Shown piece after piece: positions 1 to 64,000 of a DNA stretch of 64,000 nucleotides. Position numbers and translations under genes: made by a program. Position 1 is the first letter of the stretch, and each line of letters starts with the position of its first letter. The notes under the pieces were generated by a model. The model made no database searches. It worked only from the letters and a program-made list of their open reading frames with translations, and had not been told where the DNA came from. Source of the stretch: Onchidella celtica (lineage: Eukaryota; Mollusca; Gastropoda; Systellommatophora; Onchidiidae); NCBI GenBank assembly GCA_963931925.1, contig OZ007569.1, forward strand, positions 70,060,920 through 70,124,919. The letters run 5' to 3'.

Positions 1-811
1 TTGCAAGTTAGGACAAGAATGAGACCTACATTTTACCTTAATTTAAAGATGCATTACTTGGTTCAGGCAGACAAACATTAGTCTATCATTCTTCTCTCCC
101 CTCCCACCAATTTTGTTTGTGGGGATGAAACAAATGAAATAGTGGAGTTTCACAGATAGGGAGAATTGACTGCTGGCCAAGAAACAGACCACGCTAACAA
201 AGTCTTTAGCCAACTGTCACATTTACCAACACTGTTACCCATGAACTTCAGACTAGGGCATTATTTTCTATCGTCCCTTTATTGCTTGACTTGAGACTTG
301 CAATAGCTTTGTTTCCGTAGAGACTTGCTGACCGAACTATTTCACGGAAGTCCATACCTTATGTTGCCCTTACATTTTTATTTCCGTGTTCACCAGTAAC
401 ATTACTTGTATAATTATTGCAAAATACTGTGTATTGTTACATTTCATTACCATCACTTTCATGTTTTTTAATGTATTTATGAACATTGAACATTATTAAC
501 TCCTGATTTTCATTCACGTTTTTTGCCCACCCCTAATTTAATTTAACTGTGTTCCCTGAGTTGAATCGGACAGTATTGTTTGTATCTTGCTGCCCTGCTG
601 AAGCAGATTCAGGATACATATATTTAAGTATACAAAATACTAGAATACATGTCCGTATTGCAGTCTCTTCCCACTCCCCCACCCTCCCCATTCCTACTGA
701 ATTGACTCACCCCCAAACCCGCCCCTCCCATCCCCTCTGTCTGATGACTGTGTTATTTTGTTTAGGTGTCCACAGTGCACATCTATTTACGCAGTTTTGA
801 ATGTTTAGAAG
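1..811. other. unannotated AT-rich DNA
   Basis: No gene, repeat family or RNA is recognisable here. The stretch is AT-rich with a C-rich patch near 670-735. Confidence 0.5.
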
Positions 812-838
812 AATAAAGATATTTGGAACTGGAACTGA
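812..838 (+). other. polyadenylation signal with GGAACT tail, possible retroelement 3' end
   Basis: An AATAAA signal (812-817) is followed within a few bases by two GGAACT units. Short tandem repeats just after a poly(A)-type signal are typical of LINE 3' ends, but a cellular 3' UTR is equally possible because no upstream coding sequence is recognised. Confidence 0.3.
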
Positions 839-1446
839 AACTTGAGTTTATTTATGCTGGAAAATCAATCGTCAGATGCTGTCAAATCCAGAGCACTATG
901 GCAGGAAAGAAAGAAAGAAAGAAAGACAAATTAACAAGAAGAAAATGAGATAATCAACGAAAACAGAAAGCGTTCAAGGCAGAGAATGAAAAACAGAAAT
1001 CAATCAAGGGCCAGCATGGAAGACAGAATACATGATGAAGAATGAAAAACAGAAAATAGTCAAAGAACAAAATGAAAAACAGGAAACATCCACATGAATG
1101 AAAAACAGAAAACAATCTGTGGAGAGAATAGAAAACAGAAAATAATCAAGGGACAGACTGATAATCAGTCAATGGAAAAAAAATGAAAACCAAACAATAA
1201 AGGGAAAGAATGAAAAAGAGAAACTAAGGGAGAGAATAAAAAGCAGAAAACGAGAGAGAATAAAGACAACACAATAAAAAGAATGACGAACAACCAGCAA
1301 GCACGGCAAAGAATGAGACAAACTGAGAAAGCAATCAAGAGTCAAAAACTGAAAACTATCCGGGGGAGAACGAACAGTAGCAGTTAAACAAGAAGACAAT
1401 GAAGAACAGAACAATCTCAAGAAAAAGAACTTGGAAAAAAAAAAAA

Positions 1447-1826
1447 GGGACAAGGTGATCTAGAGGGAAGGTGCTCGCCTCTCACGCCGAAGGTACCCGG
1501 TTCGATACTGGTCAGTGCAGGCATGTTGGAATTAAAAAAAAATTTTCGGGAGAAAACATTCCTGTCCCTGATCCCATGGTAGGTTGGATCGAGCACCTAG
1601 TCTTCTCGGATAAGGACGAAAAACTCAGAGGGCCTATGAGCAGGTTGCGCACGTTAAACATACCTTGGCAGTTAAAAATGGAGAAGAGCAGGCTGAACAA
1701 GGCCGCTGCCCGGGTAAAATTCTAAAAAACTGATCCCTACCTCAAAACCACACCGAAACAAAAACGAGAAAAGTCAGGTGTAAATGCCAATGGCAACGAA
1801 CCTCCTAAAGTAAAGACCTCAGCACA
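1447..1826 (+). mobile_element. tRNA-derived SINE, tail type B, full length
   Basis: The head carries RNA polymerase III promoter boxes: box A-like TGATCTAGAGG near 1456 and box B-like GGTTCGATACT near 1500. The body contains the family's landmarks TTCTCGGATAAGGACGAAAA, CCTTGGCAGTT and GCTGCCCGGG. The 3' part reads AAAATTCTAAAAAACTGATC and ends with GCGAACCTCC-like and TAAAGACCTC motifs, the tail I call type B. Other copies lie at 12.5/18.1, 34.1 and 52.2 kb. I could not assign a clear target duplication to this copy. Confidence 0.8.
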
Positions 1827-2180
1827 GGAATTTAAAAAAAAAAAAAAACAGAAAGTAAGAAGGGGAGAAACTAATGCAAAAAAAAAGCCAAGGCAAAGAA
1901 TCGAAAATACAAAGATCAAGAAACAGAAAGCAGAACAAGATTGTCAAGAGAGAAAAACGAAAATCAGAGATTATCAATTAAGAACAGAAGGTAATCGAGA
2001 AGGAGAAAAGCTGAAGTTAAGACGTAATCGGAAAAACTGTCGAAGTTATGACAGACGCAGAAGATTATCAAAGAAGAAGAAGAAGAAAAAAAGTAGAAAA
2101 TAAGAAGGAAAGAAAGAACAGATAACCAAAGGAAAGAAAAACCAAAACAGATCATTTTACGATCAAGCAAGAGAAAAATA

Positions 2181-2575
2181 AATTTTGTATTTTGTATACT
2201 TCTTTAATCCCATTTGGGAAATTTGCCTTTGTGCCATTGCAGCCCAGTTTTAACTGATGCAGGCACATCGTCGCCACAGTGCAGCGCTGGTCGGCGGATT
2301 TTTTTTGGTGGGGGGGGGGGGAATGGTAGGGATTTAATTTTGCCCGGGCAGCGGCCTATTCGGCCTGCTCTTTACGATTTCCAACTGCCAATGTATCTTT
2401 AACGTGCACAAGGGCCCTCCGAAATTTTTCGTCCTTATCCGAGAAGACTAGGTACTCGATCCTAGCCCTCAATAGCATCAGGGACATGAAAATATGAGAA
2501 AAATCCCAAACTTCCAACATGCCTTTGAACCCGGGACCCTTGGCATGAGGCGAGCACCTTGCCTCTAGACCACCT
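2181..2575 (-). mobile_element. tRNA-derived SINE, tail type A, full length
   Basis: It reads on the minus strand. The head (about 2500-2575) includes the box A-like TGGTCTAGAGG, the body has the TCTCGGATAAGGACGAAAA block, and then come GCCCGGGCAAAATT, a homopolymer C tract seen as G at 2311-2321, and the type A tail. That tail includes CCCAGTT and CCCAAATGGGATTAAAG and ends at the ATACAAAATACAAAA side near 2185. It shares head and body with type B copies but has an unrelated 3' end. Confidence 0.8.
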
Positions 2576-2626
2576 TGAGGTGTAAATGTTAAGGGCACTG
2601 ATCCTCCTAAAGCGAAGACCTCAAAC
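2576..2626 (+). mobile_element. stranded type B SINE tail
   Basis: The 50-bp terminal block of the type B tail (TGAGGTGTAAATG, then CCTCCTAAAG and GACCTCAAA) lies on the plus strand directly against the head of the minus-strand type A SINE. The simplest reading is that the type A SINE inserted into an older type B copy. Confidence 0.55.
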
Positions 2627-2885
2627 CAAGTAAGAGAAAAAGAAACATGAGGTAACAGATGTATAAGAAACGATACAATCAAGGCAATTCACGGAGCGTG
2701 GAAGAATACAAAGTGGATACATTGGCAGACGTGCTTTTGTGCTACTGATTTAGCAAGAACTCAAGATAAGTAGGCCTACACATATTCTGTTTCGATTCTA
2801 TACATTTCCTATTGAAATCTTTTATTGTTCGATTGTTTTATCTGTTCATTTTTCTTTTTTTCTGTTGTTTTTTTCTTCTTTTTTT

Positions 2886-3075
2886 CCTTGATAAAGGCGA
2901 TGGCCGAAATATTGAACATTTTCTGTCTTCACTTATAGTTTGCACTGAATCGTTTGGGTATTATTTCTTACGGGGGGCTTTGCTACATACAACTTTTTCT
3001 TTTTGCCCAATTTTGACAATGCTTACAGCCCCGCTGCGACCCTACAGTTTTTCTGTGTTTTTTATATTTCATCAA
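2886..3075 (+). mobile_element. Penelope-like terminal repeat fragment (tentative)
   Basis: The block starts with CCTTGATAAAGGCGATGGCC followed by GAAAT and continues through TCGTTTGGGTATTATTTCTTA, GGCTTTGC.ACATACAAC and TTTGCCCAATTTTGAC. The later parts recur at 27.3-27.6 and 29.65-29.87 kb, there as inverted pairs. The start resembles the CTGATGA...GAAAC core of hammerhead ribozymes known from Penelope-like element terminal repeats, but the first box is imperfect. Family assignment is an inference; that it is a dispersed repeat is clear. Confidence 0.45.
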
Positions 3076-3079
3076 AGTG

Positions 3080-4850
3080 GCAAGAGAGGAAGTGAGAGAT
3101 GAGGGAAAGGAGGTTGGGTAAATTGAGTGGATGTAGTACAGTCAGTTAAAAGGCCTGAGCGGTAAACTTGAATGAAGGGAGACAACTCACTATTTTCTCG
3201 GCCAGCTACTCCTGACCATCGCGCCAGCCTGGCGTTCAGCTTTCTCTCCCCTGAAAACCGCTCTCACGTCTGAAGCTGAAACATCGCATGTCGTTTGTCA
3301 GGACAAAACGACTCACTGACTGACCTCTGGCGTGCCCTCGCCAACACTCAGCGGACGTGCCCAGCTACAGAGAGGGATGCTTCCCCAATCAATACTTACT
3401 GAAATAGGAGAGAGAAAGGGAAAGAAAAAAAAAATAGTACAGGGTGGGTGAGACCTGGACAGGGGGCTGAGAAATAATCATCCTAGCCAAATACCAGCTC
3501 TGGAACAAACAGCGGACCATTTCCTTCTCATCTCCTAGTCTCACCCATACTCCTTTCTGATCTCTGAGTCTATTTTTCTCATTTCCGAACATCCTGCGGA
3601 CACTAGAATGGTCAGCTGAGGGAATCAACACTCTGTTGTCTTTTTCTCTTGCTCTCCTTCACCGCGTTTCTCTTAAATGGCAGAAATTATACACTGGGGA
3701 ATCTGAGTTGATATTGTAAAAGGAAAAACCAAACAACAACATATTTTTTTTCACGACGGCAGAATGAATGTGAACGTGACGATAATCAAGCATGTCTAGC
3801 GATTCACCGACAGAAAAAAATAAAATAATTAGTTTCGTGAAAGTAGTAACTTATATGATTATACCAGTGGGCGTTCTTAGTTCTTCATTCTTCCAATTCC
3901 ACTTTTTGCACAACTGAGACATTCTACGTTAAACGTTTGCGGCTTTATTTATTAATATAATATGGATTTAGAATAAATCAGAACTGCGAAACAGGTTGAT
4001 GTGTGGCACAACGCATTTTAAACAAGTGTCAGATGTGTGCATTTGTTATATCTCTTCTACACACTAAAAAATCTCCAGTTTTTCAGAAAATGGAGATAGA
4101 ACAAACAAGAACTAAGGTCGCGAGCGGGTCTGGCCTTTTAGAACCTGTTTACTTGCTAGTGCTACATTCATGTTTCATGGCGTTATTTCTCCCCACAAAT
4201 AATTCAGCCATTGTACATGTCTAAAACCAGACCTATCAAACTTTACTGAGAGCAGTCCGCATCAGTGAAATTAAGAAAGGCTGGGTCGAACGTGAGCAAA
4301 TAATGAAATATTGTATAATGCGCAGTCTAGAATAAGGAAAAATTAAAGTCACTCGGCACTTTCATCACACACCTAGTGGGCATTTATGTAACTGTCCAAG
4401 TGGTTTCCCACTGAACTCTCTGAATTACCCAGCTACTGCTAAAGCCCCCCCCCCCCCCCAACCCCTTTTTTTTTGTGCCGCATACATTTTCAGATAATAA
4501 TTAATGCAGCTGACACTAATTCGTTGTAAAACGTTTACAAGGGAATGTTTTTAAATTTTTAATTCGTACTAACCCTCAAAGTATCAAATGTGCAGAGCCT
4601 GTTCTCTTACTCAGTTCGGGAATTTCCGTAAATTTGGTGTGAGCATTTTGGTTGCGTCACCAATAATGAACGCGGATGTGAAGCAAGGTGCGCTAGCAGA
4701 CGGCATTCTCACGGAGCTTCAAAAAGAAAATCACGATGTTTGAGTGGTGATTTTTATTATGTCTTCAAATGCTGACTGTCCGAGACTGGCTCCATTCAGT
4801 TATTGGCAGGAACTTTCGGGACGTTAGCACCAAGTCAGATCACTGGTTTT
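3080..4850. other. unannotated intergenic DNA
   Basis: No gene is recognised. It contains a poly-C tract at about 4445-4459 followed by T-rich sequence, and otherwise AT-rich DNA. Confidence 0.5.
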
Positions 4851-4852
4851 AA

Positions 4853-6129
4853 ATGGTGCGGTACCGAGAACTGAGATGTGTCAGGAAAGCGCTTGAAGAC
4901 AATGACCGGCCGAGAAGGCCACTTTTCACTTCAATGGTGTATGCAGAATCTGTCGCTGCTGTGGCCACTTTTGTCCGGGAAGATCCTAAAACCGCATGCA
5001 CAGACAGAACAGGTTGTGGGCTTGTCATGGACTACTCAAGAATACGTGAATTCTAATAGAGTGTATGCAAGATGGATACTCGTATTACTTTTAGGAAAGT
5101 ACAAATGCGGCAGAAGATAGGCCTTTGCAACTTAATAGTTGACAAATTTGACAGTGGGCCACCAAAATCACCCCACGATATAGATGTAGTAACTGGTGGT
5201 GGGAAAAAAGCAGATCCTACCCCGAACATTGTGTTGCGAGTTCCGTGTTAAAAATCTAATGTTGACAGTTTACTTTGTCATGACTGAAAGTGACGGTTCC
5301 GGTTCTTGAACAAAGGACAGTTGCCTGGGAATGGCATACCACCGTGTAGGGCCTATACCACTGGTTCTAGAAGTCTGGAAAAATGAGGATTCAACTCAAG
5401 ATCACCCTTTCAGTATATCCAATAGCACCATGACGATGCATCAGTACAAACTGTGAGTACCCAGAGCAAAGACGTATTTGTACACTTCTTTAATCCCATT
5501 TGGGAATTTTGCCTTAGTGTCACTGCAGTCCAGTTACAACTGGAGCAAACTCGTCGTCGCCACAGTGCAGCGCCGGTCGGCTGGATATTTGGGGGGGGGG
5601 GGGGTCCGGGGAGGTGTGTGTGTGAGGGATCGATAGGGATACATTTTATTTCATTTTGCCCGGGCAGCGGCCTGTTCGGCCTGCTCTTCTCGATTTCCAA
5701 CTGCCAAGGTATCTTTAACGTGCCCATCATGCACGCTCCTACTCACTAGAGGATCAGGGACACGAAAATATGAGAAAAATCGCAAATTCCAACATGCCTG
5801 CACCGACCGGGAATCGAACCCGGTACCTTCGGCATGAACGACGAGTACCTTGCCTCTAGACCACCGCGTCCCTCAAAGAAGTTCCTACAGGACAAAAAAG
5901 TACAAGTCTCTCCCCATACTCCCTAGATCTTGCATCAGGTGACTTCTTTCTGTTCGCTCTTGTCAAGTCCAAGCTAAAGGAGCGTCGATTTGATAGCACT
6001 GAAGAAGTTCTAATTGCCCTCATAACCATTGCGGCTCTCATGACCCAGAGGGAATGGCGGAACAGATTTCTTAGTTGGTCCAGACATAATAATGGAATTT
6101 TGCAGACAGACTGGAGGGAAGTACTTTGA
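4853..6129 (+). pseudogene. mariner-type transposase, decayed and split by a SINE
   Basis: This is a relic of an IS630/Tc1/mariner transposase, which moves DNA by cut and paste at TA sites. Recognisable blocks in order are: a helix-turn-helix-like region (about 4890-5110) with VREDPKTACTD, continuing in another frame with YVNSNRVYARWI; VVTG near 5190, where the first catalytic Asp would be expected; HHDDAS at 5426-5443, the second Asp block; and SPYSLDLASGDFFLF at 5911-5955, the third Asp block. KSKLKERRFDSTEEV follows, and a TGA stop lies at 6127-6129. Several frameshifts and stops make it non-functional. A type A SINE (5476-5873) sits between the second and third catalytic blocks. Terminal inverted repeats were not found. 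The mariner assignment of the 3' half is strong; that of the 5' half is moderate. Confidence 0.75.
5476..5873 (-). mobile_element. tRNA-derived SINE type A inserted in the mariner relic
   Basis: The best preserved type A copy, on the minus strand. Its head has box A TGGTCTAGAGG and a perfect box B GGTTCGATTCC (near 5813-5823), followed by the shared body and type A tail; a G tract is visible at about 5591-5605. It is flanked by CAAAGACGT (5467-5475) and CAAAGAAGT (5874-5882), an 8-of-9 match, which I take as the target-site duplication. The mariner reading frame stops at one side and resumes at the other. Confidence 0.88.
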
Positions 6130-6840
6130 AAAACTGCGGGATTTTCACCGTTTTACATTATATGAAAGTGGTCGACATAGGGAATTAAAAAGGTACCGGT
6201 ATGCCTAGTGTAGACTGACAAAAATTGGTCTGGATATAAAAGGCTAGGCACAGTGACTGTTGACATAGTTCAGACCTGATGGATTTGTTTGTTTGTGTAG
6301 GCAGGTTTTTGTGCTATTTCTTGTTTTACATATTGTTTTTGTATGGATGTGTGATTGTGAGAGAAAGTGATACTTTTTTTAAAATGTTGTTACAAGTACA
6401 AGTGAGTGTGTTTGAGAGGTGAGACAAAAAGCAAATGTTCAGATACTTTATCAACATAATTATTGCCGTACAAAATATGACGATCAGAAGAACGGTTTGT
6501 GACAGAATGAGTTTCTCTAAAAGCCCATTATGCAGGATACGCACCGACTCAGGTGGCTGAGTTGTAAGTCAGAAATGGAAAGTGGAGATCTCCGGTTTCA
6601 AAAATTGATTCCTGGTTGCTTTGCCTTTTATTTGGTAAATCTTTCGTTAATATTTTCTTTATGTTCCATTTTTTTCTTCATCTCTTATTCCCACGAATTT
6701 TGATAGAATAAATGCCCTGTGCTTTCTTAGCCTGTAGTTTCATTAAATTTAATTTCCTTTGTGTTTTCATAATCTCCTACGCTCCTTTCATTTTGCTTAG
6801 TTACTTGTTCTGTATTTTGGGTTATTTCCGGCCAGCTGTC
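6130..6840. other. unannotated DNA 3' of the mariner relic
   Basis: No gene is recognised. A weak tRNA-like string (GGTGGCTGAGTTGTAAGTC near 6550) has no convincing box B. Confidence 0.4.
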
Positions 6841-6844
6841 ATAG

Positions 6845-6917
6845 ATAAATAAATAAATGAATAAATACATATTAAGACAATAAACAAATAAATAAGTCAA
6901 TAAATAAATAAATGAAT
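6845..6917. repeat. (AAAT)n microsatellite
   Basis: Imperfect AAAT/AATA tetranucleotide repeat over about 70 bases. Confidence 0.85.
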
Positions 6918-7344
6918 ACCACCTGTTAGAACAAGATAATCAAAGTGAATATATTATTGTTCATTCAACATGAAGTTAATACACGGCTGTCAAAAAATGT
7001 ACATTTCTCTCTCTTTTTGTATTTTTGTATAGCGTGACTTTAACTCCTTTCTTCTTTTGCTTCAGCGTGGTGTCTCACACTTGCTCACGATAACGACCAG
7101 GAAATGGCAAGAATTGCTCACAGTCTCCATAATTAAACGTGGCAAGTGATGCAGAACTCCGCTTCAAAGCTGGTTTGTGGTCTAGTCAATGGCCCTGCCT
7201 GTCATGTGACGACAGAACTCGATCCTTGTATAGAACGTTTTAACGTCCCGACGTCTCCTGCTTGAGAGATGACACAGAGAAGTGCCAACACTTTCAGGTA
7301 GTGGAGATGCAGGCTAGGCCTGTATGCATTGGCCTATCGTGAGT

Positions 7345-7665
7345 TGTCAGCGCCAGGGGCAAAGCAAGTATTGCGCCCTCCTCCCCCCCCCCTCCCCGAT
7401 CGGTTTAGCTGTTAGTAAGTGGCAGCGTTTATTTGCCCCGTCGTATTGAAAAACCATGTGGAATGTTCGAATATTGGGAGGTTTTCTGTGTGTGTAGGGG
7501 GGGGGGGGGGGGGGGGGAGGGGTATACGCTATTTTGAAATTTTTTTTTATTAATGCTAATTTATTTTTTTTTCTCTGGAAATTTTGCGTCCTTAAGAATT
7601 TTACACCCGGGGCAACCGCCTCAGTGCCCCCCCCCCCCCCATCACGCTACGCCATTCAGTGTGTA
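7345..7665 (-). mobile_element. G/C-tract-rich dispersed repeat with hAT-like end
   Basis: The right edge, read on the minus strand, gives GGCGTAGCGTGAT, then a G tract, then GCGGTTGCCCCGGGTGTAAAA. The copy at 24.56 kb begins CAGTGGTGTAGCGTG and also has CCCGGGCGCAAAA. An end of the CAGTGGCGTAGC type is common in hAT-derived elements. The other end (near 7350) is degenerate and no target duplication is clear. Poly-C and poly-G tracts of 13-23 bases lie inside. Confidence 0.4.
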
Positions 7666-7669
7666 TAGC

Positions 7670-8230
7670 CTTTTCAAAATGATTTTACTATATCCGTGGA
7701 GTATTTATCCATGCACAGAGCTATTGTATTAACCTGCCTTCTTTATTCTCTGAGCTAGAGGTTGGCTTGTGGGTATAAATACGCAATTACATAAATGAAT
7801 AAATGCCAGCTGTCTTAAATAAATTTAAGTTAAAACCGCCTGTTACTAGAAACTGATAGGCAAGGAAATTATATTGCTGTCCAGAGCATAAGCTTGGAAT
7901 CTACAATGTTTGACACATGAACTAACCAGCAGGGCACCAGTGACTAGAGACAATTTTGCTTAAAGGTTAGGAATCCTACTTATACAGATTTGTTTATGAT
8001 ATTACTACAAAAACCACGGCGATGCTGTTGTTCAGACAGTTACAATCACCCTACTGGTGTCATCGTACCACGCGGAATTGTTCTTAGTGTGTAGCGTGTT
8101 TGCTGTCAATATTGCAACTACTGCCAAAAAACAAACTGATTAGCAAAAATGACATCATTAAAATGTTATACAAGCCAGACAGCCTACAGTACTTTGAAAT
8201 TTTTTGCTTACTTTCAGCCATCACCAAATA
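7670..8230. other. unannotated DNA
   Basis: No feature recognised; AT-rich. Confidence 0.4.
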
Positions 8231-8234
8231 AACG

Positions 8235-8410
8235 ACTATCTCTACCTCCCCCCTCCCCCCCGCCCCCCCAAACCAAACCCTAAAAAAAAAAAAAAAAAGC
8301 CGACTGATGCTGCACAGTGACGACGACGTATCTGCTCAGGTGTAACTGGGCTGCAATGACACTGAGGCAAATTTCACAAAATGGGATTAAAGCTGTATAC
8401 AAAATACAAA
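8235..8410 (+). mobile_element. SINE type A, 5'-truncated tail fragment
   Basis: Only the C tract, the A-rich spacer and the type A tail remain: GACGACGACGTATCTGCTC, GTAACTGGGCTGCAATGACAC, GGGATTAAAG and ATACAAAATACAAA. It is on the plus strand and truncated at the 5' side. Confidence 0.75.
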
Positions 8411-8712
8411 TCAGGATTAAAGGACAAAGTGTGGCACAGAGTCTGACTGTAAAATAAGAACGCAAAACTGACTTCATTTGGCCTCTGAGACTCTTAAAGA
8501 CACAGGATAACTTTGAAGACTGTTATAGACTATTATACAATAGAGCTGATCACAAAATCACTAAGATAATTGTAAATAACAATTGTTGATGCCGACCGTA
8601 ACAGGATAATCAAGAAAACGTCAGGAGGTGGAAGACTTTGTTTCGTTCCTGATACACAAGCTAGGATTCCTTTCAGTAAAACCCTTTCTAGTTATTAATT
8701 TTGTTTCATCTT

Positions 8713-9006
8713 TCACCGTTCACCTAGGCGTTGTCCAACCACTGCAGGCTGTAGCCCTCCGACAATGCTTTCCACTATCTTCTGTCTGTTGTTTTCCTCA
8801 TCCATGTTGTTCCTCCTCTTCTTCAATCTTCTCCCTGGTCGTCCTCTTGTTCCTGTCCTTGGGTGCCATTCAGTGCAGCGTTTTGTCCACCTATTGTCAT
8901 TCATCCTCCCCACGCGTCCGGCCCAATTCCACTTTTGTTGTAGCATGAATTCCGCTACATCTTTTAGTTTTGTTTGTTTGCGTATGTCAGCGTGGGGGAT
9001 TCTGTC
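8713..9006 (-). pseudogene. LINE reverse-transcriptase C-terminal fragment, copy A
   Basis: The minus strand reads IRKQTKLKDVAEFMLQQ, then KWNWAGRVGRMNDNRWTKR, CTEWHPRTGTRGRPGRR and, near the end, VGGLQPAV. The order Trp-x-Trp-Ala-Gly-x-Val, Asp-Asn-x-Arg-Trp and Arg-Gly-Arg-Pro is characteristic of the extreme C-terminus of one group of non-LTR retrotransposon polyproteins. A stop lies just upstream and the RT core is absent, so it is a 5'-truncated dead copy. Two further remnants of the same family occur at 9.19 kb (opposite strand) and 45.9 kb. The exact LINE clade cannot be told from this piece. Confidence 0.75.
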
Positions 9007-9189
9007 TTACTGTCTGATGTTAAGATTGCTTATCATCAGTTATTTATCTATTATGATGAAAAACAAAACTAAAACTGTTTGCAGAGATCAGATTAGGCCA
9101 TTAGGAAATGCTGACAATGATGTCATGGAACATTCCTTCCAAGACAGTCAATTTCTGGTAAAGTGACATGCATACTTTTTTCAGGAAAT

Positions 9190-9323
9190 TAGTGTAACCA
9201 TGGACAGGAAACAGAACACGAGGACGACCAGAAAGAAGATGGCAGGATGATATTAAAAAGAGAGAGGGAACAATAATTATTGATGAGGAATACATCAGAC
9301 ACACGGGAATGGAAGTCATTGTC
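9190..9323 (+). pseudogene. LINE C-terminal fragment, copy B, left part
   Basis: The plus strand reads GNRTRGRPERRWQDDIKKRE and then IRHTGMEVIV, matching copies A and C. The frame is cut at 9323 by the hAT element and resumes at 10190 with VGGLHPAVDGQ. Only the last few dozen codons of the element remain. Confidence 0.75.
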
Positions 9324-10189
9324 CTGGCATCTGCATTTATAGCGGCCGCAAATGGCAATTTGCGGCCGCAAATATTAGGGTCAGTGACAAATTCCCCAAA
9401 ATTGGCAAATCTTGACAAATTTCGGCAAAAAAATAGTGAAAAAAAAAAAAATAGTACGAAACTGAGAAATATTGCAGCTTTCCCTAGGCCTAAACTCCAA
9501 GGGAAGCTACTCACTTAGTAATTTCTTTAGAACTTGATTACTTCTTGTCTTCCTGTTTTTCAACACGAAGCCTACCAGTACCTAGATCATCAAATGAGAG
9601 AGTCCATTCATGGGAACATTGATCTGACTGTTTTCTGGAAGTCTGTGGCAGATCATGTTCCTGCTCTCGCTGCACTGGCGTCCCGGTATGCCTTCTCAAC
9701 ATGCTCGTCAGCTGATGTTGAACGAAGTTTTTCTTCGTACAATCTTATTTTGTCTTCCAGAAGGCGTAGACTCACGGAAGACAACATCAAAGGACTAGTT
9801 TTCCTTTACTACAATAAGTTCACTGATGCTTCTTTTTTTGAGTGTGAGAGAGAGTGTGTTTGAGATAGTATGTAGGTGTGAAAGTTTGATAATAGTGGTA
9901 GTGTTGTGTCTGAGAAGGAGTATGTGATTGCCTGAAAGTTTGAGAGTATTTGTGTTACAGTTACAGTGCTGGAAATAATAAAGGCTGCCTCCTTTAACTA
10001 TAAATTGTCTTTTTTATTTATTTTTCCATATAACATGTTCATATTTGCTGGGATGCTTAATTCTGCCCGGCAAATGTTTTTGACAAATGTGGGCCCTTTT
10101 AGCAAATTTCTCGACAAATTTTTTTTTTTCTTTTTGACAAAATTTGGCAAATTTTAGGCCCCAATTTGGCAAAAAACGCAGATGCCAGA
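9324..10189 (+). mobile_element. internally deleted hAT element inserted in LINE copy B
   Basis: Ends: CTGGCATCTGC at 9324-9334 and its inverse GCAGATGCCAG at 10178-10188, with looser similarity further in (GGCAATTTG against CAATTTGGCA). The flanks TCATTGTC (9316-9323) and ATTTTGTC (10190-10197) are a diverged 8-bp target duplication, the length hAT elements produce. The LINE reading continues on either side. Inside lies the hAT dimerisation-domain ORF. A palindromic GCGGCCGCAAAT motif occurs near the left end (9341-9370). Confidence 0.75.
9534..9863 (+). pseudogene. hAT transposase C-terminal dimerisation domain
   Basis: An open frame of 109 codons ending in TGA at about 9861-9863. Residues about 32-95 contain FWKSVADHVPALAALASRY, then STCSSADVERSFSSYN, LILSSRRRRLTEDNI and KGLVFLYYN. 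This is the Dimer_Tnp_hAT signature: a Ser-Ser-x-x-x-Glu-Arg-x-Phe-Ser core, Arg-Arg-x-Arg-Leu, and a final Leu-rich helix ending in Asn. In the family this part holds transposase subunits together and forms part of the catalytic fold. The BED finger and catalytic core that should precede it are missing, so this is a remnant, although the domain itself is open. A pyrimidine run before the first homologous residues could be an old splice acceptor, so the first ATG may not be genuine. Confidence 0.85.
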
Positions 10190-10232
10190 ATTTTGTCGGA
10201 GGGCTACATCCTGCAGTGGATGGACAATGCTT
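10190..10232 (+). pseudogene. LINE copy B, right part beyond the hAT insertion
   Basis: TGTCGGAGGGCTAC, CCTGCAGTGGATGGACAA and the following bases match the 3' end of copies A and C, completing the LINE fragment interrupted at 9323. Confidence 0.7.
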
Positions 10233-10419
10233 AGGTGAAAGGCGAAAGGTGAAAGGTGAAAGATGATTTGGACCTATGTCCTGCCTATCTGACACTCAGA
10301 CAGCTGGTAGGTACCCGCTCACACTAGACCCAGTTTGGATGCAGTCTGACTGTTTCATGGCTTTTTAAACATCTTTAAAAGTTGGTCGTCTTTATGCAAT
10401 GGTCCATGAGTTTTGACCT

Positions 10420-10512
10420 CTATCTCTTTTTCTCTGTCTCTCTCTCTGTCCTCTCACTCACTCGTTTTCTCTCGCTCACACACACAAACACCTCTCTCTC
10501 TCTCTCTCCCTC
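10420..10512. repeat. CT-rich microsatellite
   Basis: Imperfect CT/TCTC repeats with a short CACA run. Confidence 0.8.
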
Positions 10513-10691
10513 TACAGCCACCCCCACCTACCACTCTCCCTTGAAAACACTCATGTAATGACGTCACTTATTCTTGATGCTTTGGCTTTTCTTCTCACGT
10601 TTCTGCATTTTAGGTCACAGACCTTCTTCTTTGACAGTTGGGATTAAAAGGAAAAATTGGCATATCTCCGCCCCCGGCCCCGATGATTTAA

Positions 10692-10896
10692 CCCTATTAC
10701 TGCCATGGCCGATATTACCGTGTCCTGACGTGGGCTTTTGTGCCGAAGTGATAACCTCATAAATTTAGGTATTTGGAATTTGGGTCGAGCTGGAAACCTC
10801 AACAAATTATACCTTTCTGGAAGTCTGATTTCACTGGCTCTGGCAATGCAACAATGACAAATTAAACGACTCAACTGGCTTGAGGCAGCTTTTGGG
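10692..10896. mobile_element. TTAA-flanked MITE, 205 bp
   Basis: It is bounded by TTAA at 10688-10691 and 10897-10900. Ends CCCTATTACTGCC and GGCAGCTTTTGGG form a 13-base inverted repeat with a few mismatches. TTAA target duplication with CCC-starting ends is the pattern of piggyBac or Kolobok derivatives. There is no coding capacity. It shares its right TTAA with the next element. Confidence 0.6.
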
Positions 10897-10900
10897 TTAA

Positions 10901-11106
10901 CCCCTTCAGTGCCAACGCAGTATTGCGATGATTTTTACATTCCGGGTTACTTTTGAATATGATATTTTGGCTATTCCAAAAGGTAAATGGTAACTTCAAA
11001 GGCAAAATTTGTCAAATTTTATTCAAATGACTAAAAATTCATGATAGAGTCACAGCCCAATACATAGAAGAGTATTCATGACGATACGCCGACGGCATTT
11101 AAATGG
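10901..11106. mobile_element. TTAA-flanked MITE, 206 bp
   Basis: It is bounded by TTAA at 10897-10900 and 11107-11110. The left end CCCCTTCAGTGCC and the right side ATTCATGACGATACGCCGAC match the copy at 28823-29029 in layout, length and sequence. The right terminal repeat is more diverged. Confidence 0.7.
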
Positions 11107-11109
11107 TTA

Positions 11110-11880
11110 AAAAAACAAAAGAAGTTTTGTGCTCTGGCAGATGTGAGGGGTGATAAAGATCCAGAATGTCCTAACACTGGTCAATTCATCACGAGAGTAG
11201 AGATGGAGAGGGGGCATTGGATGTAGTGTCTGTGGTACTAGGTAGGGGTTTCCTCACTGGCAAGTGAAGAGGCTTGGTGGTTTATTGCGTGCGCTGACGA
11301 TTTGCCGGTCAAGTGGATGGCAGATAGTTGGACAAACAATCAGACAAACAAACAGACGGACAGAGGGATGGGCTGGAGGAAAGTCAGGCAGTCAGGTAGG
11401 TCGGTAGGTAGAGCACCTTCAGTCCCTGTATCACTTGCAATGATTAGCAAACCCGGTCTCTTTCTCAAGTAAGAACAAGAAACACCTCGACCATGAACAT
11501 AATTATACGGTCATTCCACAATTACCTACGGTTTTTTTGGGGGGTGGGGGGGGGGGGGCGGCGACGTTTTGAGATGAACTGCTCACCTTTATCAGACAAT
11601 CACGCTGCACCGTTCAGCAGTTATATAGATTATATCGTTTTGTTTGGTTGACTTGTGAGTTTTAAACGTAAACTCACATCGACCTAAATCACCATTTTAG
11701 ACTTATTGCAGGAGCGAAGTCTGATTACAAAACCAAAGAGAGAAAATACTGAGTTGTGTTCACTGTTTAGCCATAGCTTTCTGTGTGAAATATTACGCTT
11801 CCTTAACAACAGCTACCGCTAGACTCGAAGTAAGCAGTTTTCTTTGATTTTCAAAAAAACACCAAAACATGACTTACGCA
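11110..11880. other. unannotated DNA with G tract
   Basis: No gene is recognised. There is an ACAAACAGAC-type simple stretch at 11331-11365 and a G-rich tract at about 11540-11560. Confidence 0.4.
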
Positions 11881-11924
11881 GTTGTGGAATGACCGCGACG
11901 CTATAGACCTTTTCAACTTCCGCG

Positions 11925-12143
11925 TTACGGTTGTTTGCGGGGAGCCGCACGGCTTCGAAAAGCACCGTGTAGGGCAAAAACCTCAACTTGCCTTGATGAT
12001 GGCATCTGAATATGTGCACATTCAAAGCAAAGATGCATTTTTATGCCAGAACCAGCACGTAACGGGTTTGTACAGTTGGGTGCCCAACAAGAGGGTGGCA
12101 TCGTTCGACCGTTGTCCACCATTTCCGCCCTACACGCCGCCAT
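11925..12143 (-). pseudogene. THAP-like zinc-finger start (partial)
   Basis: The minus-strand frame from about 12143 contains MPPSCWAPNCTNPLRAGSG followed by IKMH. Met-Pro-x-x-Cys-x4-Cys-x-Asn followed by Gly-Ile-Lys is the N-terminal half of a THAP domain, a DNA-binding C2CH finger found in P-type transposases and host regulators. I do not find the second half, with its aromatic residues and Cys-x2-His, in any frame directly downstream; a GTAAGT near 11870 might be a splice donor. The first ATG lies in an ATGGCGGC context next to an E-box, as in a real 5' end. It could be a first exon of a host THAP gene, a transposase relic or a broken copy. Confidence 0.42.
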
Positions 12144-12162
12144 TTTGTTTGCAAATCACGTG
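12136..12162. promoter_or_regulatory. promoter-like motif cluster: YY1-like site and E-box
   Basis: GCCGCCATTTT (12136-12146; minus strand AAAATGGCGGC, a YY1-type site over the candidate ATG) and CACGTG (12157-12162) lie just 5' of the minus-strand THAP-like ORF. The pairing is typical of TATA-less animal promoters. Function is inferred from motifs only. Confidence 0.35.
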
Positions 12163-12505
12163 ATATGGAGGACGGTAAATTAAAATGGTCTTATAGGCCT
12201 ACCACCCTCAGCCATGAATATAATATCTCACAAATTATCACAGACCTCAGAGTTAATGAGCTCTATTTTCATTCTGGTATGCCGTCAGTTCCATTTACGA
12301 CAGGACTTTATTTCAGTGGATACTGCGACACAGGCTATCAAAGCCAGCCGTAAATAGCTGAAATCTGAACCTGCGACGAAAAATGGAACTAGGCCAGTTT
12401 GGTAAACTTCAGACGTGTCATTTCACATGTCTTGTTTGGACATAACGTGGTCTTTGCAGTGTTAATTGTAGTTACCTTAAAGCAAGAGTCTCCAGACTTT
12501 GTGAA

Positions 12506-12643
12506 CTTTCGTGTTTAGATCTTTATTTTAGGAGGTTCGCTGCTCTTGGCTTTTACATCTGACTTTTCTTGTTTTTATTTTTCTTGTTCTTGTTTCCGTG
12601 TGTTTTGGTGGCAGGGATTAGTTTTTCAGAATTTTGCCCGGGC
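12506..12643 (-). mobile_element. SINE type B, 3' half, left of the 5.5-kb insertion
   Basis: On the minus strand this is the type B tail (GCGAACCTCCTAAAATAAAG near 12520-12545) and the AAAATTC side of the body, ending at GCCCGGGC. It continues at 18105. The outer flank TTTGTGAA (12498-12505) matches TTTGTGAA at 18388-18395, giving the SINE's own target duplication across the intervening element. Confidence 0.85.
12635..12643. other. target-site duplication, left copy
   Basis: TGCCCGGGC, identical to 18105-18113. The uninterrupted SINE consensus has this string once. Confidence 0.85.
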
Positions 12644-12677
12644 GCGAGAATCTTTTTTACACTGCGTTGCCGGAAAG
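12644..12677 (+). repeat. left terminal inverted repeat, 34 bp
   Basis: Starts GCGAGAATCTTTTTTACACT and ends GCCGGAAAG. It is identical, inverted, to 18071-18104; similarity stops abruptly after base 34. Confidence 0.93.
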
Positions 12678-12959
12678 GCGGTACTTCTTTGGAATCCCCG
12701 TGACTATTTATAATAACCGCACAGGCGATCATTACGTCACCGAATTCCGTGGGTAAAGCCTCCCGCTAACATGGCCATATTTTTTTATAACAGCCGAACA
12801 ACCGGTGAATTCCTTGGGTAATGCCCACTCTAATGTAATAGTCTAAAGAAATAGCCGCGAGAACGTGAAAATTTTCCTTGGTGGCAGAATGTTGTTGAAC
12901 ATACTCTTTGCGTCTGATCCCTCGAGACCCGCTCTCACACATTGCTGTGGTTCCCACCT

Positions 12960-13768
12960 GTGTGGTATAAATCTAGACTCTAGATCTAGATCTAGATTCT
13001 AGATTCAATTGTCTTTAGATATCTCATCATCAGTCAAAGCTCACACACCCTCATATCTGTGTGATAGAAATCTGGATCTAGATTTAATTATCATTAGGCT
13101 ACATATCTCAGCACTCATGGCTCACACTCTCCTGTTATGCAATATATAAATCTAGATCCAGATGTAATTATCTTTACAAATTACATATCTCATGACTCAA
13201 GGCTAACACTGTCATATCTGTGTGATATAAATCTAGATCTAGATCTAGATTCAATTGTCATTAGATATCTCATCACCCAAGGCTCACACTCTCATACCTG
13301 TATGGTACAAATCAAGATGTAGATTTAAATATCATTACACATATCTCATCACTCAAGGCTCACACTGTTATACCTGTATGGTATAAATCTAGATCTAGAT
13401 TTAAATATCATTACATATCTCATGACTCTAGGCTCCCACTGTCAGACCTGTGTGATATAAATCTAGATTTAGATTTCATTATCATTAAGTATCTCATGAC
13501 TCAAGGCTCCCACTGTCATACCTGTGTGATATAAATCTAGATCTAGATTTCATTATCATTAAGTATCTCCTGACTCAAGGCTCACACTCTCATATCTGTG
13601 TGATATAAATCTAGATCTAGATTTCATTATCATTACATATCTCATCACTCAAGCCTCACACTCTCATATCTGTGTGATATAGATCTAGATCTAGATCTAG
13701 ATTTAATTATCATGACATATTTCATCACTCAAGCCTCACACTCTCATATCTGTGTGGTATTGATATAG
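12960..13768. repeat. AGATCT-rich satellite array, about 74-80 bp unit
   Basis: About ten units, each with a variable (ATCTAG)n run, TTTAATTATCATTACATATC-like text, then CTCATCACTCAAGGCTCACA and CTCATATCTGTGTG. Unit length varies mostly by the number of AGATCT hexamers. It lies inside the 5.5-kb element, about 280 bp from its left end. Confidence 0.9.
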
Positions 13769-13779
13769 ATTTAATGGCT

Positions 13780-14388
13780 CATTTTGCTCAAACACAAGAC
13801 AAAGGGCCGTAATAATATAGGTGGCGCTCCAGAAGTAGAGGTATACTTTCAGGCACTTTCGCTTTATCCGACTCGATGTTATCAACATGGCGAACGTTGC
13901 AAGCAGGATTTATTTAAATCTGTGTGGATTCTTGAGCATGATTTGATCAACATTAGGTGTAGCTATGGTGTTTTCTTGCCTTATGATGCAAATTGCTGTA
14001 TTCACTGTGCATAACTTCATTTTTTAAAATGTGTTTATCATGTGATTTTAGGCATCAGCCATTATCTCGTTAAATGAGCTTATGTAAAGTCGGAGTTGTA
14101 GCCCTGGGTACCTGAAATTGAAATACGATTAAAAAAAATATTCTTTTTTATGCTTGCAATTCCCCGATAACCTATCGCCTTTCTATACTCTAATCCTGAT
14201 TGGCAGTGAAATAGATTATACTCCAGTGGACAGTGGGTGTGTTTTCTTAGTGTTTACTATGAAAACTTGTTTTATGTTGTGATTTGTATGAATGATTTAA
14301 CTTAAATGTTAACCAATTACTTAAAGTGATATTGATATTAACGAAACATATTTACTGACAGAAGCAATAATATAAATTATAACACAAA
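13780..14388. other. unassigned internal DNA of the TIR element
   Basis: No recognised gene. ATCAACATGGCGAACGTTGC at about 13879-13898 looks like a start-codon context with a short 19-codon ORF (MANVASRIYLNLCGF...). It might be a captured exon fragment, but nothing supports function. Confidence 0.3.
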
Positions 14389-14393
14389 CAAAT

Positions 14394-15774
14394 TGTCACG
14401 AGTGGAGTGAGCGATAGTTAATAATTACGGGGGGAAAGGAGGAGAGTAAAATTAACGCACGTAGACAAGTAAGAAAAGCGTGCATGTTATGAGTGGTGAG
14501 GGTCTGAATGAGGCGAAAGCGCTGTATTACTATTACTGCAAGTTAGAAGGTCCTACTGAACGGACGCTACTAAGAGCCCAGCGGGCGAACATAAGGGGAG
14601 CAGTCGGAAGACGGATGAGTGTTTTTCCAGTGATGTCTGGTAGGTAGAACGTTGATTGATTATTATGATTGATGTATTATATGATATTCGTCTATTACCA
14701 TGATGTAAATAAGTATATGTGAGGAATGTGGAAGTCCTTGATATTGGATATAGCAATGTGCGCCATGAGCGATAGATGAAAGTGAGTTCATGGAGTTGTA
14801 GCACGAGTGAGTATTGTGTACTCCGATGGAGGTGTGTTACCGTAAGATGTGTGGTGAGTGAAAGGTGAACTATTGTGTGTACGCTTCATGAGTTGTAAGG
14901 AGAGGTGGAGTGAATAGAAATGGAAGGGTGTTATACCAATGTAATGTTATTCTTGTAGGTGTCGGGGACGGGCCGAAGAGCCACCTCGATGAGCACAGGG
15001 GATAGGCCAGCATAGGGCCGGAGGCCATACATAGGCCAGAAGTGAGGCTGTCGGTGCAGGACAGTAGAGGCACATAAAGTCGTGGCAGTCAGGCCACGGA
15101 CAGGGACGTAGATATGAGAGTGAATGGGATAATATATTATTGCCATGTTGAGGGGCTAGTGAACTGATACTATATTATTGCCATGTTGATGGGCTAGTGA
15201 ACTGATACTATATTATTGCCATGTTGATGGGCTAGTGAACTGATACTATATTATTGCCATGTTGAGGGGCTAGTGAACTGATACTATATTATTGCCATGT
15301 TGATGGGCTAGTGAACTGATACTGTATTATTGCCATGTTGATGGGCTAGTGAACTGATACTGTATTATTGCCATGTTGATGGGCTAGTGAACTGATACTG
15401 TATTATTGCCATGTTGATGGGCTAGTGAACTGATAAGGTGTATGACAATAGGAGGGTGATATTGAGAGACTGCGGTGCCAGTGAATCATTAAGGTACTAT
15501 TAAGACCCTGAGGGGAGAGGCTGAGGCCGAAGTGCCTTTAGGAAGTAACTACCGGATCGTGGATCCGAGGAAGAGTGCATGTGAGAGTAAGGCCGTTGTA
15601 CGGCAGTTAATTTCAATAATATAATGTATGTAATGGCACTGTTATTCTTATCTTATATTTATGTATAATAATTGTGTGAGTCTGATGGGTTGTTCTGTTA
15701 AGTGTTAAACTTGTTCGTTCGTGATTGTTGTCCTGTCATAACTTATTACATCTCCCAGTCTGGGATTTGTGACA
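14394..15774 (+). mobile_element. solo LTR, 1381 bp
   Basis: It begins TGTCACGAG and ends TTTGTGACA, a 6-base inverted terminal repeat with TG...CA ends. It is flanked by CAAAT on both sides (14389-14393 and 15775-15779), a perfect 5-bp duplication typical of LTR retrotransposon integration. No primer-binding site, gag or pol lies between or beside, so this is a solo LTR left by recombination between two LTRs. It contains a 38-bp minisatellite. The orientation and the family (Gypsy-like being the commonest with 5-bp duplications) are not established; the plus strand is nominal. Confidence 0.75.
15133..15436. repeat. 38-bp minisatellite, 8 units, inside the solo LTR
   Basis: Unit ATACTATATTATTGCC followed by ATGTTGATGGGCTAGTGAAC and TG. 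The CCATG landmarks fall at 15143, 15181, 15219, 15257 and so on, exactly every 38 bases. Units differ only at a few positions (GAGG/GATG; ATAT/GTAT). Confidence 0.95.
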
Positions 15775-15779
15775 CAAAT

Positions 15780-16890
15780 TAGTTGGGAAATCTGAAACCA
15801 GGCAGGGATTGAGATTAAAAGTAGGTACTCAAAACTGATTTTGGAAAGTCGCTGTATAGACACTTAAATTAAGTTTTCCAATTGAAAGAACTCACTTTCC
15901 TAAGAATTTTGATACCAAATTTGTCTCTATATCTCAATATTTGGCAAAGTTATGATCATCTGAATTTTCATGAAACACCACCGGTGCGTTATCCATGCAA
16001 ACATACCAGACTGTAAACACATTCTATTTAATACAGACAACAAGCCCAAATTTTTTCAAGGGTTTAAATTATTAATAAGTGGTCTTTTATTTGAATCAAA
16101 AATGCCTCCACATCAAATTTCACTTTTTGACAAGGAAGACAAAAATGTCAAAATTTATCAGTAAGAAACACATCATTGTGTTGGTTATTCGAAGGCTTAT
16201 CCATAGAAGGATAAAAGAAATGGTTATTTTCAAAATCAACAGCTATATTGAAGCTTAATTTAGGAGCAAAAAATGCGTAATTTCGCAAATTTTAAAATTC
16301 CATACAAACATAAAATCGACATACACAGACATCAAATGATTTTCCGTAGCCCAGGCAAAAATATACCAAAATAAAGGTTAGTTATTCAATGTAATCCAAA
16401 TATCAGTAAATTGTAATTTTGAGTCTGTGTGATCAGATCCATATTGAAACGATATATAGGTGTTACTCAGCTCCCGCAGATAAGCGATTTTGGCCGTTAA
16501 AATGTCCGATAGTGACTACTTTGGGCTCATAATATTAAAGTTTTAACAGTAATTTCATGGAATTGAAAAATAACATTTGAAAGAGGTATTATTTTCAATG
16601 TTATTATTGGTATGTGGCATTTTAAGTTATTTTATTTTGGTGCTGAGCTACAGAGGAATAAGAACGGATCACGGCAGTGCCGATAACCACCGGTATTTTT
16701 TGCAAAAGGGAACAATGCAATAATCGGGCATTTTTGAGAGAAAACTACAGTTTATTATGCGCAGCCGTCACTTCATGGAGCATCAGTATAGGGCAAATCA
16801 AGCGGTCACTTCCGGGATCGGCTGCTGTTTGTTTACCTGCAGTTATTGCGCGCCCCCTATCGGGTTAAGGGGAAGTAATTTCAGCAAAAT
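15780..16890. other. unassigned internal DNA of the TIR element
   Basis: AT-rich, with no recognised coding region. A GC-richer patch at 16660-16870 carries several short ORFs without recognisable domains. Confidence 0.4.
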
Positions 16891-17250
16891 GAGCCATTAT
16901 CCTTACATATCTCAAGACCCACCCTCTCATATATGTGTGGTGCTGGCTAGATCTAAGCATAATTTTATCTTTCATCGCTCATGGCTCAATCTCTCATATT
17001 TACTGCTGCTGGTCAACAGCTCTGTGATAGGAGATTAGATTTAATTAGGTCTATGACTTCATATTTTATTATTCATATCTGTGTAATACAGATACATTGA
17101 ATTATTATGTTGTATCTCACAATTCAAGGCTCACTCTCTGTCTCTCGTACTGCTGCAATTCAACATCTGTTTGATCAGATCTAGATCTAACTGTGATTCC
17201 ATACCTCATCACTCAGGACTCACTTCCTCATACTAGATCTACTGCATTCT
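16890..17250. repeat. diverged second array of the AGATCT satellite
   Basis: About four to five decayed units with the same phrases as the 13-kb array (TTACATATCTC, GGCTCA..CTCTCAT, ATCTGTGTG.TA). Isolated (AGATCT)n runs follow at about 17494-17512 and 17643-17660. The two arrays lie on either side of the solo LTR. Confidence 0.7.
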
Positions 17251-17590
17251 ATCTCTGGTGAATTTTAATCAGTAGCCTATCTTGCCAGTGCATCATCTTC
17301 AATTCATTGTAGGCTACAGTGTAAATCTAGAACTGCTTAAAAGCAAATCAACAGGAAAGTTTTTAATTGTAACTGAGATTTATTAGTCGGTGACTTTATT
17401 GTGCGGTAAAAATGAAGACAACCGCATTCGCTAGACCTCTAATCCTACAGCTCTAACTAGCCTGCAGAGTGGAGAAATGTACATGGCACACATCTGATCT
17501 AGATCTAGATCTAGATCTAATTCTTCTGTGACGGAAATGACGGGCTTACTTTCATCACGTTATTCATAAATTATTAAAATTGACAACTAC

Positions 17591-17830
17591 CTGAGATGAA
17601 GTGCTCGGCACAAACAGAATGGGTCGACTCACCTTTTTTAATGTCTAGATCTAGAATCTAGATCTGCTGGTTGGTAGCTTGTCAGCCATACCACAGTCGA
17701 ACGACGTTCGGTCAATTCTTTCACTTCCATTCCTTTGTTTACACGAATGGTGGGGAATCTGACCAACTTTTATCCATCCTTTCCACCCCTGTCGCGCGTA
17801 GCAATTAACGATAATGCAGCTAGTAGGCAT
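17591..17830 (-). pseudogene. THAP-domain first exon, frameshifted
   Basis: On the minus strand, ATG at 17828-17830 opens MPTSCIIVNCYARQG, giving the paired cysteines Cys-x4-Cys. The +1 frame continues with TIRVNKGMEVKELTERRST and VVWLTSYQPAD, which carries the conserved Leu-x-Glu-Arg-Arg and Trp region. A third frame gives VCAEHFISG (Cys-x2-His at about 17601-17612), the closing zinc ligands and Phe. Directly after comes CAG/GTAGTT, a plausible splice donor (exon ends at 17591). Total length of about 80 codons equals a normal THAP domain. Two frameshifts, the second near an inserted AGATCT run, mean the copy is dead. THAP domains bind DNA and form the N-terminus of P-type transposases, but also occur in host genes, so a captured host exon cannot be excluded. 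Its place just inside the right TIR favours transposase. Confidence 0.82.
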
Positions 17831-17869
17831 TTTAGTTAACAAAACCGCTTCGATATAATTATCTCTAAG

Positions 17870-18060
17870 TTACACTAATCAGCTGATCCACCGGCCAAAC
17901 AATCGCGATGGCGGAAAAACAAAAGAAAAGCACAATGTGACGTCATGCGCATTCTACCTATAAGTTAGCCTATAGTTGGCCGATGACGGAGCGGGAAATG
18001 CCTCCTACTGCGCATGCGATATTTTATTATCGTCACAAAGGGTGAGGTGGAGACGTAGAG
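17870..18060 (-). promoter_or_regulatory. promoter-like segment upstream of the THAP exon
   Basis: TGACGTCA (CRE, 17938-17945) and the NRF1-like palindrome TGCGCATGCG (18009-18018), plus GATGGCGGAA near 17908, lie between the right TIR and the THAP ATG. This is where a transposase promoter would sit. Activity is inferred from motifs only. Confidence 0.45.
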
Positions 18061-18070
18061 CTTTGTTTGG

Positions 18071-18104
18071 CTTTCCGGCAACGCAGTGTAAAAAAGATTC
18101 TCGC
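18071..18104 (-). repeat. right terminal inverted repeat, 34 bp
   Basis: Exact reverse complement of 12644-12677. Confidence 0.93.
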
Positions 18105-18387
18105 TGCCCGGGCAGCGGCCTTATTCGGCCTGTACTTCTCGACTTTCAGCTGCCATGGTATCTTTAACGTACGCAACGTGCACACGGGGCCTCCGAGTTT
18201 TTGGTCCTTATCCGAGAAATCTAGGGGCTCGAGGCTACTTACCATAGGATCAAGGACAGGATCACCTCCTCCCCCCACCTTTCTCCCACACAAAAAAAAG
18301 TTCCAACATGCCTGCACCAACTGGGAATGGAACCCGGTACCTTCGGTATGATAGGCCAACACATTGCCTCTAAACCAACATGTGCCC
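18105..18387 (-). mobile_element. SINE type B, 5' half, right of the 5.5-kb insertion
   Basis: It starts with the duplicated TGCCCGGGC and continues through the SINE body and tRNA-like head (box A-like TGGTTTAGAGG, box B-like GGTTCCATTCC). It ends against TTTGTGAA (18388-18395), the partner of 12498-12505. Confidence 0.85.
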
Positions 18388-18395
18388 TTTGTGAA

Positions 18396-19195
18396 TTGGG
18401 AGCAAAGAAGCATTTTCTGTGTCTTTTCAAGTTCAAAAACTGGAGAGTCTGTGCTAAAATTTAAATGAACATTTTAGATCATTCTGTCTGAATACAGTCT
18501 CACATTCAGAAGTTCATGAAATGTTACCTGAACCAAAATAGGGCTACAGCAATTTATCTTACTCAACTGTTTTCCCACTGGGACAGACTGTGTCAACCTC
18601 CGGCGTACCTACCCTCAGATACGACTCCAAACCCTGGATGACCCTCGGCGACTCGACGGACGGACAACCACCACAACCGTATAATATTTTGTTTGTTTGT
18701 TTGTTTGCTAATTACTTGTACTTTGAGAAAGTGGTGAAGGCGAGATAAACTAACCGAAACTGTGACCAGAACTGATAAGGCCCTCAGGCCATAATTTGAA
18801 GCCCCGTGCCTTTGAGCACAACCGGTGCAAATCTAGTTAACTCTCAACTGGTTAGATTGTGTTGGGGTTATAGATGGACGCGTGTACATATTTTACGGTA
18901 TTTCACGGGTTCAAGGGTTTGAGGAAACCAACCAATGTCATTTAAACCACGTTCAACACAAATTAATATTATTTGGAATATCTTGCACAGAAAATCCGCC
19001 ACCTTTCACATCCGTTGGGCTATCATGATTAAGAGGTCATCATTAATCCAGTTAATGAATTTCTGGGAGCAAATTTCAGATATTTGTGGTAAAAACCAGT
19101 AGAAGAAACATGTTGGCATATAGTCAAAATATGGTTTTAACTGTCATCAACAGCATCAGGTTCTGCGCCAACTTGAATGTAACCAGGCACAGAGC
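18396..19195. other. unannotated DNA
   Basis: No gene recognised. A (GTTT)n run lies at about 18690-18710. Confidence 0.4.
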
Positions 19196-19201
19196 TTTCC
19201 A

Positions 19202-19520
19202 CTGACATTAAAGACAGGAGATGGGATCCATCTTCGAAAAGGTGAAGAATTCAGTTATTTATAAGAAAATACGTGTAGTATATCACGGGAATTTTGTAGA
19301 TTATCTCGCTAACTAGAGTGCCAGTGGTAATCTTATAATTAAGTACAATCAGAGTCTTCTATTGGCATCAAAGACAGGAGATGGGATCCACCTGCAGAAA
19401 GGTGAAGAACTCAGTTAATTCTGAGAAAATACGTGCAGTATATTACGAGAATTTTGTGATTTTATCTCACTAACTAGAATTTCAATGATAATTTTACAAT
19501 AAAGTACTTAGTACCGGTAT
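19202..19520. repeat. 160-bp direct tandem duplication
   Basis: AGACAGGAGATGGGATCCA starts at 19212 and again at 19372. The two units align over AAGGTGAAGAA.TCAGTTA, GAAAATACGTG.AGTATAT and the following text, with about 15-20 percent differences by eye. Confidence 0.8.
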
Positions 19521-19716
19521 AAATTCTGTATTGATCCAATAAATTACTGCTAATTTTCTTGAACTTTAAGACTAGACATACAGAGATTTAAACTCATACC
19601 TGCCTTAGTTAATCCATAGGTGTAAGTCTAAAGCAGTGCTATCCCGTGATGACAAATATAACATTGTTACCAGTATAACTGACATTGCAGTGTTATTATC
19701 TTTAGGTCGGCATTGT

Positions 19717-19848
19717 GTCAAGTCTGTTTACGTCTGGTTTAGTGCCTGAGGATTCTCTTTCCATCAGCTGAATCAAGACAGTGCGCGAGGTTTCTTTTAA
19801 CCCCATTAGTCCACATTTCACACTAAACCGAGACAAAACAGACTTGAC
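19717..19848. repeat. fold-back repeat with 28-bp arms
   Basis: GTCAAGTCTGTTTACGTCTG with GTTTAGTG (19717-19744) is the inverse, with about two mismatches, of 19821-19848. The 76-bp spacer contains TTTTAACCCC. It may be a small fold-back MITE. Confidence 0.65.
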
Positions 19849-19859
19849 TCAGCGCGCCG

Positions 19860-20735
19860 CTAGCTCATGATGACAGACATCCTCACGATGCTATCCCAAC
19901 GCGACATACGTCATCACTGATGTCACCCGAGCACACGGGGACAAATGAAAAGTTGCAGCTCAGCTCTCACCACGTCCAAAACCTCACTAAACAATAAACA
20001 TTACGGACAAAATTCTCAATGATGAGAATTGTGTCTTCCTATTGAAACCAAAGTGATTCCAGCTAGATTGGTCTAGAAGTTGCAAGGAGAGTATAGACCA
20101 CAGTTAGACAAAATGGCCGAGTTCTGTTTGATGGTCAATTTCCGAAGTACACAGAGACAGTCACACTGTCTGGTGTCACCTGGTAACTTCTGTGCTCAAG
20201 AATGGGCAGGCTGAAGTGTGGTCGTGTTCTAAGAGTTCTGTTTTCCAGTCTGGCATGGATTTTCCCACATCTTAGGCCTACGCCGGTCAGAGATGACCAT
20301 GGAATGTTGCACCTTGTTCTTATTAACGACTGACCTATTGAAGCAATGTCGCTTGTGGCTGAACAGGTCCATGCGGGGTGAAAATTTCTATTGCAGTGGT
20401 CCTATCTGTGAGTGGTCTCAGATCTATTGGGTTTGTACCGTTGTTTTCAACACGCCCACATCTTATTCCGTGAGTCAGTGATCAGCTCAACAATCACAGC
20501 CTGTTGTCAGAACACTCTTGAAAGGCAGCACAAACCATTCCCACGTTCATAACCCACCTGAAGATCAGCATAAATGGCAATCGGAGAATGCAAGGCAACT
20601 TAGAATGCCAGGCAAAGAACGGCATGCCTTTTTTCCTGGTGAAGGTACTCGGGACAAGTTAAGTCATAAGTGGCTGGGTTTTTTTTTCAAAAGATTTAAT
20701 TTAAAAAAAAAATGTGTTTCGACTGTAGATCTACT
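19860..20735. other. unannotated DNA
   Basis: No gene recognised in either strand. Confidence 0.4.
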
Positions 20736-20739
20736 AGTT

Positions 20740-20890
20740 TTTTTGTTGTTGTTTTTTCCTGAAGAAAATCACCGTAGACTGGAAGCTTTTTTTGCTGTTT
20801 TTCCTTGTCATTGCGGATTCACTGAAACGTTTCTTCATTGCTTCTTAATATGCGGCTTTGCAACATTCAGGCTTTTTTTTTTTTTTTAGA
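20740..20890 (+). mobile_element. possible diverged Penelope-like terminal fragment
   Basis: The order T-rich stretch, CCTGAAGAAAATCACCG, CTTTTTTTGC, TGCGGCTTTGCAACATTCAG and poly-T resembles the 2886-3075 repeat, but identity is low outside GGCTTTGCAACAT. Confidence 0.28.
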
Positions 20891-21194
20891 ACATGTAGGT
20901 ACAGCGACCACTGAAGACGTCCGTGTTGACCACGAGCTGGAAGATGGTTATTGTAACAGCAAACTGACACACCGGACCCCAACACCAAGAAACCGGGTGA
21001 TACACATTTTGTTGCTCTTGTGGATGTCAGCAGGTAAGGAATTTTCACCCTGGTATGTAAGCAGTGAATACCCACGTCATTTGGTCTTGCGGACATTCCA
21101 ACTACTTCTACTTGCTCCAGAATCACTGAAGGTAACGGGTCTGTATATCGGTATATTTTATTACGTCATTTCTTTTGTCTTTTCTCCCGCCATC

Positions 21195-21412
21195 TCATTT
21201 CCAGTTTCTATCTCTGTCTCTCTCATTCTGTTTTTTCTGTCTACCTGTCTTTCTCCGTCTGTCTGTATTCCTCTGTGTCTGTCTGTCTCTCTCTCTGTAT
21301 GTGTCTTTCTGCCTCTCTGTCTCCCCTTCTGTCCGTCTCCCTCCCTCTCTGTCTGTCTCTCTTTCTCTCTCTCTCTCTTTCTCTCTTTATTCCCCCCCCC
21401 CTTTCTCTCTAC
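21195..21412. repeat. CT-rich microsatellite
   Basis: Imperfect (CTGT)n/(CTCT)n. The long ORFs across it on both strands reflect its composition. Confidence 0.9.
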
Positions 21413-21439
21413 CATTAAACAATCTGATCTAAATCTCAT

Positions 21440-22040
21440 TGCTATTTCAATTATGGTTGTTGTTTGATGACCCTTGTGTATTACATAGTCAACTGTAGTT
21501 GCACAGTGAATACACCTCTGTATTGTCTCATTATTTGTCTTGGTAACTAGGCACCGTGCACAAACAACAGCTTTTCAATTATTTATAAGCACTCCCAAAG
21601 CTGTTCCATTACATTGCATTCCATTCTTATGTTATTTACAATAATTATTGCCAGATAGTATTGTTCCCATCTCGACTTAACAGCTGTTGCAGTTAGATTA
21701 TAGGAGGAAACCCGCAGGCTGGACGTACCAATGATACAAAAGAAAAAGTTGAGGTGTCGAATTTCCTCATTATCCTCGGCGACAAGTTAAGTACCCCATC
21801 AGTGGAGTCGGCATAACCTGGATGATATTTTCCCACGTATTGAATGGTTAAAATATTATTGAACGTTCCTTGAAATGACGTCAACTCGGTAATGGCATAT
21901 TTTGTGATATCAACGTGCCCATGACAAGAAAGACAAGAGAGATCAACTATAATTGAAAAATACAAGGGCAAACAACCGTAACTACAAAAAGTTATTTTCG
22001 CCTTTATCACCTCACTCACTCCCCCCCTCTCCCGCCCACC
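21440..22040. other. unannotated DNA
   Basis: No gene recognised. Confidence 0.4.
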
Positions 22041-22047
22041 TCCGCGC

Positions 22048-22281
22048 GCGTGTTTGCCGATTGCAGTGCAGACCAGCAAATTCAGGAGCGGGGCACATCG
22101 GCTAAGGGATTTCTCGTCCTATCGAACACTGCCATGGGTGCTGCAATCTCTGGACTGTGCCTGATATGACTCTGAACGTCACCGAAAATCCCTGGGATGT
22201 GTTGGAGCTGTCCTGTGTTTGAGGGTCTGTTGCTGCCCCGCTCCTGAATTTGCTGGTCTGCGCCGGAATCGGCAAACACGC
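22048..22281. repeat. inverted-repeat element, 48-bp arms, 138-bp centre
   Basis: Arms 22048-22095 (GCGTGTTTGCCGATTGCAGT...) and 22234-22281 are reverse complements with three mismatches in 48, all clustered in one five-base patch. No target duplication is clear because both flanks are C-rich. It could be a MITE or a fold-back insertion, and RNA from it would form a long hairpin. Confidence 0.8.
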
Positions 22282-22289
22282 CCCCCGCC

Positions 22290-23050
22290 CGCTTTCCTAT
22301 GTACAAGCATGGTTCTTCATCATCTTTGCGAGACAAAAATTTGACAGAAGAGCTACAATCACAGAACTATCAAAAATGAACCTTTCTCTTGCAAAAAGGG
22401 AAGTGGCGGACTTCGAAAATTAGAAAATCGATTTTCTCAGTTTAACATTTTTGTGGTTATAGTTGTTTCCCCCCCTGTGGTCTTCACTTAATGCATGTTG
22501 ACTGTGCTCGCCAACTTGTAACGACCACTGGGATATTCCCAAGTAAGATACGCCGACGCAAAGGTCTTACCTCTGTTCAGAATTCTCCTTTATCATTTAA
22601 CCTTGCGAATATGCACTTGCATTATGTGCCATGCGACACGATAACCAACCTGTTGACTTTGTTCAAATTATTCATCGTGTGTTTCGACTGACTCACTATG
22701 CTTTATGTTAAATTCTTAGTAAATAAATTATTCACGTTCCTTAGACTATATTTCTGGAGTCACCCAATGGCGACTCGCGAGCCACGGGCATCTCTTTGCC
22801 TTTTGTACTGTACGGTTTACGAAATTTTTTTGAGTTGACATGACAACTTTGTAAAACCATATTTTTTTAAATTTGTTCTTACTCAGATTGATATGGTATT
22901 TGGAGGGTATTCCTTCTGTGCCTGACATAACTAAATAAATAAATAAGAAAAACAAGGAAAAAACAACAACAAACAATTGGAGATTTTCGTGCGTAAAGAC
23001 GTAAATGGGTTTAAAATGGATAAGTATATGGATAAGAAGATAAGTAAGTA
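22290..23050. other. unannotated DNA
   Basis: No gene recognised; a short (AAAT)n run lies near 22933. Confidence 0.4.
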
Positions 23051-23054
23051 AATA

Positions 23055-23490
23055 TCTTACTATAATTGAGCTAGAGGGTGAACCTGTAAGCAGCTAAAAC
23101 TTCGCGACTACGCCATCAGTAATTATGAAACTTGGGGTACTGCATCAACCTTTGACGAAGAGTTACGTGGACACATTCATTTTGAACAAAAATCAGCCTT
23201 TACTATTATTGATATTAAACAAATTTGAGCCGCAAAAACAGAGACGCATTTTCATCGGATAGAACCAAAAAGTATTGCCGGAAATGTCGTCCTTGACCTC
23301 TATTTTAACATTGATGGTCGAAAATCACATCTGTGTAATTCTATGTGAAATTGTGGTGTAACCGTAAGTTTTATTAGTCATTGCATTGAATCCAAATGCC
23401 GTTTTAATGTGGCCTAGATATGGATACATGTATGTGGTTTGGGCTTGGTACATGGGAATTTGCAAGATTTATCTTGCGCGGGTTGGCTAG
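23055..23490 (+). mobile_element. non-autonomous Helitron, 436 bp
   Basis: The 5' end is TCTTACTATAATTGAGCTAG, preceded by A (23054). The 3' end has the hairpin GCAAGAT/ATCTTGC (23462-23468 and 23471-23477), a nine-base spacer and then CTAG at 23487-23490, followed by T (23491). TC start, a short subterminal hairpin about ten bases before CTRR, and insertion between A and T with no duplication are the defining Helitron features. There is no Rep/helicase coding, so it would depend on an autonomous copy. Confidence 0.8.
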
Positions 23491-23499
23491 TATAAATAA

Positions 23500-24110
23500 T
23501 AATTAAGGACATGATCGTGCAAGCAAAGACCACTCTACTACGTACTAGTTTTATTATTACATACCCAGGTAGAATGTGTGTATGGTAGAAAAATGACGGT
23601 GATTATCAAAGAAAATGATATGTGAAAAGAGTAAGAATGATATAGGTTTGTTGTCATTTACGTCAGCCAAAATTGTGATGTTGACCGCACGGCTTCCCCC
23701 CCCCCCCCTCCAGTACACAGCTGCTAAGCATGCGCACTTGCAAAAGTTTTCTTTTTTTTTTTTTTTTTGGCACTGCAGGTCACCATGCCCACTTGCAAAG
23801 ATTGGTTGGAGTTCAGATAAAGAAAATGGAAACTCTTGAGATAACCAAACATTGTCTTGGCATTTCCGACAAAAGAGGAAATAAAACTGCAAATTCCGTA
23901 GGAACACAAGTTCTGTGAGGTCAAGTGAAACCAAACAAACAGGAATCTTCAACGAAAAGCTCCCTAACTGCGGAGAGGGAAGAGGTGAGATAGGATGTAA
24001 ATGAAATATATCCGTTTGGAGGAGGAGGAGGAGGAAGGGGGGGGGGGGGGAGAGGAGTAGTTTTGATGCTCTTGCGGCGTCTTGTTGCTTTCAGAAATGT
24101 GAAATTTATG
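23500..24110. other. unannotated DNA with C, T and G tracts
   Basis: No gene recognised. Homopolymer runs occur at about 23697-23709 (C), 23751-23768 (T) and 24039-24050 (G). Confidence 0.4.
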
Positions 24111-24118
24111 ACCCGCCA

Positions 24119-24395
24119 GTTTGGTCACCTGTGATCTGTTACATCAACACTTACTTGCTCTCAGAATTTAGCAGTCGTGATCTCTTTATAATTTGGTCAT
24201 CTGTGGTCTATGACATCAACACGTTTCCCAAACTAAGCAATCGTGACCTCTATATGATTTGGTTACCTGTGGTATGTGATTATGTTTTCCAAACTTAGCA
24301 GTCACGATCTCTGTAGTGTATGATTAGGTCATCCGTGGTCTGCCACATCAATACTTGTTCTCCAAACTTAGCAATCGCGATCTCTGTATGAGATG
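24119..24395. repeat. diverged tandem repeat, about 61-73 bp unit, four copies
   Basis: TTTGGTCA.CTGTG.TCT, ACATCAACAC, CCAAACTTAGCA and TCG.GATCTCT recur in order four times with substitutions and indels. Confidence 0.75.
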
Positions 24396-24398
24396 TAA

Positions 24399-24511
24399 AG
24401 AGATGAAGCTGTTTATCACTGACATTGGGGTCCTATTCAATGGTTGTTGTGTACGGTACCGTCACTCCGTTGAAAGAAAGGGAAAATGCGCATGCTGTTT
24501 GTGACACTCTG
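24399..24511 (+). repeat. duplicated 113-bp block, copy 1
   Basis: Nearly identical, in the same orientation, to 33035-33147 (AGAGATGAAGCTGTTTATCA through TGTTTGTGACACTCT). Only a few substitutions are visible, and both copies keep an open frame reading VVVYGTVTPL.ERENAHAV. Copy 1 is followed 25 bases later by CTAAG/GTAAAGT, a good splice-donor match. It could be an exon duplicate or part of an unrecognised repeat. Confidence 0.7.
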
Positions 24512-24562
24512 TCCACCCAGAAAACCACCAGCCCGTCTAAGGTAAAGTTAATGTTATTCTGT

Positions 24563-24790
24563 CAGTGGTGTAGCGTGGGGGTGCCACAGGGGCGGTGGTC
24601 CCGGGCGCAAAATTTCAAAGAAAAAAAAAAATTTAAAATAGTGCCACCCCCCCCCCCCACCCACCTCACACACACACAGAGAAAATCTTACAGTGTTCGA
24701 ACATTCTACAGTTTTTCAACATGACGGGCAAATAAACATTGCCACGTGCTCATTGTCCACGGGAGGGGGGGCGGGGGGCGCAGCGGCGCA
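24563..24790 (+). mobile_element. dispersed repeat starting CAGTGGTGTAGCG (hAT-like end)
   Basis: Same type as the 7.35-kb repeat: CAGTGGTGTAGCG, CCCGGGCGCAAAATTTC, then A-rich, C-tract and G-tract segments. The right boundary is hidden by the LINE 3' end at 24792. Confidence 0.4.
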
Positions 24791-24825
24791 GTAATAATAA
24801 TAATAATAATAAATTGCATTTATAT

Positions 24826-24855
24826 AGCGCATTTCCAGTAAATGCTCAATGCGCT
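24826..24855 (-). other. LINE 3' stem-loop
   Basis: AGCGCATT (24826-24833) and AATGCGCT (24848-24855) are perfect 8-base complements with a 14-base loop, immediately before the ATT tail. In this LINE group a 3' hairpin followed by microsatellite repeats is what the RT recognises to start copying. Confidence 0.8.
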
Positions 24856-24993
24856 TTACAAGTAATAAAAAAAACTCATTCCTCTCTTTCCCACTCTCTC
24901 TCTCCCACTCTCTCCCTCCCCACCACCCCCCTCCCTCTCTCTTCCCATCACATACTCTCTCCTCCCATCACATGCTCTCTCCCCTCAGGTAAG

Positions 24994-27230
24994 TCAAAGA
25001 AAATAAGCCTGCTGGAACAAAAAATGCTTTAGCTGCCTTTTGAAACTTACTAATGATTTTGTTTGTCTCAGTTCCATTGGTAACTTATTCCACATTAAGG
25101 GGCCAAGATATGTGAATGATCGTTCACCATAAAATTTGTATGATTTCACAGGTGTCACTAGCATGGTGGAATCAGTGGAGGATCTTAAACTTCTCCCTGG
25201 TGTATACAGTTTTATCAAATCTTGTAAATAAGAAGGAGCCGAGTCATTCAGACATTTGAAACACAGGATGCAGATCTTAAAAATTATCCTTTGCTTCACA
25301 GGGAGCCAATGCAATTCTTTCAGGAGTGGTGTGATATGATCTCGTTTTTTGGATTTGGTTATCAGCCTGGCAGCATTATTTTGGATTACCTGTAGACGAT
25401 TCAAAAATTTTGTATGAATACCCGCTAAAAGTGAATTGCAGTAGTCCAGTCTAGACAAGATAAGGGATGTTACTAATGTTTTTGTGGTCTCTTCATTTAG
25501 ATACTTTCGGACAAGGCTTATTCTTCTCAACTGGAAATTTAAGGATTTAGACAGAGATCCTACACTTGAACCCATTGACAAATGGTGATCAATAAACACA
25601 CCCAAATTCTTTACAACTTCTTTGCATGATATTTCATGGCCATTTCAATCAATGGTGACATTTTCAAGATCTTTTGTTAATCGTGGGTTGTTGAATAGAA
25701 TTATGTCTGTTTTGTCTTCATTTAATTTCAATTTGTTTGTTGTCATCCACATTTTAATTTCCTGAACACATTGTTTAGTGGCAAGAGTCATATTTGACAG
25801 ATCTTGAATGGTGCCATCAATATACATCTGAACATCATCCGAATAAAAGTGATATTGTAGTCCGTAAGTTTGTAAAATACTTGCAAGGGGCTGCGTATAG
25901 AGTGTAAAAAGCACAGGACCAAGGACAGATCCTTGTGAAACGCCATAGTCTAGTGCAACTTTTTTAGAAAAACTGTTCTTAATTTGCACTGACTGAACTC
26001 TGCTCTGTAAATACGACTTGAACCACAACAGAGCAGTACCCGACATACCAAAACAGCGCTCAAGTCTTGTAAGTAAGATAGAATGGTCGATTGTATCGAA
26101 AGCTGCAGATAGATCTAGAAGGGTCAGAAGACACGGCTTCTTACTGTCAATATAATCTAAAAAATCAGAGGTTACTTTTATGAGTGCAGTTTCGGTACTA
26201 TGTTGAGCTTTATATGCAGACTGAAAATTTTCTTGCAATCCATTTATTTCAAAGTGTGCCAAAATTTGACCTAAGACAATCTTTTCCAAAATTTTTGAGA
26301 CAAATTGCAAATTGGATACTGGTCGATAATTTTTGAAGTCGTTTTCATCAAGCCCAGGTTTTTTCAATAAAGGTTTTACAATGGCTTGTTTAAAGGAACT
26401 GGGTACTGTGCCTGTGGCAAGTGACGTGTTTACTATTTGAGTAATGTGAGGTACGACAAGATCAATACAGGTTTTGAGTACATGAGCAGGCATGGGATCA
26501 AGGTCACACGTTTTTATGGTGGAATTATTGATACAGAGTAAAACCTCTTTTTCTGAGACTGGACAAAACGAATCTAGAACTTGTCCAGTAAACTCAGGGA
26601 AATCTAAATTCCCGCTTGGTTCTAGATCAAGTGAAGAACGGATGTTTTCAATCTTGTTACTGAAAAATGTTATAAATTGATCACACAACTCGTCGTCTGA
26701 CCCTATGCAGGGGAGGGGAGATCTTGTATCCTTTCCTAGAATGGTGTTGGTTGTACGAAAAAGTTCTTTGCATGACTTTACGTCCTTAAGTTCATTGATG
26801 TAATGTCTCTTTTTGTTTTCCTCGATGACTTTGTTGACTTTATCTCGTTGTTTAATGTACGTGTCTCTGTGAACTTGTAGTTTGGTTTTCCTCCACCTGC
26901 GTTCAGCCTGTCGTCGGTGTTGCTTGGCTTCTTTGATTTCTAGTGAAAACCATGGCGAGTATGGTCTGATGGAGATGTTTCTTCTTGTGAGTGGGGCATG
27001 TCGGTCGATTGCAGCCTTCAGGGTGTCATTGAAGGTGTCTGCATTGAGAGATGGTAGATCTGCCAGTGATTGGCTTACATCTCCTCGAAATGAAGATGTG
27101 TCTATTTTTCTTGTATTTCTGGATAGTATACTTCTTTTCTTCTGCTTTGGTGCACAATTATCTGATTTACTACAGGTACCAGTGAGATTAATATATGTAC
27201 CGGAATGGACGGATTTTCCGCCGATCAACA
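24994..27230 (-). pseudogene. non-LTR retrotransposon reverse transcriptase
   Basis: RNA-dependent DNA polymerase of a CR1/L2-like LINE, which copies element RNA at a nicked target. The linker has RPYSPWFSLEIKEAKQHRR and AERRWRKTKLQVHRDTY. RT blocks follow in order: KNYRPVSNLQFVSKILEKIV; LLTLLDLSAAFDTIDHS with the first catalytic Asp; GVSQGSVLGPVLFTLY; and HFYSDDVQMYI with the Asp pair. Then TTNKLKLNEDKTDIILF. A TGA at about 25645-25647 interrupts the frame once, and the same frame continues with NGHEISCKEVVKNLGVFIDH to the C-terminal part: LDYCNSLLAGI, LQVIQNNAARLITK, LHWLPVKQRIIFKI and MWNKLPMELRQ. I see no other break in about 730 codons, so this is a fairly young copy. The missing endonuclease and the stop make it non-autonomous. 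Confidence 0.92.
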
Positions 27231-27261
27231 GTAATGTTGAAGGTCGGCAGACAGCGCTATG

Positions 27262-27560
27262 ATTTGGCAAAAAGAAAAAGTTTTTAGGCCTATGTTGCAA
27301 AGCTTCGCGTAAGAAGTAATACCCAAACGATACAATGAAACGCAAACTAAAAGAGGAGACACATCGTCCATTTCTCTGTCTTCTCTTTTAGTTTGCGTTT
27401 CATTTCTGTCTTCTCTTTCAGTTTGCGTTTCACTGTATCGTTTGGTATTATTTCTTACGCGAGGCTTTGCGACATACAACTTTTTGTTTTTGCCAAATTT
27501 TGACTTGCCAATAGCCTCGCTGCGACCACACAGTTTCTCTGTGGTTTTTAGAAGCGCCAT
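27262..27560. mobile_element. inverted pair of Penelope-like terminal fragments
   Basis: The left arm (27262-27357) is the reverse complement of part of the right arm (about 27380-27560). Both contain GTTTGCGTTTCA.TGTATCG, TTTGG.TATTA.TTCTTACGC and GCTTTGC.ACAT. The right arm also has CCTCGCTGCGACCACACAG, matching 2886-3075. Head-to-head partial copies are known for Penelope-like elements; the family call is tentative. Confidence 0.5.
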
Positions 27561-27569
27561 AAGCAGGCT

Positions 27570-28815
27570 ACTCCCACTGTGTACATCAGCCCTCGCTAAA
27601 GAGCTCTGCTGTGACTTGACTTATATAAGTGTCGTGCTACGAGGGGCGAAGCGTGGCCCTCTGCAGAGGGTAATCAGAATTTAAGCTAGTAAGATCCTTA
27701 TAATAGGACGTATCGCTTCATCATATTTACATAATTATAAATGCAGGGACTAAGACAATGAAACGGATGCTAGGCACTGCAAAATCTAAAGAGCGGACTA
27801 TTCTAGTCAACAGGACAGGAATGCAACAATTTACAAGCCAAACTAATCTGAAAATACCATTCATTCATACTAACAGACTTATAGACTCATATTTTTCATC
27901 CATTTTTTAAAATATAATTTGAACGGCACGTTTTCATTGTCATATTCATAGCCAGAGATTTTGCTATTCTACCATCTCATAAAGTTTCTCGAAAAAGACC
28001 CATTAATATTACATGGCAGAAAGTGCTTAACTGGCATCTCTGTGACACAACAATGTGTAGCGATCTCGGAGAAGTGGCTTATCTGCCGTTGCCGTTCGAG
28101 CGACCTATCAAGTGAATTGATGTTCTTTACTGATTTTGATCACAGTTATATCTAGATCTAGACTATACATTATTATGCTTTGATAGCTCTTGCTGTGCAT
28201 AGAGTAAATTATTCTTAGATTACCTCAAACAAACAAACAAAAATCCACACAAACTCTTTCACTCTACTCTTTACCGTTCGATTGGGATGAAAACGACCGC
28301 ATAGTGAAAAACCTGCATAAGTACGTAAAATCGGGTCAAACTTTGATTATGATCCTATCCCCCCCCCCCCCCCTATTTTGCTGTCGGCGGCGCCACTTCG
28401 GCGAATACAGGCTATGCTCAATCTAGCTTCTGGGTGTAGTCAAGTCTTCTTGTCTTTGTTAATCACTGATTTTGGACCAGTTCATATGGCGTAGGTCCCT
28501 ACAAAGATGCTTTTCGATGAGGGGTGTTAGACTATAACAACAAACCCAAAATAGCGAGGTAGAATAGAATGCTGAACTGACTAAATGGACTTGGACCTGG
28601 GCTCGATCTGAAAAGCGTAGTAATTCTAGAATTACTATTCGAAGGGTAATCATTGATTATTTGATTATGAGGAAGCCTCGCCCCTGCGTGCTACGACCTT
28701 GCGGTGCACGGAATCAAATTTGTTTTGCCTCGGTTTTAGTGTGATAATATATGAAGATAAACGGGACCTTGTTCACCTAAACAGACGGATGACGTACTTG
28801 AGTTAGTACGCTAAC
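27570..28815. other. unannotated DNA with poly-C tract
   Basis: No gene recognised. A C tract lies at about 28361-28374. Confidence 0.4.
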
Positions 28816-28822
28816 AGTTTAA

Positions 28823-29029
28823 CCCTTTCGACGCCAAGCAGAACTACTATGATCTTTATTGTCCCTGTCCCTTTTAAATTTGGTTATTCTGGTTATTCCT
28901 CAGGGTAAACGGGAACTTTTAACATAGAATTAATCTAAGGTCTAAAACTGCGTAATTATTGTAGTAGACAAATCCACAGTCCACCTACAAAGGATTATTC
29001 ATGACAATACGCTGTCGGCAGTCAAGGGG
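28823..29029. mobile_element. TTAA-flanked MITE, 207 bp
   Basis: TTAA at 28819-28822 and 29030-29033. Ends CCCTTTCGACGCC and GGCAGTCAAGGGG are imperfect inverted repeats. The internal ATTCATGACAATACGC matches ATTCATGACGATACGC in the 10901-11106 copy, and the lengths differ by one base. Confidence 0.75.
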
Positions 29030-29256
29030 TTAAGTGTTGGTACAATTTTTTTTTTCTTGGGGTTTCGTTACTTTGTTCTTAGTCGCTCTTTCCTTTCCTT
29101 CTTCTTTGGTCATTTTCTCCGTCATTCGCCATCATTTCTTTGACCCTGTCTCTCTGTCTATCCCACAGCCACTGCATTGAGTACAAACAGTGGTAAAGCA
29201 GGTCAAATTTTGAGTATACGCTATTTGTGTTGTCTGTGCCAGACTTACCCATCTAT

Positions 29257-29257
<1 letters not shown>

Positions 29258-29297
<40 letters not shown>

Positions 29298-29441
29298 TTC
29301 TTTCTCTTTCTTGCCCAGTTTCTCACTTCTCTCTCTCTCTATTTTACTCTTCCTCCCTGTCTCTCTTACTACCCCCCTCTCTCTGTTTCGCTTTCTTCCC
29401 CCTCTCCCTTCAGTCTTTCGCTAACTCTTCCCCTTCACCCT

Positions 29442-29470
<29 letters not shown>
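29258..29470. repeat. (CTGT)n and CT-rich microsatellite
   Basis: Ten or so CTGT/TTGT units (29262-29300), then imperfect CT repeats. Confidence 0.9.
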
Positions 29471-29473
<3 letters not shown>

Positions 29474-29649
29474 CTTTCTCTCTGTGGATGTTTGGTTGGC
29501 GCTCCTTGTAGAGTCTCCATTCTGTCCCATCGTTCTGTTATATTCTATCTCCTAGCACAATGTGACCGTTATATGGGCGACATACCTCCTCCAAACTCTC
29601 TCTCTCTCTCTCTCAAGCACATACTCACTCATTGACTCATTTACTCATT

Positions 29650-29870
29650 CTGTTTTGACGACATATAAAAACCACAGTAAAACTGGGGGCTCGCAGCAGG
29701 GCTATAAGCAAAGTTAAAATTGGGCAAAAGAAAAAGTAGTATGTTGCGAGAGCCGAAAATTTTGTGTATTTTCTGTCTTCTCTTTAGTTTGCTTTGTATC
29801 GTTTGGGTTTTATTTCTCTCGCAGGGCTTCGCAACATACAACTTTTTCTTTTTGCCCAATTTTGACTCAT
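29650..29870. mobile_element. inverted pair of Penelope-like terminal fragments
   Basis: The minus-strand arm (29655-29760) and plus-strand arm (29757-29866) share GCAACATAC.ACTTTTTCTTT and TGCCCAATTTT.AC. The plus arm has TCTGTCTTCTCTTTAGTTTG and TGTATCGTTTGGGTTTTATT, as in the 27.3-kb pair. Confidence 0.5.
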
Positions 29871-30237
29871 TCTGTATTGGCCTGCCATTCTCAAAGCTTG
29901 TCTCTGGTTATCTACCCACTCTCTGAGTCTCTCCCCGCCTGACCCAAGTGTGAGACAATGTGAAGAGGTTGGATCGCGGCCATAAATTATGGAGAAGAAT
30001 CTGTGTTAGCCACAGGTCAATTTTTTGTTCTCTTTCGCCACTCTCAGTGCACCTGACCTGTTCTGTTTTCTCCTTCTCCTAGCTTCCTCCTTCTGTTCAC
30101 ATTACCATAGGACACGTCATACTGTGGTTTGGAACTCAGCCAGCAGGACAGCGCTGTTGTTTCCAGCGACCAGCTCCATTTTTTCCTGTTGTATTATCTT
30201 ATCTATAAATACTTTATTTATCTCATTGTCGCAATTT

Positions 30238-30258
30238 TCTTCTGTCTCTCTCTGTCTC

Positions 30259-30293
<35 letters not shown>

Positions 30294-30330
30294 GTTTCTG
30301 CCCGTCTGTCTGTCTGTCTTTCTCTCTCAT
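30238..30330. repeat. CT-rich microsatellite
   Basis: (CTCTCTGT)n-type repeat. The 140-176 codon ORFs over it are compositional. Confidence 0.85.
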
Positions 30331-31019
30331 TGGGACACTTCAAGCTGTCTATCGCCTTGCTCCCCCTTCCCACACACACACAGAAAACGGCCTCTCTGGT
30401 TCTGTCAGTGGTACACTATTTTTCATCTCTCTCTCACTCTCTTCTATTTCTCTGTCTATCTCCCCCTTGGTACCCTCTTTATTTCTGCCCACTCCCCCAT
30501 ATCCCCTGGCTGTGGATCTCTCCACCCTTCAGACCCACTCAAATCGCTTTGCTAGTGTAGCAATTCTAGAAGCCTGGCCAGTTTCCATAAAGTATATAGT
30601 GCAGTGGCAGTGGAGCCATTGGATCTCGTTTGATTTATCTGTCCTTGTCAGTTTATCTGTGAGCGTGTCCTCTTCTTCTTCCTCTGACCTCTCCACTCCC
30701 GGTTCTACTCTAATTGCCCTGTCCTTCAAGGATACGTCTCCTCGCCCCCTCTCTATTCCACGACCCTGTCCAGTGGACGATTTGCAAATTTGCCTAAGTA
30801 CAGCGATCTACATTCCGTTAGTGGCCAAAACTTCCCCATTCACAGTAATGGCATGGCATGTCGCAACTGTGCATTCTCTTCTTCTCTTTCTCTCATGAAC
30901 ACAGAAATATACACATTTTCTTACATACTGACTGACTCACTCAAACAATGCTATGGTACTTCTGTCATATTCAATAGATTATTGAAGTGTACCAATTGCC
31001 ATCATGTGTTTACTGATAG

Positions 31020-31061
31020 ACCTTCTCTCTCCCTCTCCCCCCTCTCTCTCTCTCTCTTTCT

Positions 31062-31128
<67 letters not shown>
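31020..31128. repeat. (CT)n microsatellite
   Basis: Nearly pure CT for about 100 bases, followed by CA repeats. Confidence 0.95.
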
Positions 31129-31130
<2 letters not shown>

Positions 31131-31539
31131 CACTCACACAAAGACACATACGCACACATATGCACCTACTCAGCACACAATTTCTGCCACTCCGTCGACG
31201 CTGATGTCAAGCTCACTTATCCTCCATTTCCATCCTTCTCTCATCCCATGGTACTTTTTTTGGTAAGTAACAGTAAAGGTTTTCTGTTCAGCTGTGTCCC
31301 AATTCTCTATACTCTCAATACAGAACTCGGTTTTTCAGACTCCATTCCACGATTGCCGTGCTGTTTTGAAAGAGTTGAGTATCCTTAAGGTTCGCTACTT
31401 GTGACTCATTACTATATCATTGAAAATTCATTATCTTTGACTCGTAGCTTGCGAACGTTCCGTTTTTCCATTTGTAGCCTGGATCTCTTTCATTTAAGAT
31501 AAGAAATAATGCACAATGATGAAAACCGTGGGTCAGTTT

Positions 31540-32620
31540 GGACAGATGAATGCCCTACGTTCTTCAACCCCCGAATTCAGAGCACAGCAAATCTTTGCAC
31601 ACCTCAGCGTCCAACACTTGTTGGCGCAGTTGGGACTGACACCGCCAAGTCCACACCACAAGAACAAGCAATGATTTGAGCGCATTCAGTTCCACAATGT
31701 TTGATCTGCATGACGCATACCGCCGGCCCACCGCCCCGTACCCCCCTCCCTCTATGTCGCAAGTCTACTATGGTCAGGATCGATGGCAAACCCAGTTCCA
31801 TATTCCTGGCGCCTTTGCCAACACGCGCTTGCCTCACGCGCGGTGCCGTGGCCACGTCTCGATGTCACTCACGAAGCAGTCCCAGCCACGGACACACGGA
31901 CATACAGACCCGCGTCAGCACAAGTCCGTGAAGGGCCCAGTATTGACGTCTGCGGCTTGTTGTCGTGCAGTGTAGAGAGTCAGAGAGAGGAGGAGGAGTG
32001 TTGGAGGAAGCAAGAGTACCACCTCAGATGTTCGTCTCCCTGTTCTCGACCATTGCTACTGCATCATCACTGGTCGCCATTTGTATAAAACAGTGAAGGA
32101 GAGAGGGAGGAAATAGGAAAGATCCCCACCCTGCGTAGGGCGACCGCCACCCGTGCTAGCGTGTGTAACATCTACCTAGGAGGCGGGCGCTCTAGCACCT
32201 CCACGGCCTGCCACTCGGCTCATCCCTACCCTCGGACCTTCACTCAATTTGCCTTCTCCACGCCAGTTTTTCGGACACTCGCCACTGTGCCAACTCGTGT
32301 ACAGCTCTTGGACTTGCCCAGTTACCATCTCACCCTCAGTTCTGGAACTGAGTCAACGTGTGGTATCTCTTCCAGTTGTCACATCGCCCACGTTCATGGT
32401 TGGGTTCCCGCCACTAGTCTTCTCATAAAACACATCATTTTCACTTTTCTTCAGCAGTGGATTGTGCCATTGTGAACAACAACCACGGAATTGGTAGTGG
32501 AGCGTGATTAGATTGTCATTTCCGCCCTGCTCCGGCAATCGGCGACGAGTAGGTGGAGACAATCCTAGAATGCACCAATTTGACGAGTGTCGATTTGTAC
32601 AGTGGTCATCAATAAAGGTA
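31540..32620 (+). other. GC-richer island: candidate promoter plus 5' exon, or degraded LTR element
   Basis: This kilobase is visibly richer in G+C and CpG than its surroundings. TTGTATAAAACAG places a TATA box at 32084-32090, and AATAAAG/GTAAGT at 32611-32623 is an excellent splice donor with no clear coding sequence between, as in a 5' UTR exon. A 99-codon ORF (31676-31975) contains YRRPTAPYPPPSMSQVYY and matches no family I know. Alternatively, TTGGTAGTGGAGCGTG at about 32490-32505 resembles the primer-binding region that follows a Gypsy-type 5' LTR, and another frame near 31760 (VRIDGKPSSI) faintly recalls a Gypsy integrase end. I cannot decide between these. Confidence 0.3.
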
Positions 32621-33034
32621 AGTCATCGAACAATGTCCTCTACATTTAGATCCAGGATTTAGTGATACATTGCTAAAATAACCGTATGCTTTTTAAACAC
32701 GGACTTTGGCCAAAAGATTCGTCTCACTGTTTTTTGGTAAAAAATTTGGTTGTCACGAGGAAGATTTTCAGCGGATTTGAAGGTCAGAGGTCAAATTATC
32801 ACTTTTTGATGTGAAGAAAATAATATGATAGGGATAACATGATTTCCTCAACTATGAAGATTGAAGATGTGGACAAATTTGTCAGTATATTATATTATGT
32901 CATAAACATAAAGGTTTGCCTGGTCTGGCAATGGCTTTTTTTCTGGGTATCTGAAATACACAACGGTTTGCCTGTCGGAATGAAGCAAAACAGACGGTCA
33001 CAATTGTTTTGTTTATGAATCAGAAAAGCAGTAT

Positions 33035-33147
33035 AGAGATGAAGCTGTTTATCACTGACATTGGGGTCCTATTCAGTGGTTGTTGTGTATGGTACCGTCA
33101 CTCCGTTGACAGAAAGGGAAAATGCGCATGCTGTTTGTGACACTCTC
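33035..33147 (+). repeat. duplicated 113-bp block, copy 2
   Basis: Partner of 24399-24511, 8.6 kb away in the same orientation. Sequence outside the block does not match. Confidence 0.7.
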
Positions 33148-33149
33148 TG

Positions 33150-34090
33150 TTCAGACTACCGGTTTCTCAACGTGTACACTTCTCTGATGTTTGGGTCAGG
33201 ATCTGGTGACCGTGTACACATTTCTGGTCAAACATCTGGAACCATTTTGCTGGTTATTTTTGTTGTCAGCAATAGACCATTATATACGGCACCGCTGGTC
33301 TTCTTGTTTCATGCGCCATGAACGTGTAAAAACACCTCGTTATGTAATCCAGGGGATGAATTGCTCGCCGCTACCAGAACCTTCCTTTGGTTGGAGAGTC
33401 GAAGCTTGATAGCTTGAAACCCAATACCTTTGAAAGGGAAAGCATATAGATTGTAAAGATGTCCCAAGATAATTATGGTTAAGGTAAAATATGGCTTTTT
33501 CTGATTATCTGAATACTTTATGTAATAATAATATTTGAAATCTTGAGGTTTCTCGAATATGCTTTCGAGCTCATCATTGCTAGAGTCCAGAGTCAGATTT
33601 GTCTAATACTGCTTTCAACAAGACAAAATAATGTCTTGGTGTTAAGAAATACTTGTATGGTAGTTATTAAGATGCGTTAGTCTTTTAAGCCTCAAGCCGC
33701 CCGGGTATTGATAAACTGATGTGTTTGTGTGTAGATTTTGATGTTTGTATGCACTGGTGAATGTGCATGTGTAGGTGTATGTGTGTGTATGTGTATATTT
33801 GTGTGTCTTTATGGGTGTATAAGTGTGTGTGTGGGTGTGTTAGTTCGCTTATCTTAGCCTAGTCTAATTGTCCGCTGAACGTGAGCATGGGCAAATGTGT
33901 ATGTCGTACATTTGTAGCTTGCTTTGTCTGAGTGTCCGTCAGTATGGATTTAATATGTGTGTGACGTCAATGTGTGTAAAGTGTTTGTACATGGAGATTG
34001 TTATATTTATCTGAATGTTAAGCTGGGTTTCCATGTGCACAGACACGGCAAAAACTCTTCAAGTATTGAAATAGAAAGAATGCCGTCATT
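33150..34090. other. unannotated DNA with GT-rich stretch
   Basis: No gene recognised. GTGT-rich simple sequence spans about 33717-33845. Confidence 0.45.
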
Positions 34091-34126
34091 CGTTTGGAAA
34101 CGCCGTTTCCTTACACATGGAAACAC

Positions 34127-34533
34127 CCGGGCAGTGCAGGCATGTTGGAAAGTGGATTTTTCTCATATTTTCAAGTCCCTGGTCCTATTGGGGGGTAGGA
34201 TCGAGTAGTTCTTGGAAATTGGATTTTTCTCATATTTTCAAGTCCCTGGTCCTATTGGGGGGTAGGATCGAGTACCTAGTCTTCTCGGATAAGGACGAAA
34301 AAATTCGGAGGGCCCGTGTGCACGTTGCGCACGTTAAAGATACCTTGGCAGTTGGAAATCGTAAAGAGCAGGCCGAAAGGCCGCTGCCCGGGCAAAATTG
34401 AAATTAATAGATTAAAATTTATCCATATCATCTCCCCCCCCCCCCCCCCGCCAGAGCAAGAAATAATAAAAACAAGTAAAGTGGGGTGTAAATGCCAAGG
34501 GCAGCGAACCTCCTAAAATAAAGACCTCAAATC
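34127..34533 (+). mobile_element. SINE type B, head-less, inserted in the 66-bp minisatellite
   Basis: The tRNA-like head is missing; the copy starts near GGGCAGTGCAGGCATGTTGG. A 65-70 bp piece of the body (GGATTTTTCTCATATTTTCA onward) is duplicated in tandem (about 34146-34210 and 34213-34276). Then come the shared body, a C tract (34434-34449) and the type B tail. GAAACAC flanks both sides (34120-34126 and 34534-34540), and the flanks are the two halves of one 66-bp minisatellite unit. Confidence 0.88.
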
Positions 34534-35662
34534 GAAACACTCTTTCTTTTTACTACATGATGGAATTTTGATGTTTCTGTTGCCGTTTCCTTACACATGG
34601 AAACACTCTTTCTTTTTACTACATGATGGAATTTTGATGTTTCTGTTGCCGTTTCCTTACACATGGAAACACTCTTTCTTTTTACTACATGATGGAGTTT
34701 TGATGTTTCTGTTGCCGTTTCCTTACACATGGAAACACTCTTTCTTTTTACTACATGATGGAATTTTGATGTTTCTGTTGCCGTTTCCTTACACATGGAA
34801 ACACTCTTTCTTTTTACTACATGATGGAGTTTTGATGTTTCTGTTGCCGTTTGCTTACACATGGAAACACTCTTTCTTTTTACTACATGATGGAATTTTG
34901 ATGTTTCTGTTGCCGTTTCCTTACACATGGAAACATTCTTTCTTTTTACTACATGATGGAATTTTGATGTTTCTGTTGCCGTTTCCTTACACATGGAAAC
35001 ACTCTTTCTTTTTACTACATGATGGAATTTTGATGTTTCTGTTGCCGTTTGCTTACACATGGAAACACTCTTTCTTTTTACTACATGATGGAATTTTGAT
35101 GTTTCTGTTGCCGTTTCCTTACACATAGAAACATTCTTTCTTTTTACTACATGATGGAGTTTTGATGTTTCTGTTGCCGTTTCCTTACACATGGAAACAC
35201 TCTTTCTTTTTACTACATGATGGAATTTTGATGTTTCTGTTACCGTTTCCTTACACATGGAAACATTCTTTCTTTTTACTACATGATGGAATTTTGATGT
35301 TTCTGTTGCCGTTTCCTTACACATGGAAACACTCTTTCTTTTTACTACATTATGGAATTTTGATGTTTCTGTTGCCGTTTCCTTACACATGGAAACACTC
35401 TTTCTTTTTACTACATGATGGAATTTTGATGTTTCTGTTGCCGTTTCCTTACACATGGAAACACTCTTTCTTTTTACTACATGATGGAATTTTGATGTTT
35501 CTGTTGCCGTTTCCTTACACATGGAAACATTCTTTCTTTTTACTACATGATGGAATTTTGATGTTTCTGTTGCCGTTTCCTTACACATGGAAACATTCTT
35601 TCTTTTTACTACATGATGGAGTTTTGATGTTTCTGTTGCCGTTTCCCTTTCCGCCCACATGA
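34534..35662. repeat. 66-bp minisatellite, about 17 units
   Basis: Unit ACTCTTTCTTTTTACTACAT, GATGGAATTTTGATGTTTCT, GTTGCCGTTTCCTTACACAT, GGAAAC. Units differ at a handful of sites (GGAATT/GGAGTT, TTTCC/TTTGC, ACACT/ACATT). The first unit begins before the SINE, near 34097. Because 66 is a multiple of three and the unit lacks stops in some frames, it gives long ORFs on both strands (377 codons on minus, 186 and 166 on plus). I treat these as by-products. The inverted pair GTTTCC/GGAAAC lies in each unit. Confidence 0.95.
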
Positions 35663-35664
35663 GA

Positions 35665-36715
35665 ACACGGTTTTAGAGTGTACAATAGGAGTATGTTGGT
35701 GAAGGTGTTTGTAGTCGGTATGTGAATATATGTGTATGTCTATTGTGTGTGTGTGTGTGTACGTATTATTAGTATGTCTGTGTCTGTTGCGCGTGAAGGT
35801 CAACCCCAGCATATGCAACTCCATCAGATTTGCATCAGCCACGATTGGTCGGTTACACAAAGTGGATTTTCCTCAGTCTTCCAGTTGTGACCTTGTGACG
35901 TAACTGGCATTGTTACAAATCACAAGTTACCGTAACTGGATTTGCTAGTTTGGCTTTTCAGCTTGTTATTGTAAATGTAATCCTTGCTCTGCAGTCATGG
36001 TATAACTGATGTAATTATTTTATTCTGCCGCGTGTCCTTTCTGTTCCTCTTATCTCTCTTTTCTTTCTTTTTTGTAACCTTTGAAGTGCATTCTTTGTCT
36101 ATTTGTCTGCTTGTTTCTGGCCCTCTTTTTTTTTTTTCTTGTTTGTCCTATTTTTTGTTTGTAAGTTTCTTTGTTGCCTCCTCTGAATGAATGAAAATGT
36201 TGGCAGTAGGTATCTTGTCGGCGCAAGAATACAGTAACACGTCATGTTTCGTTATCTGTGTCTTTTTGTGACAGATGAGAATCCTAGGTAAATCTATGTC
36301 AGTCGTCTATGGCCTTAGTCTTCATAGCGTTTTCTCCCAAAGTGCATGGAATATACTTTAATATCTCTTTCTTCGTCATTTTTGTTTCATAACCTAGTTC
36401 TCTTCATTCTCTCAGTTCATTGTGTCTTTATATTTGTACTTACGTTTTCGTTTGTGAAGATTTTGCCCTTTCCTTGTTTTGAATCTGCCATTTTATGAGG
36501 GTTTTTAATATTTTTTTATATTTCTGTTTATTTCCATCTATCTTGATCTCATTTTTTCCTTCTTTCCTCAGTCTACCAGTTGATGCCTTTGTATTTGTTT
36601 GCCTTGCCCACATGTATGAAATACGTGCACTGTGTTGAGAATGGAAACATTCAACCATCCCTCCATCAGCTCTAGGAGTCAATATTTACAATCCCATTGC
36701 ATTGGGGAACAGGCT
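35665..36715. other. unannotated T-rich DNA
   Basis: No gene recognised. A GT run lies at about 35745-35760. Confidence 0.4.
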
Positions 36716-36724
36716 GTTGCATTC

Positions 36725-37250
36725 TTATTGTGCGTCTCTTATAGGACAGTGTCATCATAATTATGCTATTTTCTTGAATTATCAGGGTTGTCCCATTCTG
36801 TATTTTTGTTTAGTAGTAATGCTATCCCATTTTGTATTCTTGAAGTATCAATACTGTCCCGTTAACAATGCTGTCCCATTTTGTATTTTTTTTTAGTAGT
36901 AATGCTATCCCATTTTGTATTCTTGAAGTATCAATACTGTCCCGTTAACAATGCTGTCCCATTCTGAATTTTTTAAAGTTGTGATGCATACTCTGTATTG
37001 TCAAAGGAGCAGCTCTCTCCTGTTTTGCATTCCTGGAGGAACAGCCGGCTGTCCAATTCTGAATTCTTGAAACAGCAGTATCCTATTTCCTGTTTTCTTA
37101 AAAGAGCAATTCTCTTCTATTTTGCATTCCAGGAGGTGTAATCTACCGTCCAATTCTGTGTTCTTGAAATAGCAGTGCAGTCATTCTCTCCCATTTTGCA
37201 TTCCCGAAGAAACAATCTGTTGCCCAATTCTGTATTCATTAAAGTTGCTG
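36725..37250. repeat. degenerate tandem repeat with an 84-bp near-exact duplication
   Basis: The phrase TGTCCCATTTTGTATTCTTG recurs every 35-45 bases with changes. TAGTAGTAATGCTATCCCAT and about 65 following bases occur twice (from about 36810 and 36894) almost identically. Confidence 0.75.
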
Positions 37251-37259
37251 GACGGTGGT

Positions 37260-40065
37260 ATTTTGTGTTCGTAAACTACTATAAGTACTTGTTTTTTGTT
37301 GTCTTTATTGGTATTACAGTATATTTCGGACAGGACGGCAGCTTCTACTCCTATTTAACATTTCCGCTTCTTTCCGAACTGTCAGCAATCCCTCGACCTG
37401 CACAATTTATAGCACGACCTAATCCAGCTAGACCGATATTTTCACTTTTCTTTTATTTTACCTGTCAAAGTCTGAATGGCTGAAACTTTTCCCAAAGTAA
37501 GATCACGAAGAAATCGTGAAAGGTGCCAAATCGCCTTTGTCGTGCTGAGGCGCCATTAAACCCAAACTCAATGTCAAACTGAAAACTGTACCTATACAAA
37601 CATGAGGAGCGTGAACATTTTGTTATAATTCCCTCAAATTGACATGTTCATACATTAGCTCTACAAGTGGGCAACCTTTACAGCGATCTCATATTTTAAC
37701 GCAACTCCAGGTTACGCTAAACTAGGACTCTTGTGCGCCGCCACAAGACAAGCCTGTGTAAAATAAATACTTTATGTAAGTGCTGGCGTGCGCAAAATTT
37801 CTATAGTCACAAATTTTAATGCCGAAGGTCAATGTCGATAATTTACCGTTTACGGCAACCTCCAGTCGATACTATGAGCAATTTTCCGCTGAGCCAAATT
37901 TCAATGGAACTGCAGACAAAACGGAAATGCCAATGGCACGAGGCATGAGGGTAACGAGAGGCATGAGCGTAACGATGGGAAACATGGCGGGAAGGTCATG
38001 TGACCTTGCTGTGATTGAACAAGCTGACACTTTGGGTCTACCGCCAGATGATATAGACTCTATATAATAATATTTTTTTTTCATGGCAACAGCACTTGTT
38101 ACCTGCAGCAGGTGGAGACTATTGGATTTGCCATGAGTTCAAATAGAGCTGATGTGTGTCGAGGTGCGAGCAGTGCTGGCCCTTAGCGTCACTCAATTTC
38201 TGTAATTGTGTTTTATGGGATTTCTGTTTCCGGATAAGATTTAAAACTGTTATCAGAGCTACAGGTTTATTCATTATTCAGTTAGGTAAACCTTTCTTTG
38301 ATGTTTGCAAGAGAGGAGACGAGAATAGACCATAAAAATTTAAATGGGCTCTTGGAAAAAAATGTCTCTGAGTTTGAGCAATGTTGATTTTGAGTCCCCG
38401 TTCTTTCTTCCCTGCATGAACGGGTAATCTGAGTACGTAGAGGATGTTTGTCTTTCATAGAGATCTTGTGTCCATCCCCCCTCTCCCCCTCCCCCCCCCT
38501 CTTCCCCCGCCCCCCTGATTTTAAGGCCTTTTTGTATTCACTTGCCCATTAAGAACATGTTTGTATTGCGATACAGACTTGAAGAACATGGATACTAGCA
38601 CGTGTGTGTTTATTGCCAGTTGCCTTATGTCTCTCGCAAAAGAAACAAAAATCAAATTGTGCACGTCAGTCAAATTCATTTCTCCCACTTCGACAATTCT
38701 GAAAGATTGTCTCCCATTTGGGCATACCGGACATCTCGAGCGTTGTTCCTTTTAATTTCTAGAAATATTTCTGTTTAAACACTCAGTTGTTAATGGTTGC
38801 CCTTTCATTGTAAACCGTACACCATCTTGTTTTAGCGACTCTTTACATCGTAGAGATATTAAACATTCGCAGATTTTAGTAACCAGATTTGATCGACAAA
38901 CTGTTTAAGGCATAATATAGCCGAAAGTGTGGTAATAAGGTCTTAAGACCCAAACTCTACCAAACAGAGTTTAACTCCTCCGATCCACTTCGTACGTGAA
39001 AGCTGTTTGTACAGAGCAATGCTTGAGATGGCATGGATCAATGCTCAGAGACAGCACAATGACCTAGGGTTAATGACTAGCGGTTGATATGACAAAATGT
39101 GGCTGACAGCCGTACACAGTAATCGATATGTCAAACACTAGTTCTGATTTATGCCATCACTTCTGTCGGCGGATTCCGATAAACGTTTTACATACCGTGG
39201 AGTGCAGGATCGATCTTTCTTCCTCAGCTGTCGCAGTTTCTTGGGGTTCAGTGGTTACATACCTCCATAAGATTTGGTAGAGTCTATTTTTGGCATGTAG
39301 GAAAAGTGCTCACAACAGGATTTTTATACAGTCGCCAACAGTTTATGAAAGAAAATTATTGTCAACAAAAAAATTATTATTCATTAAACCTAACCCTAAC
39401 CTTATTCTCAACACTTTCCCAAAACATTCACTGTGCAAACCAAAGTCAAACTAGTCATATGGCACAAAAATAGTCAGTCTGTTAATTTAAGGCACAGACC
39501 AAGGCGGTCAGCTGGGTACTTTTTGCTCATTAGTGTACCCAATGTATGACAAAAAGGAAGCGAGAAATGAGAAAGATATTCACACACAGACATTCATAGT
39601 AAGTACATACACGTACTCTAATGATCGGATGACAATGCCGCGGTTCCAAGCTACAATTGTGTTAGTGGGCGCAGATTTTCATATCTTTACGTGAGAAGTC
39701 ATAACTTGGTAGGTAATTTGTCACTTTTTGAAGCCACGCGCAAAAGTGTCGAGTTTTCTGTAATTGCAATGATGACGTGACCAGACCCCCCCCCCACCCC
39801 AACCGCCCCCACTGAATGATTATGCACTGACTCCATATCAGTGGAAGCGAGTCGATCCTCCGATTGTAACACTTGTATTGTCTAATCTGTGTATATTTGT
39901 GGTAGGAGGTATAGTCTGCGAAAAAGAAACAAAAACAGTTGTCATATTGAAGAGTTACCAAGACTAACGGGATAAATCGATCCACACCCATGCCTGAGTG
40001 ATTACTTACATCTACCTATATAAAAGTGCCGTTACATCATCGATTTCGAACTTGCACACAACTGG
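37260..40065. other. unannotated DNA
   Basis: No gene recognised. It includes a C-rich tract (38477-38515), an 82-codon ORF at 37819-38067 without a known domain, and GAGGCGCCATTAAACCCAAA near 37549, a string resembling tails near 50613 and 52708. Confidence 0.4.
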
Positions 40066-40071
40066 CAAAGT

Positions 40072-40210
40072 TAAACCTCAGTCTCTCAGTGTCAAATCGT
40101 TTGTCAAACCTCATTCTCTCAATGTCAAACTGTTTGTCAAACCTCAGTCTCTCACTATCAAACCATTTGTCAAACCTCAGATTCTCAGTATCAAACCGTT
40201 TGTCAAAGTT
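40072..40210. repeat. 33-bp minisatellite, about 4 units
   Basis: Unit CCTCAGTCTCTCAGTGTCAA, ACCGTTTGTCAAA, with substitutions between units. The period is 11 codons and open, but short. Confidence 0.85.
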
Positions 40211-40214
40211 GCAC

Positions 40215-41115
40215 ATCTCGATCTCCGATAAACGTGATTTGATGTTCTGTTTGCCTCAGTAGAAAACGTAAACCCACGGGATACCCAACTTCATTTTTCA
40301 GTGTTCTTTTAGTGCCATTTCAATTAGCACTCGTTCAACACTGTAACCCCGACATGAAGAACATAATATTTGCCAGATTTGGTTCAAATCGGTCCAAGGG
40401 TTTCCGAGTTAGTCCATGGCGCCAGCGGATCGATTTCTCGCTTGTGTCATAAGAGTACTTGTAACTTTCTTGGCAGGAAAACTGCACCAAATCAAATCCA
40501 ATTGTTTTCAAAATGCGACATTGTTGCACACTGTTGTGTCCATGAGGAGGGAATCGATTTCTTTGGATTGTTGTATTTTGCAGTGAAAGCTATATCAGAT
40601 CTGAAAACTGAGCCGTCGATGGTATTATATAGCGCATGGAAATGCGATGATAAGTCAAATTTCATGGATATAGATCGCACAGATCATATGAAATGCGTAG
40701 ACAAAACTTTTTTCTTTATTGTATATATAATATTGAAAATAATTGCTTCCTCCTGTGTATTTTATCAGAATAACCTCTATTATGTTGTCATAGACGTGAA
40801 TGTGGATTTAGGGGATTTTCTGTTCGTGCGGTGTGGGCGAGTGTTGAACTCTACAGCATTAGTCTAAGTGCCTAAGATACGTCTTGTTTTTCTTTTCTTA
40901 AATTGATAAGGAAACATTTTTGTCAAATGGAAATTGTAAATAGTATTTCATCATAAATATTCAACTTAGAAGAGATAAGAATAATGTTGTGTTTTTGCGT
41001 CCTTGGTTTTCAGAGAAGAAAAAAACAAACAAACTTGGTTTTCAGAGTAAAAAACAAATCTGGATGAGAATAATGAGATCGGATCTCGTTGACGTATTTC
41101 TGATGGGGGGATTGC
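40215..41115. other. unannotated DNA with a 165-codon ORF
   Basis: The plus-strand ORF at 40370-40867 has no recognisable domain, and its last third is hydrophobic and AT-driven. GATTTGGTTCAAATCGGTCC near 40376 looks like a phrase common in invertebrate repeats. I do not call a gene. Confidence 0.3.
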
Positions 41116-41121
41116 TCAGGT

Positions 41122-42027
41122 ATCGGCCGTTAGTTTTACTACCCACGCGGTGAGTACGGAGGAAAGTGTGGTAGTGAATTGAAAGGAAAAAAAATCAAAG
41201 AACATTAGTTTTACTACCCACACGGTGAGTACGGAGGAAAGTGTGGGAGTGAATTGAAAGAAAAAAAATCAAAGAACATTAGTTTTACTACCCACACGGT
41301 GAGTACGGAGGAAAGTGTGGGAGTGAATTGAAAGAAAAAAATATCAAAGAACATTAGTTTTACTACCCACGCGGTGAGTACGGAGGAAAGTGTGGGAGTG
41401 AATTGAAAGAAAAAAATGTCAAAGAACATTAGTTTTACTACCCACACGGTGAGTACGGAGGAAAGTGTGGGAGTGAATTGAAAGAAAAAAATATCAAAGA
41501 ACATTAGTTTTACTACCCACACGGTGAGTACGGAGGAAAGTGTGGGAGTGAATTGAAAGAAAAAAAAATCAAAGAACATTAGTTTTACTACCCACACGGT
41601 GAGTACGGAGGAAAGTGTGGGAGTGAATTGAAAGAAAAAAATATCAAAGAACATTAGTTTTACTACCCACACGGTGAGTACGGAGGAAAGTGTGGGAGTG
41701 AATTGAAAGAAAAAAAATCAAAGAACATTAGTTTTACTACCCACACGGTGAGTACGGAGGAAAGTGTGGGAGTGAATTGAAAGAAAAAAAAATAAAAGAA
41801 CATTAGTTTTACTACCCACACGGTGAGTACGGAGGAAAGTGTGGGAGTGAATTGAAAGAAAAAAAAATCAAAGAACATTAGTTTTACTACCCACACGGTG
41901 AGTACGGAGGAAAGTGTGGGAGTGAATTGAAAGAAAAAAAATCAAAGAACATTAGTTTTACTACCCACACGGTGAGTACGGAGGAAAGTGTGGGAGTGAA
42001 TTGAAAGAAAAAAATATCAAAGAACAT
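41122..42027. repeat. 75-bp minisatellite, about 12 units
   Basis: Unit AACATTAGTTTTACTACCCA, CACGGTGAGTACGGAGGAAA, GTGTGGGAGTGAATTGAAAG, A-run plus TCAAAG. Units are almost identical except for A-run length and CACACGG/CACGCGG. Each contains CGGTGAGTAC, a strong match to a splice donor on the plus strand. The 25-codon period gives minus-strand ORFs, which I treat as by-products. Confidence 0.95.
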
Positions 42028-42077
42028 AAGTGATGTTTAATGACAGTATCGGTTTTGTCCCCTGTAAGGTTTTAGTG

Positions 42078-42675
42078 TAAAGAGAGAGAGAGAGAGAGGG
42101 AGAGAGAGAGAGACAGAGAGAGAGATAGACAGCTAGAGAGAGAGAGAGAGACAGAGAGAGATAGACAGCTAGAGAGAGAGAGAGAGAGAAACAGAGAGAG
42201 ATAGACAGCTAGAGAGAGAGAGAGACAGCTAGAGAGAGAGAGAGAGACAGAGAGAGATAGACAGCTAGAGAGACAGACAGAGATAGACAGCTAGAGAGAG
42301 AGAGAGACAGAGAGAGATAGACGAGAGAGAGAGAGAGAGAGAGAGATAGACAGCTAGAGAGAGAGAGAGAGATGGACAGCTAAAGAGAGAGAGAGAGACA
42401 GAGAGAGATAGACAGCTAAAGAGAGAGAGAGAGAGAGACAGAGAGAGATAGACAGCTAAAGAGAGAGAGAGAGAGACAGAGAGAGATAGACAGCTAGAGA
42501 GAGAGAGACAGAGAGAGATAGACAGCTAGAGAGAGAGAGATAGACAGCTAGAGAGAGAGAGAGATAGACAGCTAGAGAGAGAGAGAGACAGACAGACAGG
42601 GACAGAGCTAGAGAGAGACAGACAGGGACAGAGCTAGAGAGAGAGAGAGAGAGGCAAAGACAGAGAGAGAGACAG
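42078..42675. repeat. GA-rich microsatellite with GATAGACAGCTA phrase
   Basis: GAGAGA runs punctuated by AGAGATAGACAGCTAGAGAG about every 30-50 bases, so a higher-order repeat built on a microsatellite. Confidence 0.9.
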
Positions 42676-42776
42676 ACAGACAAAAAGACAGACAGAGGAA
42701 GAAAGGGGGGCAATTTTCTGCTGTTTCTGTGGTTCTGGTTTGTTGGTGGCCGTTGGAAACAATGATGGTTTTGGAA

Positions 42777-42900
42777 GGGAGAGAGAGAGAGAGACAGAGA
42801 GAGAAAGAGCGAGAGAGAGAGAGAGAGACAGAGGGGGAGAGAGAGAGAGAGATAGGGAGAGAAAGAGAGAGAGAGACAGAGAGAGAATTTGTGGGTGTGA
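42777..42900. repeat. GA-rich microsatellite
   Basis: Imperfect GA repeats, separated from the previous block by about 100 bases of unique sequence. Confidence 0.9.
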
Positions 42901-43689
42901 GAGAGGACGAGAGAAGGAGAGAATAGAGCAAAATGATAGAAAGATTAAATATGCCCTAAGGCTTAACGAAGGGGAAGAGAGCGACACATGGGAAGAGGGA
43001 TACGCACTATTGAGAGAAAGAGAAATAAAGAATGAGAATATGATAAGAAATTGAGAATGTGATGTGATAAAAAAGGGACCCCGAGAGAGTAGCTACTAGC
43101 AGGGAAAGTATAGAGAAATACGTTGGAAGAAAACAGTTTCTCAAAAGCCGACTTTCATTCAAGCTCAGGGCATACAAACTGCACCATTAGCTCTACTCTG
43201 CAACCTTAATGACATTGTTTTTGAGGACAGCAGTCATAAAAAACCATCTGCGACCATCATGTCTGCACACCTAACTGACGTGCCAGATAAACGCTTGACA
43301 CATATGTAGCGTCCTCCTACCAGTGGAAAAGTACGAAAACCCAATCATGTTGCGAATCAATGACGGTAATACAAAAATGCAATAATTATACTTCACTTGG
43401 TAATGCATCATTATAAAAGGGTGGCGAAAAGGGAAAAGGTGTTGAGTCGAGAGTACAGATCTTTACGTGAAAGCAAAGAGAGAAAGGTACAGAACTGACA
43501 GAAGATCGTTTTTGCCTTCCGATATTCTCCTCAGCAAGACAGTTTAGCTAGATCTGTACCGTACCATAATGATTTCTCTAAGGTTCCTTGCCATGTCACT
43601 TCATGTATGCCTGTTATTATTGAGCTGCGATATGTTTATGTTATGATGCATAAGATGTGTGTGAGATAATGTGCTCTCAAACGCTCTGT

Positions 43690-44001
43690 ATATATATATA
43701 TATATATTTAAAAACAAACAGAAAGCGCTATAGACGATCTTTTTTGCCATCCGCAATTCGAGGTAGTGGTGTTTCCTGATGTCGTATGCTGTTGTTAGTT
43801 TTTTCTAATGGATTGTTCTTACAGTGTGTGTCTGTGAGCAATGTTCTTACTTGTTGGTAATGTTGTGTGAGCAGTGTGCGGTGTGAGTTAAAGACCTGTA
43901 GGTCTTAGATATTGATTGTATTTGTACTGTTACTGATGATGTGACAACAAATTTCCTGGAAACAGGATAATAAAGTCATATCTTATCTTATCTTATCTTA
44001 A
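43690..44001 (+). mobile_element. retroposon 3' end with (TATCT)n tail (tentative)
   Basis: GATAATAAAGTCATATC is followed by four TTATC/TCTTA units ending near 44001. An AATAAA just before a pentanucleotide tail is typical of LINE or SINE 3' ends. A (TA)n run at 43689-43707 lies upstream. The 5' limit is unknown and no coding sequence is recognised. Confidence 0.4.
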
Positions 44002-44009
44002 GGGGGAAG

Positions 44010-45890
44010 AAGCAGACATAACATACCATCATACAGAACCAGAATTATATTGGAATATGAGATACGATGTTATTAGTTTGTCTGTTCGAATATTGAAACA
44101 TGTTGGTTTCAGACTTTCTCTCATTGCCGGGAGGATTGGCTTTGTTGGTGGATTGTTGTTACTTGTACGTACGGTCCTCAAGTTTTTGTTTTTTTTGCGT
44201 TAGGGCAACTTATTTTACAGCGTTTTGTGACTCCGGAGCTAGAGAGCGCCTCCCGAAACACTCCTAACAACATCCTTAATTCATTTTTCTTTCAAAAGTT
44301 CTTTTTACTTTCCTCTTGTATTTTTTTTTTTGGTTGAAATGGTAAGGGGCAGGGTTAGGGATGCGATATGATTTAGGGTTGAGGATGAGGACGGGGTTAG
44401 GAATAGGTACGTATACGTACGAGCCCTCAGTGCGTACATTCTTACCAATAGCCTTCAAACTTACTTTCTTTGCCTGAAGGATAGGCTTTGTTGGTGAGTG
44501 TTTTCTTGCTTGCCTTTGTGCTGAGGGTCTGAGGGCAAAAAAAAAAAAGGGGGGGGGGGGGAAAGATGGCATTGTTTTGATTTGTTTCGTGTCATCCTGG
44601 TTTGACTTTTAAACCAGAGTACTTAAAATATTAAACTACGGGAAACCGCTAGACAAGAGTTAAAGGTCATAGCCTAGATGTCAGTCACTGACGCTGAAGG
44701 CCTGTCAATGATGTTATTTGTCACCGACATTCAAGGGTGTCATTGGGTGTGGCCACCATTGATCTAGAGTGTTTGCATTGTCGGATATTTTATATTATAG
44801 TATTATTTTATAAACCGTTGAAAGATACAGTAAGAAGGGGGAGGGGAAGGAGGAGTATAATTATGTAAATTCAGTTTCCTGAGCAGCAGAATATTGTCCA
44901 AATATTTTGGAGAGTATTTTTCTGATTTATTGCAATATTTTCATCTATTTCGAAAAACAACAGGCCGGGGGGGGGGGGGGGATAAGTAAATAAATAAATA
45001 AGTAAATAAATAAATAAAGATGATGACGGTTGGCCAAGAACAAAGATTAAGAGACTATAATTGTAATTTGTAAAAAACAAAATGAGACGGACCACACAGA
45101 AATCGAGATCAAAAGCAAACCTTTAGCTTGTTGGCCAATGAAAATGGTGGGAAAGGAGAATTGATGGATTGGGGCGGGGGCGGTAGAAGCTCTATTATTA
45201 GTCAGACTGGGAAAATTCAGGAGCTGGTGAATTCAGTTTTACGCTCATGAGCTTTGCTACAGTCGGTTTCCATTAATGTTTCAAATAGCAAAACTATGAT
45301 TCGAACGGTCACCGAATATTTTGTTCGGCACAGTTTTGGAGCGCCTGAAAATTTCCATACAAAAAAAAAAATATAACAACTCCTTCCAAAACACAGTATT
45401 AAAATAATTTACCTTATTCGGCGACTTGCGAAAGACAAATGAAGACTACAGGAGAAGAACGCCAGTTGTCACAGGATGCGAGTTTATGGATACCGCCATC
45501 AGCTCCCACCTAATATCTGTAGCTTTGTTCCTCTCATATTAAATGAAAAACAACCGTTGTCCAGAAACAGGAGCAAATTTAGATAAGGTATCATCTTTTC
45601 AAACCATGGACTTTAAGACTTTAAACTGCGAATTTCTCCAGACCTTCATGTTGTGACAGCTGACGTTTTTTCCCCTATAGCCTACATGTGGAAGTATTGT
45701 ATTTCTTGCTTCCTCCCTTCAATAATTCACACTACTCGTAGGTCTTCATTGTAATCAGGGTTATATTCAGACGAATGTGTTCAATTTGAAACTTGTCTCT
45801 CCATTGACTGCATAGTAATATGAAAAAGAAAAATCTGAGCGTCAGATAATTTCAAAACTGTTCAAGGAATATTCAACATATCATCTTTTT
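44010..45890. other. unannotated DNA with two G tracts
   Basis: No gene recognised. G tracts lie at about 44551-44562 and 44967-44981, with an (AAAT)n run at about 44985-45016. Confidence 0.45.
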
Positions 45891-45895
45891 TTCTT

Positions 45896-46085
45896 AGTTC
45901 ACCTTTTCACTTAGAAGAGGCCCATCCACTGCAGAATAATAACCCTCCGACGATGACTTCATTTCTTTTCTGTCTGATGTCTTCCTCGTCCATGTTGTTG
46001 CCCCTCTCAGTTTAATATCGTCCTGACATCTTCTTCCTGGTCGTCCTCTTGTTCTTCTTCCTGTCCTTGGCTGCCATGTCACCTA
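45896..46085 (-). pseudogene. LINE reverse-transcriptase C-terminal fragment, copy C
   Basis: The minus strand reads TWQPRTGRRTRGRPGRRCQD, DIKLRGATTW and SEGYYSAVDGPL, the same block and 3' end as copies A and B (8713-9006 and 9190-10232). Nothing of the RT core remains upstream, so this is a short 5'-truncated insertion. Confidence 0.75.
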
Positions 46086-46089
46086 TCAA

Positions 46090-47415
46090 GTATTCGAACA
46101 GACGTGTCCAGTATTCCAACCCTACTATTCGGTGTTTGTCCCACTTCTGTGATGCCACCTCGCTTCTCTCTATTCCACCACGCCACCCAGCCTAGCTCTA
46201 ACATGTCTGTCAAGTCGATGCAGTTTTTACCCAAGTTCAACAAGTATTTAACCCGGCTCAGTAATAATACAATGCCTTCTCCAGCGATACAGCATAGAGA
46301 AGTCAGAGATAGATGGAATAAAAACTGTCTTGCTTACCCCAAAATGTATCCTTCTCGCGTGAAATGGCCTATCGATCTGTACAAAATATTCGGTTGTTTT
46401 TCACCCCGACCCTTCCTTAATCCTATATACGCCCTCCTTCACGCCATCTCTACCCCAAGCCGACAACAACATGAATGGAAGAGGTTGAAATGTAAAAGGA
46501 ATGGAAATTCTGGGAAACGATTAATTTCTCTCTCCCATAACTTCTGCGTTCTCCTTACTTTGTGAAATCAGCTGTTTGGATCAACTGTAGTATGCTTACT
46601 GTTCCACCTTCTTCTGTGCGTGCGCTTGTTGTAAAACTAGTTGGTTTTTTTTTTAGAGGGGTGGGGAGGGGGGGCGGGCGGGGGGGGGGGGGCGGGTCGT
46701 TGTGGAAACATTGTTACAATTATATACTACTGTATTACTAATATTTAAACAATACAGAGTTTTCTAGTTTTCTTACTTCTTTTTTTTTTCTTTCTTTTTT
46801 AGAATTTTTTAAAATTAACTGTTCATTTTCAACCTTTATGGTCAACAACGAAGTTTCGGCCTTGTCAGTTTTGGACCGATAAACAAGAGTGGATAATGTT
46901 TACAAAATGTTGGGCTCAGCATCAGTATCTGCACTAGGCTGTGATGTCCGAACTGCCGTGAAAAATTATGTTTGTTTGAAATGTTTTATTTTACCGGCCG
47001 CTTCTCGGTTCATTCCGTGTTCATTTCTGTCCTGACATCGATCTCCAGTCTTGAACAAACTATCCGAATATGAAAAAACGAGTTTTTTTCCTCCGCTGTC
47101 CAGTGCCTACCCTTCCCTCCCAGGCACCCCCCAACCCCCTTCCGGGCAGTGTTCTGCGTTTTCCCCCATGACCACTGGGGTGTCTAACTTGCTTCTGATG
47201 ATGAATGCTTGCCCTTTCCGCCCCACCTTCCCAGCCCCTCCCAGCAGGACATAGCGGGGTATGTTTTATTTATCTGTCCAAGTCCGTGTAGCGATGCCGC
47301 TAATCGATACAGTCCTGTATGGCACCCAGCGCTGGGCACCGCTCTGGATCTAGGCTAGTGCTGGAGGAGAACCGCTAGTTCACTCACCCAAGGGACTTCC
47401 ATCAACAGTTTTACA
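46090..47415. other. unannotated DNA with a 153-codon ORF and a G tract
   Basis: The plus-strand ORF at 46104-46565 shows no known domain or repeat. A long G-rich tract lies at 46656-46697. A C-rich patch at 47110-47240 carries short ORFs only. Confidence 0.3.
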
Positions 47416-47429
47416 CAATGATATAAGTC

Positions 47430-47815
47430 ACTGTTGAGGTCTATTCAGATGGTTACAATATTGCAACTATCGGGATTCTTTAACAAAGTCAGAATGCTTT
47501 GCTCTATACAGTGCTGTGGCTATGATTATAGAAGAGTGACAGTTTAGTTCTACTCAGATAGTCACAATATCGCAACTCCGTCGGAATGGTTTGCTTTATA
47601 TAGTGCCATGGCTATAACTTTTCAAAAGCCACAGTTAAGTTCTATTCAGATGGTCACAATATCGCAACTATCAGTTTACTTTAACAAAGTCAGTTAGAAT
47701 GGTTTAGTTTAGTTTATACAATGCTATGGCTATAATTATTTAAGAGTCACAGTTTAGTTCGATTCAGATAGTCACAATATTGCAACTATCGGGTATCAGG
47801 CATCAGAATGGTTTT
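47430..47815. repeat. diverged tandem repeat, four units of about 90-117 bp
   Basis: TTCAGAT.GT.ACAATAT.GC with AACT, GGAATGGTTTGCTT.ATA and TGCTATGGCTATAA.TAT recur in order. Units vary in length. Confidence 0.75.
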
Positions 47816-47819
47816 GGTT

Positions 47820-48880
47820 TAAAGAGTTGTCACGAAAGATTCGATTGTAGCTACCAGGCTAAACCCCCCCCCCCCCCCTTACAGAGACTTTGAACAAAGT
47901 TACAGGTTTGCCATCTTACAGTACACAATAGTTCTGACATACAACCATCACTGGCACAATGGACTGTCACGTGTTTGTGCAGATTTGAGAAGAGCGGATA
48001 AAATTATTTGGCAAGGTGAAATATTTATCTTATGGTGTCAGTTGTTCACGTTATTATTGCGGGTATGGATGGGCACATCTGTTTGTTTTATCTTCCTTGT
48101 TTTTGTTATTGTTTACCTGGCAGTATTGGACTTGACCTCAAGAAAAAGTGTGAAATGTCAGTGCAGTTTTGGCCCGAATCTTTATGCTTGCACATAGACG
48201 TTACTACTTAATTACGCACCGCTAAAAAATCACATTGACACAGTCTGATCCCTCTCTTTTCCTTCTGTCTTTATTTTATGCTTATGATAATATAAAAGAA
48301 AGTTTAAAAAAGGAAAGGTTCTCCCGACCTGAAGTGGTCGTGAAAATGTCAGTATTTTTTTCTTCAATGACCTCATTCCATGATTGTGTGCACGGTGCTT
48401 TTGAGGATAGATAATGTGTCCGTTTCTGCAAAATCTGGCTAGCTGCGACTATGACTTCACAGGACCAAAGCCGATATAGTTATCGATTTAACGAGACGGG
48501 TCACAATTTTCGACATTATGTTATAGTGTTATATAACTTGTACCAGTGCTAGAACCAATTTTGGCGTATGTCGAAATAGTTATTTTATAAAAGTAATGTA
48601 CTGTAGAGGTGCCGGTAGTTTTGGCTTAATTATTGTGTCTGTCTTGCGTAAATCAGTTTTACTTTTATTTGGGTTGTTGGGGGGGGGGGGGGGGGGGATT
48701 CGGTATTTCAAGACAAAACTTCATTGGCCTTTGCCGTGGCTATTTCAACGGACAAAAGAGCGCCGGAAGAGATTATTTGACTTTCAACAAAAGGAGCCGG
48801 TTTTATACATTTTCATTCTTGAATGTCCGGTCATTAAGCAGATTGAGGTGATTGTTCTAGAGGAACTTGCACATTCAAAG
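47820..48880. other. unannotated DNA with C and G tracts
   Basis: C tract at about 47865-47878; G tract of about 20 bases at 48678-48697. No gene recognised. Confidence 0.4.
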
Positions 48881-48884
48881 TTTC

Positions 48885-48946
48885 TTTCCTTCTTTCTTTC
48901 TTTCTGTATTTCCTATTTATTTATTTATTTATTTATTTATTTATAT
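48885..48946. repeat. (TTTC)n and (TTTA)n microsatellite
   Basis: CTTT units followed by about eight ATTT units. Confidence 0.9.
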
Positions 48947-49007
48947 CACCACATCTCAGTGCCCATTGTTGCCAGTGAAGAAGAAATGCTTAGTTTGTAT
49001 TTTTTTT

Positions 49008-49187
49008 GTATTTGTATGCTTCTTTAATCCCATTTGAGAAATTTGTCTTAGTGTCATTGCAGCCCAGTTACAACTGGAGCAGGCACGTCGTCGCCACAGT
49101 GTTGCGTCGGCGGTTTTTTTTTTTGGTGGGTGGGGAGGATGAGGGAGGAGTGGTAGGGATAAATTTTATTTAATTTTACCGGGATAG
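49008..49187 (-). mobile_element. SINE type A, 5'-truncated
   Basis: On the minus strand, only the type A tail (CTCCAGTTGTAACTGGGCTG and GGGATTAAAGAAG), the A-rich/C-rich spacer and the AAAATT edge of the body remain. It stops before the conserved body. Confidence 0.75.
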
Positions 49188-49280
49188 AGTAAGTAAAGAG
49201 TAAGTAAACATAGCACAACTTACCACTATCCTGTGAAGACAGATGTGGTTGCATCACGTTTGTACACCCATTAGGAATGT

Positions 49281-49350
49281 CAGTGGGCCAAGTGGTAGAG
49301 CATTCAGTTCGGATGCGAGATATACCAGCTTCGAATCCCCTTCGGGAAAC
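49281..49350 (+). mobile_element. tRNA-like sequence, possible head of a different SINE
   Basis: GGCCAAGTGGTAGAGCATT fits a box A and D-arm, and GCTTCGAATCCCC fits box B with one mismatch, about 35 bases apart. No anticodon arm is convincing, so a tRNA-derived SINE or tRNA pseudogene is more likely than a functional tRNA. Confidence 0.4.
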
Positions 49351-49354
49351 TCAT

Positions 49355-51395
49355 TTCTCTCTGTGTTTTTTTAAGGTGACTCACTGGTCGACGGGTCCAG
49401 GTCTAAACTTCATAGTAACGAGAAAGGACGTATCCCTCCTCCACACGTAAATACAACGCAAACGTAACTCGCTGATGCAATTTATAGGAGTAAGATTACG
49501 AGCATGGACATCTTCACTGTTAGATTTCTTTCCAGAAATGCAGGGAGACAGAACTGATAACCACAGCTTCATAGGATAATACAAACAGTCCTTTGTTCTT
49601 TAGTAAATAATAATTATAGTGATGTTAAGGACTAATCGCATAGTTTTGTAATGAGAATCTTTGTGTAGGCCTACACCATTGCAATTCAACAAGATCCTTT
49701 GGAACTAGTTTTTATCATTCTATGCCATATCGCTTTACGGTCTTTACCGTGCGATGTTTGCATTTATATTTGCATGCAAACTGTTCCATGTGAACTCCTC
49801 TAGTTTTGCAGTTATCCAGTGTTACGTGTTGCAGATCATTATTATAATTATAACTGTGTAAAGGGCACTGTTTTGTGATCGATATCGTCGTATAAATACA
49901 TTACCGCTTTATAACAAATGTTTGGCTCGCTTCCCACACTCTTGCTATTATCCAGCACTTCGTGTCAAAAATCGTTATTATATTACGGTTTGAAGGGGTT
50001 CTGGATTGTCCAGCACCGCAGGATTAAAGCCCTTTATTATATTAGTGCAAGGAGGGAAAACAGAGGCGTACCGCCAATGGAGGCCACCGCCAGCTCTGAC
50101 ACCTATTGTCTTCATAGTATAACTTCAAAAATATTCAGTGGTGGAAGTGGGAAATGAACATGGTTTGAATAAAAATGTTCACCAGTGAAAGAAACAAGTA
50201 CGTGATTTTCTTGTCATGATTTTATCAGTTACCTTACCTTAAATTGCACCATCCCTCTTCTCGCTTCAACCCCCCCCCCCCCTCGTACCTTTGTTCATAT
50301 TTTGTATGTGTATGTTGTATGTAGAGAGAACAGTGAGGTGGCAAGGCCGAGCCCCATTCTAGATTGTTCTGTCACAGTTTTGGTCGTTCAAATACAGCAA
50401 ACGCTCGATAGTATCTATATAATTTGTGGCGTACTGCTTTCTTCTGTTACTCATTTGAGACTAATTAATAATTTCTTGTACATGTATTGTCCTTTGCATT
50501 ATTGACGCCGCTATGGTACTCTTAACGCTTCCATATGAATATATTTATTTAAGCCACTTAGACTTTGTCAGTAAACCGTGTTAGGAGTAGTTTAGCCCAC
50601 TGGAGCAGAGGCGCCGTAAAACTCGAGATCTATGTCAAACTCTGTATTTCTGCAGGTCTGACATAATTAATGTCCCCACCGCTGTCTTTGCTTGCTACAT
50701 CGCTCTCCACAAGCACAAAGTAACGAATCTACATGATAAAGATACAACAAAACACTATTGTAATGGGTGGATTAGAAAACTACCCAGCGGATCCTTCTGA
50801 AAACCGGCATGAAGACCCGAAACATTTTAGCGAGTGTTCGTGGCCCTTTAGCAGCATGATACAGTTCCGCGCGTCCGAGGATTAATCAGTAAAAATGCGC
50901 AAACAATTGAACCGTTAACTCTAGAGATGATCTATTATGGGCCACATGTAACGATATGATTGTGTATACTCGCGTCTGGTTCCACGTGCAACATCCGCTT
51001 CCGGTCAGGAAAATGTTCCAAAACTTGAAAGGAGCGAGGACAGCAGGACAATCCATGTTTCATACTAATTAATGTTTTTAAAATTTCCACTTTATCATTT
51101 CGCCACATAAACGCTACATGAAAAATTTTGTGTGCTTTGTTTGTATGGGAGTTTATGTCGACAGTTGAATTTAGCGAAGGAGTGGCAGCTCCGCCTTTTT
51201 TCTGTCTGTGCCAATCAAACTAGAGGAGAAGTTAACTCTTGTCCTCACACCTGTCAAGTCATTAGGGCCTGAATGGTTTTTTGTTTGTGGAAATACGACA
51301 GAATGATGGGTTAATTGGAAGGGGGTGGGGTGGGGTAGCAGCGTGATCACTGTTTAGTCTTTCTCATTCTCTGTCTGTCTGTCTCAGTCTTCTCT
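49355..51395. other. unannotated DNA
   Basis: No gene recognised. It contains a C tract at about 50270-50282, and GAGGCGCCGTAAAACTCGAG near 50610, similar to the string near 37549. Confidence 0.4.
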
Positions 51396-51560
51396 CGCGC
51401 TCTCTATCTGCATGTATGTGTTTGTTGTTGTCTGTATTTGTTTGCAAGAGGGTCTTTTCTCTCTCTCTCTTTCCCTCTCTCTCTATCTGCATGTATGTGT
51501 TTGTTGGTGTCTGTATTTGTTTGCAAGAGGGAAAGAGAGAGACAGAGAAAGAGAGAGAAA
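51370..51560. repeat. CT/GA microsatellite with a duplicated 50-bp insert
   Basis: TCTATCTGCATGTATGTGTT and TGTCTGTATTTGTTTGCAAG occur twice (from about 51403 and 51482), with CT repeats before and between and GA repeats after. Confidence 0.8.
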
Positions 51561-52177
51561 GATTGGAAAAATCATATCGAAACAGCATTATAGAATGTCT
51601 ACCAAACGTCAGCAAAGAAGTTACCTGTGTTGTATTTTCTTCATTGCATTGTTTCATTCCTGATTAAAGAATATAATTTGATAGACTCGTGGAAGGAGAA
51701 GGCGCCGGTGATTTGAGAATATTCATTCATAAATCTATGGAGACCAATCGTCCCGTGCCTCTCTCAGGGACTGAGTACTGTTGTAGCTTAAAGGCGTAGA
51801 CGTCTCAGAACCATTGCTAGAATATTCCTGTAAGATTCCAACAGTAATTATTGAAGAGACAGCGCATTGCCAAACAAAACTGTTTGAGGTCTAGACAGTT
51901 CTTAAGTCCTGGAGCATCAATAGTGACCAACTTTTGCCGCCCGGGGCTCTTGAATTGGCTGGACGAGGACTGTCAGGCGCCTGGCTTTCATGCTGAACTT
52001 TTCCACTTGGTTGAGTATTTCCAAGTGTAAGATTTAGCCTCATTTGACTTTGAGCTTTCCCTTGGTAACGAAGCAAGAACCTCCTTTTTTTTTTGTCTCT
52101 CAAAGTTTGTATGCCGACACGTATGCCTGAATTCCATATTATCTCTTTAGCTCCCCGTCAGAGAACCCGCGCGGGGT

Positions 52178-52665
52178 CGAGCGTCTAGTCTTCTCGGATA
52201 AGGATGAAAAACTGTGAGGGACCATGTGCACGTTGGGCACATTAAAGGTACCTTGGCTGCTGAAAGTCAAGAAGAGCGGGCCGACCAAGGCTGCTGCCCC
52301 GTCAAAATTCTAAAAAACTCATCCCTACCACAGTTACAAGTTACAGTCACAATTACCACAGTTACAGTTACAAATCGCACAGTTACAAGTTACAGTTACA
52401 ATTACCACAGTTACAGTTACAAATCGCACAGTTACAAGTTACAGTTACAATTACCACAGTTACAGTTACAAATCGCACAGTTACAAGTTACAGTTACAAT
52501 TACCACAGTTACAGTTACAAATCGCACAGTTACAAGTTACAGTTACAATTACCACAGTTACAGTTACAAATCGCACAGTTACAAGAACAAGAAAAATAAA
52601 AACAAGAAAAGTGAGATGTAAATGCCAAGAGCAGCGAACCTCCTAAAATAAGGACCTAAACACAC
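52178..52665 (+). mobile_element. SINE type B, 5'-truncated, with internal minisatellite
   Basis: It starts inside the body at GAGCGTCTAGTCTTCTCGG and has the usual AAAATTCTAAAAAACTCATC junction and type B tail. It is flanked by AACCCGCGCGGGGT (52164-52177) and AACCCACGCGGGGT (52666-52679), a 14-base target duplication with one change. Between body and tail a 49-bp minisatellite has expanded. Confidence 0.9.
52326..52585. repeat. 49-bp minisatellite inside the SINE, about 5 units
   Basis: Unit CACAGTTACAAGTTACAGTT, ACAATTAC, CACAGTTACAGTTACAAATC, G. It is itself built of CAGTTACAA-like sub-units. Confidence 0.95.
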
Positions 52666-52684
52666 AACCCACGCGGGGTTTGTG

Positions 52685-53370
52685 ACATAGCCATCATTGA
52701 GCTAATAGGCATAAAACCCAAACTCAGCTAGCACCTTACTCTGGGCCTAGGCTATCTTAATTCTGTTTAGGAAATGAATTTTGAACCGAGTGCTCAAACA
52801 ATTGAAAAAAAAATAAATCAATTCACTTGGACTCTTGACATGGGCGTTACCGCGACGTGCAGTTTCTGTGGTGAGCAGACAGAAGATCTTGTCAGTGAAC
52901 ACACGCGCGATCTTTATGGTCCACATGGGACACAGAGCTGGGACCATACACACTAAACATGATTACTGCACGCGAATGGACACGCTGGCCCTTTTAACAA
53001 ATGGCTGAAACACATGTTCATTTCCGATAGGCAACTGCAAATTACTCTCTTGGCGAGAAAAGACTGAACATTTATATAGGTGATAATAATCCCTGTTGCC
53101 GGAAATAATGCGTTTCAGAAATAGATATAATGACACCAAAAGCACACCGGGTGGCGTAATACATTTACCCAGGCAAATCGATTCATTCAGACGTTTCGAA
53201 AATTAAACTATTCATTTAAACCTATATATAGTACACTGACTTCAGTGGCATCAGATCCCTGGAATAGATCTCCACTTGGAAAGACGTGAACCGTTTTGTG
53301 AGCTAAAATAATCAGGTGTAAAACTGTTTTAAACTGTTTTGCCATGTCTCTGAACACGAACACCCTCCTG
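52685..53370. other. unannotated DNA
   Basis: No gene recognised. Confidence 0.4.
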
Positions 53371-53371
53371 T

Positions 53372-53445
53372 CTGTCTGTCTGTCTCTATCTCTCTCTCTC
53401 CCCCCCCCCCTCTCTCTCTCTCTTTCTCTTTCTCTTTCTCATATA
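53372..53445. repeat. CT-rich microsatellite with C tract
   Basis: CTGT/CTCT repeats flanking a run of about ten C. Confidence 0.9.
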
Positions 53446-53449
53446 TAAC

Positions 53450-55940
53450 ACACAGTAGTAGGAATCCGAGCCTTTTAAAAAATATTATATATAATTATAT
53501 TTAAATCACACTATCACGGAATAGACTTCAAAAATTTAGAAACCTGCAGCTGCCATTGAGAGAATAGTTAGCTGCAAAAGATCTTAGTAACAACAGTGTA
53601 TGGGACTCGAACAAAAGTAAATCTTATCATTGTACACTTTATGCATACTGGCTGATACAAATCTCTTTATAGTTTATAGTATATTTTTTAAAATCCTAAC
53701 GAGGATGCTTAGACCTCAGACTCCCATTGAATTTTACTGCACACGGCTTGTAGCGACAGATGGAGTTTTGGTGACTTATTCAAGTTACTGTGTCACGAAT
53801 TAGGTTCCATTCAATGGATCAGAGTGTGCTCTTCAAAACCAGTTCAGGAATGTTTGTGGCAAGCTGTCATAAACAGCCGAGAAAATTGCAGTTTTCCCCC
53901 CAGTGACTGTGAACGTGGTGATAGCCTAGTTTGACCCCAGAGCTCCCATTGTGCGGTGCTTTGCCATTAGCATAGACACTGGCAGAACATTCTGGCACAT
54001 TGCACTACGAGCAGGGCCTGGAAGTTCGTGACAGACAGCCATCAGGCTCTCTAATTCCTGCATTCATAATCTCCCTCACATGTGGATGCTAAGTCTCTCA
54101 GAGGCTGCTGGTACGCGGCCCACCAGTTCAGAGCTGGCTGGCATCCATTGGCCGACAATGACTGTCCGATAGTTCCCCCAATACAAGTAAACACGCGCCG
54201 CCCCTGGGGAATAAGAGACGCAACTTTGGCATTAATGGCTATCTCCCTCACTCCTCTCCCTTTCCCCAACCTTCCGTTTTTGTTTTTTTTTCATGTATGT
54301 GAGATGTGCGGTCTATTCCATCTGGGGAAACCGCTCTAAACTGACGCCATTAGCCGAACCCATTGATTATTTATTCCTCTTGTTTCTTTCTAATTGGATC
54401 CTGTCATAACCATCGCTCATCACCAGCTTATTTATAGCAACAAACTGGAACACCGCGAACTTTTGTCTCTAATCCAGCATAACATGGTAAGGTGTCCGAA
54501 TATTACTTTTACACCTTTAATACTAAAGTGGATAAAATTTGCACATGTAATTTTGGGACACCCGGTATATTATTATTATTATTGTAAAAAAAAAAATAGC
54601 GTTATTGTCAAATGTAGTATGTATCCATCTTTATCTTAGTTATGTCCAGTTATTTTCATCAAAATTGACCAGACAAGAACATTAAAATTTGACACTGGAC
54701 AATCCCTCCTCATTTGGATAGAACCCAACCTGATTAGTAGACTACGCTCAGCCAGCATCAGGCTGACAACTGACAAGAGAAGGGTCACACATCTTCATCC
54801 ATGCTTTTCACAAAATGATAATATATATATATACTAGATAACTCTAGCTGCAAGTGACCATGGTCACCATCTAGTTGGATACTTGCAGGAAGCAGTGGTC
54901 TCTATCTAGCCAGCTGGATGACAGATGGGTGACTAAGATACAACTGCCATCCAAAGACTGTAGGAAAACACCCAGGTTCATGCTCTAGAGTGCAAGGAAG
55001 TCAAAGGCCGAAACACTCTTGTAGATCTTCTCTATAGTTATTTGTTTTGCTCTCACACGTTTTAGTTCTCTGTGAAACTATCCACTGAATTCTTTGAAAT
55101 GAGATTTTTTTGTTAGATGTTCTTATTTATTTATTTATTTATTTATGTGTTTTATTGACTAAACATTTCTGTTAAAGTTTTAAATTATTAAAAGTGTGTT
55201 AAAATATTTCTATTTCCAAAATAATGTATTATTGATCTTACTTTTTTGTCATGTTCCTTGGGCAACGTAAACAGCCTATCTTTAGCATCTGTTGTGCCAG
55301 AGAGAGAAAAGAATGTAATTGCTAAATGGACCAATGGGTATATAACAGACGTCAGAATAGACACAGTATTGCCGTCATTCAGCTGATGGACGTAAAAGAA
55401 AACTCGATGCTAATAAACGCCCTGTCCTCACGCCAGTAATTTCTCACTCAGCCTGCAGGTTAGTAATAATTGGAATATAAGGGACATCTACAATGTTTCT
55501 TTTTCCGTTCACAGCATCAGTCAGCTCCTTGTGGCTTAGTGCACTCTGCGATATTTATAGATAACAGAATAGGTCAGACCATTTCTGTGAGAACTCCTGT
55601 CTTTTATGTCTCTAGCATGCACAATGTAGTGAGAATCAACAATCGGTAGAACAGGGCGGTATTGAAAAGTGACTGAAATAGATGTCATGACGAGACACGA
55701 GGTATTACACAATTCCTTATGCTTGCCCTGGGCTCAAGAGGGCAATTATAGAAAAAGGGCCCGTCGATTCAGACTCCCGGCAAGGGCGATATTGTTTATT
55801 GTATTCGATTAACCAAGTCTCAGCGAAATAGATGAAGAATCGCCAGCCTGGAGCAAGGACATATTTAAATGAGGATTGGCAGAAATAGAACGTTGGGTTC
55901 GTTGCGGAATTGAAACTTCATAAAGCAAGAATGAACGAGT
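53450..55940. other. unannotated DNA, no coding region seen
   Basis: No gene or known element. The palindrome GTGACCATGGTCAC occurs near 54855-54868 and an (ATTT)n run near 55123-55146. Parts (53960-54240 and 55730-55880) look like unique, balanced-composition sequence rather than repeat, so conserved regulatory DNA is possible but unproven. Confidence 0.4.
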
Positions 55941-55946
55941 AACTGA

Positions 55947-56722
55947 AACGGCTGGCTACGTTCAGTACATAGAATATTTTGTTAGAACGGCTGGCTACGT
56001 TCAGTACATAGAATATTTTATGTTAGAACGGCTGGCTACGTTCAGTACATAGAATATTTTATGTTAGAACGGCTGGCTACGTTCAGTACATATAATATTT
56101 TATGTTAGAACGGCTGGCTACGTTCAGTACATATAATATTTTATGTTAGAACGGCTGGCTACGTTCAGTACATATAATATTTTATGTTAGAACGGCTGGC
56201 TACGTTCAGGACATATAATATTTTATGTTAGAACGGCTGGCTACGTTCAGTACATAGAATATTTTATGTTAGAACGGCTGGCTACGTTCAGTACATATAA
56301 TATTTTATGTTAGAACGGCTGGCTACGTTCAGTACATAGAATATTTTATGTTAGAACGGTTGGCTACGTTCAGTACATAGAATATTTTATGTTAGAACGG
56401 CTGGCTACGTTCAGTACATAGAATATTTTAATATGTTAGAACGGTTGGCTACATTCAATACATAGAATATTTATGTTAGAACGACTGGCTACATTCAGTA
56501 CATAGAATATTTATGTTAGAACGGCTGGCTACATTTCAGTACATAGAATATTTATGTTAGAACGGCTGTCTACATTCAGTACATAGAATATTTATGTTAG
56601 AACGGCTGGCTACATTCAGTACATAGAATATTTATGTTAGAACGGCTGGCTACATTCAGTACATAGAATATTTTATGTTAGAACGGTTGGCTAAATTCAG
56701 TACATAGAATATTTATGTTAGG
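55947..56722. repeat. 41-bp minisatellite, about 19 units, graded divergence
   Basis: Unit AACGGCTGGCTACGTTCAGT, ACATAGAATATTTTATGTTA, G. The left dozen units are nearly uniform (ATAG/ATAT variants). From about 56430 units become shorter (ATTTATG for ATTTTATG) and change to CTACATTCA and GGTTGG. Confidence 0.95.
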
Positions 56723-56729
56723 CTACTTT

Positions 56730-57535
56730 GAAAACAGCATCCTAAACTCTCAAGTATTCGCGATTCAGCATTCAGGTAAATGCCCGCCGATCGATTTGAC
56801 AAGATTCATACATCATACATGGTGTTTCTTTGTTAAACCAGGTTGATATTTGGCAATTTTGTCCTGTTTTACACATTTTGGGACACTGAAATAATTTGAC
56901 ATTAAACTTTTGCCCTACCGCTTGGTGGACAGAATTCCTAGACTACATGTCGAGGGGCGCGTGGTGAACTGTCGTATCTTGATTTTTACACATTTTTCAG
57001 AAGAAGCAAAAAAAAACTAAATAACATTTTCAAATTCTTTGTAATAATAATACTACATAGCAAATACATAACATTTCATTCTTTGTAGACTTCCTAGTTA
57101 CGGTATTTAAAAAACGGGAAAAAAAACCCCAACGTTATTGAACTTAAACACTTCGGTTTCAGAATGTATAACAACTTGTAATAATCGGCGGGCTGTCAGG
57201 GGCTACGAACGTGGCAAATATCTCAATTATTGAAAAATGTTGAGTTACGGTAGTTTACCATGCTGCCCACGGACGCAGTGCTGTGTATGATTGGATAAAC
57301 AACTTTAGTATTTTCGCTTTGTTGATTCTATAGCAACGAGATTTTGTTCGTGACCGGTCGTAAAAGTCTTTCTGTAAGTATACATAGTATCAGTTTCTTC
57401 CTGCTCACAATAGAGAAATGGAAGGACTCAAAAAATGGTTTGAAATTGCCCTGTCATTTATTCTTGCAATGTTCAAAAGAAGTAGCACGAGCACGCGGAA
57501 TTTCTTGAGCAAGATATATCTGAAAAGCTTGGGTC
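56730..57535. other. unannotated DNA
   Basis: An ORF from 57418 (MEGLKKWFEIALSFILAMFK...) runs into a GA microsatellite. It has a hydrophobic stretch but no recognised domain, so I do not call it. Confidence 0.35.
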
Positions 57536-57537
57536 TC

Positions 57538-57540
<3 letters not shown>

Positions 57541-57576
<36 letters not shown>

Positions 57577-57646
57577 GAGAGAGGGAGAGAGAGAGAGAGA
57601 GTGGGTGAAAGAGAGAGAGAGAGACAAGAGAGAGAGAGAGAGAGGA

Positions 57647-57715
<69 letters not shown>

Positions 57716-57740
57716 TGAGAGAAAGAGAGTGAGTGAGTGA
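57541..57740. repeat. GA-rich microsatellite
   Basis: Imperfect GA repeats over about 200 bases. Confidence 0.95.
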
Positions 57741-57744
57741 GTTG

Positions 57745-59575
57745 TTACTACATGTATTTCAACGTAAAGCACCATGTAGAGACAGGCACTATAATACTAA
57801 TACTACTAATAGATGTACTCCATTAGAATTATTATGACCTGCGACTGCTCCCCAACAATACCTCTCTCTATATAATAATACACAAATTATTAAGTTATCA
57901 CTAACGTTTCCAGTACAACCGCGGCAGCCACAATAAAAGTACACAAAGTGAACGAGAACTGGGTAACAGCGGGAGAACTGAAACGCACTCTATGATATTT
58001 TCCAACTATTGTTTTTCTTGTTCTTTCAGCTGCTCGCTGTTGCTGTTGTTGACCACAACTTTGAGCTCTTTTCACTGACCATAGATGACATGGTCACCCA
58101 AAAAAGTAAAATACGAAAGTAAAAAGAGGATTGGTTCCATTTCAAGGCCAAATATTTGCAAAAGAAACAGTATTTCATTTTCAGTATCATCTTGGCACTA
58201 TAGCATGAATGACACTTTTTTTTTCCCTCTAACGTGACCTGCAGTGTACACGACCAGCTACAATCTCCGACAATCGGACACGCCATTAGCTATCCAGTTA
58301 CTGTTCTGATTAAACTGGTTTGATTACTCACGTGTAATTACGATGGTGAGAAAACAGTATTTGTACTTATTCAGTGATATTGTTAATTTTTTTTTCTATT
58401 TGTATGCTCTGCTCGCCACCTGTGCAGGGCATAACAGATATAATCAGCATTAAGTAATCGATATCGTTCCATTTCTAACCGTTCAATCAAATCAGATGAG
58501 GTGTTTTATGCATAATTCAATTTATCATTGAAATCTCAACAAAAGGATAATTAATATTTATGAGTAATTCACACAAACTTGAGTCCGTGTATTGATCAAA
58601 TTTGTTTGATGTCTTTCAGCAAAGAGTGCTTGATACGACCGTTTCACTTCTTAATGCGTTTGATGGTCGTACGGTGAAGTTTCATAACTTGGCAGTTAGA
58701 ACTTCCCAGATTTTTTAACTGTGTCGGGCTCAAGAATTGACGCGGCTTGTAGCCCCACCACGACTCGCGGCCTGCCGATATTTATTTTAGGAGGGCTCAT
58801 GATATTCATTATTTAGGCCAGGCTGCTCTTCCACTTTTGGGCTTTGTTCAAATCAAATATTAAGAGTTCTAAGACATTTAAAACTGTGCGTCACAACTGT
58901 AGTCAAGGAACGGGGAACTCTAATAACGTAAGGTTACCATAAGACAAAGATTTAAATTAGAGAGCTTGAAAAGCCAAACCCGCGTATTTTATCATTAATA
59001 TTTTACCACTAACGCCATGTTACTCTAATGGAAACTTGCCGTTCAGTTGGCTACACATTTTCCATCTCCTTTTATTTCTGTAGCTGTTCATGTTCGCCTT
59101 AAGAATAATTGATTACGGATTTTCAGTGAAGGATTTTCAGGCTTTGTCTCCGGTCTTTGTCCCTGATTTATTTTGGCGGAGATTTCACTTTGGGCGGCAA
59201 TGAAATTTTGCAAACCTCTTGCCATGGACAGACTGTAATTATTTGATATTAATTTAGTTCATTTACTGTCAGAACTGATGAATTTTGAAAATTACAACAA
59301 AAGAAAATGGCGGTTTGCCAGTGCCGGGAAACCTACATACAATAACAAATTGGCCACCTGGACATCGCCCTGAGCTACAGGTCGGCATATTTAGACCATT
59401 CAATGTTGCTAATTACACTGGAGAAACAGAATGCTATTTCTAGCTAGACTTACAGATACGTGAGTGGAGCTTGCAGTCTACATACGACTGGATGACGTCG
59501 GAGATAATGATAATTTGACCCAGTAGTACATGTCAGTGGTCTTTGGTAAATTGTGAGCAGTTTTATTTAATTATA
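57745..59575. other. unannotated DNA, no coding region seen
   Basis: No gene or known element. Sequence at 58740-59230 is non-repetitive. Confidence 0.4.
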
Positions 59576-59579
59576 GTGT

Positions 59580-59935
59580 TTTGGCAATACCTAAGGGAAA
59601 TGTTTGTTTTGGCAGTATTAATGGGAAATGTTTGTTTTGGCAGTATTAATGGGAAATGTTTGTTTTGGCCGTATTAATGGGAAATGTTTGTTTTGGCAGT
59701 ATTAATGGGAAATGTTTGTTTGGCAGTATTAATGGCCAGAATGTTCGTTGTTTTGGTATTAATGGCCAGAAAATTAGCTGTTTTGGCAATATTAATATGG
59801 GAATAAAGTTAGTGGTTTTGGTAGTATTAATGGCCAGAAAGTTTATTGTATTTGGCAGAATCAATGACCGGAAAGTTAGTTGCTTTGGCAGTATTAATAG
59901 CCAGAAATTAGTTGTATTGGCAGTATTATTTTATT
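59580..59935. repeat. 28-bp minisatellite drifting to longer variants
   Basis: GGCAGTATTAATGGGAAATG with TTTGTTTT is repeated five times (59580-59730), followed by variants with AATGGCCAGAAAGTTAGTTG. About eleven units in all. Confidence 0.9.
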
Positions 59936-59939
59936 AATG

Positions 59940-60490
59940 CAGAAGATTAGTTCTATTCGGTATATTTTCTTCATGTTACAGGCGAATCAGTTTTTTTTCT
60001 CCTTTTAAGTTTTGGCCAATCTTTGATGTTTGAAGAAATAAAATAATACAAACGACATTATGTTTAGTTGTCAAACTTGTCAAAACAACCACATCAACAA
60101 CAACAACAGTATTTTGTGAGGTCCAGGCCAGAACTAGAAAACGCCGTAGTTTAACTTGAAGTCTGCCGCTGACGACACCCCAGGGAGGGGATCTAGAGGA
60201 GAGCAAAATGTCAAAACAGAACACGAGTCCAGTATTTATCACATTTTGTGCTAATTATTCACCTTCTGTATAGACCGCGGGAGTTCACGCTCGTGGAAAC
60301 TTCGGGTGGTTATTGAAAAAAAAAAAGTATATGATGTTAGTCACCAAAACATCTCTCTCATGATCTGTTCAAGTCCAGTGTGTGACCAACAAAGGGTTCT
60401 GTTGCTAAAAACAAAGGACGCCCTTCGTGGCTGCGTTGCCCGTCCTTGGGATTTTCTTCAAGATGTTGGGATTTTGGCATTCTTTTTTCT
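59940..60490. other. unannotated DNA
   Basis: No gene recognised. Confidence 0.4.
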
Positions 60491-60491
60491 T

Positions 60492-60571
60492 TTTTTCTTT
60501 CTTTCAGTTTTTCTTTCTTCTCTTTATCTCTTCCTCTCTTTCTGTCTCACTCTCTTTCTGTCTCTCTCTCT

Positions 60572-60644
<73 letters not shown>

Positions 60645-60665
60645 AGCTCTCTCTCTCTGTATCTC
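60492..60665. repeat. CT-rich microsatellite
   Basis: TTTCTTTC grading into nearly pure CT with C runs. Confidence 0.95.
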
Positions 60666-60669
60666 TAGG

Positions 60670-61600
60670 GCGAACATTTTAAACATTGGTTATGAGAAAG
60701 GAAATGTCTACATAATTATTCCAACTGTTGGGTCCTGCACAAATCTCTGATGTTGACACTGACAGTTTGGGCCTTTTGTTTTTGTTATTGTTTCTGTTTA
60801 ACCAGTATACAAATACCTGGTGTTCCATGCTTGGAATATTTCATGTGGTGCCCAGTGAATGAATGGTGTACATTTGGAGCACTTTCTGATTAATTTTATC
60901 AATGAACAATTTTGGGCGACAAATAGTTCCATTTTTGTAATCATTTCAGTACCTTTTAGGCCAGTAAGTTTCAGAATTTTCAGATAAAGCAGTCCATATC
61001 GAGGGCTGTATAGGATTAACCAATCCATGTACACTGTGAAACATGAGATGCTATTCTGTGCTTCACTGAGAGATACACTCTTCTCTCTTTCTTTGAATCT
61101 TGTAAAAGCGAAGGTCTAATGACAGAATTTCATAAGACAGGCCCTTCAAGAGCAATTATTTTAGACTCTCAAAGGAGTCCGCTCTTTACATGTCATCGTC
61201 ACCTTCTCTTCTCCTAGAGCAGCTTGTGTGAGGCTTAAGGTTCCATGATGTTCCGTTCCCCCTGTAGCTAATGACATGTACGCCTAATGACTAGCAGCTA
61301 TTATTTTGTAGTCCTCAGAATGCTTGATGAAAGCGGAGAGTTATTATCATTACTAATGACACAAGTCCGTATAGCGTACACGGGGTTCCATGGGCCTTGG
61401 GTTTTTAATGTGTGACGACAGGAACACATCAATAATCTGGCTGTAGTGATTAATGCTTGGGAGTGTGTCATGAGGAGACCAGTGACATTTTAGTTAAGTT
61501 TTGATGTATAAAATATCATGTTTTATTTGGTAACGACTCCTTTGCTTTCATCTACTGGTCTAAAATTTTTGGGTATCTGATCGGCTTTGGCAAGCAATTT
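60670..61600. other. unannotated DNA, no coding region seen
   Basis: No gene or known element. Several TAATGA/ATTA motifs occur at 61260-61460. Confidence 0.4.
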
Positions 61601-61610
61601 ATGGGCCACA

Positions 61611-61764
61611 CAGAGCCGTCTTAATGCATGGGCACATTGGGCAGTTGCCTAGGGCCCCCAAGGTTGTTTTTTTTTTGGGGGGGGGGGCCCATGCAAGCAA
61701 ATTTATGAATAGACATGTAAGGGGCAGGCCGCAGCCTATTGTTTTGCCCAGGAAGACGGCCCTG
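61611..61764. mobile_element. hAT-type MITE, 154 bp
   Basis: Ends CAGAGCCGTCTT (61611-61622) and AAGACGGCCCTG (61753-61764) are inverted repeats with one mismatch. GGGCCACA flanks both sides exactly (61603-61610 and 61765-61772). A CAG start and an 8-bp duplication identify a hAT derivative. The inside has T and G homopolymer runs (about 61667-61688) and no coding capacity. Confidence 0.9.
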
Positions 61765-61774
61765 GGGCCACACA

Positions 61775-62680
61775 TAAACTTGTTTAATATTTTGGTATGA
61801 TTTTTGTTAGGTCAGTTAGTCCGTTCTCACAATATGGACAAGGAACACGCTGAACATGTTAAAGTGCAGAGAATACAATCACCGCCTTGATCCAACAACG
61901 CTATTGGAATAAAAGTGACCCCGCTTTTAGAATGAGAGTGACACACTGGATGGAAATTACACGGCCTTGAAAATAAAGAAATTCCCCTCGTTCCATACGA
62001 GGGCAGTAATAGGGCATATATCACAAAATATCTTTGAAAGTACCACACAGGCCATTACTGATCCATGTATCGCCCGGCATCTTCGTTTAGTCGCTAGTGA
62101 TCGTAAAACAACCGTGCACGTCGGTTCTATTAGTGAAGTATGGCCATTAAAAAAAAAAATTTTTTTGGCCATTAGATTGCATGTGATGTATGTAGAGATA
62201 ATTTATTTATATCTTCTGACATTAATCTTATGACTCATGACACGGAGTCTTCAGAGATTAAACTTCGTTCATCAATTCCTAATGTAACTTTGATTTAGAA
62301 TTATACGAAAATGCTTGAGATCCTCATGGCAATCCGCACCCCACGTCTCCACCTTTGAGAACGGCTGTACTTAATAGGCATTAAATGGTAGTGAAAGGTA
62401 TGCCAGGTTACAGCTGGGTTGACGGGCGGGGACAAACATAATCACTGCTGGAGCAGGGCTGTGGTAATGGAAAGTGTGCCATTAGCGGCTCCGTGTGGTG
62501 GTGAGTACAGGTCTTGCCAGGCTTGGTCATGACGTACTATTTTGCATCAGTCAGTATGAACGCACATGGGTGTTTGTGTATTTAGGCACTGATAATCTGT
62601 ATATTTATTATCATATCACGTCACCATCAGGAGAAGCGTGGGAGATAATTAGCCTGGTTGTGTTTTCTCGTTCCAGCCCC
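61775..62680. other. unannotated DNA, no coding region seen
   Basis: No gene or known element. Confidence 0.4.
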
Positions 62681-62681
62681 T

Positions 62682-62841
62682 TCTCTCTGTCTATCTCCCC
62701 TTTCTTCTTTTCCTTTTCGGTATCTGTTTTTTCTCTATCTTTGTCTTTCTCTCCATCTGTCTATGATTATCGCTTTCTGTGTGTCTGTCTCTTTCTCTCT
62801 GTGTCTTTTTCTTTCTCTCTACTCCTTCTTTCCTAGTCCTT

Positions 62842-62881
<40 letters not shown>

Positions 62882-62925
62882 ACTCTCTCTCTCTCACTCA
62901 CTCTTTCTTTCTTTCTGTTCCCCTC
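62682..62925. repeat. CT-rich microsatellite
   Basis: Imperfect CT/CTTT repeats, purest at 62846-62900. Confidence 0.9.
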
Positions 62926-62929
62926 TCAG

Positions 62930-64000
62930 TGTAAAGATCAAAAAATATATTTTTGTCCTGGTTCAAAGTAACAGACAAGTCACCCAGCAGATTTTGTAGT
63001 ATAAGTAGTTCATGACACCCATGTCCAAATTTGATCTTTGGTATTTGAAGTACCGGTACTTAATTTGTTGATCAGAAAATCACAGCTACTGGTGTTGCCG
63101 AGTGACTCTACAAAGTGACGTGTTACCATCGCCCCCACAGGGCTACTATGTTGTGCAGTGTCACACAGAAAGTGCGTGTTTTAGGACAATAAATTGTGAC
63201 AAGACCGTGTCTTGCTCGAGACTTCAAGTCCCTTGCTTACCACCATTAACCTAATCAGCGCCAAATTGGCCGAGTCCGCCAGACTTCATCAGTGACCACT
63301 CTGTGTACAGGACACCAAACTTTCGGGCCCCTGATTGGTCAGTTCACTATTGGCATTGATCTCCCCTTGGCCCTTTACATCAGTCCGGGGGACACGGGGC
63401 GAGAGTGCCGAGTTGTTTCCCCTTACCTGACATGGCGGTGTCTGAGCACCGTTAGCTTTTCATTATCTGTTCATGTATGAGAGACAGTTTGGGTGGATGA
63501 CCTTACATCATATTTCTATGACAAAGTTGTTCGTGACTGTTACCGTTACGGTAATAACATAATGGCCAAAGTCATGTTTTGGTGTTTTAAAAAAAATCTT
63601 AGAAAACTGTTTACTTCGAATATAGTGGTAGCTGTTGTTAGGGAAGCGTAGTATTTTACATAGAAAGCTGTAACTGAACAGTGAACACAACTCAGTATTT
63701 TCTTTATTTGGTTTTGTAATTTGTCTGCGCTCCCCTAAAAACAGTCTAAAATTGTGATTTTGGTGGATGTGGGTTTTTCCTTTAAAAACTCATAAGTCAA
63801 CAAAACAAAACAATGTAACTGTTGAAGGACACAACGTGATTGTTTGATTAAGATGAGCATTTTACGTCAAAACACCAAAAAAAAAAACAAGAAAATGACT
63901 TGGGCAATGGGCTTCACCAATTTTACCAAAAATTTCCAAATTCTGTGCTTAGTGAGACAAACATTGCATTTCGTACTAGGCAGTTGATATGAGCAGTCTG
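62930..64000. other. unannotated DNA, no coding region seen
   Basis: No gene or known element. Sequence at 63100-63480 is GC-richer and unique-looking. Confidence 0.4.

Follow-up and report, generated by a model that had tools for sequence, protein, structure and literature searches.

A composite DNA transposon: a non-autonomous terminal inverted repeat element with a nested insertion and a probably foreign THAP exon

Results

The locus and its outer element

The window analysed here, a stretch of 64,000 nucleotides whose numbering is used throughout, contains a non-autonomous DNA transposon with terminal inverted repeats (TIRs), referred to below as the outer element. Its ends are exact 34-bp inverted repeats at 12644-12677 (forward strand) and 18071-18104 (reverse strand), each orientation occurring once in the window, and they are flanked on both sides by the 9-mer TGCCCGGGC (12635-12643 and 18105-18113), the target site duplication. 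An earlier note on this DNA had described these ends, the identical flanks and AGATCT satellites, and all three were recovered. The left arm (12678-12970, forward strand) leads up to an AGATCT-rich subterminal minisatellite (12971-13773) of about 8-10 imperfect 74-bp units, detected as a tandem array at 12987-13757 and differing in length among outer copies, and the right arm occupies 16898-18070 (forward strand). The whole composite measures 5,461 bp, and the outer unit without a nested central piece 2,339 bp.

The insertion interrupts a dispersed repeat, whose two parts cover 12514-12634 and 18114-18351 as judged from the longest spanning match. When the flanks were joined with one copy of the 9-mer, 13 matches to other copies of the repeat (5 from the window and 8 from fetched loci) crossed the junction at 76-86% identity, confirming that the repeat reads through once the element is removed. 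Five of these matches begin at least 34 bp to the left of the junction, and most of the others only about 13 bp to the left, just outside the 9-mer. The label SINE for this repeat is that of the earlier note; ARAGORN with bacterial settings predicted no tRNA gene in the window.

We searched the 1.14-Gb eukaryotic genome with a 30-base TIR pattern, allowing up to 2 mismatches, and obtained 319 matches (155 + 164), compared to 0 for the reversed pattern used as a control. Among the TIR matches listed there were 26 inward pairs, with a spacing of 1.6-9.8 kb. The 9-bp duplication was exact in 20 of 23 two-ended outer copies and imperfect in three (one mismatch in L016, two each in L038 and L042). 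Target sites were strongly GC-rich: in all 21 good copies position 4 was C and position 6 was G, and 13 of them had CCSGG at the centre. Copies chosen for similarity were 1.3-1.5% from their consensus, and over the initial 300 bp the mean divergence was 1.3% (21 copies).

Search for a transposase of the outer element

The longest stop-to-stop frame was at most 163 aa in 22/23 two-ended copies, and a domain scan of five of the longest frames within such copies found no transposase domain. The two longest inward TIR pairs besides the window copy, L037 and L013, held no outer transposase: the former contains a reverse-transcriptase ORF (Pfam RVT_1, E = 1e-37) and a THAP element, and the latter a reverse-transcriptase ORF (RVT_1, E = 4e-14), with the left part of the pair lying outside the fetched stretch. 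Neither the MULE domain PF10551 (150 scored of 453 candidates) nor the P-type RNase H domain PF21787 (150 scored of 1,146) was seen within 10 kb of the 150 of 319 TIR matches compared, and the Merlin-type (IS1595-type DDE) domain PF12762 (146 matches; 150 scored of 218) was absent within 53 kb of 123 of the 319. The P-type domains scored were also absent near the THAP exons listed. Because only the best matches of each family were scored, and 123-150 of the 319 TIR matches were compared, this absence of linkage is weak evidence. Literature searches on 9-bp duplications with THAP, on mollusc P elements with THAP, on non-autonomous tandem-repeat transposons with a 9-bp duplication and on GC-rich MULE targets returned nothing on the outer family, and the accessible portions of PMC13359780 and PMC6446971 make no mention of THAP. 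The outer element bears out the non-autonomous TIR DNA transposon with a 9-bp duplication that had been proposed earlier.

The central piece is a separate nested element

Reading of 20 fetched outer copies showed the satellite continuing without a break across the position of the central piece in 16, and therefore 13776-16895 is a nested element of 3,120 bp within an outer unit of 2,339 bp. The four other fetched copies comprise one with a different satellite junction (L027), one with another insertion (L013) and two with no match (L012, L022). The single 5,461-bp transposon of the earlier note is consequently a composite; that note had named different boundaries in other copies as evidence against its reading, and this was found in part, the central 3.1 kb being missing there in the readable copies.

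The nested element has GG...CC ends, carries a 38-bp minisatellite of 8.1 copies (15128-15435) and is flanked by AT duplications at 13774-13775 and 16896-16897. The 40 places scored included six further copies of it, 98-99% identical. The AT duplication lies in an AATT target in the window copy and in 4/4 other copies for which the fetched locus includes both ends, and AAT precedes the left end in 7/7 copies. The few window ORFs scanned gave no transposase or YqaJ match for this element. Its AT duplication, AATT target and GG start are those of ISL2EU elements (PHIS superfamily), whose marks, in the accessible part of PMC4482050, are an AT duplication in A-AT-T and a GG start. The outer locus L012 also contains a stretch 75% like the nested 3.1-kb family.

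The THAP exon and its probable source family

On the reverse strand of the right arm, 17507-17961 matches a THAP-carrying element (THAP-E) at 68% identity over the first 433 bp of the latter, from its base 1, which places the THAP-E terminus at 17945-17961. Within it, a broken THAP exon extends over approximately 17590-17830 (reverse strand; limits read from the sequence), with CxxxxC and CAEHF in different frames, and is followed by a GT donor-like sequence. Its single window ORF had no Pfam match, and combining the pieces from different frames gave a THAP score of 17.5 bits (E = 0.0072), under the 23.9-bit cut-off. The THAP exon of the earlier note is real and THAP-derived, but frameshifted, with a best combined score below the cut-off. 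The remnant is present in 22/23 two-ended outer copies.

The THAP-carrying family is a 1.1-kb element with its own ends and AT duplications, and it is mobile separately from the outer element. The flank of one of its copies (L043) shows no match to the outer arm. The family starts with AGG and targets T-AT-A or T-AT-N, and in 5/7 copies the duplication may alternatively be TATA. At the locus of a long relative, G000:C9:39429620-39436096, a THAP exon and DDE_Tnp_4 in one orientation and YqaJ in the other lie within 6.5 kb; the left end of this relative is 97.4% identical to the short THAP element over 388 bp, and no right end was located in the 1.8 kb past YqaJ. A second same-strand pair of THAP and DDE_Tnp_4 occurs at C8, compared to about 0.2 pairs within 10 kb expected by chance. 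A THAP-DDE transposase with a YqaJ ORF is the gene set of ISL2EU (PMC4482050, in the text available). The family resembles ISL2EU in its AT duplication and in the apparent gene content of its long relative, but it differs in having an AGG start and a T-AT-A-like target instead of GG and A-AT-T; the short copies, like those of the nested 3.1-kb element, differ also in being non-autonomous.

The THAP homology begins precisely at the end of another mobile family, one whose long relative has the ISL2EU set. The THAP exon is therefore most likely a remnant of an old nested ISL2EU-type element and not evidence for the P superfamily, and the proposed membership in a THAP-bearing superfamily is not supported. 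No far end of this remnant could be located in the outer arm, which leaves one exact boundary in support of this nesting.

Discussion

The explanation that we consider highly probable as a whole is a nesting of three layers, with a THAP exon foreign to the outer element. The first layer is the 2,339-bp non-autonomous TIR element, which lacks its own transposase and would be moved in trans by one that recognises the 34-bp ends and cuts GC-rich sites with a 9-bp stagger, C-S-G (often CCSGG) lying at their centre. The second and older layer, shared by 22/23 two-ended copies, would be the ISL2EU-type remnant that supplied the broken THAP exon. The third is the 3,120-bp non-autonomous ISL2EU-like element that entered the satellite arm and that, at this position, was seen in no outer copy but that of the window. 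The ends, the duplications, the empty sites, the nesting of the third layer and the independent mobility of the THAP-carrying family are established by the comparisons above. We infer both cut-and-paste movement in trans for the outer element and the direction of the older nesting, the THAP element having entered the outer element and not the reverse.

The best fit for the outer family, by form only, is tentatively MULE/Rehavkus, at somewhat less than even probability, on the basis of the duplication length and the subterminal minisatellite. In the available parts of PMC6446971 and PMC10218199, Rehavkus elements have a 9-bp duplication, TIRs of 26-400 bp and a minisatellite near the terminus; the former gives duplications of 8-11 bp for MULEs and 9 bp for Rehavkus. 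The outer element is alike in duplication, TIR length and terminal minisatellite. In contrast, Rehavkus has a MULE-type DDE transposase and a PHD finger, whereas no transposase was found with the outer element, and the text seen of PMC6446971 confines Rehavkus to insects and annelids. The 9-bp duplication also sets the outer element apart from ISL2EU, to which it does not belong.

Mobilisation by a lineage other than MULE/Rehavkus, P and Merlin, possibly an undescribed one, appears unlikely but deserves serious consideration. The strong CCSGG-centred target preference is consistent with it, as is the absence of domains of the three tested families near the TIR places compared, although that absence is weakened by the sampling of domain and TIR matches given above. 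More specifically, an undescribed cut-and-paste lineage with 9-bp staggered cuts and a strong CCSGG-centred palindromic target specificity is distinctly improbable, yet it keeps some weight, given that the searches recovered no transposase of the outer element.

Another reading reverses the older nesting, so that the short THAP family arose from the outer element, its ends evolving in the outer arm before it spread alone. The homology between the family and the outer arm, together with an intact THAP exon less than 1 kb from an outer TIR in two outer copies, would agree with such an origin. However, those two cases resemble outer copies into which a THAP element has inserted; in L037 the intact THAP element lies next to the old remnant, and the sequence lacking this intact element is known from the other copies. 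Moreover, the left end of the THAP family is present at the C9 locus, where THAP, DDE_Tnp_4 and YqaJ occur together. We therefore regard this origin as very unlikely and retain entry of a THAP element into the outer element.

Still less probable is a P-superfamily origin, in which the outer element would be a decayed member and the THAP exon the first part of the transposase it once encoded. P elements have TIRs of a length close to 34 bp, and GC-rich targets are known for Drosophila P. The outer element is like them in its short TIRs, its GC-rich targets and its THAP-derived exon, which lies broken near one end in 22/23 copies, and P-type domains are abundant in the genome. Nevertheless, the duplication is 9 bp, and 8 bp directly at the ends was seen in 0/23 two-ended copies, whereas P and zebrafish Pdre2 duplicate 8 bp (PMC10983969, in the part available). 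In addition, the THAP stretch is traceable to another element, beginning at the terminus of the family tied to DDE_Tnp_4 and YqaJ, and PF21787 showed no linkage to the TIRs or THAP exons listed, a partial test (150/319 TIRs; 150/1,146 scored). Duplication length, THAP origin and lack of linkage together disfavour P-type membership. A chance inverted repeat or an assembly artefact, finally, has a negligible probability and is refuted by 319 TIR matches against 0 in the control and by matching duplications at independent sites.

Together, these results show that an exon left behind by one transposon can cause a second one to be misclassified, and that naming a superfamily calls for prior comparison of the empty sites of several copies. 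A notable trait of the non-autonomous outer family is its sharp preference for GC-rich targets.

Structure and insertion site of the outer transposon

The window occupies G000:C3:70060920-70124919 of a 1.14-Gb assembly. Its outer transposon ends in 34-bp terminal inverted repeats (TIRs) at 12644-12677 and 18071-18104 that match each other exactly, and TGCCCGGGC adjoins it on both sides; its net length in the window copy is 2,339 bp. These are the boundaries drawn in the earlier note, which also saw a repeat reading through the site once the element is removed, and both the boundaries and the structure are genuine. In an empty-site test, the flanks joined by a single 9-mer matched further copies of a dispersed repeat, with 13 matches (5 in the window, 8 in fetched loci) spanning the junction at 76-86% identity. 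In five of these the match extends 34 bp or more to the left of the junction, and in most others only about 13 bp. The earlier note took this repeat for a SINE; ARAGORN, under bacterial settings, predicted no tRNA gene in the window. Another outer copy (L009, G000:C6:63022270-63032269) seems to sit at the equivalent motif of this dispersed repeat, offset by one base; its flank match covers the right flank only (64 bp, 80%).

Using a 30-base TIR pattern with at most 2 mismatches, we obtained 155 forward and 164 reverse matches genome-wide, and none with the reversed control pattern. Comparison with the window left arm yielded 20 further outer copies, from the best 40 scored of 476 candidates, and both ends lay inside the fetched stretch in 16. 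We examined 23 two-ended copies, namely 16 of these first 20, the window copy and six picked for long-looking TIR pairs. The 9-bp duplication was exact in 20 of the 23, with one mismatch in L016 and two each in L038 and L042. Position 4 of the duplication was C and position 6 was G in all 21 of the better copies, and CCSGG was centred in it in 13 of 21 (binomial probability 3e-36 under a simple base-composition model rather than one of the local background). GC content was 83% in the duplications versus 49% in the flanks. Mean divergence from the consensus was 1.3% over the first 300 bp (21 copies) and 1.5% in the right arm (15 copies). Because the copies measured were selected for similarity to the window, the family may on the whole be older; the match in L040 and L041 is 78-91%.

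A nested ISL2EU-like element

The earlier note had treated the 5,461 bp as one element, a reading that did not survive comparison with other copies: in 16 of the 20 fetched outer copies the central piece is absent and the satellite continuous at its site. Of the other four, L027 had a satellite junction of another kind, L013 carried a separate insertion, and L012 and L022 yielded no match. The central piece is a nested element of 3,120 bp at 13776-16895, with six other copies at 98-99% identity among the best 40 scored of 289 candidates. Its family has GG...CC ends, the left one preceded by AAT in 7/7 other loci and the right one followed by ATT in the 4/4 loci that contain it, both as in the window. 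The marks of ISL2EU given in one account (PMC4482050) include an AT duplication within A/AT/T and a GG start; the nested element has both, and on these marks we class it as ISL2EU-like. No transposase match came from the few window ORFs that were scanned. A minisatellite at 15128-15435 (38-bp unit, 8.1 copies, 98% match) lies within this element.

Origin of the THAP exon

Broken pieces of a THAP exon lie near 17590-17830 on the minus strand, in different frames. The single window ORF of this region had no Pfam match, and the pieces read together matched THAP below the cut-off (E=0.0072). The remnant is present in 22 of the 23 two-ended outer copies, L017 being without it. At L037 (G000:C4:34087553-34096487) an intact THAP element is inserted beside the old remnant, and its exon scores over the cut-off (E=7e-9).

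Most of the best 150 scored of 6,243 genome candidates matching the L037 THAP peptide were 90-99% identical to it, and 129 of the 150, counted by row and some of them partial, had no stop. On contig C14, at L043, the THAP exon is carried by an element of 1,118 bp that has ends of its own, (AT)AGGTAGAATGCGCAT. Eight further copies were checked; the left end was found in seven, the right in six and both in five. AT flanks both sides in those five, L043 and L037, and the duplication can also be read as TATA in 5 of these 7. Similarity between the THAP element and the outer right arm sets in at the element's own first base (68% identity over 433 bp). The sequence before the L043 element found no counterpart in the outer arm, and that after it gave just two chance-level matches elsewhere in the arm. 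These sequence comparisons indicate that the THAP exon belongs to a separate mobile family. The exon, which the earlier note took as a superfamily mark of the outer element, most likely stems from this different, nested element.

The stretch G000:C2:69750907-69752021 pairs an outer-type TIR with an intact THAP exon 875 bp away, on the opposite strand; going by the coordinates alone, a THAP element seems to have inserted into an outer copy here as well. In short 1.1-kb copies of the THAP family the THAP exon remains intact but no transposase accompanies it; that their THAP-only product might act as a repressor is speculation.

The top DDE_Tnp_4 match among the best 150 scored of 1,393 candidates, C9:39433430-39433933 (+), has a THAP exon 3.8 kb upstream on its own strand, and YqaJ follows on the opposite strand at C9:39435635-39436096. 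The left end of this locus is 97.4% identical to the short THAP element over 388 bp; its right end did not appear in the 1.8 kb read past YqaJ. Contig C8 holds another THAP and DDE_Tnp_4 pair on one strand, separated by 7.0 kb; chance alone would give about 0.2 same-strand pairs within 10 kb. The ISL2EU gene set is described as THAP, DDE and YqaJ (PMC4482050). With THAP, DDE_Tnp_4 and YqaJ lying together at the C9 locus, the THAP-carrying family is, judged by domain content, probably of ISL2EU type.

Coding content and affinity of the outer family

The longest stop-free frame was at most 163 aa in 22 of the 23 two-ended outer copies, the exception being L037, with a 952-aa reverse transcriptase frame (RVT_1, E=1e-37). 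Five of the longest other frames in these copies were scanned and held no transposase domain, and the L020 frame matched just an unrelated peptide family, below the cut-off. No transposase of the outer element's own was seen in the frames scanned. A retrotransposon gag-pol-like ORF was noted by eye in the region of the L012 copy (G000:C1:83303482-83313481).

By form, the nearest described kind is Rehavkus, whose features in published accounts (PMC6446971; PMC10218199) include a 9-bp duplication, a short TIR and a subterminal minisatellite; the outer element is like it in all three. Of the 319 TIR matches, 150 listed places were compared with 150 scored MULE matches and 150 scored P-type matches, and no pair lay within 10 kb; likewise 123 TIR places had none of 146 Merlin-type matches within 53 kb. 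This negative is weak, as scoring was limited to the best matches of each family. Near one outer-type TIR, at C12:16893145, YqaJ and DDE_Tnp_4 both lie no more than 6 kb away, neighbours that we read, from coordinates and with the window as model, as probably a further ISL2EU insertion into or beside an outer copy. P-superfamily membership fails on duplication length and is also disfavoured by the origin of the THAP exon. The genome is very rich in P-type RNase H domains (1,146 candidates, the best 150 scored all over the cut-off), and runs of identical scores among them suggest recent copies.
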